The notes under the pieces are model-generated. The model was not told the DNA's origin, made no database searches, and saw only the letters and a program-made list of their open reading frames with translations. DNA of 64,000 bases from Endomychus coccineus. Taxonomy: Eukaryota; Arthropoda; Insecta; Coleoptera; Endomychidae. The DNA lies in NCBI GenBank assembly GCA_958510875.1, contig OY294068.1:178901411-178965410 (forward strand), written 5' to 3'. Positions within the stretch are counted from its first letter, which is position 1, and each line of letters starts with the position of its first letter. Positions 1 to 64,000 of this stretch are shown piece after piece. A program made the position numbers and the translations under genes.

Positions 1-307
1 CCAACTTTTGACTTTTTGGAAAAACACTTTGAAAAATGTACAAATGTGGGCTGATGTTATATCAGAAGAAGATTCAGAAATCACAATTAGGGTATTCACA
101 ACAGATGCAAAAAAAAGTTGTGATCAATTGATCTTGTAACTTTCCTCACTTTTCTAGCAAAATAATTTTTAGACATTCCTGCGAGTCAAAAGATTAACTT
201 TTAATCACACCATCGCCATAGATTTATTGTGTCGATGTCAGTCTTGAAAAGTGAGAAGAAAAGGTTGATTGTCAATTCCTATTGAGTTAAAAGTTTGATA
301 GTAAGTG

Positions 308-1460
308 TTTAAATACTGAGGCTGTGCTTTAAAATTGAGTCCTCATTCCATATTATCAAAACTAATTAGTTCAAGGTATTCGAATGAATGAATATTCAAC
401 CAAGTTCTGAAACACGGTAAGTTGCGCGCTGAATTGGCCGGTATTGAATCGATCCTGACGATTACAATACGACCAGTCTGACCTATGTATATGGCAGGGC
501 AATCACCTCTCACTACAAAGATGTTACTGTGCGGTGAATCGATTTTCAATATATGGTTAGTGTTCATCAACATTTTACTATCCAATTTGATTTAGGTAAT
601 AAAGGCCAAAATTCTAGACTTCCATATATAATTTTAGCGGCATCATTTTCACCTAAATTTGATGTATGAGCGGCACAAGGCACAAACATTGCCCCGGCGT
701 TAACTTTACAAATTCGAGTCAATGTGTCAACTAGACATATTTGCACCATTGTATTATCCCTGAACCCTCATCTCCTGAACATTATTTCAAATTTCGGAAA
801 TATTAGTTCGGTTACAACTTTAAAAAGAACTTTGCCTGTAGCACTAGTAACTTGAAAAAAACCTAAAACGTGTTCTCTAATTTCGACTTCATTTGAGGAG
901 CAATAAACAAATCTTATGAAGAAAGTATGGCTAGTATCGAGAGAGTGTCATCTAAAATAATATTTTCTGACTTTAGGCAGTTTAAAATAGCGCGCCATGA
1001 TGAGTTGAACTATATCAAAAAACATTGTCTCTTCATTTTTCGCTTGAATTGGCGATGCCCAACTTTTGGCGCATGCGTGCTTGGCATACACTCCATGCCC
1101 GCCAGGAACAGGCCTGAGTTTGATGATAAGTGTTCAATAACTGAGGCTGTGCTTTAAAATTAAGTCCTCATTCCATATTAACAAATCAGTCCAAGGTATA
1201 CGAATAAATGAATATTGAACCCAGTTTTGAAACACAGTAAGTTATAGTACACTAATTAAGTGCTGAATCGTCCGGTATTGAAACGTCCTAACGATGAAAA
1301 TACGACCAGTCTGACCTATGTATATGTCAGGGCAATCACCTCTCATTACAAGGATGTCACTGTGCGTTGAATCGATTTTCAATATATGATTAGTGTTTAT
1401 CAACATTTTACTTTTCAACTTGATTTAGGTACACGTAATAAAGGCCAACATTCTAGACTT
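308..1460. repeat. Diverged direct duplication of about 320 bp
   Basis: Segments 308-621 and about 1130-1460 are clearly homologous. Both run from ACTGAGGCTGTGCTTTAAAAT through GACCAGTCTGACCTATGTAT and AATCGATTTTCAATATATG to TAAAGGCCAA.ATTCTAGACTT. They differ by scattered substitutions and small indels, by eye roughly 85% identity. The interval between them holds a hAT-like fragment (622-750) and about 380 bp with nothing recognised. The repeat lies downstream of the GPCR stop codon. Confidence 0.85.
622..750 (-). pseudogene. hAT/ZMYM-type (DUF4371) transposase scrap
   Basis: A short minus-strand open stretch reads AMFVPCAAHTSNLGENDAAK. This resembles the PCAAH-x-LNL-x-G block of hAT-like transposases with TTF/DUF4371 domains. 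Nothing else of the gene is recognisable here. The same family has a longer copy at 11.6-12.7 kb. Confidence 0.5.
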
Positions 1461-1652
1461 AGGGTACAAAAAGTTTATCTGAAGTTTTGGGTAGATAATA
1501 TGTTATGTATATAATGTACAGTAAAATTTGATCACATGATATTATCTACCTCACCACAAGTATGTTTGAGTTACATTTAGCTCACAAACTTGTTTTATCT
1601 CTACAACATACCTACTTCCTCATTCATTCTTGAAGATTCTAGACTACGCTAC

Positions 1653-2110
1653 TTATATACGGGTTTCGGAATGGTAATCGTTCGAACCTTTAATATTATC
1701 ACAGTTTTTTTTGTTTTTATATTCTATTTCAAATATAAACTTATTCTCCTTTCTCGGTGTTATGCATGTCAACAGCTCATCATTATCAATATCATCGTTA
1801 CGATTTTCGGCGCTCGGTGCCGATGTCAAACATACAGTATGCGACGTTTCTCTCATGGTCGACTTACGTAGCAAATTTCTGCTTATCGTTCTGGAACAGA
1901 ATATCTCTCTGAAAGCCAATCGCATTTTATCCGACATCATGTTATAGAGAATTGGGTTAAGAGTGGAAGATAAATAATAAAAGATTCCTGTGATGAAAAA
2001 CATCCATCTGTTGAATTCCGGCAAATATTCCCATTCTGACCCGTAAATGATGACTAGACGTTGAGCATGGAAAGGGGCCCAGCATACGAAGAAACAAATC
2101 ACAACAGCAG
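1653..2110 (-). CDS. Pyrokinin-receptor-like GPCR, last coding exon (TM6, TM7, C-tail)
   Basis: This is the 3' terminal coding exon of a class A neuropeptide GPCR. The minus strand shows a polypyrimidine tract and AG acceptor at 2112-2111. The frame then opens with the second base of a codon, matching the upstream exon, which ends on a first base. TM6 carries CWAPFHAQRL and TM7 carries NPILYNMMS, followed by a roughly 80-residue Ser/Thr/Asp-rich cytoplasmic tail ending in TAA at 1655-1653. The combination of CWAPFHAQRL, an F-x-x-G-x-x-Y-Y-x-S-S-T-L-N-P TM7 and the motifs of the other exons resembles insect pyrokinin/PBAN receptors (neuromedin-U receptor relatives) more than CAPA receptors. 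Family membership is secure; the ligand is inferred. The protein would sit in the plasma membrane and signal through G proteins. Confidence 0.88.
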
Positions 2111-2271
2111 CTGAAAAAAATAATAGCATGTGCTGATACAAAATATTCACATCATAAGAGTTTGTATAACATTTTGGCTAGTCCTGTGTCATAATATAGC
2201 AAGCATATAACCTATGTTATGTTCATACAATGTAGCATAATTGCGTCTTACATGATATGTCGATATCAGGA

Positions 2272-2849
2272 CCGTGGCGGATCCAGAAGCTTCATAAGAA
2301 GTGCAGAGCACTTGGGAAATGAAAGAGTATTTTTGAATAATATAGCGTATTTCATTTTAATTATAAGTTGGTAATTAGAACATTGCGTTTGAACATTAAG
2401 GAACTTTAATTAATTACGTTTTGATATTGAAAAATGATTAGAGACATTAGCTTTTTCAATATTTATGTCTGAATGAGCATGTAATAACGCTAACCTTAAT
2501 ATTCTTTCCTGCGTCATCCAGTTTCTGAGCCGTATTTTTCAACCATCTACTACGATTTACGGAGATTGTAAAGATTGAGCAAATTTTCGAATCAAGAAGT
2601 TGTAAAACGAGGATAATAGAACTTCCCAAACAGAGCCAGCGCTTTGCTACTTTAAGAAACGTTTACGGTTCTTCAATCGAAAAACTTTAAATTGGTAAAA
2701 TATTAATCAGTACATCTCAGAAACCATATGTCCATTGACAAAAACCAATTTCTTTCCAGTAGAAGCTTGGATTTGTGCTTTCAGTTGCTGAAGAGGGGGG
2801 CAGTTACCCCCATTGCCCCCTCCTCCCTCCCTCCTAGGATCTGCCACTG
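2272..2849. mobile_element. Non-autonomous hAT-like element with 8-bp TSD
   Basis: The left end is CCGTGGCGGATCCAG and the right end, reverse-complemented, is CAGTGGCAGATCCTAG. These are typical hAT termini. The flanks are TATCAGGA (2264-2271) and TATGAGGA (2850-2857), an 8-bp target duplication with one mismatch. The 578-bp interior has no transposase. It lies in the intron between the GPCR exons at 2110 and 3434. Confidence 0.75.
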
Positions 2850-2857
2850 TATGAGGA

Positions 2858-3433
2858 ATATGCTTGACGAATGAACCATATGCCGTAAATTCTGGGTTCA
2901 GGATTGAGTTGAAACGGCGACATATTGGTCGGAGTATTTAAACCTCACTGGGACCATTGTACCCCATAGTACATAGGGGACAGGCCTCCGGTATGTTTGT
3001 AGCTGTTCTACTACCCAAGGTATTGGAAGACAAGACAAGCACAGCTGTGTTGGCCTTGCTAGGCCCACATGCGCATTGTGTAAATTGAAAATTCCATTTT
3101 ATTTGAACCTATGAGGCCAGGTTGTGATAGTCCTTAGTACTTCAATAGTATTTTTAGTGGAGAAGGGTGATATTTCATCGTTTTCACGAGGCGCGTTCCG
3201 AACAGATTGAAAAACAAATTCTAAAAATGTAGTAATAGTTTATTGGAAGTATAAAATTGGCAGGAAGTTAGTTGAATTTCATCTTAATAGTGTATCGGAA
3301 TTGAACTTGGATTGGGACGCTCATTTATCATGCATTTAACATGTTGACAGTGAATCTTTTGATCTCCGCCAGTGGTGAAATAGGATCAAAAGCAATGTGG
3401 ATAGAACAGTTTGAAACAAAACGTCCTACTTAC
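2858..3433. other. Remainder of 1.3-kb GPCR intron
   Basis: No gene or repeat was recognised in this stretch. It ends at the GTAAGT donor at 3433-3428. Confidence 0.5.
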
Positions 3434-3668
3434 ATAACATTCGGATAACGCTTCTATTGGACTGTGCTCTTCTCCGTTCTTTTTGTGTGTGAACAGATCC
3501 TTTGACACTTCTTCCCAGTGGGCGTTCAGTGGTCTTGCGAATTTCAGTTGACATTTTCGAATACTGAATTAGTATAACCACCAGAGGAAACACGAAGAAA
3601 AATGAAAAACTAAGTTGGATCAGCGGAAAATTGTCTGGTTGTGAGAGCATTCCGCAGAAAGCGGATTC
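3434..3668 (-). CDS. Pyrokinin-receptor-like GPCR exon (ECL2 end, TM5, ICL3)
   Basis: This internal exon has acceptor TTGTTCTAG ending at 3669 and donor GTAAGT starting at 3433. It is 235 nt long, begins in phase 0 and ends after one base of a codon. It encodes ESAFCGML, the ECL2 segment with the conserved disulphide cysteine seen in pyrokinin receptors, then a hydrophobic TM5 (FPLIQLSFSFFFVFPLVVIL) and a basic ICL3 with KERRRAQSNRSVIRML leading into TM6. The join to the exon at 2110 keeps the frame and gives the expected ML-S/A-A-V-V start of TM6. The intron to the next exon is 1,323 bp (2111-3433). Confidence 0.9.
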
Positions 3669-3722
3669 CTAGAACAATAATATTTATTACACTATTATTA
3701 TATGAAAAGAGAATGTGCAATT

Positions 3723-4330
3723 ATACAGGTTGTCCAGAAATTCATATGCCAAACATGTGCTAACTTTGTCCGGTATATATGTCAGTAATCAATCAAATGA
3801 GCCTTCCTCATTCCTTATTATCTCCAATTGCTCTATTACCCTTTGCTGAAGATTACTTTAGTTTTCAATTGGAATCGAGTAGACCATTGATTTCAACATA
3901 CAAGGAAAATCTAAGGGGCTTAAGTCGGGTGAGCGAGAATGTCACGCAACTGGACCGTTACGGCCATCCACTTCTGAAGGTGAACTAAATCTAAGTGACT
4001 TCGAATTCGAACAATAAAATGGGGAGGTGCTCTATTATGCATAAGACAAGTTTCTGATCTTATTGCATATGGCACATCACTTAGTCGTTTTCCAAAAAAT
4101 TCAAATATGTTTCACCATTCAAGTGACGAGGCATTATGAAAGGTCCAATTAAATAATGATTCTCGATTATCTTCCCCAGACATTTATCGAAAATGTGTTT
4201 TGAAATCTTGCTCCAAAATATGCATTAAGATTTTCGTCTGCCCAAACGTGACTGTTGTGGAAATTCACGAATCTTTCCCGCGTGAAGCCGGCCAGTGAAA
4301 AAAATTTTTCGAAGGAAACGGCAGTTTTCC
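3723..4330 (-). pseudogene. DDE transposase remnant (mariner-related)
   Basis: The minus strand holds a broken frame with IGPFIMPRHLNGETYLNFL near 4155-4100. This resembles the I-G-P-x-x-x-x-x-x-L-N-G-x-x-Y-L-x-F-L block of a mariner-related DDE transposase common in insect genomes. It is followed by WP-type residues in decayed form. Several stops and frame changes are present. The left edge, TTGTCCAGAAATTCAT near 3731, could be part of a terminal repeat, but no partner was seen. Confidence 0.5.
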
Positions 4331-4680
4331 TGTGTTGTGAATCTATAACATAATACCAACAACATAATGTTCATGTGTGCTAGTTTAGTTACATACCAGT
4401 CATAGTTTTTTTTGTAAGTTGTTTAGTTCACCTTTCACTGTGTTTTGAATGAATGTCAATCTTAGGTAATTCGTTTTTTTAACTTCACTCATCCTATAAC
4501 ATGTATAAATATAATTCTACAGTCCTTTTGCTCTCGTTTTACTCCAAAATATGACAAATCAGCATCAATATGTGTGTTTCAATATAACAACAGATTATGA
4601 GCTCAGAGTGTTTGGTTTAAAGTTTTTTTTTTATTTGGCTGTTCATTATTAAAAATTGCGTGAACGTCGCTGCTCAAGTT

Positions 4681-6315
4681 ATGGCTATGTCTGAAGACCG
4701 GGAATGATTCAAGGTTCCCTTGTTTGATGGGAAAAAATGGAATAATTGGAAGTTTCGAATGAGAACCCTGTTGGAATAGCTTGAGCTTGAGCAATAGATT
4801 AGTGTGTCATATTTGGATAGAATTCAAGTGTCTTCGATGAATACGAAAGAGGTAGGTACTAAGCGCAAAACAAAAAGAACTGGATGGCCTCAAGAATCTT
4901 GACATACGGTACAAGATTATACAGCGTATGGCGGACACTCTTCTGGAGTATGTAAAAGATAAAGATAAAGAAGGACTGCGTTTGATATGTGGAATTAGTT
5001 GTGTAACACTATGGAAAGAGTATTACAAGTCGATGCTAAGGAAAACCTCGCTTCTTATGGAGTGTAATGCATCTGAACTTCTTCAGAAGATCACTCCCTT
5101 AAGTTTGACAAACTGATGCGGGAGCTACACTGGAAGAAAGGGATATTATTTGACATCTTTTATTGACAATGCCTACACAGTACGATTCAGCTGTAACAGC
5201 TCTGGAAACGCCGTCGGCCAAGGATCTGGAGCTGCCGTTTGTTAAAATCGTCTACTGGAGGAAAAAGCGAAACAAGACAGTGGCTTACGAAAGAAAACGT
5301 CTGGGATGCATCAAGTGTATCAAAATGTACGAAGCATGGAGGTTCACAAAGACATTTTCAACTTAAGTGCTATAATTGCGGTATAATTGGACATAAAAGA
5401 AATCAGTGTCTGCACCAAAAGAAGGCACAATGATACTGAAATAAAATCTGCCGAAAAATGTGGTGAAGAATATAGTTTTCCGGCTGCTAGTGAAGCATAT
5501 CAAGACGGAAACGCTTGGTTCACAGACTCAGGAACATCTGAGCATTTGGGATGTTCTAAAAATAATCTCAAAAACGTTTCAGTTTTGGGATATCCTGTAA
5601 GGATCAAGAGTGCTGAGTTTGATCAGTTCTTGATTGCTGAAAATGTTGGTGATATTTACATCAAATGTGTCGTTGGGAATGAAACGTTATCTATCAAAAT
5701 TGCACATGTTCTTTCTGTTTCTGGTCTAGTTGCATTCGTTATCTGTCAGAAAACTTGAAAAGAATGGATTATTTTTCAAAAGGGAAAAGAGGTGATACTG
5801 AACAATAATAAGGCGATAGCGGTTGCAGAAAGAAAAGAGAAATTGTTGGTAAAAAACTGTGAGGAAAATGCTGCGAAAGCAAGTTCATCCGAGTTGTGCC
5901 ATAAACGATTAGGTCACATCGGTTATCGTGGTCTGGAAAAACTTGTGAAAATATCTGCAGGAATGGATCTAACGGAAAATTTTCACTGGAACTTCACAGA
6001 GTTTTTCAGATTTATGTGAAAGGCAAACAAACTTGCTCACCCCATGTCAAAACTCATATTCGAGCAAAGCGTCCTCTACAATTAGTTCATAGTGATGCTT
6101 TTGGTCCAATCAACCCGGAGTCGTATGATCGGAAGAAATATTGCTTGGTGCTTACTGATGACTACATGCATTTCACGGTTGTGTTTATAATAAAAGCAAG
6201 TCAGAAGTCTCACGATTTAAAAAAAAGGTTTGAGCAATGGCTACTGCTCATTTTGACAAAAAGATAAGTAGTTCTCGTTATGACAATGGTCGAGAATACA
6301 TCACAACCAGATAAA
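4681..6315 (+). pseudogene. Ty1/copia retrotransposon remnant (gag to integrase)
   Basis: The order of domains is that of a copia gag-pol with many stops and frameshifts. The gag start has FDGKKWNNWKFRMRTLLE at about 4725-4780. A CCHC zinc knuckle, CYNCGIIGHKRNQC, lies at 5368-5410. The protease motif WFTDSGTSEH is near 5516. The GAG-pre-integrase block LCHKRLGHIGYRGLEKLV is near 5896. Integrase core pieces LQLVHSDAFGP (about 6078) and RYDNGREYI (about 6276) follow. Reverse transcriptase, RNase H and both LTRs are missing, so the copy is truncated at 3' within integrase. It cannot be active. Confidence 0.88.
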
Positions 6316-8129
6316 CAAAGTTGTCATTATGAAAACGGATGTCAAAAAAACCGCTCGAAAATTTTGAGCCGATTACAATAGGTACTTTCCTCACACTATA
6401 TATTACGTATAGTGAAAGAAGTAAAATCGATGGTGGAAGCCGTTATTTTGTGATAATCTATTATATTTATATAATAAAGCTCTCATTACTTTGTTTTTTT
6501 GTCACTCATACTATAGAAACACTAAAGTGATTACATTTACGAAAACTATTTTGTCGTCTTCAACGATACATACATGACACGCTAGTCGTTGGAATTATAG
6601 TTACGTTAGTGTTTCTAATAAAAGTGGTATAAACATAATAATAAGTATTTCATTATGTCAATATGATAATTATAATCACCGGTTATCAATTATTTTGTCA
6701 ATAACCTCCCACAACCCATGGTCCATCCTTAAGTTTACAGTATACTATTGGCGTGATATTTAAAGATGACAGTTCTAGTTTTAGCTCAGTTGATAACTAG
6801 GTTCGTCATGTCACTATGTGATGAAACAATTGTCTGCAAGTAAAGTTTGCAGTTCGTGCAAATTCAATTTTGTGTTTTATTTAACTAATTAAGAAATTTT
6901 TTAAATGAAGTTACATCAAGTAAACACCGAACCAAAGAGATATTTCTAAATATTGTTAATCGTTTGGAGTGAATTCGGAAATTTCATCAGATTATATGAA
7001 CTCCTTACAAAATTCACTCGATTTCATAAAATTACGGTGCAATTTATTTTGGATCAAACTGTAGTTATTATATATTTTTTCATCATTATTCATTTCAGCC
7101 TTATTTATCGAAACCAAAGATATTACGCTGAATCGGCCTGAATACCTTACAGTTAGTCAGTCAATTTCTGAATATGGTTACGATAAATACTGTACCAAGA
7201 AATAGCTATTAAGAACTCTCAAGGAGATTAATGGAGCTAGGGGAGTCACGTGAAATATGGTCGAAGTTCAAATTAACTTTTATTCGGAAGTGCCTGAAGT
7301 GTACCGAAGTTTACAATTAAATCAGTGGAAAGTGAAACCTCAGCATCCATACCGCTACGGTTCGTAATCTCTTTTCACGGACAAGCAATTGCGTATAACA
7401 TGTGATATTGGTGTTATGTACAATATCATTCGGGCTTAGTTGATTATTTGTTATCAATAAATTATGAATTGAATAGCCCGAAAGGGTTGAGAAACCACAA
7501 AAAAACTCTATCTCGGATTCAGACTTGCTCTGGGCGTTTTCCTGAAGATTCATTATTTTCATTCCATCGGAAGCGAGCTCTAAAATGTTGAACGAATTGT
7601 CAACGGCTCAAAGAATTTTCAATACTGAGCAGAATAAGAAGCGAACTTCGCATTGTCTCGAGTCTAGATATATTAGTTTGTCCATAATTTTACATTTTCC
7701 ACATCGGAACACTATCGCATCACCATCATGCTCAACAATTATCTATCATCTGGAATAACTCTGTATATCAGAGAATTTATTCCTAAACGTAAATCATAAA
7801 ATCAAAAGTGAACCCTTTTTTTATATATTCTACTATCCAAGAACTCAACGTTATAACATTCAGAATGCCATTAACACATTCACTTTTCTTATGTCCAAGG
7901 AAACTGAGCTATAAGCTTGTCCACCCACTACCTTTTTCCCTAGAAGAAGATAATATTTTCACTTAGATTTCAAAACCTCTCATATTCTAACGTCTCATGA
8001 ACGAGAAAATTAATTTGCATAGCTGATCTGTGATACTATGGCTAATAAGGTCAACGAATAATCCTAGAATAACTGTCACTAGCTGATACTTCAACCGTAA
8101 CTAAATTGGCAAGGTTATATTCATCCGAC
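6316..8129. other. AT-rich intronic stretch without recognised features
   Basis: Both strands were read. No protein-family match, splice-bounded exon or long repeat was seen. Only short AT-rich simple sequence is present. Confidence 0.5.
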
Positions 8130-8295
8130 AATATGGTTTTCGTCAAAAGAGAGTTACAGAAGACCTGCTTGCCCACGTAACAAATATGTGGCAGGCAACC
8201 ATTAAAAAACATAGCGAATCTCTAGTTGTAGTGTTGGATATCTTCAATGCTATTGCGCAAATTTGGAACTCCCAGAAAGTACATTTGAGGCATCG
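8130..8295 (+). pseudogene. Non-LTR retrotransposon RT fragment
   Basis: The plus strand reads GFRQKRVTEDLLAHVTNMW, then KHSESLVVVLDIFNA. This corresponds to the GFR-x-x-x-S-x-x-D-L-L and A-x-x-LDI-x-x-AFD blocks of reverse transcriptase in a LINE. It is a short, decayed fragment. Related copies are at 9.4-10.1 kb (minus) and 19.5-19.8 kb (plus). Confidence 0.65.
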
Positions 8296-8522
8296 AGAAT
8301 CCAAGGGAGGTAGGTTAAGTTTGGGGTAAAGGGATATAATCAAATATCTGATAGATAATATCTATTGGCAAAAAGTTGAGCTATGCAACAAATAATGATT
8401 CGCTTGGAAGCCATCAGAGGTAAGTATGGAAGGTTTGTGTTACACTCACCTCCTTTGGTCTCTAACTCAGTAGTAGTTTTGTTTTGTTGGTAGAGATGCT
8501 TTTTGTGGCCTTGAGTTATTAC

Positions 8523-8807
8523 CATCGACATATACATATGGACTGCGCGTGGCAATGATAAGCGCGGGTAGTGCCGGCGTGAGAGAGGGGAAAACGAAGA
8601 GGACTAATACTGTCTTTATCTACTTTATCTATCGCGTTTCTATTGGCCACTGCGTTGCCATGGAAATGCAACATGACTGTAGCTAGTATGCTTACGTCCC
8701 GAGCCGATAGATAAAGACAGTATTAGTCCTCTTCGTTTCCCCCTCTCTCACGCCGGCACTACCCGCGCTTATCATTGCCACGCGCAGTCCATATGTATAT
8801 GTCGATG
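8523..8807. mobile_element. Foldback MITE with perfect 8-bp TSD
   Basis: This 285-bp element is almost a full hairpin. The two arms (about 110 bp, from CATCGACATATACATATGG inward) are nearly identical inverted copies around an 80-bp loop. The flanks are identical 8-bp repeats, GTTATTAC at 8515-8522 and 8808-8815. An 8-bp TSD fits hAT or P superfamilies; the CA-terminal TIR resembles P-element ends, but this is only suggestive. The near-identity of arms and TSD implies a fairly recent insertion. Confidence 0.9.
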
Positions 8808-9317
8808 GTTATTACAGTTTGTAAACATAACAGTATTTCCTTAAGTTTTGAAAAAGATGAACAGCGAATTAGCAGTTCAGTTAAGCATACTCGTAGGTAA
8901 CAAAACATCATCCTTCTCATAGTTATTGTTGAATAAAGTTTGGCGTAAAGCAAGCTTAAACCAGAGTTTTCAATCGTTACAGTTATATGTTTCGATTTGA
9001 AGAGTACTCTATCCCACATCTCACTTGTAGCAAGATAGTTTGCGTCCACGACCTTGAAAGTACTAAGGCCACAAATTTATGTGGCATGAAGGCAAAAGTG
9101 ATGGAGGTTGAGTGGAGATTGCGTCTTACTTATTGGAAGCTCGAAAGCTCCTCCGAATGTTATTAATATAAGAGTGCACTCATACGATTTTGGTTGTAAG
9201 CAAAACGTCAATTGAGTCAGTGTATCAGCTTTTTTTTCGTACTTGGCCATTCTTTCATGAAATGTGACTAGAATTTTGCTTTTATCGAAAACGCAAAAAG
9301 AAGATGTGAGGCTCAGG

Positions 9318-9412
9318 TGTTGGTGTTATACATGATCCCGATCATGGATATGGAAGACTTCATAGGAAAAGCTGTACCTGACATCATAATATTAGGGATT
9401 GTGGGATCTACC
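9318..9412 (-). repeat. Short repeat shared with the hAT-like copy at 11.6 kb
   Basis: This segment and 11630-11715 share a block including GTACCTGACATCAT.ATATT.AGG in the same orientation. At 11.6 kb it is part of a decayed hAT/DUF4371 transposase frame on the minus strand, so this is probably another fragment of that family. Confidence 0.5.
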
Positions 9413-9439
9413 TTCCTGGAGAAGAAGCAAGCTTGAGAT

Positions 9440-10095
9440 TTGACTAGATCATCAAATCCTCATTTCAAAATCATTGTCAGATCTCCATTAATTGCGTCTA
9501 ATAGTCTCAGTCTCGTTCCTTCGGCTTCATTGCATGGTATAGAGGCTCTAGATGAGAAAACTATATGAAGTGTACCATCAACTGCAAAGCTGTAGATGGG
9601 ACAGGTGGTTACTTCCAGCAGGTCGTTTATATGGAGCAGGAACATAGTTGGTGGCAAGACAGATCACTGTGGAAGACCAGCGTTGATAGCCATTGTACCG
9701 GAAGATACTTCGTCAACCACCACATATAGTGATTTATCTGAGAGAAAACGTTATAGTAAGCTACAAAGAAAAAGGCGGCAAACCATATGACGGAAGTTCC
9801 CAAGATGGCTTTGTGCCAGACTCGGTCATATGTTTTCGAGATATCCAATGCTACAGCTAGAGATTCCTCACATTCTTCAATAAATTTCTGCCATATATGT
9901 GTCACGTAGGCAAGCAGGTCTTCTGTTGATATCTGCTGACGAAAGCCATTTGGAGATCTCTAGGTATTGGATGAGTTCGATTTTGACTGCTTCCTCCAAG
10001 TGTAAGCAACATGCAGAAAACTGATGTTATCGCAGTCACACATTCCTTGAGAACGGCAGCTGGAATTTCGTCAACCCCATACCCTTTTTGGTATT
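9440..10095 (-). pseudogene. Non-LTR retrotransposon reverse transcriptase fragment
   Basis: Read on the minus strand, the blocks appear in RT order. VDEIPAAVLKEC is near 10070. A GFRQQ-x-S-x-EDLLAYV block is near 9950. ESLAVALDISKTYDRVWHKA follows near 9860-9800. LFLLHINDLL and then FAVDG are near 9650-9570. The last should be the F/YADD catalytic box and has lost its second aspartate (FAVDG). Frameshifts and stops interrupt the frame. The endonuclease and 3' end are missing. Confidence 0.8.
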
Positions 10096-11600
10096 GAGAT
10101 CAAGCAGAATGTACCCTATTATGCGCTGATGAAGACAACTTTCATATTTGTTTTAACTATCATTTCCCAAAATTGCTTACAAATTTAATTCTCTCATGAA
10201 CCCCAATGAGAGTAGGGAATGACTTATCAAAATAAAAAATTCTTGAATTCCAAAACTACCTTAGAAACAAAGAAGGGTGAAGACTGGTATTATGAACCAG
10301 TACCTTTAATGGTCTCGATAGAAACATCACCACTAATCTAATCTTATATAATATTTTTGAAGCTTAAAGAAACTCTAGTGAACATCCATATTAATAGAGT
10401 AATATTCTTCTGATTTTATTTCAATATTATTTTAGCAGAAAAACTGCATAATTCAACTTTCTATTTCAGATATAATCATTCTTCCAATCTCTTCTATCAA
10501 TGGTATATACGAGTATGTCTAAGTGTATTGTATATTTCATATTCAGACGTATGCTTGCAGAATCAGAGGGTTGTAAATAAACAAGTATTTGTAGAGTTGT
10601 TGCTATTTGCATCCTCCAAATAACAAAATTTATTGTTAATAGTATTATATTGTTATCGTATAGTGAACAATTCACACAAAAATTGTATCAAGCAAGTGTT
10701 GGAATAAGTCAAAAGTTTTCCCTATCAACTGTTGGTAAATAACAAGTCCGCCTTGCATTTTTATTTGCACAATATATCTATTTGGGTTGAAAGGAAAAAT
10801 TTCAAGTTGACATGCTTCTCTTCATATATATGTAGAATATACTGAATTTGCCATATTCACTAAACGAGGAATACCCACATGTTCAAATTGTGTTCCAAGG
10901 AAATTGTATTTCCGAGAGAAGTAAATTTAGATCGGAATAGCTGTATGATGGAATATTTCAGTAGGCCGGTTAGAGATGTTTGTTCCGCTTAGAATGTTTA
11001 TTTCAACAGTACCTACTGTGGATACTATGCATTGATATTGCATATAAATATTGCCATCATCTTTGATGAAGGTAATCTTACAAATGGTAAGGTAATTTAG
11101 ATAGGATATTCTCAATTGTAATGGAATTATTTAAAGGAAGAATAGTTGTGCCAGGATATCCTGATGAATTCACTTCTACCAATTCCAACAAAATATAAAT
11201 TAGTTCTCTGTTTGTAGCACTCTTTTATTATTTTCCTCTGAATCTGAATCAATTGTTTATCTTGACATCGAGATATTCAATTTTTCATTTGTGGTTAGAA
11301 ATTTCCAAATTGAGTTCGAGATTTGGTGAGTATTAATGGCAGATTTGTTATCAGAAAGAATCAACAGCAACAAATTACCACTGAATCAATTACCAAAAAT
11401 GTGATGGAATATAACAATCTACATTCCGAAATTACATCTTGGAGGACAATCAAGAGGATCAGGAAGTCCATCAATCAGTTTGAAAACATGAAAGTAACGA
11501 TATTTTCTCAATCACACAGCATAAATCTAATCAATTCACCGAGTCATATTTCACACGAGGAAATAAATGAAAAATCCTAGTTTTCGTGAAGTGGTTTTCG
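10096..11600. other. AT-rich intronic stretch without recognised features
   Basis: An 85-residue open stretch at 11323-11580 (+) resembles nothing known and has no splice context. No other repeats or motifs were supported. Confidence 0.45.
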
Positions 11601-12736
11601 CAATGGACACTCACATGATCGTTCCATGAGGGGGTGTTGTTGGTGGTGATCCCGAACATGGTTACGGTCATAGGAATAGTTGTACCTGACATCATCATAT
11701 TGAGGATTGTGAGATCCTTCGACTTTTTACCAGCCATCTTCTTTCTTCGCCCTTGCCTTTCGATCTCAACCTCCCACTCCTTCATCGTGAAAATTATCTC
11801 TACACCTTACACCTAAGGCGGTATTGTGGAAGTTCATAATTGGAATGGCCCTCTGGTCCAAAATCCAAGTAGTCAATATACGGTTGTACAATTGCCTAGC
11901 GTCACTACTTCTCTCGGTAGTCTTCGTTGCACCATTCATCATCCATCTTGTTGTAGACTCCGATTCAACAACAGTGGGCACATTGTTTATGAGTTTTTCC
12001 CAGCATTGAGTGGACGGGGAAAAACATGTAAAGAGCTTGAATAGTTTCGAAAAATGTGACCATCATTACATCCTGTTTGGATGTGTTTACACCAACCAAG
12101 TTGAGCGAATGATTATAATCATACTTCACGAAAACTACCAGATGGTTCTTCTCAATGATTCTTAGTTGAACACCTGTTCTGTGCCTCGCCATCACAGCAG
12201 CGTTGCTCTAGCATTGTAACCGACAATCCTGCAAATCCATTTCATCGTTCTCTAACTGGTTTAAAATGATCCCAACTAAGCTCTCACCATCTTTCAAGTT
12301 TATCTGTATAATTCCGTAACAGTTCTTAAAATCAACTTCTACATATCGTACTACTTAACTCCACTCACGATGTGCTTAATCAGAAGTCGAATCAAACATG
12401 AGGCAGAAATACTTGGCTTGACGTAACTTTGTGAGCATATTTTGCCGCACAGTGGTTGCCATCAAATGTATAAGCTCGTTCTGTATGGTTGCTGAATCTC
12501 TACATTCGTGTAAGAGAAGTATTCACTTATTGGACACTTCGAATAAACTGCCGGGGGGTTTTGGGCCCGTACGAATTTCGAAACCTCGGCTGTGAAAGCG
12601 CGTATGAGTCACATTACAAAAATGCAAGTTAATAAAACTGTTTTATTAATTTTGTGCCAGAGGCTCCAAGCAGCGCCCACGTGACTTTGGCGCCCAGAGT
12701 ACGTGCTCTGTCTGCCATACCCTAGATACGCCACTG
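11600..12736 (-). pseudogene. hAT-like (ZMYM/DUF4371-type) transposase remnant with 5' terminus
   Basis: The right end reads, on the minus strand, CAGTGGCGTATCTAGGG, a typical hAT terminus (12736). Inside are transposase pieces in N-to-C order. These are NELIHLMATTVRQNML and AKYFCLMFDSTSD (about 12500-12390), VVRYVEVDF (about 12350), DLQDCRLQCYSNAAVMA (about 12240-12180), a HSLNLVGV block (about 12110), and TRW (about 11945). Several frames are needed. The left terminus was not located. The family is the hAT-derived type related to vertebrate ZMYM/ZBED genes. Confidence 0.75.
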
Positions 12737-15700
12737 TGTGTGTGAATCTACTGACGACCCTGGATCCAGTTATCTATGCTATGTTGTCATTTGATTATAT
12801 CCATAAATAAGCCTTTGAACGAACCTTAATAATACTGGATACCTTTGGGCCTGTCTTTGATTATTACACTGAATTATTATAGTGTAGAAACATATTTTAA
12901 TAGCAGAATCAGAATCATGATGACTTGAATAATATCTTCTAATTTTCAGGGCAGGAACGTTTAATGAACATTTTTTTCAACAGATAGATTTCCATTGATT
13001 CACCACAGTTCATTTTGCTAAGCTGCTTGTGCTCTTGCATGTCGAATTGAATTTGTTCCCAACAAAGTTTCTACTTTACTCAATAAATCTGATATCATTT
13101 ATGAGAAAACTTGTGTTTCATACAGTAATAATAAATGGAAACACCTATGAATTCTTTATTCGCCCTCCACTTGGTAAATTATATCACATCGTGTTGTTCG
13201 TTCATTCCACATAACTTTCTAAGTTAAATTGCTATGAAAAGTATTGCAGAACTTCCATTAGATATAAGAATTGTTGGTAGATCACTCATTCATTTATTTG
13301 CAACTCGAAGAGAAGATGGAATGCTTTAAATCGAATTGTTGAATCGAACGTTGGTTCAACATCTAGAACCTAGTTCGAAATTATCTACCGAGAATTTTGT
13401 AAGCGGTATTTTTGACTGAAGTGTGTGATTTTCTATTGACAAAATTTTCTGTTCGAAACGAACTTTCAAATGCAAAGAATATTACGTGAGACTTCTTATT
13501 CAATAGTGAACGAGGCGTACAAGAAACTTGCGTCATAAGCTATATATTCTTTAGGATCTAATGAGGACAACATAATATCGACTCATTAGTTTACAACGGA
13601 TACGCGTACACTTTTTCGGTAGAATGAATATTATCATGTATTGTATTTCGTTCATTTCAATTTGTTATTTCTCCAAGCTATTTGGCATTGATTTGGACGA
13701 AATAAACACATTAAACAATGACGAACTTCAGAGAGGCCATTGTTGGAAACTCAAAAAAGAAAAATTCTCAACAACAACGAGATAACATTTCTTGTTCAAC
13801 CGTGTTTTCGAAGTCTGGAATCGTCTACCTGCTTTTGTAATGGAGGTCACGTCTGTAAATTCTCCCAAAAACCTGCTCGACAAAATGGAATAACATGTCG
13901 CCAGTGAAATGAGTGACTATAGTTTGTTGTTTTCAGTGATTGTGATCAAGCTATTAAGGTTACTGTTCAGCTTCATGTTTCTTTCTGCACTCCCTGATTG
14001 TTGAGATATAATTAAATTTTATCTTTGCTCTAAACGAGCTTTATAGGTTAGCATCTCAGCTCGGTGATGATGATATTAGTTATATAAATTCTCGGGAAAT
14101 AGGTCACACTAAGACATATGCTTATATATTTCGTCTTCACGTACGTTTTGGTCTCACGACCATTATCAGACGACGTATCAATGTCTGAAACGGGATTTCT
14201 TGAGAATAATTGTATCAGCACTAACTAAGCTTCCTTATCGCACCAGTTTCAATTAAAAATGCCCACGTCGCTGAAACGAACAGGAACACGAGTAATCGAA
14301 ATTGTAACACATTAATGTTTCAAGTATATGAATATGTATCAAGAATTCACAGCTTAGCAATTTTCTTATAAAATACGAAGTCTTGTTAAGCAAGGACCTA
14401 TTTCCCTCTCATATAGAATCAATATATAATTCATACCTGGGTCAAGAATCATTATTAACAATAATAATAATAATAATAATTATACAAATAATTTACAGAA
14501 CAAGAGTTGTGAAAAGCAAGCGTTTCATATCACAAATGCCGTACTACTTCCTTCACTGTACGTAGTATAAGAGGCCCAAATTTTTCTGATTTCCTCGTAT
14601 ATATCCTTTTTGAGCATTTCTGAATAGGTCTAGACCATGTTTCACATGTTATCTGTGTGCTCTGTAGACGATTGCGCCGTTACTATTATTGGTTCAATGG
14701 ATTTGAAATTCTGCATGTCTTTCTAAAACATCATGTGACGTCACCGTTTATTTTATGCAACTTATCTTTCGAACTATTGGAAACAGGTTTTTAAAAAATA
14801 GTTTTATTTTCTGTAAGAGGTTTACAATATGAAAGTTAAATCAAGACTAAACTAATATCTAAGAGAATGAAATACATCTCAACACATGTCCTGGGATCGC
14901 TACTGTCCGAATGAATCCAATAACGCTGATTCAGATTACAACGTTTGATGTTTATTCGAAGAATTATTCATATAACTTGCATTTACTCTGGCTTTGAACT
15001 ATATTTTATACATTATAATTTCATGCTTTCTGGTATTATGGAATAAGGTTATATGGTGCCAATAATTTTAATATTTCAAGTGACACCAAGTGCCATAAAT
15101 GTATAAAACTGAAATCAGTTACAGGAGATTCCTCTGGATAAACTTAATAATCGAATGTCGTAGAAATAAAAGCAACTTTATGTACCATGTTTTGAATATT
15201 GCAATTTTAATTTGCGGAAATTGCTAAAGTTTCAATATTTACGACTAGATCCAGAGACGATATTGAAATATATTTCAATAAGAACTGATTAACTGATACA
15301 CCTACAACTATTCATCTTTTGTTAAAATTAGTTCTTGACATAATAACATTCAAACGAATGTTATCGGAGGTAATATCACACGACTATGAGCAATAGCCGA
15401 CTATTGTTTTCGTCATAATTCTAGCGAGAGTACCTTGCATTTCAAGAAAATTTGCTGTGGCCATATGAACATTAATAATCTGAATAACGCCCGAGAGCTT
15501 TAGCTCGAGGAAGTTATTCTTTGATTACACAGGTCGACACGAATTTTGACTTGGATAAAAGGGTATGAAATTACAATAGATTTATCGATAGTTAGACGAA
15601 AAAAAAATATTGTCTGAAAAACTTTGCTTTTGTATCCAGGAGAATGGTTGATCAATATTTTAGAAAATGCATAAATTTTTATTTATTGATGAATCGAAAC

Positions 15701-17136
15701 AAATATATTTATATATTTGAAATAAGCTTCGCAAAACTTTTCACATTCGTTTAAATAGAATTTTATAGCTCGTACCTTAATCAATATACCACATATATAA
15801 CAAAATGCATCAGCATCATATTTACAAATTTACACTTTCTACACGACATTTTAGGCTCTTTGAGTCTTCTACAAAACAGTCAATATTGTTATTTATCATT
15901 TAAGTGACATCTGTAGATGCTGTGCTAAAGTTACGACTCCTTTATTTTTTCGCGGCATTCTTAAATATTACAGTTATTTAATATTTTTACGATAACTCAA
16001 AAAAATGTATTATTATCATAACTACCACAAAAGCAATATTTATATGGAATATGGATATTTTTCCTTCATTTTGGAGCATAATGAATGGAAAAATCATAAA
16101 ATAAATTTTAGTACAAGGACAAAAACAAATTGTAGAGTTGTGTTATTAATGTTCATATGGTCGAATTGAATTGTCTAGAAATACAAGTTGCTCGGAATAA
16201 ATTAAAGAAAATAATAGTCTCTTTTGGTCATAGTCGAGTGATATTTAGGAAGATTATTTCGTGAACACCAAAAAATCATTCGGTAATCCACATCAATTCA
16301 ATTGTATACTAAACTACTTATACATTATAATTCAATTATAGACAGTCTAGATCTAGAAGTTCTCTACGAGTTCAATTCTCTGTGGTATCATGGAAGTAAA
16401 GCTATATTGTGCTAATAATTTATTTAGTTCATGTGACAGCAGATGTACAATATAAAACAAATAACTCTATTATTCAAAATGTCAATAAAAGTCAACCTGT
16501 CAGCAGGTGCCAGTATAAAACATATAGTTACGTAGTACATTATGTAGAACATTAGAATACAATTTTAATGCATAGCGGATAATCTAACGTCTTTCATTAC
16601 CTGTTTCTAAATCATTTTCAATATATTTTCTCCTCCTACAATCATACATTTGACCACCAGTCAAAAAGTGAGGGAGGTTAGTAATCGATTGATCACAGTT
16701 CATGTTCCTATTAAAGTGGAGTTACTCCACTAGAAGTGGTATTCATTCATCAGGAACAAAGCCCACAGCGCCACACAATCTATCGTGGCGCGACATAATT
16801 TTCAGAATACATTATAACATAATTAATTCATTAGAACAAAGGATCTGTTTGTAAGTGGCAACTACCGTATGAAGAAGTAAAATATCCTCGTGAAGGCTCA
16901 AACATGTTGAACCAAAAACTCATTTTCGATTGTTCAAACGCGTTCTACGTAGTGTAACATTAAACCTTTCTCCATTTATGTTCAAATTAAAGCGTTGTGT
17001 GTTTGTATTGTATTCAATAGCTTTGTTCCATCTTCAGTATGAATTATCCAATCTTAATCAACAATATGAACGAGTTTCTCTAATAACATATCTTTCATCT
17101 ACTTATTTATTTTTTAAAATGAGATTCTCAATGATG
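12737..17136. other. AT-rich intronic DNA with a diverged internal repeat
   Basis: No genes were recognised. Segments about 15030-15115 and 16380-16465 align (GGTAT.ATGGAA, then CAATAATTT-like and GTGACA blocks, ending near TATAAAAC), by eye about 75%. Another segment, about 16595-16720, matches 60340-60480. A short (AAT)n microsatellite lies at about 14458-14480. Confidence 0.5.
16595..16720 (+). repeat. Dispersed repeat, copy 1
   Basis: It shares GTTTCTAAATCATTT.CAATAT, CTACAATC, GTGAGGG and GATTGATCACAGTTCAT with 60340-60480 in the same order and orientation. The family is unidentified and no coding capacity was seen. Confidence 0.7.
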
Positions 17137-17144
17137 ATTCAGAA

Positions 17145-19352
17145 CAGTGATACCCAAAGTGGTCAATATCGACCCCCAGGGGTCGACGACGACCAGCAAG
17201 GGGCCCATGTCAGCGAAAAAAAATTGGGAGTCTATGAGATGTAAATGGGGATCCACGATAGTAGATCTCATTCAAGCAATGAATGCAATAATCCACATAC
17301 ACAGATAGATTTGTTACTTAGTTTTCACCTGAAAACGTAAGAAACAGACCGTTAATACACCATTGTCTTGTACACGAACTTATTTACGCAATTACAATAT
17401 TAGTAGCGAAGTAGGGATTTTAAAATGCACTATTTTATTTTATTCAACTATTCATTAATGAAATTTAATTTAATTACATACTAACTGATTTAGTATATTT
17501 CGAAGAAACTGTGTATTAGTAAGGCTATTTGCTTTGTGGTCATTTTGAACTTGTGAAAACTTGCCCATAATGATACAAATATCATCAAGTTACCAGGTTA
17601 GCCACATACGTGCAGTATAAATTCATGTCCATTTTTGTCTCAGAGTTTCGTAAAGAGAGCAAAAGTTCAACGTTTAACATCTATTCAGATGTTAGAACTA
17701 GGTTTGAGGATGTTTTGACTCTAGTAATACCACAGACCACAGTGATTGATGAACCCATATGATGATATTGGAGAAACGGATGTTATATTACAAGAGGAAC
17801 TGATCGGAATAAGCACTAACAAAGAAATTAAGGTATAGTTTAGCAATTATGGCTTCAAAAAGACATACCTTGTACTTATCCTATATTAGTTCAGGCAATA
17901 AGCCCGGAAAAAGACCATAATAAAAAAAAAATACTAATCTAGAATTTCAAAATTCTTTTTGCATTTTGTTCCTGATACCCCATAGATCATTCATGACTAT
18001 CAAGACCGCGGGGGTCGACCTTCCTACCCCCTCAAAACGGGGTTTCAACCCCTCAGAGGAGCATTCTTATAAAAACAATCCAAAATTAATGAATTAAGAG
18101 CCGAAAATGACCCCTTGTATCTTTTTTGGGTCGCTGATCCCCATTCTTAGTTTTCTCGGAAAACTCCCTCCAGATAAGAAATTTGGAAAATTTATATATA
18201 ATATAAATGCAAAAATGACCTCTAGTAAAGTTTTTGGGTAGCTGATCACGATTCCGCTGTAAATTTTCCAAAAAAAAGTTCTCTCCAGATGGAAAATTCG
18301 GGAAATTTGAGATTTTTCTGAGACGTTTGTGAATAATCAAGTATAATTTTGTTGCAAAAATTACCTTTGGTAGGTTTTTTGGGTCGATGATCACGATTCC
18401 GCTGTGATTTTTCCCAAAAAAGTCTCTCCAGATGGGAAATTTGGGAAATTTGAGATTTTCCTGAGACTTTTGTGGATAATAAAGTATAATTTTGTTGCAA
18501 AAATTACCTCTAGTAGGTTTTTTGGGTCGCTGATCACGATTCCGCAGTTAGTTTTCTCAGAAAACTCCCTCCAGATGGGATATTTGGAAAATTTATATAT
18601 AATATATAACATAATTTTGTTGCAAAAATGACCTCTAGTAAAAAACATAGTAGGTGTCATTTTCGGCTCTTAATTCATTAATTTTGGACTGCTTTTATAA
18701 GAATGCTCCTCTGAGGGGTTGAAACCCCGATTTGAGGGGGTAGAAAGGTCGACCCCCGCGGTCTTGATAATCATGAATGATCTATGGGGTATTAGGAACA
18801 AAATGCAAAAAAAGTTTGGAAATTCTAGCTTACTATATTTTTTCCGGTTCGTTGCCTGCACTATATTATGAAATATTGCGAGAAAGTTTTCAATTGCCTT
18901 TCCATTCTCATATCTAGTGGAAGTGTATCAGCTCGGATGCCAATTTCACAACAAAAAAAAAACAGAATGGACATCACTAACCGAAGTGATTTGAGATTAG
19001 ACCTAACTAAATTGATGCCAAATTTATTATCAAAGCATCAGGTTCATCCCTCCCATCAAAAGTATTTATTTCTCGCTTAGCCATTTCATGTAACAGATAC
19101 TAAATTTCGATTTACTTCTTTTCAATTAGAATTGAGTTGATGAATGTATAAACATAACATGTGTTTTCTTTAGTTTTCCACACTACACTTCACTACAGTT
19201 ACAAAGCACACAAAAAGTGAGTAGCACTATACCAGCTGTCAAAACCCGTTTGAAATTAATGAATTTGTTTCAATATCAGTTAAGCAAGGGGTCCACTAAA
19301 ACCGAAAAACATGGCAAGTGGTCTAAGAAACAAAAAAGTTTGGGAACCTCTG
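17145..19352 (+). mobile_element. ZBED-type hAT element, decayed, with nested foldback insert
   Basis: The termini are CAGTGATACCCAAAG on the left and, reverse-complemented, CAGAGGTTCCCAAACTT on the right. These are classic hAT ends. The 8-bp flanks ATTCAGAA (17137-17144) and ATTTAGAA (19353-19360) form a target duplication with one mismatch. Transposase remnants on the plus strand include a TRFEDVLTLVIPQ block near 17695-17740, FKKTYLVL near 17850 and DLRLDLTKLMPNLLSKHQV near 18990. This pattern resembles ZBED5/FAM200-type transposases. A 973-bp foldback element (17889-18861) splits the gene. There are many stops. Confidence 0.8.
17889..18861. mobile_element. Long-TIR foldback element nested in hAT
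   Basis: The ends are GTTCAGGCAATAAGCCCGG and, reverse-complemented, GTGCAGGCAACGAACCGG. The outer arms of about 200 bp are inverted copies, including the GACCCCCGCGG and ATTCATTAATTTTGGA regions. The centre is a tandem repeat of about 145 bp with TTTTTTGGGTCGCTGAT (near 18120, 18230, 18375 and 18519). TATATTA flanks both sides (17882-17888 and 18862-18868). No transposase is encoded. The element at 58185-59081 belongs to the same family. Confidence 0.85.
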
Positions 19353-19544
19353 ATTTAGAATATGAAGTAATAATTTGAGAACAGGTGTTCGACCACCTTT
19401 TTACGATGTTGATGAATTTGTAAGTGTGACATCACGAAATCGACGAATAGCTATCTATATAAATCAGTAACACTACAAAATAATAGTTCTAGACAGTAGT
19501 TTCAACATCGATCTCATTCAATACCGAGAGAGCTCGAAAATCGT

Positions 19545-19790
19545 GAATGACCGGTAATAAGACTTTCGTTAGCAAAGATCACCAGGAGACATGCTTGCCT
19601 TCGTAACACATGTATGGTAGAAATCAATTGAAAAACATGGGGAATCTCCAGCGGTAGTTTTGGATATCTCCAACTCATTTGACCGAGCCTGGCACCAAAG
19701 CCTTCTTGGGATAGTTCCGTCATATGGTTTGCCGCCTAAACTCTGTCGCTCACTATCGAGTTTCCTCTCAGATAGATCTATAATACGAAT
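19545..19790 (+). pseudogene. Non-LTR retrotransposon RT fragment
   Basis: The plus strand gives KHGESPAVVLDISNSFDRAW, then HQSLLGIVPSYGLPPKLCRS. These are the first catalytic block and next segment of a LINE reverse transcriptase. It is closely related to the fragments at 8.1 and 9.4-10.1 kb, and nothing else of the element is present. Confidence 0.75.
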
Positions 19791-20589
19791 GAATAGCTTC
19801 CATAGATAACGCAATATGTATGATTTATCTGAAGAATTCATCGAATGAATTTCTTAACGCCACAGTCTCACAAACTTCCAGTATGCTTTAGCTGAGTGAG
19901 TGATTTCGTCGATTAATAAAACCTTGACGTTCAAAAAAGTAATAAAAATGGAGATATATTGAACCTTGAATTTTTCACATATACACATTTAGGCTTATGA
20001 TTTATTGTCTTTAATGTTCGGAAGTGTGAACTATCATGACACTCCACATTTGTCTTCCAACTTGCGTAATAGTTACTCCTTCAATTATTATTGTTCATTC
20101 ACTAAAATATGGATGTTCGATGAATTGGAAGTTATTTATATCTTGCCAAGAAGCTCGTATATTTCCAACTGAACAAGAATAAAATGATTGTTTGGAGCCG
20201 CAACTGTTGCGCCTCGGAAAGTTTATTCAATCTCATTACTATTTACATCATGCAAAAAAATGCGGGGTCACAAACATAAAAGGAAATGGTTTCGAATGCT
20301 TACAAACCAGCAAATTATGGAACTCGGACACGTTGAAGAAAGTTGAACAGTCTACAACCTAGGACTGGTCCTATAGAATGACTCAGTCAATAATTTTATC
20401 AATGAAAGTTTTCGTAATATCTGTTCCAACATCATAGGAACCGTGAATAATTATTGAACAGCTACCTGCCATGGTAATACCTCGACGGATACTGATATAC
20501 AAAGAACAATCTAGAATTACGCTAACACATGCGGAAACAACAATGTAGAGAGCTTTGTCGACATTTATACTGGCGCGCGAAGTATCGAG

Positions 20590-21190
20590 TGTCCAATAAC
20601 ATTGTAAAGAGCTTTGTTGGCATTTAGAGGGAAGTGCCTAGTGGGGGTATAGTCAAACTGCAAAAGGGGGAGACCACCCCTAAGTTTGCTGAATGCCGAT
20701 ACTAGGGGGGAGCTCTGCTTATCACCTGTCTGGATGATCCCAACAATGATTGGTGAGCGATTGTGGTGGGTGTAGCCAATCTCTGGGAGGTAGTTAAGCT
20801 TACTTTTGTGGAGGCGAGCCAACTCCCAAAACCACGACGAGCAATAAAATGCAATATGGAGGAAGAATTGGGGGATTAGGTAGCTTCAGGGGGTGGATCA
20901 AACATGCCCCGTCCGATCAAAAACCGAGAACTTGCATCCTGATAAAAGACACAGCTAGAGTTTTACCGTTGTGGGAGCCCTATAGTCGCGACCTAACAAC
21001 GATTGGACATAAATTAGAAATAGAACGAAGGTAGCAAAGCTTCCTGTTGGCATCAGCGTACTTACCCTATGACCAGACGGTAGCACCGCCACCCCAAGAC
21101 ATACGAACTCTTGCGGAGTATCTCAGAACTACGGAATCTCAAGCTATTGGGGTGTGATGCCAATGCACACCACACAGTCTATGAGAAATT
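20590..21190 (+). pseudogene. Non-LTR retrotransposon endonuclease fragment
   Basis: The plus strand reads PRTCILIKDTARVLPLWEPY, then SRDLTTI, LLASAYLPYD and LAEYLRTTESQAIG, ending with CQCTPHSL. This is the apurinic-endonuclease-like (EEP) domain of an I/R1/Jockey-type LINE, with the family's SAYLPYD and (D/C)xNAHH-type blocks decayed. Several stops are present. Confidence 0.7.
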
Positions 21191-21324
21191 CCCTACATCG
21201 TAACCAGTATGCCTACCAAACCTGGAAATCTTGTGAAATGGCAAATCACTGCAAAAAAAAATTGCGCTAGCAAACTTTCTGGACATATAGGGAGTTTTTG
21301 ATAACACCTCTTCCGAATCAATTG

Positions 21325-21865
21325 CCATTTTCTGGTAGGTCATCGCAAAAGTTAATTTCCTATTTTTTAATATTCCACACAAAATGCTGTAGGTAAGATC
21401 TACAACACATGCATTTTGTTCTACGCTGGTAGGCTCCAGTTATTTAGAATCATGGCATATTTAATTTCCATATATTTATCAGTTTGTTATAATACTGCAA
21501 TATGTATAACAGATTTATCAACAAACTCGATCACTCCGACTGAGAAGATCATTCATGTAAATAATTGCAATTACGTAATTTTTCACGCTAATTCTATGCG
21601 CGAAATGATACCATTTTCTGGTAGGTCATCGCAAAAGTTAATTTCCTATTTTTTAATATTCCACACAAAATACTGTAGGTAAGATCTACAACACATGCAT
21701 TTTGTTTTACGCTGGTAGGCTCCAGTTATTTAGAATCACGGCATATTTCATTTCCATATATTTATCAGTTTGTTATAATACTGCAATATGTATAACAGAT
21801 TTATCAACAAACTCGATCACTCCGACTGAGAAGATCATTCATGTAAATAATTGCAACTATAATTG
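21325..21865 (+). repeat. Tandem duplication, 286-bp spacing
   Basis: Copy 1 (21325 to about 21578) and copy 2 (21611 to about 21865) both start CCATTTTCTGGTAGGTCATC. They run nearly identically through GATTTATCAACAAACTCG to ATGTAAATAATTGCAA. Only a few substitutions were seen, so the duplication is recent. The frame starting MFYAGRLQLFRI occurs in both copies, but no family is recognised. Confidence 0.9.
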
Positions 21866-22429
21866 TGAAATACCACAAGCTCTCATATAAAATATAAATT
21901 GTGCTAATATTAAAATTTTCACAGTTCGCCTTTTGAACAAATACATCAGCGCTGTTTTTGCCACTAAACTTCGTCCTATCCAACGTTGAGCTGTGAAATC
22001 CCAAGCGTCATGTTGACATCAGCATAAAATAGCATATCTAATATGGAGAATGCGCTCTCCGAAATATGAAGTGGAGTAACTTATTTCACTGACACTAGTT
22101 ATCTCGGAACGATTCGTTTCAAAATAAATAGAATTTCTAATAGTCCAAGTTGGGAACGACCAAAATGTGAATGAAAACACATTAAAACATATAGCTTTGA
22201 AAATTGGTATACATGTTGACGAGGGACTGGAGTTGAACATACCAAGGGCCCGGCGGTTGGGGGGAGAAGGTCGCGCTGCCATCTAGGTTCTTCTGAAACA
22301 TTGCTGCTGCTAAATTAAAGAACATGGAATTGAATACAAAAAGGTTAAATACAGTATGCACTAGCTTCATTAGTTACCGAGATAACCGTCCTCATAAAAT
22401 CCCTGAAGGATGACGGAGAAACACTTCTT

Positions 22430-23901
22430 ATTAATACAAGGGCAAGATGAAAGTCCCCGAAAAATGAAACATGAAATGTTTGACTTGGTCAAAACTTATT
22501 TTATTTCTCAACATAATCTCATTGTGACCCGATACACTTCGTCCAACGTTTTTCTAATTTTTCGATCCCTTTCAAATAATACGATTTGGACAATCCTTTA
22601 AAATAGGCGTTTGTTTCAGCGATGACCTCATCGCTGGAGCCAAATTTCTTTTCTTAGAGCAATTTCTCCAAGTTTGGAGATAAATAGAAGTTACTGGGGG
22701 CAAATCTGGAGAATATGGTTGATGACGAACCAATTCCTAGCGCAATTCATGCAATTTTTCCATTGCGACTGCAGACATGTGCGCCGGTGCGTTGTGTTGG
22801 TAGAAGAGTCGTTTTTTTTGGCAAATGCGGTCGCTTTCGTTTCAAATCGGCGTCGAATCAATCCAACAGGTCTGCATAATATACGCCGGTGATCGTTCTA
22901 CTCTTATCAAGGTAATCTATATGAGCGATACCGTGTGCATTCCAAAAAACAGTCTCCATGACTTTGTTGGCCGACAATCCCACTTTGGCCTTCATCGGCT
23001 TCGATTCGCCAGGATGGGTCCACTGTTTCGACTGTTCTTTGGTCTCTGGAGTGTTGTGATGGATCCATCTTTCGTCCACGGTTACGAAACGGCGCAAAAT
23101 TTCCTTCTTATCCCACTTGAAAATCGCCAAACACTCCTTTGTTGAAGTTGTCACACGGTTGCGCTTGTTGTCAACAGAGAGCAAATGTGGCACCCATCCG
23201 GCAGATGGCTTTATCATATTCAAAAGTTTGTGCAAAATGTTTCGTTACTATTCGGTTGAGATCCCCATAGCCTCAGCAATCTCGTGCACTTCAACTCGTC
23301 ATTTTGGCACAGAGATCTGAACCTACCTAGACACTTAGTATCTTCGATTAACCGTTTAAAGTTTGGTCATGGAAGTTTTCCTCAACACTTATACAGAATT
23401 CGAGTCACATCGTCTGATTTGTGCGAAGATTGCAAAATTTTAGGAGATCTGGATCACTTGTTTTTGGGATGCTCCAAATATCTTCCCAGTATTGACAAAC
23501 TTTACTCGCACTTGATAGAGCTTAATATTTTTCCACCTTATAACACTGCATACTTGCTTGCGCTAGATAACAAAAATGTGTTAACATGTGTCATAAATTA
23601 TTTGAGGGAAACAAATCTGAGAATTTAGTGTAGGTTGATTTTGAATCCTCTTGTTAATCCATTTGTGTTCATTCCTTTTTACCGTGGTCTGTCTTGTTTG
23701 TGTTTTATTTTTAATGCCCTGATAGACCCCTGGGCGGGAAGCGTGTATCCCTGTCCTTCCTCTTGCTTGATAGTCAATTAAATTTGTGTTAGGTTAATTT
23801 TATTTTGTCTAGTAAGCAGCAATCACAGTTGTAGCCTCCGATTTCATTAAATGTATATATGTATGTATTATATTGCGACTGGCTAATAGGCCTTGTCCTA
23901 G

Positions 23902-23935
<34 letters not shown>

Positions 23936-24165
23936 GCCGATCGTCCAATATCATAACATGGATTTTATCGACGATTCCTGGCAATGTAACGTCAATTGAA
24001 TGACCAGAACGTTCGGTGTCCTCTCTGGTCACACAACCACAACGAAAATTAGTAAACCACTTGTGAAACGTTCCAATCGATGGTGAGAAACCCTGTAGTG
24101 TTCAACAAGCGATGCTTTTGCTTGCATAATGTTTGACATATATAGTGAACACCTAGAGCATTTGA
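22430..24165 (-). pseudogene. mariner transposase remnant (interrupted by a LINE)
   Basis: On the minus strand, mariner blocks occur in order. There is a decayed N-terminal HTH part near 24130, DVTLPGIVDKIH (about 23990), and DDRRVEVHEIAEAMGIS, whose codons are continuous once the LINE at 23299-23930 is removed. VTVDERWIHHNTPETKEQS (about 23090-23030) carries the first catalytic Asp. MSAVAMEKLHELR and the C-terminal end follow near 22770-22450. Stops and frameshifts (for example after GIS-TE) make it inactive. It resembles mariner subfamilies common in insects; TIRs were not confirmed. Confidence 0.9.
23299..23930 (+). mobile_element. 5'-truncated non-LTR retrotransposon (LINE) inserted in mariner
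   Basis: A 632-bp insert is flanked by AACTCG at 23293-23298 and 23931-23936 and ends in a run of about 26-28 A. It encodes the C-terminal part of a LINE ORF2, including RIRVTSSDLCEDCK then DLDHLFLGCSKY, a Cys/His motif usual after RNase H in such elements. The frame stops at 23628, with a 3' UTR following. The truncated 5' end, poly(A) tail and target duplication are hallmarks of target-primed reverse transcription. Confidence 0.9.
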
Positions 24166-25800
24166 AACTGAAACGGTTTAAATGTAATGTGTTGACCCGT
24201 GGTCCTGGTGGAGGCATAGGAATAGAAATACACACTTATAAAAAGAGTAACACTTTACCTAACGTAGAGCTCGACGTCATTACGGACTTAATGTCTTGCT
24301 CTACGAAATAATAACAGTAGAAATACTAATGTACACGATGAGTTAAATGATACAATGATTTCTTGATAACAATTTATCTGCTTATGCTCTACTTATGATA
24401 TATATAATAATGTAATGTGATGTTATTGTTATTATGTCCTAGTTAATCTAGTCTTAGCATATACATCGATTCATCAATAACTACGTCGAGATACCTTGCT
24501 CTCTATGTCAAGGTTAGCTTGTGCCAAACAATACGTAACAGTGAATATATTGTTTGTGGGTCCGTTATGAGTTATCAACATATGCTTAATAACATTACTA
24601 ATAGAAATAAGGTCGCATTCTATGATTTGGGTATTTCAGGTAATCTCGTATAGGGATGGAAGATTCCTATACTACAGTGTGAATGATGAACATTAGAAAG
24701 AAGAACAATTCTGGTGTTACAAAAAATAGTCTGCAGCACTTGAAATGCAATCTAACATTTTCACTCGTTACACTATTTTATACAGACCTATTTTTTACTG
24801 TGCAATTACTGTAGTATATTGAAAAAAAAACGATTAATCAAATATAGTACGTGATAATGCAGCGTAATATTGGCATATCTGACATTTTATCATGTAGGAC
24901 TTCACAACAAATGAACAAACTGTACTTTATTTCACTCCTGGAATAGACGGAATTACATATCACTTATTCGTCAAACTGTAAGCAAATATCATTCGAATCT
25001 ACCATGCATTTTCAGAAAAAATACAAATTTCGTGAAATACGTTACTTTTGGCATATTGCTGAGCAAAATCGGCATTTCAGCGTTGCAGTTTATACCAGTA
25101 TGCCGAAGAAAAGTAATCACGATTTTATCGTTAAACAAATGGAAGTATACTTTCATGTCACGCTGTCACGAATCCTCGATCTTGAAAAATGTTTAATCTT
25201 ACAACAGATTCAAATGTATACACGACTTCGATATTGGTTCTAATTTCCGAGGATCTACATGTTGAAGAGCTATTGGAAGCTATTGACTGGTGTAGTGCAA
25301 CTGGAACTTATTCGTTTCATCATGGAATAGAGAGCTTTGTTCCATTTATGATAGGAAATTATGGTGAAATGCTGTTCGAACTATCAGCCAACTTGATTAA
25401 TGATGGAATAAATTAATTTTCCTGAGCCGTACATCTATGACATTGTCACTACTGATAACGACTGGAGTAATTAAAAATTTCATCGAAACGATAATTTAAT
25501 ACAAAGCTATTTTATGTTCCATTTTAGTCATCCGATAATCAAAGAGTAACGATTTCATCGATATACATTTGATTTTATCAGCTATCACCAACTTTTCTGT
25601 TAGGTCATATCCCCAAACTTTGAAATTTGATATCGTAGGGGAACGTCAAGAAATTCTATCAAAGTATATTGTTTGTTCAATCTATTTCTAGTGAAAGGGT
25701 TATTTTACACAAATTGGGATACTTAGAGAATTAAAAAGTGAGAAATGTGTGAATTTGTGGAAAAAAATTATTGAATAAAAAGAGTAATGAAACATGTTGC
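24166..25800. other. Intronic stretch without recognised features
   Basis: Open stretches of 70-80 residues occur at 25004-25243 and 25189-25416 (+). They resemble no known protein and lack splice support. No long repeats were seen. Confidence 0.45.
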
Positions 25801-25804
25801 TGAC

Positions 25805-26790
25805 TAATAGTCGGTATGACCTCCTCCACTTTGGAATAAAATGTTGACACATCTGTGCATTGGAATAATCAAGCGGTTTATAGTGTCTTGTGGAATATTG
25901 TTCCATTCCTCTACCGCCGCGACGACTTACTCATCTGCAGTCTGAGGTGGGTTGATTCGATTTTGTGAATGGCTCTACTTATGTAATCCCACATGTTTTC
26001 AATCGGATTCATATCTGGCGAGTTGGCTGGCCAATCCAATCCATTGATATGTCCTGCTTGAAGTGCGATGTGGTCGGGCGTTGTCTTCCATAAACACAAA
26101 ATTTTACGTTACGTTTGGGATAGATAATGAACGTAATAACCTGTTCGACGTAAATTTGTATGGTCATATTCTGTGGAATGTGAATTAATGGATTGCGGCG
26201 GTTAAACATTATTCCACCCAAAACATTACAGTACCCCCTTGATAGGGAGCAACTTCCTGGGGAAAATTAAGTCGCTGTTGACGACCTGGTTCTCTCCAGA
26301 CTCTTTGCCGATTGTCATCACTCACCAGTCCAATTCTGGTTTCATCTGTGAATAACACCCACCTGCACTGCTGCAAAAGCCAACCCCTGTGCTCTCGCGC
26401 CCATCAGAGACGGGCTGCACGATGTCTTGGAAGTAGAGTGGGGACCCGTAATGGTCTTCTAGCATGTAAATTTGCTTGATGGAGTCTTCTTCGAACTATG
26501 GGTGTCGAAACGTACGCTGAAAGTGGCTTCTGAGAGCTGAAGCTGAAGCTGTGCGGTGTCTGCGAGCATATTGCACCAAATAACGATCTTCCCTTTCGTT
26601 CGACACTCGAGGACGTCCACTACGTGGTCTGTATCCCACTGTATCGGATTCTTGGTACCTGTGAGCTATTCGCACAACAGATGATCTAGGAATGCCCAAC
26701 ATTTCCGAGATGATTAGAGTGCTCTCCATCGTGTAAGGTAGTTGTTGTTGCTCGATTAAACGCAGAAATTTCACGACCAGGCATGATAAT
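25805..26790 (-). pseudogene. Tc1-like transposase remnant
   Basis: The N-terminal HTH region lies at 26774-26496 and includes SRSGRP-type motif GYRPRSGRPRVS, a typical linker of Tc1 transposases. The C-terminal DDE block reads LDWPANSPDMNPIENMWDY near 26045-25990. The terminal part reads EEWNNIPQDTINRLI then RGGHT-like residues near 25900-25810. The middle needs frame changes, so the gene is broken. The expected catalytic Glu (PIENMW) is present. Terminal repeats were not identified. Confidence 0.88.
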
Positions 26791-27720
26791 CCAAAAAATC
26801 AAAAGAAATTATTACACTAGTCACTTGGTTGAATATGTTTCCACTGTCACTGCTGTCAAAACATTGATATTAAAGTCAGGATTCATTACTGACATCTCTT
26901 TTTTGTTTTTTTATACCTTAAATACATGTTACTTTTTATCACAGTAAGAAAAATAATCGGGCTAAATCGAATCATTTGATATATATGGGATCCAAGACTT
27001 TCGACGTTGTATGTATTTCCAAAAATCATATTACCGGAAATTTTACAACACTACATAAATATTGTCACGTGGCGAGTTTTACGATGTTGCAAATCATCCT
27101 ATACTTTTGGCACAAATTTGTCTACGGTTACAGGACTATATCCAAGTGAGATGTATTTATTATTGCGAAAATGGACCGGAAGATCTGGGATGGAATCCGA
27201 CAGAGCCAACATTGGTGTGAGGAGTCAATTCCGGATAATGTATAACAAAGTCTCCATTCGTTCTGTACGATATGAAACCATAGAGACATATCGCTACATT
27301 TAATTCACTGGGAGGAAGTCGAATCGGTTTTCCGTATATTTTACTAATGTCCTAATATCCGATGGGTATTGAATTACAGAAGTTCATATACAGAATAACT
27401 AAATTTAAAAGGTTTGTTCACAGGATTTCGTGATTTGAATTGTATTTTGTTAATGTCATGTCCTTAGGGGTTGTTCTAGAATTGTTCATGACTCTTATAT
27501 TTCAGCATTAATAGAATCTAGTAAATGGGTGGGTAAGTATGGAAAAATAGTGAATTAGGCCGATCTCATCGATTCCAATATAACTGCGTCATAATATAAC
27601 CTCATGGATGAGAAATACCATTCTATCCATAGACCTATTATCCTAAGCTAATAGGTCTATGATTCTATCATTAGTTTCCACCTCGGACGCTAAGGCAATA
27701 TGTCGCAGCGTTAAGAAACT
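26791..27720. other. Intronic stretch with one strong small hairpin
   Basis: Only the perfect 13-bp hairpin at 27628-27661 was noted. No gene was recognised. Confidence 0.5.
27628..27661. repeat. Perfect hairpin, 13-bp stem and 8-nt loop
   Basis: CATAGACCTATTA and TAATAGGTCTATG are exact inverse complements around TCCTAAGC. No T-run or gene context assigns a role. Confidence 0.8.
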
Positions 27721-27728
27721 CTGAATTT

Positions 27729-28030
27729 CGGCCATCCCTTAGATAAATACGCCATGGAATCACTTTCAACATGATAAATATATCCGGAATTGGAATCGAT
27801 AACGTATTGAGATCCCATAGAAAAAGTTCCACCAGTTACATAAACCTCTTGAAATTTTCGCATTTTCCCAAAACTTCATAAGGCCATCCCTTAGATAAAT
27901 ACGCGATGAAATCACTTCAAACTTGAATAATGTACCCGGAATTGTTATCGACAACGTTTTGAGATTCCATAGAAGTTCCGTCAGGTACATGAACCTCTCG
28001 AAATTTTCGCATGTTCCCTAATTTCTTAAG
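27729..28030 (+). repeat. Tandem duplication of about 151 bp
   Basis: Two adjacent copies begin GGCCATCCCTTAGATAAATA (near 27730 and 27882) and end near GAAATTTTCGCAT. The identity is roughly 85-90% by eye. No coding function is evident. Confidence 0.85.
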
Positions 28031-28555
28031 GGTTAAGTATCGCACCTCTACACAAGAAGTTTCTTACTCACTTCTTCACAGAAATATGAAAAGTTTCTGA
28101 TTCATAAGAACTTTATTGTAGCCGTTTTCAATAAGTTAGTTACGAACTTAAAAAAGAACAATAATTGAATAAAATTGAAAGACTAAAACTGTCGCAAAGA
28201 CCGACTACTTATTATTAATATGAAAAAATATCTAAGCCCAAGAATTCTTATATGCGATGAAAGTATAACTTTTGTTATTTCAGATATTTTGAAAGCTCAT
28301 CTTCAACAGATTGATTACTTCCTCCCATAAAACTTCCATTCAGCATGACTACTGGAACGATGAATTACGAAAATAAAGAGAAATGGACGTAAAAGCACTC
28401 TACTTATATACCTTAATATTTATTGAGTATGAATCAGAATATAGCATACTTACTTTAATCTCGAGAACTTATAATGATAATGCATTGGATGAATAACAAA
28501 CACATTTTAGTGTTAGCAGTCAATATACAGAGTTGAGGTTTCACTGGGTCGAACA

Positions 28556-29015
28556 TGTCTATCAGTTCCAGACAGCTGTTTCGTTATCTCATGAGCTCGT
28601 TACGGGAATGAGTAGGATGATGATGTCCATATTCGATCGATGTCCGCAAAAGGTATATAAACCTCATTCGGTGTTAGAACACCAAGTGTTCTAAACTCCG
28701 TCTACCAGAAGATAGATTTCTCACTGGAAGAATCATTCACAATGCTAAAGTAGATGTACCACAGGAATAATCATTAGCAATGCTCAGAAAGTTGTCATAC
28801 TAACAGAATCATAGAATCATTCACAATGGAATGTGAATGATTCTTTCACTTAAACATTTGTCTTCTGGTACTTGGCGTTTGGAACACTTGATGCTCTAAC
28901 ATTTTCAAATGTGGTTCCATTACCCATGGTGGAATTGGTCGAATAGTCACATCATCGTCCGACTCATTCTATCGAATAGCTCATGAGAGAGCGTAACAGC
29001 TGGATCTGATAGACG
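28556..29015. repeat. Long inverted repeat (foldback element) beside GPCR exon
   Basis: The left arm from TGTCTATCAG (28556) and the right arm ending CTGATAGACG (about 29015) are diverged inverted copies over about 200 bp each. They share ATCTCATGAGCT, GATGATGATGT, the TGTTAGA.CA.CAAGTGTTC block and ACCAGAAGA. A central exact stem, GAATCATTCACA/TGTGAATGATTC, sits near 28812-28842. The transcript of the GPCR gene could fold here. The element starts about 60 nt after the donor of the exon at 29076. Confidence 0.8.
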
Positions 29016-29075
29016 TATTGTCACTATTCAGTCTAGAGGAATCTCATAATGATAAGATAAATTAAAGTCACTTAC

Positions 29076-29301
29076 CTCAAGAAGGTAAGATGTTGTAGCG
29101 TTAACATTGTAATTAAGATAGTGCACCTCGGTATAAATACAGAGCGGAAAAGCGCTGATGAAAGAAACTGTCCACAAACAACAAATAACTTTAATCACCC
29201 TTGATAGTCCCGTCATTGTGTATGTAGATAAGGGATGGCAAATGGCCAAGTATCGCTCAGATGAAAAAGCAACTATAGTCAGTACAGAAGCATACGACGA
29301 C
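29076..29301 (-). CDS. Pyrokinin-receptor-like GPCR exon (TM3, ICL2, TM4, ECL2)
   Basis: This internal exon is 226 nt. Its acceptor TTCTTGTTCTAG ends at 29302 and its donor is GTAAGTGAC from 29075. It encodes the end of TM3 with SSYASVLTIVAF, the E/DRY-type motif SERYLAICHP, ICL2 with YTMTGLSRVIK, TM4 with LWTVSFISAFPL, and ECL2 with YTEVHYLNY. It starts with the third base of a codon and ends in phase 0, matching the exons at 37251 and 3668. ERY in place of DRY is normal for pyrokinin receptors. The downstream intron is 25.4 kb and full of transposons. A 460-bp foldback repeat begins about 60 bp beyond the donor. Confidence 0.92.
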
Positions 29302-32300
29302 CTAGAACAAGAAAATTCCATTAGTAGTCTATTTGATACAAATACAATTTCTATACATATCACAACATTCAATTTACCAAATAGAATCGTATCTGTATCA
29401 TTTACATTCATTAGTTAATTAACTTAGCAGGATTCTATTAATTAATAATTCAACATAAGAACTGATGACAGATATCAAACAAATAGGTACCTACTGCCTA
29501 TATCTTTTTAACCAACGGAATAGTTTATGTAGAATAATTATTCCCATCCTAGGGCATTCCACTAGAAATTAACTCACGTATGAATATAATATAAATACTT
29601 ACAATAGTGCTGAAATAAGCATTCATTTTAATTTGATCTTGATATGAGAGTATGATTCACTATTTATCTCTTTATGTCCGTAAGACTCAACATTTTATCG
29701 TTTGAGAAAGAATCAAATCTATCTAATATTCAGTATCTATTTATCCAGAAAGAATTACAAAAGCAACCATACATTGATGAATGAAATATTACATACCTAC
29801 TTATTCTAGAATGGTGAATATAAGTGAATATTTCAAAATAATTGTATTCAATAATCCGTGGATCATTGTGTGTTCTGAATAAAGTGCTTATTAAGACGGA
29901 GTGTAGTAGCTAACGAAGTCGTCTCTTGAATCGACTTATATGAAACGAAGTATGTCCCGGTGTAGGGTCAAATGGTAAATGCAATCCATTCAAAATTTTT
30001 ACACAAACTAGATATGATGCTTGAAATTTACTGACGTTGTAACATTTTGTACGTTATTAAAGTAATAATTAATGTCATTTATTATTCTGGCAACTATTTT
30101 CATATATTTAATTTTAGAAAGAGACAACCTCGACCTCTATAGTTTGATAGCTCAAGCTAAGTATGTCAATTTGGTAGCGGGTCACTACAGAAACCTTAAA
30201 TTGACGCATGCGTATCGCCACAACGGGCAAAGGTTGAATGCAGATGTAAAGGATGAATATCTTGAGTGTAACAGTGGACAAGGTAAGATCGATGAAAATC
30301 AATTTTGTTATTTCATTGTAATTCGCTAACTTGAAAGTTTATATAGTTATGGATAGATGTTATGATGATATATCGATCATTCTAATTACATAATATCAGT
30401 GTCATATTACCTCGCTTGAATGTAATTAAATGCAAAATCATATTTCTCTTTATCGTCTCTAAATAGAATGATAGACTTGTCGAGTAATAATCAAAATTGT
30501 TCATATCTTTTATTACGGCTGTTTGCTCAACCTATCAAGTGATCCACGTAGTTCATGGTATCCTTGAAATGACGTTCTTTATATTTTGATCTGGGTGAAC
30601 AGAAATGAAGCCACACTCCTCAGTTACTGCTTCATGAGAGTGAACTGATATTATTCGGACAGGTTAATCATTGAGAAACGACGAGATCATTTTTCTGAAT
30701 TTCATAACTCTAACCAGTAAATTAACAACTAAATATTTTCTCCCAGATTGCAATACTGTAATTTAATATATTTTATTTCTCTGCTCAACTAATTTCCTGT
30801 AATTCATTTATTCTCTTCAAGACTTTAATTCCTTCCTATAATTCTGAATATGCATTCTTCTGAGTAGATAACATAATCAGTGAGATTATTTTGATTGTTT
30901 CTACTGATTTAGTTATTTATCCCTCAAACTTGAAGCCAAGATACTGCTCGCATTGTCTGTATTCTAGGGTTTGAAAGATCGAGACGTCTCCTTCCTTTTT
31001 CCCGTACCGTGTCGTAGAACGAATTACTGATAGAGGTACTTTTTCAACCCTCATTCAAGTTCAAGGACGGTAAAATTTTTTACTTGGAATCAGCAAATTT
31101 TCATGACCAACTGCTTTGTAATATCTTTCCAAAATTGTGGTGCCAATTTCAAATTAACCTTTTTAACTCAAACTTTCAATCCAAAACTCATTTTTCCTTC
31201 ATAAAAATTAATGTTAATTCAATTGAATTTGATCAAGCTCTTAGAACTCAAAGTTGTTCCACTACAGATTTTCTACTAAATATGATTCTTTGTTGAATAA
31301 AGTTTTTTTTGTTTGTAAATCAATATAATTGTTCTCAATTATAATTCCCAACAAAAATAAACCAAATTGTTAAGTTGAAACTTTTCGTTTCCTCTAATAT
31401 ATTCATCAACATTTATCCACCTCATAATGCTGGAAATTCGTCATTGAGGACTCTTTCGTATCTTTTTGTAAAGCAGCTCATCAAGAATCGAAGGATACGT
31501 TTACTTACGAGCTCTGAGGTTAATTATTACCCTGAGCTAGTTGGGGTCATCAGAAACACAAAAAGTTCCTTCAAATCTTCACAACATGAAAATTCAATGT
31601 CGTACCCTGAGCCGTTTTCGCAATACTCGACGCTATTCGCTTTGTTTTGCCTACTGTTCTGTTCGCTAACTATCTGACGGATTGTGGAGAAAAGAATCGA
31701 GCTCGCGCAACCTGGCATACTGCAGCTCTCTCACTTCATCGGCTTATGCGGAAGACGGAGTGAGCTTAGCGAACGAAGTCTGTCTTCCGTTCAGCTCATA
31801 CGGTACATTGTTGGTTTCTACATAGCGGTTGAACGGTGACTCCAATTCTTAACCAGTTTTCGTGCTTTTAAATGTTTATCCATACCTTTGGTAGTGCTAA
31901 AGAATCGCGTTTTCCATCGGCTTGTGCGAAAGACGGAGTGAGCATAACGAACTGAGTCTTTCCTCCTTTCTTCTCATTCACTCACTCCGTCTCAACCCTA
32001 TGCGCAGTGTACTGACCGAAGTCCTAGTTGTATTATCATAGTATAATATGCATTTTATCCAAATATTCCTGAAGTGAATGTCTTTCAATTCTTTTCCAAT
32101 CTGTTATCACAACTCAGCTCAACACGTTTTCAAAAAACCCTACTTTGATTTTGAATTCTTGATCAATCTATCAATTTTTCAAAGGTCTCAAAAGGAAAAT
32201 ATTCATTATGTTTTTTCAATCACTACAGTTAATCTACACATACAGCTTGTATAGTATTATACCAACATTCAAATGAAATATCCAGGTTAGGTATAAACTT

Positions 32301-32920
32301 GAATGTATCGAACTTGCCTAGAAACCATAATGCGGAAGTAAACCATGTTGACGATAAGAAAGAAATGACGTCATAGCTATTAATTTGATCTTGAAACAAT
32401 TTCCCTGAATAAGTGCAGCGCTATATTCGTCAAACCAGAAATATTTCATTTTGACAGCTGGCAACACTGTCCAATGTTGCCTGATAAATTAGATTTTTTC
32501 CAAGGGACTCGACAGTTTGATTATTAGTTGTGAATCTAAATTCCAATAGCATTGAACTTCGATACAAATACAGTTCTTCTCAGGGCTATAATTATACCCA
32601 TACCATCATACTTTGGAGAGGAACGTGAGAATGGAGGGCCATATCTTTCTATCCCTGCCTTAAGAAACACAGTTGCTACAGTTGAGTTCGTGAACAGCCA
32701 ATGAGAAAGCAGGTAAAGGAAGCATCGGTACGTGCAACTTCAAGAAGAAAAGGCCAGCGTCAAGTTGCTCGATGGCATGTAAAATTTTCAAAATTCACTT
32801 CCGAATTTCGAGACGGAGGCAGGTTGCTCGACCGGAAACAACCTAATGAGCGTGAGTAAGGTAATTAACATTAGTACCTGCATTTATTACAGATGGAATA
32901 AATAATTTTTGTATCCCTTT
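29302..32920. other. Intronic stretch, AT-rich, with a short direct repeat near 31.7-31.9 kb
   Basis: No genes were recognised. Around 31738-31785 and 31917-31960 there are similar blocks (ATCGGCTT.TGCG.AAGACGGAGTGAGC then TAACGAA/TAGCGAACG). The family is unknown. Confidence 0.5.
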
Positions 32921-32924
32921 GAAA

Positions 32925-33590
32925 TTTAGTCAAAATTAAATCCAACAGCAGCTTATTCCTAAAATGAGTAGTTTTGGGATGTACGTGAAAGAAGGAAGCA
33001 GTAGCTAGTTGTGCGAAATAACAAGTTCTGACTTGATCATATCGCGAAATGTACGAAATGTCATCCAATTCAACTGACTAACCCTATGAAATTCAGTCAA
33101 AACTAAATCCAACAGCAACTTATTCCTAAGGTGAGTAGTTTTGAGGTTTACGTGAAAAAGGCAAACAGTAGGTAGTTGTGCGAAATAACAAGATCTGACT
33201 TGATCATATCTCGAAATGTGCGAAATGTCATCAAATTCAACTGAATAACCCTATACAATTTAGTCAACACTAAATCCAACAGCATCTTATTTCCAAAATG
33301 AGTAGTTTTGAAATGTACGTGAAAAAGACAAACAGTAGCTAGTTGTGCAAAATAACAACTTCTGACTTGATCATATCGCGAATTGTGCGAAATGTCATCA
33401 AATTTAACTGACTAACCCTTAAAACTTAGTCAAAATTAAATCCCGCAGCAGCTTATTACTAAAATGAGTAGTTTTGAGATGTACGTGAAGGAGGCAAAAA
33501 GTAGCTAGTTGTGGGAAATAACAAGTTCTGACTTGATCATACAGTGAAATGAACGAAATGTCATCAAATTTAAGTGACTAATTTGATCAA
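32925..33590 (+). repeat. Satellite-like array, four copies of a ~167-bp monomer
   Basis: GTCAAAA.TAAATCC-type starts occur at 32929, 33096, 33263 and 33429, giving periods of 167, 167 and 166 bp. Each unit contains CTTATT.CTAA.ATGAGTAG, ACGTGAA, GTAG.TAGTTGTG and TCTGACTTGATCATA. Copies differ by scattered substitutions. Confidence 0.92.
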
Positions 33591-33689
33591 TTCAAATGAA
33601 ACTGGCCGGCGCATGCTTTCTGGATTTAATTGTTTCATGATGAGCATTGTAAAGGCTATCGAATGAAACTATTTTCAAGGGGTTACCAT

Positions 33690-34565
33690 TCAGGCCAAAT
33701 TTTTGCTTATGCATTATGGGTCAAAAAATGGGTTCTTCCATATGTACATTTCTATACATTTTATGATGCCAGATCGTAATTTCATAATCCCGAAAAGTTA
33801 CCATATATACCAACATAGGCCTAAGCATATGATCTTCGTTCTAAGAAACGACCACTCCGATCAAAAAAAACCTTACGCAATGACTTGCGCTATAACCCAG
33901 AAGATTACCATTCGCGGCTTTTTCATAGATATCAGCTCTTGTACTATAAGTTATGTTCTTAAAAATTGGCACTATATTCCGATTGTGTATTGTCTCCTGC
34001 CAACTATTCAAACTACTCATAAAATTCTTTTTCAGATTATAATTGATATTTGTGAAGAAAGACAATTTCATTTCAAGCCGAAAACGGTCACTACAGATAC
34101 CTACTACTATACTACTAGTCACAATGCTGCCCCGAAATTTGGACTGAAGATCTAATGAAACGTGACTGCAGATTTCATCTCGGTCAATCTTGATGGCGAA
34201 AGAATTGGAATTAAGCAAGCGCTACAGAAAATTTGAAGTCGGCAAATAGCTACACCGATTCAAGCCGCGGTGAAGCCAGAGATTGCATCGTAAAGGATTT
34301 TTCGGCTGATTTAAAACAATGCAAAACATTTGTGAAATTTTTTTACTATTTGGTACAATTATATCAGTGAAACTACGGCTTTTCCTTCAAATATATGGGC
34401 AGAGCCTTCACTTTTGGCTAGCTCAACAAATGCGTGCGAAGCGTTTCATTCGCGTTTTAATGAATTGTTTCATTCCCCTCATCCAAAAATGTTTGTATTT
34501 ACTGAACAATTTGAAAAAATACAGTTAGATACACATATGAAATTAACAGCTATGACCTTGTGAAC
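33690..34565 (+). pseudogene. MULE-type transposase remnant
   Basis: An unbroken 150-codon stretch (33703-34155) ends with IVYCLLPTIQTTHKILF, DICEERQFHFKPKTVTTD and then HNAAPKFGLKI. This matches the layout of the MULE DDE domain, with VYCLLP, then a D/E-rich helix and the TTD-type catalytic block. The second part (about 34400-34550) reads NACEAFHSRFNEL then SPHPKMFVFTEQFEKIQLDT, the usual downstream block. Stops lie between, so the gene is not functional. No terminal repeats were identified. Confidence 0.75.
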
Positions 34566-35630
34566 AAATGTACAGCTTGGATATTTGTCAATCGATGTGT
34601 AGAATGGAAAATCATAAAAGTAATATGATTTCACATGCACAGTTGAGTTACTCAATCTGTGGTTTTTCATTATTCCAGTTTTTTCTCAATATTATCTGGG
34701 TGCTTTCCTATACCGTCTCCATAAAATGTCGAACCATCGAGCAACTCGGGGCCTATGTTTTGGGTGGAAGAAAACGGCAACAGGCTAAAAAGGTTCAGTT
34801 TAGTTTTATTCGAGAACATTGAAAGATTGGCCAGTTGAACAACACTGTGTCACATGCTGCTTTGGCGTCATTTCTTCCTCATACGCAACATAATGTGATA
34901 ATAATACATAATATAATTTGCCACTATACGTAGAATAACGCTAAAACCGGTACATTTTATGATTCGTTATTTTCCCCTTACCATTGATTCGTCGTAATAA
35001 AATTTTGTTGCAATTACTGCAACCGCTTTGGAACAAGCATAGTCGAATCAAATGAAAAGAGAATATCTAATACCTTCTCCATAAACGTTCTACTTGGAAC
35101 TGTACGTCTTTAGGGAAATTGAGTAACAGGGAGATACCCAATTTCCTGATTAAGGAAGGATATATTTTGAACGTATTTACTTCTTCCAGTTCAAATTGAA
35201 TTATAAATATATTCGACCTTTTGATGTAAAGAAATGGAATTATTATATTGGTTAAATGAGAAATGTTAAAAGGGAAGGAAAGTTATGTACCACTAATGGA
35301 TTGGATTCTTAAACTTGGATGGTTAAATCAGGTTAAGTAAATACGAGTATACACTGTGGATATTTCTATGCTTAATAGGAATTAGTCATAGATGAATGTT
35401 ATCCTACTAAAATATATGGTTCCAGATATGGTGGCTAAATTTCGATAAACATGTAGCGCTGCTGCTTCTCCATATTAAAACCTAAAGCTTTTCGGCACTC
35501 ATTTGGCGTGAAGAGGAATGAGAAGCAGTTGTGAGATTAATATAGGCCAAAATTTTGTAAATCCAAAACACTATATCCTCATCTTACTACGTTTCAAGTA
35601 TTTTGCCAGGCAAAAAGAGTATAAATACAC
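34566..35630. other. Intronic stretch without recognised features
   Basis: Nothing could be supported here on either strand. Confidence 0.45.
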
Positions 35631-35634
35631 ATTT

Positions 35635-36850
35635 AGAATAAACATACTTGGCAAAGAAGATTCAATGCCCAATTCATAGAACCTGAACTGTAGTTTTGTA
35701 GATCATCCAGAAGTTATCATCTTTGGAAGAGCGATTGCCTAAGTGGTGGTGAGAAGGTCACTTTGAAATGATTTCCGGGACATGGATCATGGAAGAAAAT
35801 TTAGCGGCAGTATTCTTGGCAAAGAAGACTTATTGTCCAATCGATGAAATTGAACCATAGTTTTGTGGATCAACCAGAAGTTATCATTAGTGAAAGAGAG
35901 AGATTGTCGGAGTAGTGGCGGAAGGTCACTTTGCAAAGATTACTGGGACACGAAACGTGGAAGAAATTTCAACGCCTAATATCCTTGGCGAAGGAGATTC
36001 AGTTTCCATTCCATAAGAACTGAACTGGAGTAGTGTGGATCATCCAGAAGTTATCATTCTTGGAAGAGAGAATGTTGGAGTGGTGGTGAAAAGGTCACTT
36101 CGCAATGAGTACCGGGACACAAAACATGGAAGAAAATGTAACGGCAATATCTTCAGTAAAGAAGATTCTGTGTTCAATTGATAAGATTAAACCATAGTTT
36201 TGTGGATCATCCAGAAGTTATCATTCGTGGAAGAGAGAGATTGCCGGAGTGGTGGTGAAAGATCACTTTGCAATGAGTACCGCGACACTAAAGTTGAAAG
36301 AAAATTCAACGGCTAACATTCTTGCCAAAGAAGATTCAGGGTCCAACTCATAAAACCTGATTTGGAGTAGTGTGGATCATCCAGAAGCTATCGTTCTTGG
36401 AAGAGAGATTTTCGAAGTGGTGGTGAAATGTCACTTTGCAAGGGGTACCGAGATACAGAGCTAGGAAGAACATTTAACGACTAATATTCTTGCCAAAGAA
36501 GATTCAGTGTCCAACTCATAAAACGTGGACTGTGGTTTTCTGGATCCTCCAGAAGTCATCATTCGTGGAAGAGAGAGAGATTGTCGGAGTGGTGGTGAAA
36601 ATGTCACTTCAATAAGAGTACTGGGACACGACACGTGGCAGAAATTCGAACGGCAATATTCTTGGCAAAGAAGATTCAGTATCCAATTTTCAAAACCTGA
36701 ACTGAAATTGTGTAGATCATCCAGAACTTATCATTCGTGGAAAAGAGAGATATTGTCGAAGTGTCACTTTGTAATGAGTAACGTGAAACGTGAAAGAAGA
36801 TTCAGTGTCCAATTGATAGAACCTAAGCTGTAGATCATCGAGAAGTTATC
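35635..36850 (+). repeat. Satellite-like array, seven copies of a ~168-bp monomer
   Basis: The block ATCATCCAGAAGTTATCAT recurs with its CATCCAG core near 35704, 35871, 36051, 36208, 36378, 36546 and 36718. Spacing is 157-180 bp, averaging about 169. Each unit also has TTGGCAAAGAAGATTCA, GAGTGGTGGTGAAA and GTCACTTTGCAA. The last copy is partial. Its sequence is unrelated to the array at 32.9 kb although the monomer length is the same. Confidence 0.93.
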
Positions 36851-37250
36851 AGGGAACAAGGATCAGAAAATAAGAAATATAATGAAAATCTACTACCTAC
36901 TTCATTCGTTAACTTCATTTTTCCCATTTAAACCTGCTGCGTATCAGATCAAAATTTCAAATTACGTCTATATTTTGTTACTATTCATTCAAAATATTAT
37001 CATTCAACAGCAACATATGATTAATTTGAAATATAATATTTCAAGTAGTTTTCCCCTAAGAATTTAGGAAGAACTGAATAATAAAATGTGAAACACAATC
37101 AAAGTGTAATAATATGAAAAATTGATGGCCAATTATTTATGCCTGCATATCTTAAGAGATTTATTACTTTTGTTTCAGGTAAAGTAAAAGTTCCGATGAT
37201 TAACGATGCAAATAAGATACCTATTAATTCAATAGATACGGGAAACTTAC
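36851..37250. other. Intronic stretch next to the TM2/TM3 exon
   Basis: No additional features were seen. The donor GTAAGT of the exon lies at 37250-37245. Confidence 0.5.
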
Positions 37251-37341
37251 ATTTCTGAAATAAGAGCTCTTAATTTGCAGAAGTACTTCCCTAGCACCCA
37301 AGGATACTGATACCAGTAAACTGAAACATCGTTGGGCAGAC
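37251..37341 (-). CDS. Pyrokinin-receptor-like GPCR exon (TM2 end, ECL1, TM3 start)
   Basis: This 91-nt exon has acceptor TTGTTTTCAG ending at 37342 and donor GTAAGT starting at 37250. It encodes LPNDVSVYWYQYPW then LGKYFCKLRALISE. The first is the ECL1 signature of pyrokinin/PBAN receptors (LPND-x-x-x-YW-x-QYPW). The second holds the TM3 cysteine that pairs with the ECL2 cysteine. It opens with two bases of a codon (xGT, probably Gly) and ends with AT, completed as Met by the G at 29301. The phase match across a 7.9-kb intron makes linkage to the other three exons convincing. The preceding exon (N-terminus, TM1, most of TM2) was searched for to the right and not found. Confidence 0.88.
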
Positions 37342-40300
37342 CTGAAAACAAGATAATAGAAATTGTTCAATTATTGGCTTGAGTTACATTTTATTAAATG
37401 AATGTGTATGGATAAATGCACAATATGGGATACCATTAACCGGATAAAAAGAACGAGCAAGCCCTCTCCAACCGACTTTAGTGAGATCGACATTTCCTTT
37501 TATCGTTGCTGCCTCATAATTTACAAAATTATGTTTCTATTCATCCTTTTGACATTTCATTTAATAGAATCAAGTTCAACATCGGCAAGCTGTCAATTTA
37601 AAATTTCATTGGAGCATGACTCAACGTAGATTATTGAACGATGATTGTCTCTTTTCAATCTTCCGATGCTCCGACATTCATTGCGGTTTAGGTAAGGGTA
37701 GGGAGCTCGAGTACTCAAGCTAATATTGTGAGTTTGCTCCCATTCAATAAAAACATAGATTGGTTATGAAGTACAAAGGTTAAAATTTATTTATTCATTT
37801 GTCAAAATAGTGAGGGAACACATTACCATTGAAGCCCATTTATTTTTACGTTTTCTTATGGTAATTTTGGATAGTTGGTAGTCGCTCACTCAAATATGAT
37901 ATCTTTGGCAGCATAGTGATACATCAAACATAAATCTTCCGCAAAAAAAAATCCGCTTAAATATTCCATCACAAAATACTAGTATTAAGTATATTACAAA
38001 GAAAGAATCAGAAAGATTTTCAGAAGGAATTTCTAAAATAAATATAAAACAATTCACATCCGCTCCAAGGAGGATGATATGATACCACAGCTGGTATGGT
38101 CAAGATGGTCAATAATTTCTTGTTCTAAGGAAATTATCAACCTGTCAATATAGGACGGAAAACGAATGCAAGCTATATGATAAATGTAAATGTTAACAAT
38201 CTGGAGATGCTTAGGTAGTGACTTTCTCAGGCCCATTGTTGATCTGAATGTGCAAAATTTACAAGTCTTTTTTTCATAAGTTACATGATTGAACAAAATG
38301 TATCACACGTAAATCGGGACGTAACGTAGTATCTATCATCAAATTGTTATCAAATATAGTCGTGAATTTCTTGAAATAATATGCACATTCAAATCAGTTA
38401 GTGATATACAGAAAACGACAGATATGTTTATAAATCCCCACCAAAAACATTCTATATTAGAGACCTCAAGAGAAGAATGTTACTGATTATTAGTTAAATA
38501 ATTCAGGGATCCTTTTCTGAATTGTAGATTAGTTCTTGAGAAAAAAGACACATCACATCACAAATATTAGGGACAACGCCTTAAATCTTTAGTTATATTT
38601 TCTAGCTTGAATTGTTCTCTTTATAGTTTCTTTAGACTGTTTTTGGTAGGAAGGGTGGTTTTAGATTTTCAATCAGTTTGTTGTTCTTAATTTTTATTCA
38701 AGTTCAAGTTCAATAATACCTTGAAATCAGTTCATTTAGTTTCGATCACATAGGTTCATCCTGGTTGGGGAATCAATTTAATGATCTTAGTTTTATTTCT
38801 GTCTTTTAGTTAATTCAGATTATCTGGGTTTGTTTTATCTGAGTTTAGATTTTGATCTTATTTTTTATTCTTATTTGTAATAAATTCTTTAATTATCAAT
38901 TGTTTTATCATCATTAATTTAAGTTTTATTTTTATTATCAAATCTTATTGGTGTTGTTGAGTACGAGTTTATCTGATTATTATTAGATTTTACCCTTCCT
39001 CTTACTCACCAGTAGGGTAAATGTTAATGATATTTTTCACGTTTATTCGTGCTAATCAATGATTGAGATCAAACTCCAAAGTGTCATGGTTCTCTAAATT
39101 AAATGGCCTCACTGACAATAAATAAACAGATGGAGGATTAGGAATAATATAAATCCCTCAAGTAAAGTTTCACAGAGTCTCATGAAGAGAAAGCCATGTT
39201 ACAATAGTTTGTGATTTTTTCTTTCATGTATTGCATAGTTTTATGTAAGCAAAACAATCTATTCCAAAATGGAAACAAATAATATCTTTCTGTTAGAAGT
39301 TCAAGTATTTATTACACTCAATCTTGCTCAAGTTTCTTAACAGACAAATCTGTAACATTATTTGGCGGCGACAACAGAGCAGTATTGTTTGTTCTACTTT
39401 ATTTTCTTTTATTCGCATTACAGCAAATCATGTTCATACTGTGCCCATGCTCCTACTCGAAGACTAGAAATATAACTGAAATTGTCGATGAATATTAAGC
39501 TGATTTAATGAAAACATTCATCTGTCTAGCAGATATCATCAAATATTTTGCAAACAACTACTGTTATTATTAATATAATTGGGTACTAGATAGATATGTT
39601 GGAATTGAAGAAAGCCCACCTCAGCGGACTTGTCGATAACGGTGCTCATCATCAAAGGCTACTCGGAATAAAATGTTTCTTCAATTATTGTTTCTAAATG
39701 TATCAAATATTACAAAAAGAGCATACATCTATGGATGGGTTTCTTTTCATTATTGATTAAATATCTGTTTCGAACTTCACGATTTTCTTAGAAGGGAATA
39801 GATATTTATTTTCATTCTCATGTGTATTTCGATCAGAAATATTAATTAGTTATCGGAAATTATTAATTCCTCTTTCTTTATTATACTTCACAGAAGACAT
39901 CTCCTAAGCAATTATATTTAAAAAAATGTGAACATCGAAGTAAACGAAAGTTCGGATGTGATCACACATGGCGATCTTTTTGTCTATACTGAAATCTAAA
40001 GTGGTAAAATTCTCAAATTTTTTGTGGATTGTGATATTCGTAACATTTTGTCCGTAATAGCGTGCCACACGCCGGGACCACTGAATCTCTTGACATATTC
40101 ACGCCTCGTTAGATTACCGAGCCTATCAGAGCGAGGTTATTCTGTACGTCAGTCGGGCATCTGACCCAGGCAAATCTGAATATAATACTTTGTATATACT
40201 CGTCAACATACAGACAAACTGAACTAAAGAATAATAATATATAACTAGAAATGTGTTGCCGATTGGAGATAGATAAATAGTGTGCGTGGCAAAGTTACTC

Positions 40301-40430
40301 TTCGCAAATCTTCCGATTCACTTACTGATTTTTTTTATAATAGTTTCATATCCTATAAGATACACTTCGCATTAGTGTGAAGATAATGAAATAAGTCAGT
40401 AATATTCAAATTAGTAATATTTATGAGAAA
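37342..40430. other. AT-rich stretch without recognised genes
   Basis: This region lies 5' of the TM2/TM3 exon on the gene strand. A search for an exon carrying TM1-TM2 (GN-x-L-V and FSLAVSDL-like motifs) found none. No long repeats were seen. Confidence 0.45.
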
Positions 40431-40439
40431 ATTTACAAA

Positions 40440-40540
40440 ATAATATTTTTCGCTTTATGGAATCGAACCCAAACCTACAGGGTTGCAGGCCGATATCCTA
40501 ACCCTTCGATCCTATAGTCGTTTTGCTATACTTTTTTGAA
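40440..40540 (-). other. Possible tRNA-derived SINE or pseudo-tRNA scrap
   Basis: On the minus strand GGGTTCGATTCC matches the RNA polymerase III B-box consensus and is preceded by GGATCGAAGGGTTAGG. A proper cloverleaf could not be drawn, because no complementary anticodon stem is apparent. It is therefore at best a decayed tRNA-like sequence. Confidence 0.25.
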
Positions 40541-40989
40541 GTACGGTGTAAGTTCAAGTTAAATTCAATAATTTTTGTTGTTGTTGTTGATGTTGTTGTT
40601 ATACAATTTTGTTGAAATTGGGTGGAATCAGTTTTAAATCAACTTTCACGATTTCCCTGAAAAACAATGGGGTTAATAAAGGTTACGAATCAAATTAGTT
40701 GAGAAACTTTATATATAATAATCCTGTGAACTGTAAACTCTATACATTAGTATAAAGAGGAAACGTGACTTGAGCTCGTGTTGGCATTTGTCTGGATTAA
40801 GTGACAATTGTCATTCTAAATAGAACAAACCTTCAGGTGTTCCGATTCAAGTTCTGTAAGTTGTGACATAAAGTTAAACTTCGTTGGATTTTCTATGCCT
40901 CACGTATGACATGGAAGACACAGTACTAAATTAAATCTGAAAGCATAAATTTGAATAAAGTAATGAATAGGAATGTTAACTTCATCCGA

Positions 40990-41760
40990 ACTTTTTGCGA
41001 CATTTATTGCTTTTCTAACTGTTTGCATAGTTTATTCCTCAACCTTGTCAACTTAAGCGAAGTAACCTTCAGTCAGTCAGAAATTAATTCAGTTAACAGA
41101 GGCTCCATATATAATATCTCATTCAAACCTAATAATAACCACTTTGAAAACCTTACTGTTGAAATTAAGGATCATAAACAAAAATTAATATCTTGCGAGC
41201 GATATACTGCTAAATTGCATTAAATTAACCCCCAGCAAATTTGTTAATCCTGAAATTAAAATTGCTAAGCTACTCAATGAAAAGACAATTGAAAAACTAA
41301 TAAAGATTATACAATACTTGTAATAAATAGATCCACATATTTAGATAAAACTGTTGTAGAATTAAAATCGGACCCCACAACAAAATTCCAGACCAACATT
41401 AAGCACTCTCTCCAAAACATCTAGTACAGTTTCACCAAATATTGAAACTTTATCCCAAATACGGTATACAAAATAGATTTCAGTTAATAGGAAAAATAAA
41501 AAAAACAAATAAAGACAGACACCTAGCTTGTATCATCTGATATTACAAACCTCTTTCAAAGTAATCCCACACAGCTGACCATGAGCCAATTGTTAATGCG
41601 CAATAATACATTACCGATAATAGCACAGGAAATATGAAGCTCTTGGGAAATCAAATACTAAATTCAAAATTCCAGTACATGTTTGGACGTTGGTATCGCT
41701 ATATTGACGAAGTGATCACTTACTTTACAGGTACCACACGGCGAATAAATACACTTCTCA
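40990..41760 (+). pseudogene. Penelope-like retroelement remnant (probable)
   Basis: Weak plus-strand matches in order are LVNLSEVTFSQSEINSVNRG (about 41045), a D-x-x-TY-x-x-x-x-x-x-x-L-x-x-DPT block near 41330-41385, and FGRWYRYIDEVITYFTGT near 41680-41735, followed by RRINTLL. The last resembles the RYVDD-x-x-x-x-W-x-G-T catalytic region of Penelope-like reverse transcriptases, with the YVDD box changed to YIDE. Frames are heavily broken. Confidence 0.55.
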
Positions 41761-41929
41761 CCTACGAGAGCAAGCTGAAAAGTCCAAATCAGAGACCAAA
41801 GAACAGTCGAAATAGTGGGCTTGTCCTGGCGAATCGAAGCCGAAAAAGCCGTAGGCTTATCGGCCAACACAGTAATGGCGATAGTTTATTGAGTTCAAAT
41901 TATCACAACAACAATAACAACAATAAGCC

Positions 41930-42005
41930 ATTAGCTCTCGCCGGTCGGATTGATGACACTGGCTGGCCGGATTTAGTCCCGTGGATTATATTTTGTAGAC
42001 CCCTG
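41930..42005. mobile_element. hAT terminal fragment
   Basis: The right edge, reverse-complemented, reads CAGGGGTCTACAAAATATAA followed by a GGCCGG-rich segment. This is a typical hAT end. No matching left end or transposase was found nearby. Confidence 0.5.
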
Positions 42006-43469
42006 ATTTAGTGTATCATGATCGAAATTTTTCCTACATTTGACAAAAAATACGAAATACAAAAAACTCATCTATTCAGAGAAACTCAAACCAGTAGGTA
42101 CATCCGCAAAAATCTGGAAAAAAATTATTTTTTTCTATTACAATACTTCCCTTAGACAACGAGTATGCAGTGGGAGAACTAAAAATTGGTGTTAATGCAT
42201 GTAAAGTATCCGCTACTGAAGTTGAATTTCTATAAAATATCTAAATAAATGTTAAATGCATATTATCATGACATAATATGCATTGCCAAGCACGACTTTC
42301 AAAGCAACAAACAGAGCTACCAACTGAGAGAAATCTAAATTTCAAAATGCCGGGCGCTGTTTATGAAAATATCACAATAATTGAAAACGCACAAAGCTCT
42401 TCAAAGCTTTCCATGATATATTGTCAAAATCTACTACCCTGGATTCATCCAAACAGTTATCGGGAATACCAGAATCCCTGGATTTCATTATCACAATTTA
42501 TTATCCTCGTTTCTTGAAGTATTCGTTGTTGTACGTCCATTTCTGTGGTAATTCACTTTTGACTTTTGCTATTTCCACGAAGGAAATTGAGAAAGTCGTA
42601 GAGCTTTCTACTCAGATTTGTGTTACAGTTTTGACGGGAAGTTACTGCGATATTGTTCAGAAAGCTTCACAATAACCATTCTCAAAAGTATCCAATATCA
42701 CGCTTACAAGTGTATGCAATTGTGCGAGCTTCGGCGCAATGGAACTCGTAAAAACGTCTGAATTGATGCATCTCAACCAAATTTCAACGACAAATTTCAT
42801 GAGTATATCCAATGAATGGGATGACGATACATAAGCAAAACAAATAAACAAAAGTGTGCCAAACCGCACATATTTTTGTTGCATGCTAACATTTGAATTC
42901 AACATTTCGTTAAACTGCACAATATTTGTTAGAATCAATATATCCATTGACTGAATAAATAAATAATAATATTAATTCGGGGTACTATTATTATAAGGGG
43001 ATTAGCAAAAGTATGAAGGAATCGGAATTTTTTTCTATGGAACATAACATATCAAGATAATAAGACAGCCTACGCTACAACTGCAGAATCCAATAGCTCA
43101 AAATTCTATGGTTTTATTAATTTATTTCCAATTTCTGCAATTGTATTACAAAGCAAGCCCTACATTAGGGAACATAACAAGTAATATTTGATTGAATACG
43201 GATAAAAATAACCAAGAAAAATAATTGTGTATTCAAGCGCTTTGTTACAATGCAATGAAAATCAGAATATTAATGTCAAGAACACTGGAAAGAACAAGAG
43301 CGGACTCGCTAGCCAAGTAATGCAACAAAATATCGTGACATGCGGAAAAGCGCTGTTAACGCTCCATTGCCTAGATTTGGCTCTTTCCACTGTGGTCGTT
43401 TATAGCAAAGTGGTAATAATAACAATTCGCGGGTTGTTTTATGACTAGCAATCTATACTATTCACAAGA
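42006..43469. other. Stretch left of the Polinton without recognised genes
   Basis: Short open stretches occur on both strands, but none resembles a known protein. The Polinton target site is at 43470-43475. Confidence 0.5.
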
Positions 43470-43475
43470 GAGTTT

Positions 43476-44960
43476 AGTAGATGAACTGGACTACCACGGC
43501 ACCAGGATATCCGGTCTCCACTTCCGGTCTAGCTGTCGATGTGCATCCGGTGCATGAGCTCGTCCTTATCAGTTTTGAAAGGATGTAGGTGATAAGGATT
43601 TTATTTTATTTGTAAAGAGTATACAGGGTGTGTTCAAAGAGTGTGTCACATGTACAGAGTCACGTGACTAACACATGGCAGCATGGCGGCCCTAAGGTCC
43701 AACTGTCATGGCGACCATAAGGTCCAGCTGTCATGGTGGGCATAAGAACCAGCTGTCATGGCGACCATAAGGACCAGCTGTCATGGCGACCATAAGGACC
43801 AGCTGTCATGGCAACCATAAGGACCAGCTGTCATGGCGACCATAAGGTCCAGCTGTCATGGTGGGCATAAGGACCAGCTGTCATGGCGACCATAAGGACC
43901 AGCTGTCATGGCGACCATAAGGACCAGCTGTCATGGCGATCATAAGGACCAGCTGTCATGGCGACCATAAGGACCAGCTGTCATGGTGACCATAAGGTCC
44001 AGCTGTCATGGCGACCATAAGGTCCAGCTGTCATGGCGAGCATGAGGTACAGCTGTCATGGCGAGCATGAGGTACAGCTGTCATGGCTACCATAAGGTCC
44101 AGCTGTCATGGCGACCATAAGGTACAGCTGTCATGGCGAACCCAAGGTACAGACTGCTTCGTGGAGGGGGCTCCGCCACCTCTAGGAAGCAATCTGTACC
44201 TTTGGTCCAAAGGTACAGGCTGCTTCATGGAGATGTCACCACCACGTGACAGCTGTCATCGAAGGTACAGAATGCTTCGTGGAGATGTCGCCACCACGTG
44301 ACAGCTGTCATGGCGACCCTTGGGTACAGGCTGCTTCATGGAGATGTCGCCACCATATGACAGCTGTCATGGTGAACCAAAGGTACAGGTTGCTTCGTGT
44401 AGGTGTCACCAACACGTGACAGCTGTCATGGTGAGCTAAAGGTACAGAATGCTTCGTGGAGATGTCGCCACCCCGTGACAGCTGTCATGGCGACCCTTGG
44501 GTACAGGCTGCTTCATGGAGATGTCGCCACCATATGACAGCTGTCATGGTGAACCAAAGGTACAGGTTGCTTCGTGTAGGTGTCACCAACACGTGACAGC
44601 TGTCATGGTGAGCTAAAGGTACAGGCTGCTTCGTGTAGGTGTCACGTGACAGATGTCATGGCGGACCGAAGGTACAGGCTGCTTCGTGTAGGTGTCACCA
44701 CCACGTGACAAAGACTGCTTTGTCATTGTTTCAATCCGGCGACCATAGTTTACGAACGATGATGACGTCACTGCTTCGAACCGATGACAGTAACTGATTC
44801 AATCCGGTGACCATAGTTCACGAACGATGATGACGTCACTGCCTCAAGCCAATGACAGTAACTGATTCAACCCGGCGACCATAGTTTACGAACGATGATG
44901 ACGTCATCATCGTTCACGAACTATGATGGTCAGATGAGGAATGAAATGCGAGTAATAATA
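43476..44960 (+). repeat. Polinton left terminal inverted repeat
   Basis: It has four zones from outside in. First are 200 bp of unique terminal sequence. About 18 copies of a 25-bp unit containing CAGCTGTCATGG follow (about 43690-44140). Then come 8-9 longer units with GGTACAG..TGCTTCRTG (about 44140-44715), seven of which carry the full palindrome TGACAGCTGTCA. Last are three ~63-bp units with ACGATGATGACGTCA (about 44735-44905). It matches the right TIR base for base over most of its length, with rare substitutions. No gene lies inside; the repeat-encoded open frame is an artefact. Confidence 0.95.
44880..44925. promoter_or_regulatory. 46-bp imperfect palindrome centred on TGACGTCA, left TIR inner edge
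   Basis: It runs from CATAGTT to AACTATG with ACGATGATGACGTCATCATCGT in the middle, the arms differing at three positions. It sits at the internal end of the TIR, facing the genes. TGACGTCA is a full CRE/ATF-type site. A promoter or replication role is inference only. Confidence 0.6.
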
Positions 44961-45195
44961 ATGATACTCTATGTGTAAATGTGAATAGTTGGAAGTTATG
45001 ATAAAGATATCCAGTAAGTTTGTAAATGTGTCATTATGCATATATCTTTTGAAGAATACACACGTATACTTAGAAAATTTGTGGAGAAAGTTCATGAACT
45101 AAGAAGAGACTTGAATTTTTACGAACATAAAATAAAAGTTATAAGACTGTTGAATACATTTACAAGTGCAAAAAGTGAAGATAATGATGGGAGTG

Positions 45196-45687
45196 GGGAT
45201 GTTAAAAACAAATTTCGTGATTCTAACCACAATTCTGAATGGTATTCTATACGCGAACGTTCCCCAACACGTTGAGCGCATTTATATTTGTCTGAAGGAT
45301 GTTGCAACCGATGGTGGTGGGGGGTGTAACCGTACCGAATGGATTCCGATGAATTTTAGAAAAATCAACGATAATCAATTAGAGGTATTCGCATTCAACA
45401 TTCCTCAAGATAATCGTACCACCATACATTATAAACTTAAACTTTTATTCTTTGATCGGAGTGAGGGAGATATGGCTGAATGGCAATTGCTCCAACAATC
45501 ATCATGTTTACCACATGTCATACAAAAGACAATATCAACACCATCCACACGTACATCATCCTCACTAGACGAAGAAATTTCTAAAATTTTCGCAATTTTG
45601 TATGCAATTTTATCTTCTTTATCAGTACTAATGTTGAAAATGTTTGTTAAATATGTAAAGAAGGCTATTTACCATGTAAATAAATGA
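45196..45687 (+). CDS. Polinton membrane glycoprotein, unknown family
   Basis: This is the only plus-strand gene of the element. Its frame is open from ATG 45166 to TAA 45687. A better start may be one of the next Met codons (about 45184-45199), which place a hydrophobic signal peptide, MLKTNFVILTTILNGILYA, at the N-terminus. The mature part has three cysteines, two N-glycosylation sequons (CNRT, DNRT) and a Thr/Ser-rich stretch. It ends with a TM segment, IFAILYAILSSLSVLMLKMF, and a short basic tail. The layout is that of a small type I membrane protein of about 165 residues. The family was not recognised. Being convergent with the MSV199 gene (45-bp gap), it must have its own promoter near the left TIR. 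Confidence 0.72.
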   Translation, partial: GMLKTNFVILTTILNGILYANVPQHVERIYICLKDVATDGGGGCNRTEWIPMNFRKINDNQLEVFAFNIPQDNRTTIHYKLKLLFFDRSEGDMAEWQLLQQSSCLPHVIQKTISTPSTRTSSSLDEEISKIFAILYAILSSLSVLMLKMFVKYVKKAIYHVNK

Positions 45688-45732
45688 TTGTATGAAGATA
45701 TAAGTGTTTTAATAAAACAAAAGGAATGATAA

Positions 45733-46730
45733 TTATAATAATATATTGACATTATCATTTGCTAGTTCATAAGCTTTATTTTTGTGATTGATAACACATT
45801 CTATCAATGACTCGATGTTGATATCACTAATCAATTGTTCACCCCCCTCTTCTTCTGCGGCATGAATAATATTTCCTCTTGCATACCATTTCAAATCGCG
45901 GCGGAAATTCTGTTTCACTTCGTTACCAATATCGATAGCATGAGATATGTTAGACCATTTACGTATTAATCGCATTCCCCGATTTTGTAATTTTTTGTCG
46001 GCATCACGCCAACCATCCTCCTGTCGACGCATTAGGTACCATTCTGGTCTCATATCATTCGATGTTCGATATAATCCTAAATAATATATATTATATAAAT
46101 TTTATTATAAAAAACAAAGTAATTACCTAAATTTCGTCTCTTTCCAAAATTTATAGGAGGTGGAACAATATTTGGTGCAATGTTATTCCGTAAGGTGATA
46201 ACATTCATTTGAATTTGTTGAGATAAGCGTTGAGATCGTTCTTTCGCAAGACATTCACGTTCCTCAGCTCTTTGACGTTCTTGTTGTTCATAGAATTTCT
46301 CGTACTCACAATATTTCATCATAATAAATTTCATTAACGAAAACAGTTCACGTAACTCGATGACTTTAGGAGTTCGCATTTGCATCAATAATGATTCGAA
46401 ATCAATAGCATCTAGAACATAATATTTCTTTCGTGCATCAGTCTTATCACAAATTTCTAAATGGTGTATATGCGGGTTTTTCCTCAACAATCTTGTTATA
46501 ACACCCTTTTTAGCATGATATTTTTTGCCGCGATAACCTAACCAATCCAATAGATCTTCATTCATCAGAACGCGTTGGTTTAGTTGAATATTCCAAAATA
46601 AATAGTTTCTTTCATCGTTTCTTATATCGATCCCAAATTTTAGACACACTTCATTAACTGTTGACTTAATAAAATTGTTGGTGGACCATGTAGCCACATT
46701 TGAATCACGAACGCACGCTGCTAAGTTCAT
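45733..46730 (-). CDS. MSV199/KilA-type protein, two exons
   Basis: Exon 1 is 46730-46127 and exon 2 is 46076-45733. They are separated by a 50-bp AT-rich intron with donor GTAATT (46126) and acceptor TTATTTAG (ending 46077). The junction keeps the frame and gives a 315-residue protein. Residues about 20-150 resemble the MSV199 domain known from entomopoxviruses, iridoviruses and relatives; the core is YYVLDAIDFESLLMQMRTPK. A coiled-coil, Glu/Arg-rich segment and a C-terminal part like DUF3627 (WYLMRRQEDGW-type start) follow. Such proteins are thought to bind DNA, but their role is unproven. The short intron shows nuclear transcription. The domain assignment is from recall. Confidence 0.72.
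46077..46126 (-). other. 50-bp spliceosomal intron in the MSV199 gene
   Basis: It has GT...AG borders, over 80% A+T, and phase 1 (splits a Gly codon). Without splicing the frame ends within the intron after an AT-rich Ile/Tyr tail. Confidence 0.75.
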
Positions 46731-47066
46731 TTTTATAACTGAACATTTTCTGAAATGATTCTCTCTTACATACGTGAGAACGTGAACGTGAATAGTGAGG
46801 GTGGGGGGTAACTCTCCGTTTCGATATCATTGCAAACGTTGATAACTGACTGATAACGTCACTAGTTGTTTCAATTTGTTTCATTTCCAGCAACCGACTA
46901 CCATAGTTTACAAACTATGATCGTCGGATGTTTACATCACCACCTACCGTTTGAGAAATAAAATATCAAATATAATAATAATAATAACATTTATTGGGAA
47001 AGATACATTTTGATAGTACATCATTTAGAACATAAATTATAACATTATGATTCATCACCTGGTTCT
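46731..47066. promoter_or_regulatory. Intergenic control region with palindrome CATAGTTTACAAACTATG
   Basis: It lies between the MSV199 start and the capsid gene stop. A palindrome at 46902-46919 extends, with two mismatches per arm, to CCGAC...GTCGG (46894-46927). It closely matches the repeated CCGGCGACCATAGTTTACGA motif of the TIR inner zone. It lies about 170 bp upstream of the MSV199 start, consistent with a shared regulator site. An AT-rich (AAT)n tract is present at about 46970-46990. Confidence 0.5.
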
Positions 47067-48278
47067 TCACACCAAATTCCGAACTGATCCTGTAATCGGA
47101 GAATACTCCATTATACGATCGTTAATGATGATGCAATAAGCCCTGGTGTTTTTGGGGAAATTCAGGAAACTTCCCATCTCTAGTTTGACGTCAACTGTTG
47201 ATGACTTTATAGCATCGTTTTGTTTTGAACAGTCAATCACAAAAATTGCTCTATTCTTGAATGCTATATAATCTAACATGGGTTCGCTTATTATTTTATT
47301 TGAAAATGATTTCTGGAAATCATAGTACATCTGGTATGCTTCCACGTATTGCTGGTCGGTGAAATTCAATTTCATTGCTTCATATGGATAACACTCTGAA
47401 TTCAAGTATAATTTAACATTTAGCAAGTTTATATTATCGAAATATGCACTGTGCTTAACAGGATTATTTTTTCGATCAGTTTGGAAAGCTAGAATCACAT
47501 ATCTGGGTCGTTCCAAATTCATTGAAGTTTTAACAGCCCAAATGTCGCGAGTGCTCTCCTTCATCAACGGATTTTCATGCAGATCCCAACTACGGAATGG
47601 AATCAAAATAGGCTTCTCAGCACTCAAATTCCCCAACATTTGAAATTTAACTTGATCACTTGGAAACACATGTCGCACTTTCAATGCTATCGTCTTCACA
47701 TTTATTTTAGCCGTTTTCGTGCCTGTGCTATTAGTATAGCAATCGTTATCGGTTCGAGACCTTATCAAGCGCAGCTTATGTTTTCCACCCAAAACTTTGT
47801 TATAGTCAATGAATAGGCCTAGTAGAAAATTCAACGGTATCCATAAATTGATTTTATTATTGTAGACTGAACTCAATACATCCTTAAATGACCATCCAGA
47901 AATAGCTAGAGGTATAGATTCATGTTTGGCATATGTTAGATAAGCTCTGATGGTGCTGACAATACCAGGATCACGTACTTTGTCTATCTCTTTTCCATTC
48001 AATTCATAACTGATATATTCGAAGAGAAACGCTCCGAAATTATTCGTTAGTTTACATTCACCATCACCACTTGCTTCTGGCTGGAATTCTGCCTCGATGA
48101 ATAAAGCAGACGAGGCCAAATCTACCAACACATCTTGTTGATTGATTAATATCTCAATTTCATCGCTGTTGCCAAAAGATGTTGTGTGGGGATAGTAGGT
48201 ATGAGTTTCTTCTCGGATGATGTCTTCATTGAAGTTTGGCTCGTTGAATATTTGAAGTTTTTCCGACATTGTAACCAA
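47067..48278 (-). CDS. Polinton major capsid protein (double jelly-roll)
   Basis: This 403-residue protein is encoded by an intact frame. The block FEYISYELNGKEIDKVRDPG, then STIRAYLTY near residues 85-115, is characteristic of Maverick/adintovirus hexon-like capsid proteins, as is the largely beta-strand composition and the NLWIPLNFLLGLF segment. By family, it forms the trimeric capsomer of an icosahedral particle. It lies after the minor capsid gene on the same strand (207-bp spacer). The start chosen is the first Met; a second Met, MSEKLQIF, three codons on is also likely. No damage was seen. Confidence 0.88.
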   Translation of the reverse strand: MVTMSEKLQIFNEPNFNEDIIREETHTYYPHTTSFGNSDEIEILINQQDVLVDLASSALFIEAEFQPEASGDGECKLTNNFGAFLFEYISYELNGKEIDKVRDPGIVSTIRAYLTYAKHESIPLAISGWSFKDVLSSVYNNKINLWIPLNFLLGLFIDYNKVLGGKHKLRLIRSRTDNDCYTNSTGTKTAKINVKTIALKVRHVFPSDQVKFQMLGNLSAEKPILIPFRSWDLHENPLMKESTRDIWAVKTSMNLERPRYVILAFQTDRKNNPVKHSAYFDNINLLNVKLYLNSECYPYEAMKLNFTDQQYVEAYQMYYDFQKSFSNKIISEPMLDYIAFKNRAIFVIDCSKQNDAIKSSTVDVKLEMGSFLNFPKNTRAYCIIINDRIMEYSPITGSVRNLV

Positions 48279-48485
48279 GGGACTTCAAAAAATTGATATT
48301 TTCCAATGATAGTGATGCAGAAGCAACCTTCTCCCTCGAGCTCGTTGTAGATAATGACTGATGACCACTATGGAGATGTCTTTTATTGCTGAAATCCAAA
48401 CCCATGTTCTCAAGTGATGGCTACTGCAACCTTCTCAGTTGAATTCCTTTCATATAATGAGTGGTGGTGAGTATTGGATTATTAT

Positions 48486-49253
48486 TTATTGTTGTGAGGT
48501 ATAATCCCTAACGATCTTTTTCAATTCCAATCGTATAATAATTTCTTCTCCACGAAAATTTACCGGTTTCCAATTCTGATCTAAAATATTCAGCGTGATG
48601 TTATCGAAGGACGTCTTGCTGATGACCGGTAGATAAATAAGATTCTTCGGCTCTATATCAATGGAAAACCCAGGTGGTACAAGAGGTGAGAACTCATATA
48701 TCGTATGAGCTATCTTATTGTTATAATATGCTCCTGCGGTTAAGTTACACTCAACACGTATTGTTTGAACTTTGATTATGTTTATAGGTCGATCAGATAC
48801 GTGTAGTTCGCGAGATGTCAATTTCTTTTTGCTGAATCCCAACAGTTCGCTTATACTATCTTTAGGAATAAAATTCACTTCAAAATCACTCTTCAGCTCT
48901 GCGTGTAGAGTGTTGTTGTTAGATTTTATTGATAATTTTCGGTCACGTTCTTCTTGCTTCACTCCTATCCCACAAACTGCACTTTGTATGAAATCCTTGA
49001 TGTCTGTCAACTCGTAGGACCCCGTAGGTATAGTTACTACTTCTTCCTCACCCTTCACATTTTTATAATAAAATTTATTAAAACCTTCTTCAATGTTCGG
49101 AATGCTATTGTACGTATGCAAGCCAACAAGTGCGATAGAATAATATGAATGAGGATCTAGTTCTATAGGTGGGTGGAAATCTACAGATAAGCGGGAGCTC
49201 TTACCCGTGATAGTGAACGTCTGAGACATGATTGATGCAAACTTTACCAACAA
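48486..49253 (-). CDS. Polinton minor capsid / penton-like protein
   Basis: This 255-residue protein is encoded by an intact frame. The N-terminal pattern (TITGKSSRLSVDFHPPIELD then YSIALVGLHTYNSIPNI) is the recurring signature of Maverick penton-like proteins with a single jelly-roll. YYNNKIAHTIYEFSP and PPGFSIDIEPKNLIYLPV are also family-like. By family, it occupies fivefold vertices. It lies 27 bp downstream of the protease stop, on the same strand. The first Met (49253) may be followed by use of the internal Met at residue 9 (MSQTFTI). Confidence 0.87.
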   Translation of the reverse strand: MLVKFASIMSQTFTITGKSSRLSVDFHPPIELDPHSYYSIALVGLHTYNSIPNIEEGFNKFYYKNVKGEEEVVTIPTGSYELTDIKDFIQSAVCGIGVKQEERDRKLSIKSNNNTLHAELKSDFEVNFIPKDSISELLGFSKKKLTSRELHVSDRPINIIKVQTIRVECNLTAGAYYNNKIAHTIYEFSPLVPPGFSIDIEPKNLIYLPVISKTSFDNITLNILDQNWKPVNFRGEEIIIRLELKKIVRDYTSQQ

Positions 49254-49280
49254 TCTATTTATATACTAATAAATTCAGGG

Positions 49281-49661
49281 TTAGTCGAGCACAACTGAAG
49301 AGTTAGAGAGGAAATCTAAACATAACTGACCACAATTATAAGTGTTATATTGTTGAAAATTATCGTGATTGAATAATATCTTACACTTTTTGAAATAATC
49401 CACTAGTTCGCGAGGGGGGCGTAAATTGCCAAAACTATCATAATATAAAACTGTATCACCGACTTTATTAAACCCAACCCAGTGAGTGCCTCCATTGTCC
49501 GAGCTATCTAAATTAACTATTCCACGCTCGTTTTTCCATGATCCGTTGGATGGTAGTTCATCACGCATAAATACTCCTCTAAAATGGGGAATTTTCAGAG
49601 CTTTTGCTAGTTTTCGTAGATCGAGATCGGTCAGAGGTCTTCTGGGTAGGTTTACTGACAG
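49281..49661 (-). CDS. Adenain-like cysteine protease, probably expressed by -1 frameshift
   Basis: This is a maturation protease of the adenovirus protease clan (C5-like). Counting from the first in-frame ATG (49568), His29 in GGTHWVGF, Asp44 in YYDSFGN, Gln72/73 and Cys79 in YNTYNCGQLC form the expected active site. The conserved N-terminal block (PLTDLDL, then KIPHFRGVFM) lies upstream of that ATG, in 31 codons that have no Met. The frame is closed by a stop at 49676-49674. Those codons begin exactly where a -1 shift at A AAA AAC (49667-49661) would place the ribosome. The likely product is therefore a C-terminal extension of the PLA2 protein, later cleaved. Starting at the ATG would lose part of the fold. 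Confidence 0.85.
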   Translation of the reverse strand: MSVNLPRRPLTDLDLRKLAKALKIPHFRGVFMRDELPSNGSWKNERGIVNLDSSDNGGTHWVGFNKVGDTVLYYDSFGNLRPPRELVDYFKKCKILFNHDNFQQYNTYNCGQLCLDFLSNSSVVLD

Positions 49662-49667
49662 TTTTTT
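49652..49667 (-). promoter_or_regulatory. Candidate -1 ribosomal frameshift site A AAA AAC
   Basis: In the PLA2 frame the codons are CCA AAA AAC TGT CAG TAA. The heptamer A AAA AAC fits the X XXY YYZ rule and is a well-known eukaryotic slippery site used by retroviruses. The -1 frame entered at 49661 is the protease frame and stays open to 49281. Only weak stem potential (CAGA/TCTG) is visible just downstream, so the stimulator is unclear. Confidence 0.72.
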
Positions 49668-50434
49668 GGATGTTTATTTAAATATAGACCAAGACCTTTG
49701 CGATACTTTTTCAAATATAGACCAGATCCTTGTTTCCCCAAAGCTATAGCTTCCATTGTTTTATTATGTTTTTCCGTTTCCTCCAAGGTTTTCCGAGCTG
49801 CTTTGCTGTCGTTGACGGCCTTAGCGATGCCTGCACCACCCCCCGCCAATGCTCCAGCAGCTGATAAGCCGGAAAACAGAGGTATTAAAAATTGTAGAAA
49901 TCCTCCAGTCTTTGGAATAGGAATTACTCTTGGTAACCGAACATTTTTCCGACCACCCGCTTTTTTGAATTGTTTTCGTGCAACTTTCAACGCTGTTTGG
50001 GATGTTTTCTTCAGATTGGATGAGTCAAACTTATTCTTCATAACTTTTCTCACCCCATCGACAATTGCACTTCCGAACCCAACCTTCTTTCTCATACCCA
50101 TTCCCAATTTCCTCTTTGCCTTCATAATTTTATTTACACCGAAAGCGGCAATCCTTTCTCCAAATTTTGTGTCTTTAGATTTGACACGTTGCCAAGCAGC
50201 GTTCTCTAATATTTTATCCGCCTCGTGACGTCCTTCCAAACTAGCGTTTCGCAGATATGAAATATCGTGTTGGCGGCAAGCTTTATCGAGTGGATTGATA
50301 CCTGAATCTCCTCTTCTCAACCGTTCTTCTAATTTTGTACCGGGACCACAGAATTGATAACCAGGAATATGAAGTTCAAACGGGAGCTTGTTTATAAGCG
50401 TATTGAGAACACCTTCTCCTACGTACGCTTCCAT
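49652..50434 (-). CDS. Virion protein with parvovirus-like phospholipase A2 domain
   Basis: This 260-residue protein is encoded by an intact frame. Residues 24-60 form a PLA2 domain like that of parvovirus VP1 unique regions, with a calcium loop (Y26-x-x-CGPGT), then NPLD and the catalytic pair His56-Asp57 in RQHDISY. A very basic middle section (Lys/Arg-rich, about 95-170) resembles a DNA-binding core protein. Residues about 176-206 are hydrophobic and Gly/Ala-rich (FLQFLIPLFSGLSAAGALAG), as in Maverick pX/pVI-like proteins. By family it would act on endosomal membranes during particle entry. Its 3' end carries the slippery heptamer two codons before the TAA and overlaps the protease frame. 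Confidence 0.85.
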   Translation of the reverse strand: MEAYVGEGVLNTLINKLPFELHIPGYQFCGPGTKLEERLRRGDSGINPLDKACRQHDISYLRNASLEGRHEADKILENAAWQRVKSKDTKFGERIAAFGVNKIMKAKRKLGMGMRKKVGFGSAIVDGVRKVMKNKFDSSNLKKTSQTALKVARKQFKKAGGRKNVRLPRVIPIPKTGGFLQFLIPLFSGLSAAGALAGGGAGIAKAVNDSKAARKTLEETEKHNKTMEAIALGKQGSGLYLKKYRKGLGLYLNKHPKNCQ

Positions 50435-50714
50435 ACAGACTGATGAAAATTCAAGATTGCACCGTTATTTAACGAGGGGAGGGAGAAAGATCAAAGATCT
50501 CAAAATAATATTTTTTACTAATTTCAAAATTTTCTCAATACAAAAGACTTAAGTATAATCTTAACAATATATGTTTCAAATATTATAATCTTCACTCTTG
50601 ATTCACCCTCATATTCACGGAATTTTTGTTCTATTATAATAACCATACCCTCGAGTCAATAATATTCCAGCTATTTGTTTGTTCCTAATAATCTCCAAAT
50701 GGTCAATGATGGAT
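50435..50714. other. 280-bp intergenic gap (PLA2 gene 5' side, integrase 3' side)
   Basis: It is AT-rich and no gene was seen. It probably holds the promoter for the PLA2-protease unit and a polyadenylation region for integrase. Confidence 0.45.
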
Positions 50715-51638
50715 TCATTGAACGAGATCCGAATTATTGATCCAACTGTTGTGATTATTATCTAGACCCAACCATTTCACATACTGTTGACCCCTCCTCT
50801 TTCGTAATATTTTTTCGACTAAATACACATCGGGTTGTTTTGTTTTCTGTAATTCTTCCTCGTAGAAACAGCCGCTGATTGGTGCGTTGGTCATATCTTC
50901 TAGTAGATATGTGACCGGGTTGGTAATTTTTACTTTGATGATTTTAAATAATTCCGTACTCCAATTGGGCGTAAATCCCTTCTCAAAAATATGTTCAGCC
51001 TTACTTATTCGTACCACATCTCCTACGTTGTATTTGTGAGGCAGAGCTAACTTGATGTGTGAGTAGGATCGCTTCAATATCTCGCTCTCAATCTGTTTCG
51101 TCACTTTTATTGGAGCCATATTTATAGTACTATGTTTACGTTTATTATATTTTTCTGTGGTTTCTTCAAGTATATCAAGCCATTTGTATTTCCCGCTGAG
51201 ACTGAAATGTTTGTAGAGCGATTCCTTTAACGTTCGAATGACACGTTCAGCAATGGCTGCTTTTTTCACACTATACGTATTATAATGATTGATATTATGT
51301 TTCTTCATTAGATTGTTAAAGTGTTTATTGAAGAATTCTTTTCCCTGATCGCTTTGCAGATTCCTAGGCTTACGATGTCCTTCTAGCAATATAGAACTGA
51401 CCGCTTTCCGAACTTCTTCGGCTGATTTCGTTTTGAGCGGGCGTGTCCATAGAAATTTCGAGAAACAATCGATCATGATCAAAATGTATTTGAATCCTCT
51501 ATTTTCACGAGCGTAATTACCCATTTCTGCCAGATCCATTTGCCACAAATCATCCAAACCTTTTATGATCGTTCTGCGTCGTTTGAAATTCTTCCTACTC
51601 GGCTTATGAAGCTCATGCACAACTTGTTCTCTACTCAT
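50715..51638 (-). CDS. Polinton integrase (retroviral-type DDE) with chromodomain
   Basis: This 307-residue protein is encoded by an intact frame. An LHKP motif (residues 10-13) and basic FKRRR stretch precede the catalytic core. The core carries Asp35 (LWQMDLAEM), Asp97 (NLQSDQGKEF) and Glu131 (AAIAERVIRTLK). Residues about 205-250 form the small SH3-like part (YNVGDVVRISK), and 270-305 a chromodomain (YLVEKILRKRRGQQYVKWLG). By family it cuts and joins the element ends, giving 6-bp duplications. The start is the first Met; a few upstream codons remain open without Met. It lies 17 bp after the fibre-like gene, which is in another frame. Confidence 0.94.
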   Translation of the reverse strand: MSREQVVHELHKPSRKNFKRRRTIIKGLDDLWQMDLAEMGNYARENRGFKYILIMIDCFSKFLWTRPLKTKSAEEVRKAVSSILLEGHRKPRNLQSDQGKEFFNKHFNNLMKKHNINHYNTYSVKKAAIAERVIRTLKESLYKHFSLSGKYKWLDILEETTEKYNKRKHSTINMAPIKVTKQIESEILKRSYSHIKLALPHKYNVGDVVRISKAEHIFEKGFTPNWSTELFKIIKVKITNPVTYLLEDMTNAPISGCFYEEELQKTKQPDVYLVEKILRKRRGQQYVKWLGLDNNHNSWINNSDLVQ

Positions 51639-51655
51639 CTTATCAATGTGGAAAT

Positions 51656-52309
51656 CTAGTGTAGAATTAATTTTTTGGGTATATTCACAGGATTTGGAGA
51701 TATACGTTTCACAGAGCCCTGCTTTGTTGTTGTGGATGATGAGGGTCTCTTCTTAGAAGGTTCCACAGATGTCATCCGTCGTTCTAACGCCTCCACTTTA
51801 CTAGTAATGTCATTTAGACGCATGTTCACACTGTTAAATGTGTTATTGATCTCTTTCAATTCATTTCTGTTTTCCCTCACACTATCACTGATTGTTTTAT
51901 ACTCTGATTTTATATAGATCCCCATTCCATTATATTTATTCTGAATGTCCATCAGATGTTTATCAATGTTGAGAATAACCTTGTCATTCGTTAAGTTATG
52001 TTCATCCAGATCCTTGTTGATATCTTTGATCAAATTATCAACCCTAACATTGAAGGTATCTTTAAGACTGGTTTCCGTTTTCAGATTCAGTTTGTGTGTT
52101 AATTTATCAACATATACTTTATTTGCAACATCTCCATCATCATTCGGTGATTTTACGTTGCACAATCTACGATTTTCCATATCATAACTTCCATCGCTCG
52201 TTAGGAATAATCCTTGTCCGTGAACTTGTTTGAAATTATTATTAAATACATTTGTATCATATATCCACATGGAAGAGGAGGCTCTGCCAAACTTATCCAT
52301 TGAAACCAT
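51656..52309 (-). CDS. Fibre-like coiled-coil protein
   Basis: This 217-residue protein is encoded by an intact frame. Residues 31-68 contain GLFLTSDGSYDMENRRLCNV then DDGDVANKVYVD. The latter is a motif seen at the start of shaft or coiled-coil regions in many tail-fibre and spike proteins. Residues about 70-180 are heptad-rich and predicted coiled coil (IKDINKDLDEHNL, VNMRLNDITSKVEALERRM). The C-terminus is basic and Ser/Thr/Pro-rich. This suggests a trimeric fibre or core scaffold, which is inference. Its start overlaps the stop of the DUF8207-type gene by 17 bp in another frame. Confidence 0.72.
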   Translation of the reverse strand: MVSMDKFGRASSSMWIYDTNVFNNNFKQVHGQGLFLTSDGSYDMENRRLCNVKSPNDDGDVANKVYVDKLTHKLNLKTETSLKDTFNVRVDNLIKDINKDLDEHNLTNDKVILNIDKHLMDIQNKYNGMGIYIKSEYKTISDSVRENRNELKEINNTFNSVNMRLNDITSKVEALERRMTSVEPSKKRPSSSTTTKQGSVKRISPNPVNIPKKLILH

Positions 52310-53357
52310 CTTTATAACTGAGATGAATTTGTCTTACACCTGGTTTTTGTTCAATTACCCCTGCCTCTATCAATTCTTCTATTATAGAGATTATCTCATT
52401 GTGATGATTATGGTTACCTGCATGCGAGGATGCAACAAGAAGTCTCAGTCTATCCACAATTTCGTTAACGTCATCCCAATAAACATATTCGATAGGTTTC
52501 TCGTTATATTCAAGCATATCATTTTTGATATATGCACTTCCAGTGTATGTTTTGGCTCTGGGTCTTTTCATGGAATTAATCAAAGGTTTCAGTACATTTT
52601 TGTATTTTACAATGTTTCTTATTCGATCAGCTGGATCGTTATTACGCCTATAAGCACTAGTCATTTCCATCATTTGACTGTAATTTTTCCCATCTTCCAC
52701 AGTGTAAGTATCAGGTAGAACATCTCTGTAAAATATCAAATTATACAGTCCTGTGGTACCCTTGAACGGAGTACCCTTGATAATTATATTACTCTCACTA
52801 TCAATTTCTATAGGTTGATTATCCATGAACCATTTGTCTAAAGTTGAATTATATTGCAATCCCATTCTATCATCGTATTTCTTGACATCATCATCCAATA
52901 GGAATCCTTCCAAGTAATAACGTGCTAATGTGGGGTATTGTTGCAGAAACTCCTCTGTAGCCTCTGCATTATCTTTCTTATGTTTTCTGAATTCTTCACG
53001 AATCTGATCGATAGTAGGTTCGAGGGTAAACACATCCTCCTCAGTATTTTGGGGGTTATATACGAACTCTTCCCCTTCAGTTACAATATTTGGGATTGGT
53101 ATGTTCTCCATTTGTGTTGCTGTAGAAACAATACTTTCAGGTTTAACCAACGAATTTTGTTTGATTATTTCAGCATTTTTCGCAATTTCCTCCAGAGGTT
53201 TATATACATTCCTGAACATATTATCTAGAATCTCATCATTTTCAGCTTTACCCAATTTCACAGCCATATATTTTTTCCTCACAACGTTTGCTAACTCCCA
53301 AATTTTTTTCTTCAATTGTTGTTTTTCTTTAAGCGTGTTACTCACACCCACGTCCAT
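52293..53357 (-). CDS. DUF8207-type Polinton-associated protein
   Basis: This 354-residue protein is encoded by an intact frame. Its C-terminal half carries KGTPFKGTTGLYNLIF and YVYWDDVNEIVDRLRLLVAS, then HNEIISIIEELIEAGVI. These are hallmarks of a protein found in very many arthropod Maverick copies and catalogued as DUF8207 (name from recall). The N-terminal 80 residues are Lys/Glu-rich with coiled-coil potential. The function is unknown. The gene lies 42 bp after the ATPase stop, and the conserved linkage suggests a role in virion assembly or genome packaging. Confidence 0.82.
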   Translation of the reverse strand: MDVGVSNTLKEKQQLKKKIWELANVVRKKYMAVKLGKAENDEILDNMFRNVYKPLEEIAKNAEIIKQNSLVKPESIVSTATQMENIPIPNIVTEGEEFVYNPQNTEEDVFTLEPTIDQIREEFRKHKKDNAEATEEFLQQYPTLARYYLEGFLLDDDVKKYDDRMGLQYNSTLDKWFMDNQPIEIDSESNIIIKGTPFKGTTGLYNLIFYRDVLPDTYTVEDGKNYSQMMEMTSAYRRNNDPADRIRNIVKYKNVLKPLINSMKRPRAKTYTGSAYIKNDMLEYNEKPIEYVYWDDVNEIVDRLRLLVASSHAGNHNHHNEIISIIEELIEAGVIEQKPGVRQIHLSYKDGFNG

Positions 53358-53399
53358 GCTGAGCGGGTTGTCTATTTCAAATGAAAGTATATATACATG

Positions 53400-54125
53400 T
53401 TAGATGTATATATAACTATCAAAACCTTTGCGATAACGTCCTTTGTTCATATCACAGTCTTTGTTTATCATAAGGAATCCATATTTATCTTTCCAACATA
53501 CGCTACATATCTCTTTGAATTTTTCGAGTGACATGTCGGTACTTATATGATCGGTGAATATATGTTTCAAATTGAGCTCATCCTGTTTGAAAATAATCAA
53601 GCAATTGGCATTGTCGCGCAATCCATGTTTTGGACATTTAGCAAAAGACTGGCAAAGATAGAAACTATCAATTGAGTTGTGTCTCCCTCTTGAAAAATAA
53701 GCACGAATTTTCTCCTGTTTCTCAAACATCACGTCATCGAATATTATGATTGAATTAGGCCTCGCTTCTGTGGGGTCTATGACCTCATCACTTTCGGTAC
53801 AAGGAAAATATCCAAGCCCCTCAATTTTCTTCAATGTCTCCTTTAGTAACTGGTATTTTGGTTGGTGTGAAGACTTTGAATATATGTACACGTTTTCAAA
53901 TTTCAGACCGTTTGCATCTAACAATAGAGATAACATCACATTTGTTTTCCCACAATTACTTGGAACACAGATTATTGTTCGTAGAGTATTAGGCAGCAAA
54001 GAGCTGTGACGTTGTGGTTGTTCAACATTCTCATTGCTTGACCCTAAGTTCATAATACTCAACGAGTCTTTTTGCTTAACAATCTTCATCATGCCTGAAG
54101 GCGAATCGAAATCATACTGGAACAT
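53400..54125 (-). CDS. Genome-packaging ATPase (FtsK/HerA-type)
   Basis: This 241-residue protein is encoded by an intact frame. Walker A is VPSNCGKT at 54-61, Walker B is SIIIFDDV at 125-132, and an arginine/glutamine-rich segment follows (YFSRGRHNSIDSFYLCQSF). This is the packaging ATPase of Polintons, adintoviruses and virophages, which pumps DNA into the capsid. It is the first gene of the minus-strand block, 450 bp inside the right TIR. No inactivating change was seen. Confidence 0.92.
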   Translation of the reverse strand: MFQYDFDSPSGMMKIVKQKDSLSIMNLGSSNENVEQPQRHSSLLPNTLRTIICVPSNCGKTNVMLSLLLDANGLKFENVYIYSKSSHQPKYQLLKETLKKIEGLGYFPCTESDEVIDPTEARPNSIIIFDDVMFEKQEKIRAYFSRGRHNSIDSFYLCQSFAKCPKHGLRDNANCLIIFKQDELNLKHIFTDHISTDMSLEKFKEICSVCWKDKYGFLMINKDCDMNKGRYRKGFDSYIYI

Positions 54126-54248
54126 ATGTTAATAAGCATTTGTTTATATACTAGATGATGATGTTATATTGTGTATGTCTGATCGCGCGGTTAGGTGCTT
54201 CTACGGTTCTGTCAAAATCAGGTATCAAATACATGTTAAATAGGTATG

Positions 54249-54500
54249 AATGCTGGAACACGTGTCTGAATGTTGAAACACGTGTCTGAATGTTGAAACA
54301 CGTGTCTGAAACACGTGTCTGAATGCTGAAACACGTGTCTGAATGTTGAAACACGTGTCTGAAACACGTGTCTGAATGCTGAAACACGTGTCTGAATGTT
54401 GAAACACGTGTCTGAATGTTGAAACACGTGTCTGAATGTTGAAACACGTGTCTGAATGTTGAAACACGTGTCTGAATGTTGAAACACTTGTCTGAATATT
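54249..54500. repeat. 20-bp minisatellite rich in CACGTG
   Basis: The unit is GAAACACGTGTCTGAATGTT. Twelve units carry an intact CACGTG, two units are shortened to about 12 bp, and end copies are degenerate. It is read through in all three frames on the minus strand, which produces repetitive open frames that are not genes. It lies between the right TIR and the ATPase gene, the probable promoter zone of the minus-strand block. Confidence 0.93.
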
Positions 54501-54569
54501 AAAGCATGTGTTGAATCATGCGAAAAAACATGTGTATGAATGTACTACAATCATTATGATTATTCACAT

Positions 54570-56064
54570 TTTATTCCTCATTAGCCCATCATAGTTCGTG
54601 AACGATGATGACGTCATCATCGTTCGTAAACTATGGTCGCCGGGTTGAATCAGTTACTGTCATTGGCTTGAAGCAGTGACGTCATCATCGTTCGTGAACT
54701 ATGGTCGCCGGATTGAATCAGTTACTGTCATCGGTTCGAAGCAGTGACGTCATCATCGTTCGTAAACTATGGTCGCCGGATTGAAACAATGACAAAGCAG
54801 TCTTTGTCACGTGGTGGTGACACCTACACGAAGCAGCCTGTACCTTCGGTCCGCCATGACATCTGTCACGTGACACCTACACGAAGCAGCCTGTACCTTT
54901 AGCTCACCATGACAGCTGTCACGTGTTGGTGACACCTACACGAAGCAACCTGTACCTTTGGTTCACCATGACAGCTGTCATATGGTGACGACATCTCCAT
55001 GAAGCAGCCTGTACCCAAGGGTCGCCATGACAGCTGTCACGGGGTGGCGACATCTCCACGAAGCATTCTGTACCTTTAGCTCACCATGACAGCTGTCACG
55101 TGTTGGTGACACCTACACGAAGCAACCTGTACCTTTGGTTCACCATGACAGCTGTCATATGGTGGCGACATCTCCATGAAGCAGCCTGTACCCAAGGGTC
55201 GCCATGACAGCTGTCACGTGGTGGCGACATCTCTACGAAGCATTCTGTACCTTCGATGACAGCTGTCACGTGGTGGTGACATCTCCCTGAAGCAGCCTGT
55301 ACCTTTGGACCAAAGGTACAGATTGCTTCCTAGAGGTGGCGGAGCCCCCTCCACGAAGCAGTCTGTACCTTGGGTTCGCCATGACAGCTGTACCTTATGG
55401 TCGCCATGACAGCTGGACCTTATGGTAGCCATGACAGCTGTACCTCATGCTCGCCATGACAGCTGTACCTCATGCTCGCCATGACAGCTGGACCTTATGG
55501 TCGCCATGACAGCTGGACCTTATGGTCACCATGACAGCTGGTCCTTATGGTCACCATGACAGCTGGTCCTTATGGTCGCCATGACAGCTGGTCCTTATGA
55601 TCGCCATGACAGCTGGTCCTTATGGTCGCCATGACAGCTGGTCCTTATGGTCGCCATGACAGCTGGTCCTTATGCCCACCATGACAGCTGGACCTTATGG
55701 TCGCCATGACAGCTGGTCCTTATGGTCGCCATGACAGCTGGTCCTTATGGTCGCCATGACAGCTGGTCCTTATGGTCGCCATGACAGCTGGTCCTTATGC
55801 CCACCATGACAGCTGGACCTTATGGTCGCCATGACAGTTGGACCTTAGGGCCGCCATGCTGCCATGTGTTAGTCACGTGACTCTGTACATGTGACACACT
55901 TTTTGAACACACCCTGTATACTCTTTACAAATAAAATAAAATCCTTATCACCTACATCCTTTCAAAACTGATAAGGACGAGCTCATGCACCGGATGTACA
56001 TCGACAGCTAGACCGGAAGTGGAGACCGGATATCCTGGTGCCGTGGTAGTCCAGTTCATCTACT
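54570..56064 (-). repeat. Polinton right terminal inverted repeat
   Basis: This is the inverted copy of 43476-44960 with the same order of subrepeats. The inner edge is near TTCCTCATTAGCCCATC, after which the arms diverge. Confidence 0.95.
54590..54635. promoter_or_regulatory. 46-bp imperfect palindrome centred on TGACGTCA, right TIR inner edge
   Basis: This is the mirror of 44880-44925. It lies upstream of the minus-strand gene block that starts with the packaging ATPase (start at 54125), separated from it by the CACGTG minisatellite. Confidence 0.6.
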
Positions 56065-56070
56065 GAATTT

Positions 56071-57650
56071 CTTGCGTATGAAATTAAAATAGTTCTGATA
56101 CTTTGGAGGCATAATACGCAATATGTCATCGACACACGACTTGAAAGGGAACGATACGGTGGTATCTTCCACCCTTGATTTTGAATACCATGGACAGTTG
56201 ATTCGAAAATTGTTGGTTTCGACTACATATAACATGTTGAAATACATATATTTACTGATAAAACTGTAAGAAAGTTCAATTGAGCTGGTCATAACAATAA
56301 GAAATCTAAAATTTGGGAAGTCATAATAGGTAATTTTTTTTTCGATTTGATTACATTAGTCATCCCTCTATTTCTTTCATAGGCTATTCATTTGCATTTT
56401 GATGTGTTTAAGCTATCCGATTCAAATGACATGGTAATTGTAAAAGCCGTCCAGGGCTGGCTGCTTTTGGCAAACCAGAGGCATGAAAACTAAATTAAAA
56501 GAAAAAGATGATTAATTTACAGATCTTGGCCAATTCAACCGGGTATTGTATTTATACATTTCACTTATTTTTACTAGCAGAGTTTCTTACTTATTTTACT
56601 CACTCTATTTTATATTCTGTTAAGCCTAACGCACACCTAACGTATATTTATCATTAAATATTTTCCATCATGGTAGCTGCAGATTACAAGAATAATAATA
56701 ATAATAAATAATCTTTATTCATGAGACCAAGAGAAATATGGTATAGCATGCGTCAGTAGAGATAGGTTTAAAATTAAGATAATGCTACGTATATTTTTAA
56801 ATAGTGTTTTCGAGGAAAAAAGTAGTTATAGCTGAGTATTAAAATATTCCGATTTGGAGTAATAACATTTTTCTATAAGACGTGATTTTGGTGTGTTTTT
56901 GAAACTCCTGTAATCGAGATTCCTTATATTTTGAGGAACATGGTTATACATTCTGATCGATTCGTTTTTCATGGTTCTATAATGCTCTTCATTCATGTGT
57001 TAGTAATAATTTCGAATTTCAATCACCAATACCTTAGATGATGAAAAATGACAATAAAATTATCTAGGATACTTGAATTTATTGTGTTCCACGAACATCT
57101 GAATAACTTTGACAACATAAATAGAAATAGGGCAAAGTGATAGTTTTTTCTTCACTGTTACACATTCTATTTACAAACTCAAGCACAAAAGCTTGAACAA
57201 ACTTGTTTTAACTCGCTTAAGAATATTTGCAGACGATGAAATATTTAAATTTTTGACTGAAATTCATAGCGAATAATTATATTTAAACTCTAAAGTTCCA
57301 CGATGCTTTGAACTTGATTGTGTTAGCATTTTCGGAGCGGAAAAGGGTCACATTAACGTATCTTTTTGTTTGTCCTCGCAGCGTTTTCCATGTAAATGAT
57401 GTTCAATGTTCTGCTTAAATATGCCAATTTGTAATTTGGAAAACGTTGAGGTATTACTTTAAGCACAAACAACAACAAAAACAAAGTTTCTAAGTATATC
57501 AATGAAATGAAGAATTCATAAAGATTTAAAATGAACTGGAAAGATAACAAGGTTCATGATATATCACTATTTAGACACAATAAGTTTTATTTATTATATA
57601 ATTTCACTACCTGTTATCGAACTTTATGCTCAAGAAACAGCTGACAGCCG
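56071..57650. other. Right flank of the Polinton, AT-rich, no recognised genes
   Basis: Open stretches at 56056-56292 and 57353-57550 (minus) resemble nothing known. A short (AAT)n tract lies at about 56690-56710. Confidence 0.5.
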
Positions 57651-57659
57651 TGAAACGTA

Positions 57660-57925
57660 GGTAGCGTCATCGTCCTAGTCAAATGTCTTGAAAAGAGATT
57701 GCAAGTTGATGTCACTTACACTGATTTTCAAAGGCCTACTGAGTGAGCAGCGTATACTCTTATTCAAATTGAAAGTCAAAGGTATTTCGGGAAATCTGTT
57801 TAGCAGGCTGCAATCAAACATTTATGGCAGATCTCAAATAGTTGAAATTAACAAATGTCTATCACGCCACAAATATCACATCAGGGGTTCCACAAGGCAG
57901 CTACATAGCACATGACCACTATTCT
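57660..57925 (+). pseudogene. LINE (Jockey-like) reverse transcriptase fragment
   Basis: The plus strand reads a TYTDFQ-like block, then LLFKLKVKGISGNLFSRLQS, GRSQIVEINKCLS, and TSGVPQGSY in another frame. This corresponds to D-x-x-YTDF-x-KAFD, KL-x-x-x-GISG-x-L and SGVPQGS of Jockey-clade RT. It is a different family from the fragments at 8-10 kb and 19.6 kb. It is broken and truncated at both ends. Confidence 0.75.
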
Positions 57926-58184
57926 CTAGAACAATGCTGTCTCATTAAATTTAATGAAAGCTGAAACTGTTCTTCAATCATGTTTGCTCATAAAGTTCTG
58001 CATATTCAGAAATTATTTTATTTAATTCCTATCTGTTCCTCCTGCCATCTACCTCATAGAAGATTATGATTATCATACACCAATAAACGAAATATTTAAG
58101 GGAGTAAACAGTGTATGTTCTGGAATCGGAAGGGAGTTTTTGAGTTTTCCATAATTCATAGTTCCTCTTATTTCTCATGTATTA

Positions 58185-59081
58185 GTCCAGGCTGTGAACC
58201 GGAATTTTAGCTATAATAAAAAAAAGAAAGTAAGTTCGAATCAAAAATTTTTTTTGCATCAGCTTCAGGAGGTTCTCAGGATCATTCATACACCTTAAAA
58301 CCTCTTGGGAACCGCAACTCCACCCAATGGGGGCAAAAATGGCCCGAAATCTCCAAGTCTTGAATTGTATTTTCCACAAAAAAAAGGTATTTTGACATTT
58401 CGAGTGCACCTAGTAGGTTTTTTGGGTCACTGAACACGAATCCGTAGCCAGATTTACTTGCAATCCATCGTAGGGGTGGTAAAATCGACAAAATTGGCCA
58501 ATTTTGCACCACTAATATGTTATTTTGCATTTTATGTGTTTTAGGCATTTCGAATGCACTAAGGAAGTTTTTTGGGTCGCTGAATACGATTCCGAAGCCA
58601 GATTTACTCGAATATAGTGGTAGTAGGGGTGGGAAATTTACAAACGTGGCTAATTTGACACGCTTCTAAATTTTCAATATTTTTGCATTTTAAAATTACT
58701 TCGGAGTAAATCTGGCTTCGGAATCATATTCAGTGACCCAAAAAGCCTCCATGGTGCATTCGAAATGCCAAGAACACGTAAATTGCAAAGTAACATATAG
58801 GGGTGCAAAGTTGGCCAATTTCGTCAATTTTACCACACCTACGATGGATTGCAAGTGAATGTGGCTACGGATTCGTGTTCATCGACCCAAAAAACCTCCT
58901 AGGTGCACTCGAAATGCCAAAATACCTTTTTTTGTAGAAAATACAACTCAAGACATTGGGTGGGATTGGGGTTCCCAAGAGGTTTTAAGGTGTACGAATG
59001 ATCCTGAGAACTTCCTGAAGCTTATGCAACAAAAATTTTTGGATTCGAACTTACATTTTTTTTCCGGTTCATAGCCTGGAC
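58185..59081. mobile_element. Long-TIR foldback element, second copy of family
   Basis: The ends are GTCCAGGCTGTGAACCGGAA and, reverse-complemented, GTCCAGGCTATGAACCGGAA. The arms extend over 200 bp (TAAGTTCGAATC, TTCTCAGGATCATTC, ACACCTTAAAACCTCTTGGG). The interior repeats TTTTTTGGGTC.CTGAACACGA. The flanks are TGTATTA on the left and TATATTA on the right. Termini and interior motif show it is the same family as 17889-18861. It has no transposase. Confidence 0.85.
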
Positions 59082-60339
59082 TATATTATGCATTTTGTCA
59101 TTGTCTAATATATTTAAGTAATCATTGTTAATTAATTAAACAGTTTTAATTTGAATTTGAGAATTATATTTATAGCCTCACTTATAGTTGATATACATGT
59201 AGTTGTATTATTTTATTTTATGTCCCTCACTATACATAGTATATAGTATAAGGGGAGTGTGTATTGTAATCGGGCCGATTTTCGCAGACGTCTATGTGTG
59301 TATGTGCGTGCGTACGTGCGTGCGGAAACCACTGTGGAGACGATTGCTTAGTATATATTTGAAATTTTGCAGATCGCCTTAAAGTAGTGAAAGTATAAAT
59401 TGTATTGTCTTAGGACGCGCTAGCCACGTTTCGAGTGGTATTTTTGACATCCATCTTCAGTTTTTCAATTGCTTAACCGTGTTTTTCCATATAAATATAT
59501 CATACATACACATATATCCGAATAGTCCGAAATTCTGATCTTAAGATTCAAGTGACGTGATCGAATTGTGAAGATACAGTCTATTTTCTGTGTTCACTCT
59601 GTGGTGTAATGGTGTAAATAGTTGACCTGTCAGAATAAATCATGCTTAAAATAGTTTCAATACAATAACAATAATACACTGGTCATATCGAAATTGGCGA
59701 CATTGAACTTTATTCCAACTACTGTTGACCGTTTTTGTAGTTATAACTTTATTAATAATGATTATTTCTATCATGGGTCGAAAACATATCGCAAATAGCT
59801 ATAACCTGATGCTGTGATTCCAGGTGGTGATCAAAAAGCACAATTTTGCAAAGCTATATCATAAACTTTACATTCATCTAATGATTGTATCTCAGCTTAA
59901 AATGATCAGCGCATCATTTGTATCCTTCAAAGGATATGTAAAAAACTGTACATAGCACCACAACTTATTTTTATTAAAAATCAAAATTAAAATCAGGTGC
60001 CACTTGAATGACTTCACATAACCCTGCCTTTCAATTTCAGCTTAGGAGAGTGTCTCTTGAGGAAGCCGGATAACCAATGTTTTTTTTTCTTATTTCAAAC
60101 AATTTCATATAGTTATTTTTTCCTTCGAACATTTGGTAAACACTGCAATCTATTTGGAAATTACATTTGAGATCAAATAATTCGTATTATTTTATATAAT
60201 ATTTAAAGAACACAATTTTGGTTGTAACACAAAATGTATTATATATCGATGCTTCAAATCTCAGAAATGATAAGACTTCAATAAAATCAGCAACGACAAT
60301 TTGCATTTCAATATAATACAGAGTATAATAAAATTTGCG
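59082..60339. other. AT-rich stretch without recognised genes
   Basis: It includes a GT/CG-rich alternating tract near 59296-59330 (GTGTGTATGTGCGTGCGTAC). Nothing else was supported. Confidence 0.45.
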
Positions 60340-60480
60340 GTTTCTAAATCATTTCCAATATTTATTATATTTTCCGCCCCTACAATCTTGTACATTCGAT
60401 CCGTAGGAATGCCCTAAAGCTTTCTTGCTAACAAAAGTGAGGGGAATCTTGTCGATTAATTGATCACAGTTCATTTAAGT
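60340..60480 (+). repeat. Dispersed repeat, copy 2
   Basis: This is the partner of 16595-16720: GTTTCTAAATCATTTCCAAT, CTACAATC, GTGAGGGGA and TTGATCACAGTTCAT in the same order. Confidence 0.7.
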
Positions 60481-63400
60481 CTTCATGTATTATTTGGGAT
60501 GTTTATCCTGTAGATACCCATATTATAATAAATGAATAAAAAAAATATATAACATATAGATAGTAATAGCTTTTATTCAGCTATCTTGGTATACAACACC
60601 AACTGAATTTGCAGCCCAAACGAAAAATAACCAGATAGTTTAGTTACAATTATTGGGAAAATACTTCTACGCTGGTTTTAAAAAGTAGTGGTTTGGTGGT
60701 ACCTTCAACAGCTTTACACCAAGAACCCCTATCAAAGATTCAAATGCAATCCATAGTTTCTTATTTTAAGATCAAAGGCTATTATATTTTATGCGAATTG
60801 TATTTTTCATCATGATAGTTATTGAATAGATTGGAAATCAATACATCGCAAACACAGAATGTTCAAAAATAAAGCCGATTCCAATTTGGTAGAGGTCAGA
60901 TTGGACTCTATTGTTCATTTCATTGTGTTACGCGTATTTATTATCGGGAGATATTTCTATTCATGTATCTATCAAACAATAGTTCATCCACGGATGGCTT
61001 TTATCAAGTTTGATTCCGATTTGGGGAATTTTTGATTCTATCAGAATTGGTTCAAGCCTATCCTTCGAATGATGATCCTAAAAATATGCTACCAACACTG
61101 TAAAAAGCTTGTGGCTTGTATTTGAATCAAGGTGATATTGTCCTGGAACCATTCGGATTGAATTGTATTGCATTTGAAGCGGTATTAATTATGCTGACAA
61201 CGTTAGTGGTGCTGGATATCCTGTTCCCCCTGAATGAGGATGAAGATGGATGGGCCATTGAATTAAACTGAAATTACATCGTGTGAACTGTACTCGGCAT
61301 CATCTGCTTAGATGGGTTACTTTCGAAACATGGCACTCAATACAGAGGCAGCTCCAATTTCCAGATGAGCGATTTATTCCTTGCATAATACATGAAGAAA
61401 TGGTTCTCGATAAAAATTATTTTTTATTTTGTCACTCCAAGGAAGGGAATCGTTATTCATGGTTTTTTTTATACTATATTATGTAATTTGTTGTATCAAC
61501 TCCACGAAAACTTCGTGTTGACTTGAGGACTGAGTCTCAATAATTTGCGCGTTGATAACATTCCCAGAAGGAACTGGGACAGTCTTGAGAATAAAAGTCG
61601 GCTCTTGGAAGCTCTCACAAGATTAACGGCATTAATCACGTTTATCGTTTCGACAGATACCTATATACACAGGGTCTTATTTAGAAGTGATTTATTATTT
61701 ACGGAGTATGAAGTTTTGAGTAAGTTCATGATCGTGAAATTTTAAAGCGTACCAGAGTGTATAAATGAACACCAGGGATATACTTACCGAGCTTGAATTT
61801 GATTGCTCGACCAGCCTGACTTGTCGTACGTTCTCTAGACGTCCAACAGTGTCCTGTCGCAAAACAAATTAGCATAATGCTGGCCCATCAAATTTCCTCT
61901 CAGTGATCCACCTCATACTTCCGATCCCATCCCACGGCCCTAACCATCTTTCCTTTGAAAGACAACGACTGCTTTTAGCTGCAAGCCATACCACGCCATA
62001 CGAATGAATGGAGCACCAGCCTTTATTAGCAAGCTTTCAGTTCAGTTATCTTCAATTTCCGGTTGTACCAGAAATGGACGTCAACCTCACTTGTTTTAAA
62101 TATTGATTTTTGGCATCTCTGATAAATTTCAATATAATTTTATGTAAAAAATCATCATGTGTCTGAAGAGCTCCTTCTTTGATGTATTTCAGTTTTTTTT
62201 TAAATTAGTGGCAGATACAGCCACAAAGGAAAACTTTTTAGAAAGTTAAGCCCAAATAAGTCCTATAGCTTCCATAATCTTTGGGAACTCTTCAAAAATG
62301 AATAAGCTCAGGGTGCTCGATTATTGGAGTCGAATGTCACTATCCCGATAATTTTGTAATTCAATTGTTTCATATGGCAACCAGATTTTTTCCCTCCACT
62401 GCCCGATTCTACGCTGAGAAGTAAGGAAAGATTCTGATTAAAGTCGCATATCTGAAATAAACAGCTTTGTAAAGACTTTCGTGGTCATCAGAGTAAAAGG
62501 GGGTTTTTACCTCAGTCATTAATGAATTGCATTTGGTTGAGTGCTTTCAATTACTCAACCAGCTTGAAGAAGTTTTAATTTTTCAAATGTTATAACTTGG
62601 AATGTATGTTTCATTATCTGAGAATTTGTTTTTCCTATTCTGCAGAATGTAATGATGTTTGTGTGAAACTGACTAAAATTGTTAAGAAAAGGAAGTATGA
62701 CTATATGAGATGTATTAAGCATCTGATTGATTTCAGAGAATGTTGCATTCCATCTTACTCCAACTGATTTTGAGTCTTAAATATCAGGCTAGGTAGTGGA
62801 AACATGCAAATTATCGTTACGGATTTTATTGGAGTTTTACTATCTTCTACTTGCAGAATAATCAATAGGGTATCATATGCTATTGCAGCTTTGAGGCATT
62901 GTTATATAATAAACGGTTACGAACAAAATTGTGCTTTTGGCTGAACGACCTCTCTACGAACATTTTCAGAAGTAGTTTCCCATACACATATCGACTCAGC
63001 TTGTCGTGGTAGTACGTGTCGAATAATCATTGCAAAGTATAATAACAATCGTAAGGTATAAATAACATTACAACAAGTAGTTACGGAACGGTATTGCGCT
63101 CTCTCGAACTCGTCAGGGGAACGAGTAAATTGCAATGCTATTGACTATCAAAATAAAAAAAAATACTGACAAACTGCTGAGTAAACCAGAAATATCTCAC
63201 GTCATTCACTCTCCTTAATAGTAAATGTCCCACCAAAAAATCTAACATTGACTCCACTAATCGCAACACCAAACTGATATTTATATTTCGACAGAATTAT
63301 CGTTCTGTAGTATTGCAAGTTACTCATTCTGTTGAGGAACACGATAAGCCTCTGTGCGGAACTGATAGTTGTAATGTTACTGCTCGATCTAGAGAAACTT

Positions 63401-64000
63401 TACCGTTGTTATGTATCAGGTGAAAACTAATAAGGACTATCAGTTTATTCCTTAATCAAACGCATATTAGTTTTTCAAGGTCGAACAAAGCAGCTGTATT
63501 CGTTCACCACTGGCATATCTCATGAAACCAAATTCACCACTCCTCTTGAGAACAAATTAGTTCTTGTTGGAGTTTCAGCTAGTTGCTTGACAACTATTTC
63601 GATCCATTGCCAGTTCGGTAATTATACGAAATCCGAGGAACTCTAGAGTATGCTATTGACGAGGATTAATTGAAAATTATGTATCAAAACGAAATGTTTT
63701 CTCTATCTTGAGCGTAAGAAACGATAGCTAACACAAACCGGCGGATTTGTATCGATTTCTGTTTGAATATGAGTTTCAGTTCAGATAGGATTGTTCTCCA
63801 ATATATTATTTCCATCCAAATATTTACAATTGAATATGGAATTGGAAATGTTCTGAGTGTAATCGAGATTCCTTCCAAATCAGATCGGTCCTTTGTTACT
63901 CTAAATATAATATTCTAGAGTTGTTGAATTATAAAATGATTCATTTTATACGTATTATTGATTCTATGAAGGCCGAAAAGGACCAGGCATATTAAAAATA
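60481..64000. other. Right-hand stretch without recognised genes
   Basis: It was read on both strands for exons and transposon motifs. An open stretch at 62917-63135 (minus) has a hydrophobic segment, but no splice-bounded exon or family match could be supported. Confidence 0.45.

Follow-up and report, generated by a model that had tools for sequence, protein, structure and literature searches.

Within a Polinton-type element of the beetle Endomychus coccineus, a protease gene (PRO) overlaps the 3′ end of a gene for a PLA2 minor virion protein and appears to lack a start of its own, which raises the question of how the protease comes to be translated. We analysed the window (the whole 64,000-nucleotide stretch of DNA that contains the element) together with further copies in the same genome, database homologues and two distant loci. 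From the sequence comparisons we assign a probability of roughly 85% to programmed −1 frameshifting, which would yield a minor PLA2–PRO fusion.

The host element

The longest inverted-repeat pairs of the element lie at 43473–44965 and 54550–56067, the longest single pair being 1284 nt (97%); offset matches suggest short tandem units inside the repeats. Genes on the minus strand follow one another in the order ATPase-like, integrase, PLA2, PRO, penton-like and DJR major capsid protein, the label 'penton-like' referring to gene position only. This is a Polinton/Maverick set (Eupolintoviridae type), with an rve integrase with chromodomain, a DJR capsid protein, a packaging ATPase, an adenain-like PRO and TIRs, the matches to the chromodomain (20.4 bits) and the A32 ATPase (21.0 bits) being below the Pfam cut-offs. 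A full-length protein-primed DNA polymerase B was not found between 36000 and 64000, where no stop-to-stop ORF exceeds 405 codons, and we call this copy a PolB-less Polinton-type element. Beyond the capsid gene, at 46077–46826 of the window (minus strand), is a gene with an MSV199 domain (Pfam PF10553).

Table 1 Features of the host element and its PLA2–PRO junction (window positions), and the junctions of four families in the same genome
Feature	Position	Strand	Junction sequence	Description
Polinton-type host element	43473..56067	.		Encodes major capsid, integrase, ATPase-like, PRO and PLA2 proteins; an inverted repeat lies close to each end
PLA2 minor virion protein gene, 260 aa	49652..50434	−		Pfam PF08398, E 1.7e-10; ends KHPKNCQ stop
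Slippery heptamer A AAA AAC	49661..49667	−		Zero frame is Lys-Asn of PLA2; direct sequence
PLA2/PRO overlap, 22 nt	49652..49673	−		Heptamer, two codons and PLA2 stop inside
Adenain-like PRO open frame, −1 relative to PLA2	49281..49673	−		Entered from heptamer at 49661
Heptamer last base to first PRO ATG	49566..49661	−		31 ATG-less codons, then ATG
Family A junction			CCA AAA AAC TGT CAG TAA or near variant	PLA2 tail KNCQ
Family B junction			CAA AAA AAC TTC CAA TAG	PLA2 tail KNFQ
Family C junction			CAA AAA AAC TAC CAT TAA	PLA2 tail KNYH
Family D junction			TCA ACA AAC TAC CGA TAA	Non-canonical A_ACA_AAC, 3/3 loci

The PLA2–PRO junction and the missing start

Read directly from the minus strand of the window, the 3′ end of PLA2 is CCA AAA AAC TGT CAG TAA, exact to the base with the codons and heptamer of the original prediction. 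A_AAA_AAC has the X_XXY_YYZ form of a canonical eukaryotic −1 site in the right phase (a passage of a review, PMC5009743, ranks it among the most shift-prone heptamers on mammalian ribosomes); it is the sole A6C of the PLA2 ORF, in slippery phase and 6 nt ahead of the stop. From the heptamer on, 126 codons of the −1 frame are open before the stop at 49281; counted along the stop-to-stop ORF, the first ATG (49568–49566) is codon 36, which places it 31 codons past the heptamer. The sequence thus agrees with the predicted open length and lack of ATG in the first 31 codons, and the residues said to be family-conserved in that segment are present as LPxRxLT and FRGVF. The segment also encodes helix 1 and strand 1 of the PRO model. 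Upstream, the PRO frame is closed by a TAA two codons 5′ of the heptamer; such a close 5′ stop, which was part of the same prediction, is found in family A and in the distant locus L001, but in families B and C the stop is farther upstream. By sequence, therefore, PRO is an overlapping −1 downstream frame without its own start. Among ten tabulated ORFs, the first ATG of PRO falls inside its conserved domain; the first ATG comes later only in the integrase ORF (codon 39), whose rve match begins at residue 68.

The relationship of PRO to adenain is seen both by profile and by predicted fold. The AlphaFold model has a mean pLDDT of 90.5 (94–96 over residues 11–40) and contains a helix at 16–25 and a strand at 31–36, of which Met36 is the final residue. 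Foldseek searches with this model gave adenovirus proteinases as the best matches (E 6e-08), and the adenain profile matches PRO at E 9.3e-06, beginning at profile position 15. The Pfam C5 score of the window PRO is 14.6 bits, below the 21.3-bit cut-off; at E 0.05, C5 matches 19 of 36 PRO members. Fold and profile together predict the adenain (peptidase C5) fold for the window PRO, and the residues upstream of its first Met belong by prediction to that fold. A start at Met36 would lose the helix and the strand, as both are upstream in the model, and since predicted fold and profile begin upstream of Met36, translation should begin upstream as well, where the −1 frame of family A offers no AUG.

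Copies and families in the same genome

Searching the 906 Mb genome with PRO gave 150 scored matches, all at 99–100% identity, from 3198 first-look candidates, so that near-identical PRO copies are numerous even though the copy in the window is PolB-less. A second search, for which the query was the protease of a relative, likewise yielded 150 scored matches, which included other families and partly the same places. We read 77 distinct loci, namely 8 and 30 that were returned with the searches and 39 picked from the table of the second search (L063, a repeat of L004, was dropped); the 39 were chosen partly for unusual open-frame lengths, and the 77 are thus a non-random sample. In this sample, an in-phase A_AAA_AAC is present in 61 of 77 loci, and in 48 of the 53 with both ORFs intact (PLA2 of at least 250 codons and PRO of 120 to 299, stop to stop), the other five being without it. 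Since many of the copies may be dead, little can be concluded from conservation inside one family; in this sequence argument, it is the comparison between families that carries the weight.

Families A, B and C share NNA-AAA-AAC, a stop 6 nt on and PRO in the −1 frame (Table 1). In one representative of each, the PLA2 ORF contains a single A6C, in phase and at the same place; the chance of NNA-AAA-AAC there in all three is approximately 3e-4 (from codon counts, with the families taken as independent), and AAC is the rarer Asn codon in the three ORFs (4/11, 2/8 and 5/17). The families are otherwise diverged: between the heptamer and the first Met of A, their amino acids differ in 34 of 87 aligned codon pairs, and over the last 90 PLA2 codons in 101 of 259 codon pairs. 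Past the heptamer, the differences at PRO positions 1, 2 and 3 number 30, 16 and 47 (87 codon pairs), and their concentration at third positions is as expected of translated PRO sequence. Two expectations of the original prediction, that the heptamer, the −1 relation and the missing PRO start would recur in relatives and that third positions would vary, are thus borne out in three diverged families of one genome. Site and layout are conserved in relatives with the exception of family D; DNA from another species is represented by L001 only, other-species support for the site being mostly protein sequences.

The families differ in the margins of the overlap. The PRO 5′ stop lies 76 nt ahead of the PLA2 stop in the printed family B loci with an undamaged junction, and 103–109 nt ahead in family C (34 nt in L013). 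Family C has no Met ahead of FRGVF (9/9 loci), and family B has one five residues ahead of it (13/13 loci), always past the LPxR motif, with a second Met eleven residues ahead of FRGVF in L048. Related proteases with a proper ATG had been named as evidence against frameshifting: none precedes the LPxR motif in families A to C, but the PRO of the distant locus L002 has its own ATG, and in some related proteases, such as P0048 and P0055, an ATG may lie shortly before the core. Copies that lose the heptamer and retain the overlap had been named likewise, and family D (L025, L028 and L055) keeps the −1 overlap behind its altered site, but the PLA2 ORF is broken in all three loci. The position of the split is similar in L028 and L055, as though a defective form had propagated.

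In-frame PLA2–PRO fusions occur at 3 of the 77 loci, all in family A (L043, L044 and L045), and arise by single-base differences at the slip site—one has an extra A (L043, 7 A versus 6) and two identical ones an extra C. Two of the three share one contig and the same fused protein. These fusions are the only open frames of more than 300 codons among the 150 rows of the second-search table, and no such frame occurs among the 150 scored matches of the PRO search.

Database homologues

Among the best 120 of 1587 PLA2 homologues, Lys-Asn falls within the last 8 residues of 111, where approximately 4 would be expected from its frequency elsewhere, and in 109 of the 111 only 0–2 residues follow before the end of PLA2. 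The preceding residue varies (Ser, Pro, Gln, Thr, Lys, Ala, Val, Arg or Leu), and an NNA codon exists for it in 111/111, whereas 23% of the last-40 residues are without one; the homologues are interrelated, and no probability is attached to either count. We read this Lys-Asn/NNA signature as a nucleotide-level mark seen through proteins. In the nine listed homologues in which Lys-Asn is absent from the last 8 residues, KKK is found in the last 30 of seven.

A corresponding trace is visible on the protease side. In the best 120 of 245 PRO homologues, 118 have the anchor motif, among them 27 that extend 6 or more residues beyond the core on its upstream side. Lys-Lys, the expected −1 reading of such a site, occurs in this upstream part in 22 of the 27, as opposed to 51 of 633 17-residue windows of the PRO body. 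Four of the best 120 are in-frame fusions (P0001, P0010, P0028 and P0043). The many listed proteases starting with MKLP or MPTG were considered as a disproof of the missing start; wherever a family was read as DNA, this column holds a codon for Val, Ile or Leu, and P0021 starts there with V. We suspect that these starts reflect bacterial-style gene calling on GTG or TTG. Named database relatives, such as Trichogramma, Lasius and Pyrocoelia, point to an insect host. The Polinton-like P0141 and P0163 are filed under Rickettsia endosymbionts of two insects, and L002 under a Balneolales MAG; their presence in bacterial assemblies is probably host or viral contamination.

Distant loci

Viral contigs were scanned with PRO, wider PRO and PLA2 alignments, the L001 protease and two degenerate patterns, and only L001, an IMG/VR contig, was useful; phage records gave no match to PLA2. 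The L001 PRO is 42% identical in its best segment. Its upstream protein has no match to Pfam PLA2 (E up to 1) or to the PLA2 profile (E up to 10), contains a hydrophobic stretch (by eye), has the C terminus TKKKNPEF and matched one database protein, at 100% identity. A run of 11 A and C in L001 includes A_AAA_AAC, with PRO in the −1 frame, a stop directly 5′ and no Met ahead of VFM. A scan of genome contigs for other-species DNA yielded L002, in which the gene upstream of PRO is on the opposite strand; PRO there starts at an ATG of its own, which fits a locus where it cannot be fed from an upstream gene.

RNA structure downstream of the site

Nested folds downstream of the site did not stand out from shuffles in families A, B and D (z −0.3 to 0.7 at 60, 90 and 130 nt). 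At the same lengths, z was 0.1, 0.0 and −1.5 for family C and −3.0, −0.9 and −0.4 for L001, the signal of the latter fading with length. A crude scan of A, B, C and L001 for simple H-type pseudoknots gave candidates in C and L001 only, and these were equalled by 42/60 and 16/60 shuffles, respectively. The predicted minor fusion of gag-pro style is well supported by sequence comparison, but no convincing stem-loop or simple pseudoknot was found downstream; frameshift efficiency may consequently be low, or something other than an RNA structure, for example the stop codon close by, may act as the stimulator.

Alternative explanations

The heptamer is an A run, and RNA polymerase could slip on it, leaving some mRNAs with an altered number of A that fuse the frames; the 11 A of L001 and the fused frame of L043, with 7 A against the 6 of its family, point in this direction. 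We nevertheless consider polymerase slippage unlikely—families A to C have a run of no more than 6 to 7 A, and NNA-AAA-AAC is what tandem tRNA slippage demands, the NNA mark being present in database homologues too. Still less probable is that PRO begins at a non-AUG codon in the overlap or by reinitiation after the PLA2 stop. That stop is near, and family A has a CTG directly past the heptamer, but the codon reads CTG in A, CTT in B and CTA in both C and D, so that no good near-cognate start is conserved, and neither model needs the Lys-Asn or NNA signature. Splicing of an upstream AUG exon into the PRO frame, with which the AG dinucleotides that families A, B and C have within a few bases 5′ of their LP codons would be compatible, is very improbable: these AGs vary in position, are without a polypyrimidine tract and are absent in D (by eye), the heptamer signature is left unexplained, and a vertebrate Maverick survey, where it describes intact elements, calls their ORFs intronless (PMC8097293).

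It is barely conceivable that PRO is a separate gene with its own transcript and a start at Met36. Some of the listed homologues begin at the equivalent Met (P0084 and P0103) or just before it (P0011, P0064 and P0116), but such a start would deprive a fold predicted with confidence of its helix 1 and strand 1, and would also remove the conserved LPxRxLT and FRGVF. Just as implausible is an ancestral plain in-frame PLA2–PRO fusion that an indel has broken in this copy or family. Such fusions do exist, but at only 3 of 77 loci read, of which two share a contig and encode an identical fused protein, and the −1 layout recurs in diverged families and L001. The Lys-Asn/NNA signature, together with the junctions and counts of the loci, led us to reject an in-frame ancestor broken by decay.

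Proposed mechanism and significance

In the programmed −1 frameshifting that we favour, most ribosomes on the PLA2 mRNA would stop two codons past the heptamer and release the PLA2 virion protein. A minority would slip back one base on A_AAA_AAC, the Lys and Asn tRNAs re-pairing in the −1 frame, and would run on into PRO to give the PLA2–PRO fusion. Such slippage is presumably rare and would set a low protease dose; the minor virion protein would carry the fused protease into particles, where PRO might later cut itself out of the fusion. In adenovirus, the C-terminal peptide of pVI activates adenain, and, more speculatively, the C-terminal half of PLA2 may act like pVI. With less confidence than for the frameshift itself, we think it fairly likely that a gag-pro-like −1 frameshift is the general maturation-protease route of PLA2-bearing insect Polintons, conserved as the Lys-Asn-stop tail, and that the fusion ties a pVI-like protein to the protease to package and activate it. 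The layout may predate the PLA2 domain, since it also occurs in a relative that does not have this domain.

Programmed −1 frameshifting is textbook knowledge for RNA viruses and retroelements and, to our knowledge, little described for eukaryotic DNA viruses and DNA transposons. If it is conserved in Polintons, a DNA virus lineage would have adopted the retroviral solution for dosing a protease. It would also account for the inconsistent gene starts in automatic annotation and be in keeping with the idea that Polintons form particles. The proposal is directly testable in a published insect cell line that is reported to transcribe Mavericks with PLA2 and PRO ORFs (PMC5803895).

Comparison with known systems

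Maverick 1 and 2 of Spodoptera frugiperda also encode a parvovirus-like PLA2 protein and an adenain-like PRO and are reported to be transcribed in Sf cells; CAP (PLA2) and PRO are given as separate ORFs, and the sections that describe them make no mention of a CAP–PRO overlap, start codon or frameshift (PMC5803895). Among the top-ranked matches to literature that joins Polintons or adintoviruses with programmed frameshifting, we found only a 2024 preprint (PMC11071296); in the available parts of that literature, the adintovirus founding paper aside, no statement of a PLA2–PRO frameshift was found. Where 'frameshift' appears in the accessible text of PMC12567637, PMC8097293, PMC10120064, PMC12721341 and PMC11089739, it means decay, method settings or another virus. 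According to the relevant section of the preprint, KnotInFrame output suggests that some adintovirus Penton ORFs have slippery sites close to their 3′ end; a similar relationship is seen for potential Hexon–Adenain ('Hexain') fusions (PMC11071296). This idea is Polinton-related and likewise links adenain to a virion protein by a possible −1 frameshift; unlike in our element, the partner is the major capsid protein rather than PLA2, and the idea is given one sentence, without conservation evidence in that section (PMC11071296). The original suggestion that such an arrangement may be undescribed for Polintons consequently holds for PLA2 in the literature covered, but a −1 fusion of adenain to Hexon has been floated.

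Adenovirus adenain has, by prediction, the same protease fold as PRO. It has its own start and a separate cofactor peptide (pVI), to which the PLA2 protein neighbouring PRO may be analogous.

The PLA2–PRO junction would, by analogy, work like retroviral gag-pro without being a member of that class, which is defined by Gag, an aspartic protease and reverse transcriptase; the partners here are a PLA2 protein and an adenain-type protease. Some retroviruses use A_AAA_AAC, and retroviral gag-pro frameshifting gives a small protease dose. As in gag-pro of MMTV, SRV-1 and HTLV, a structural virion protein occupies frame 0 and a protease frame −1 at a shift-prone heptamer (for gag-pro and the heptamer ranking, PMC5009743). 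Here, in contrast, no stimulatory structure was found, the protease is an adenain-type cysteine protease rather than an aspartic one, and the junction lies in a DNA element in which a phospholipase/minor virion protein replaces Gag.
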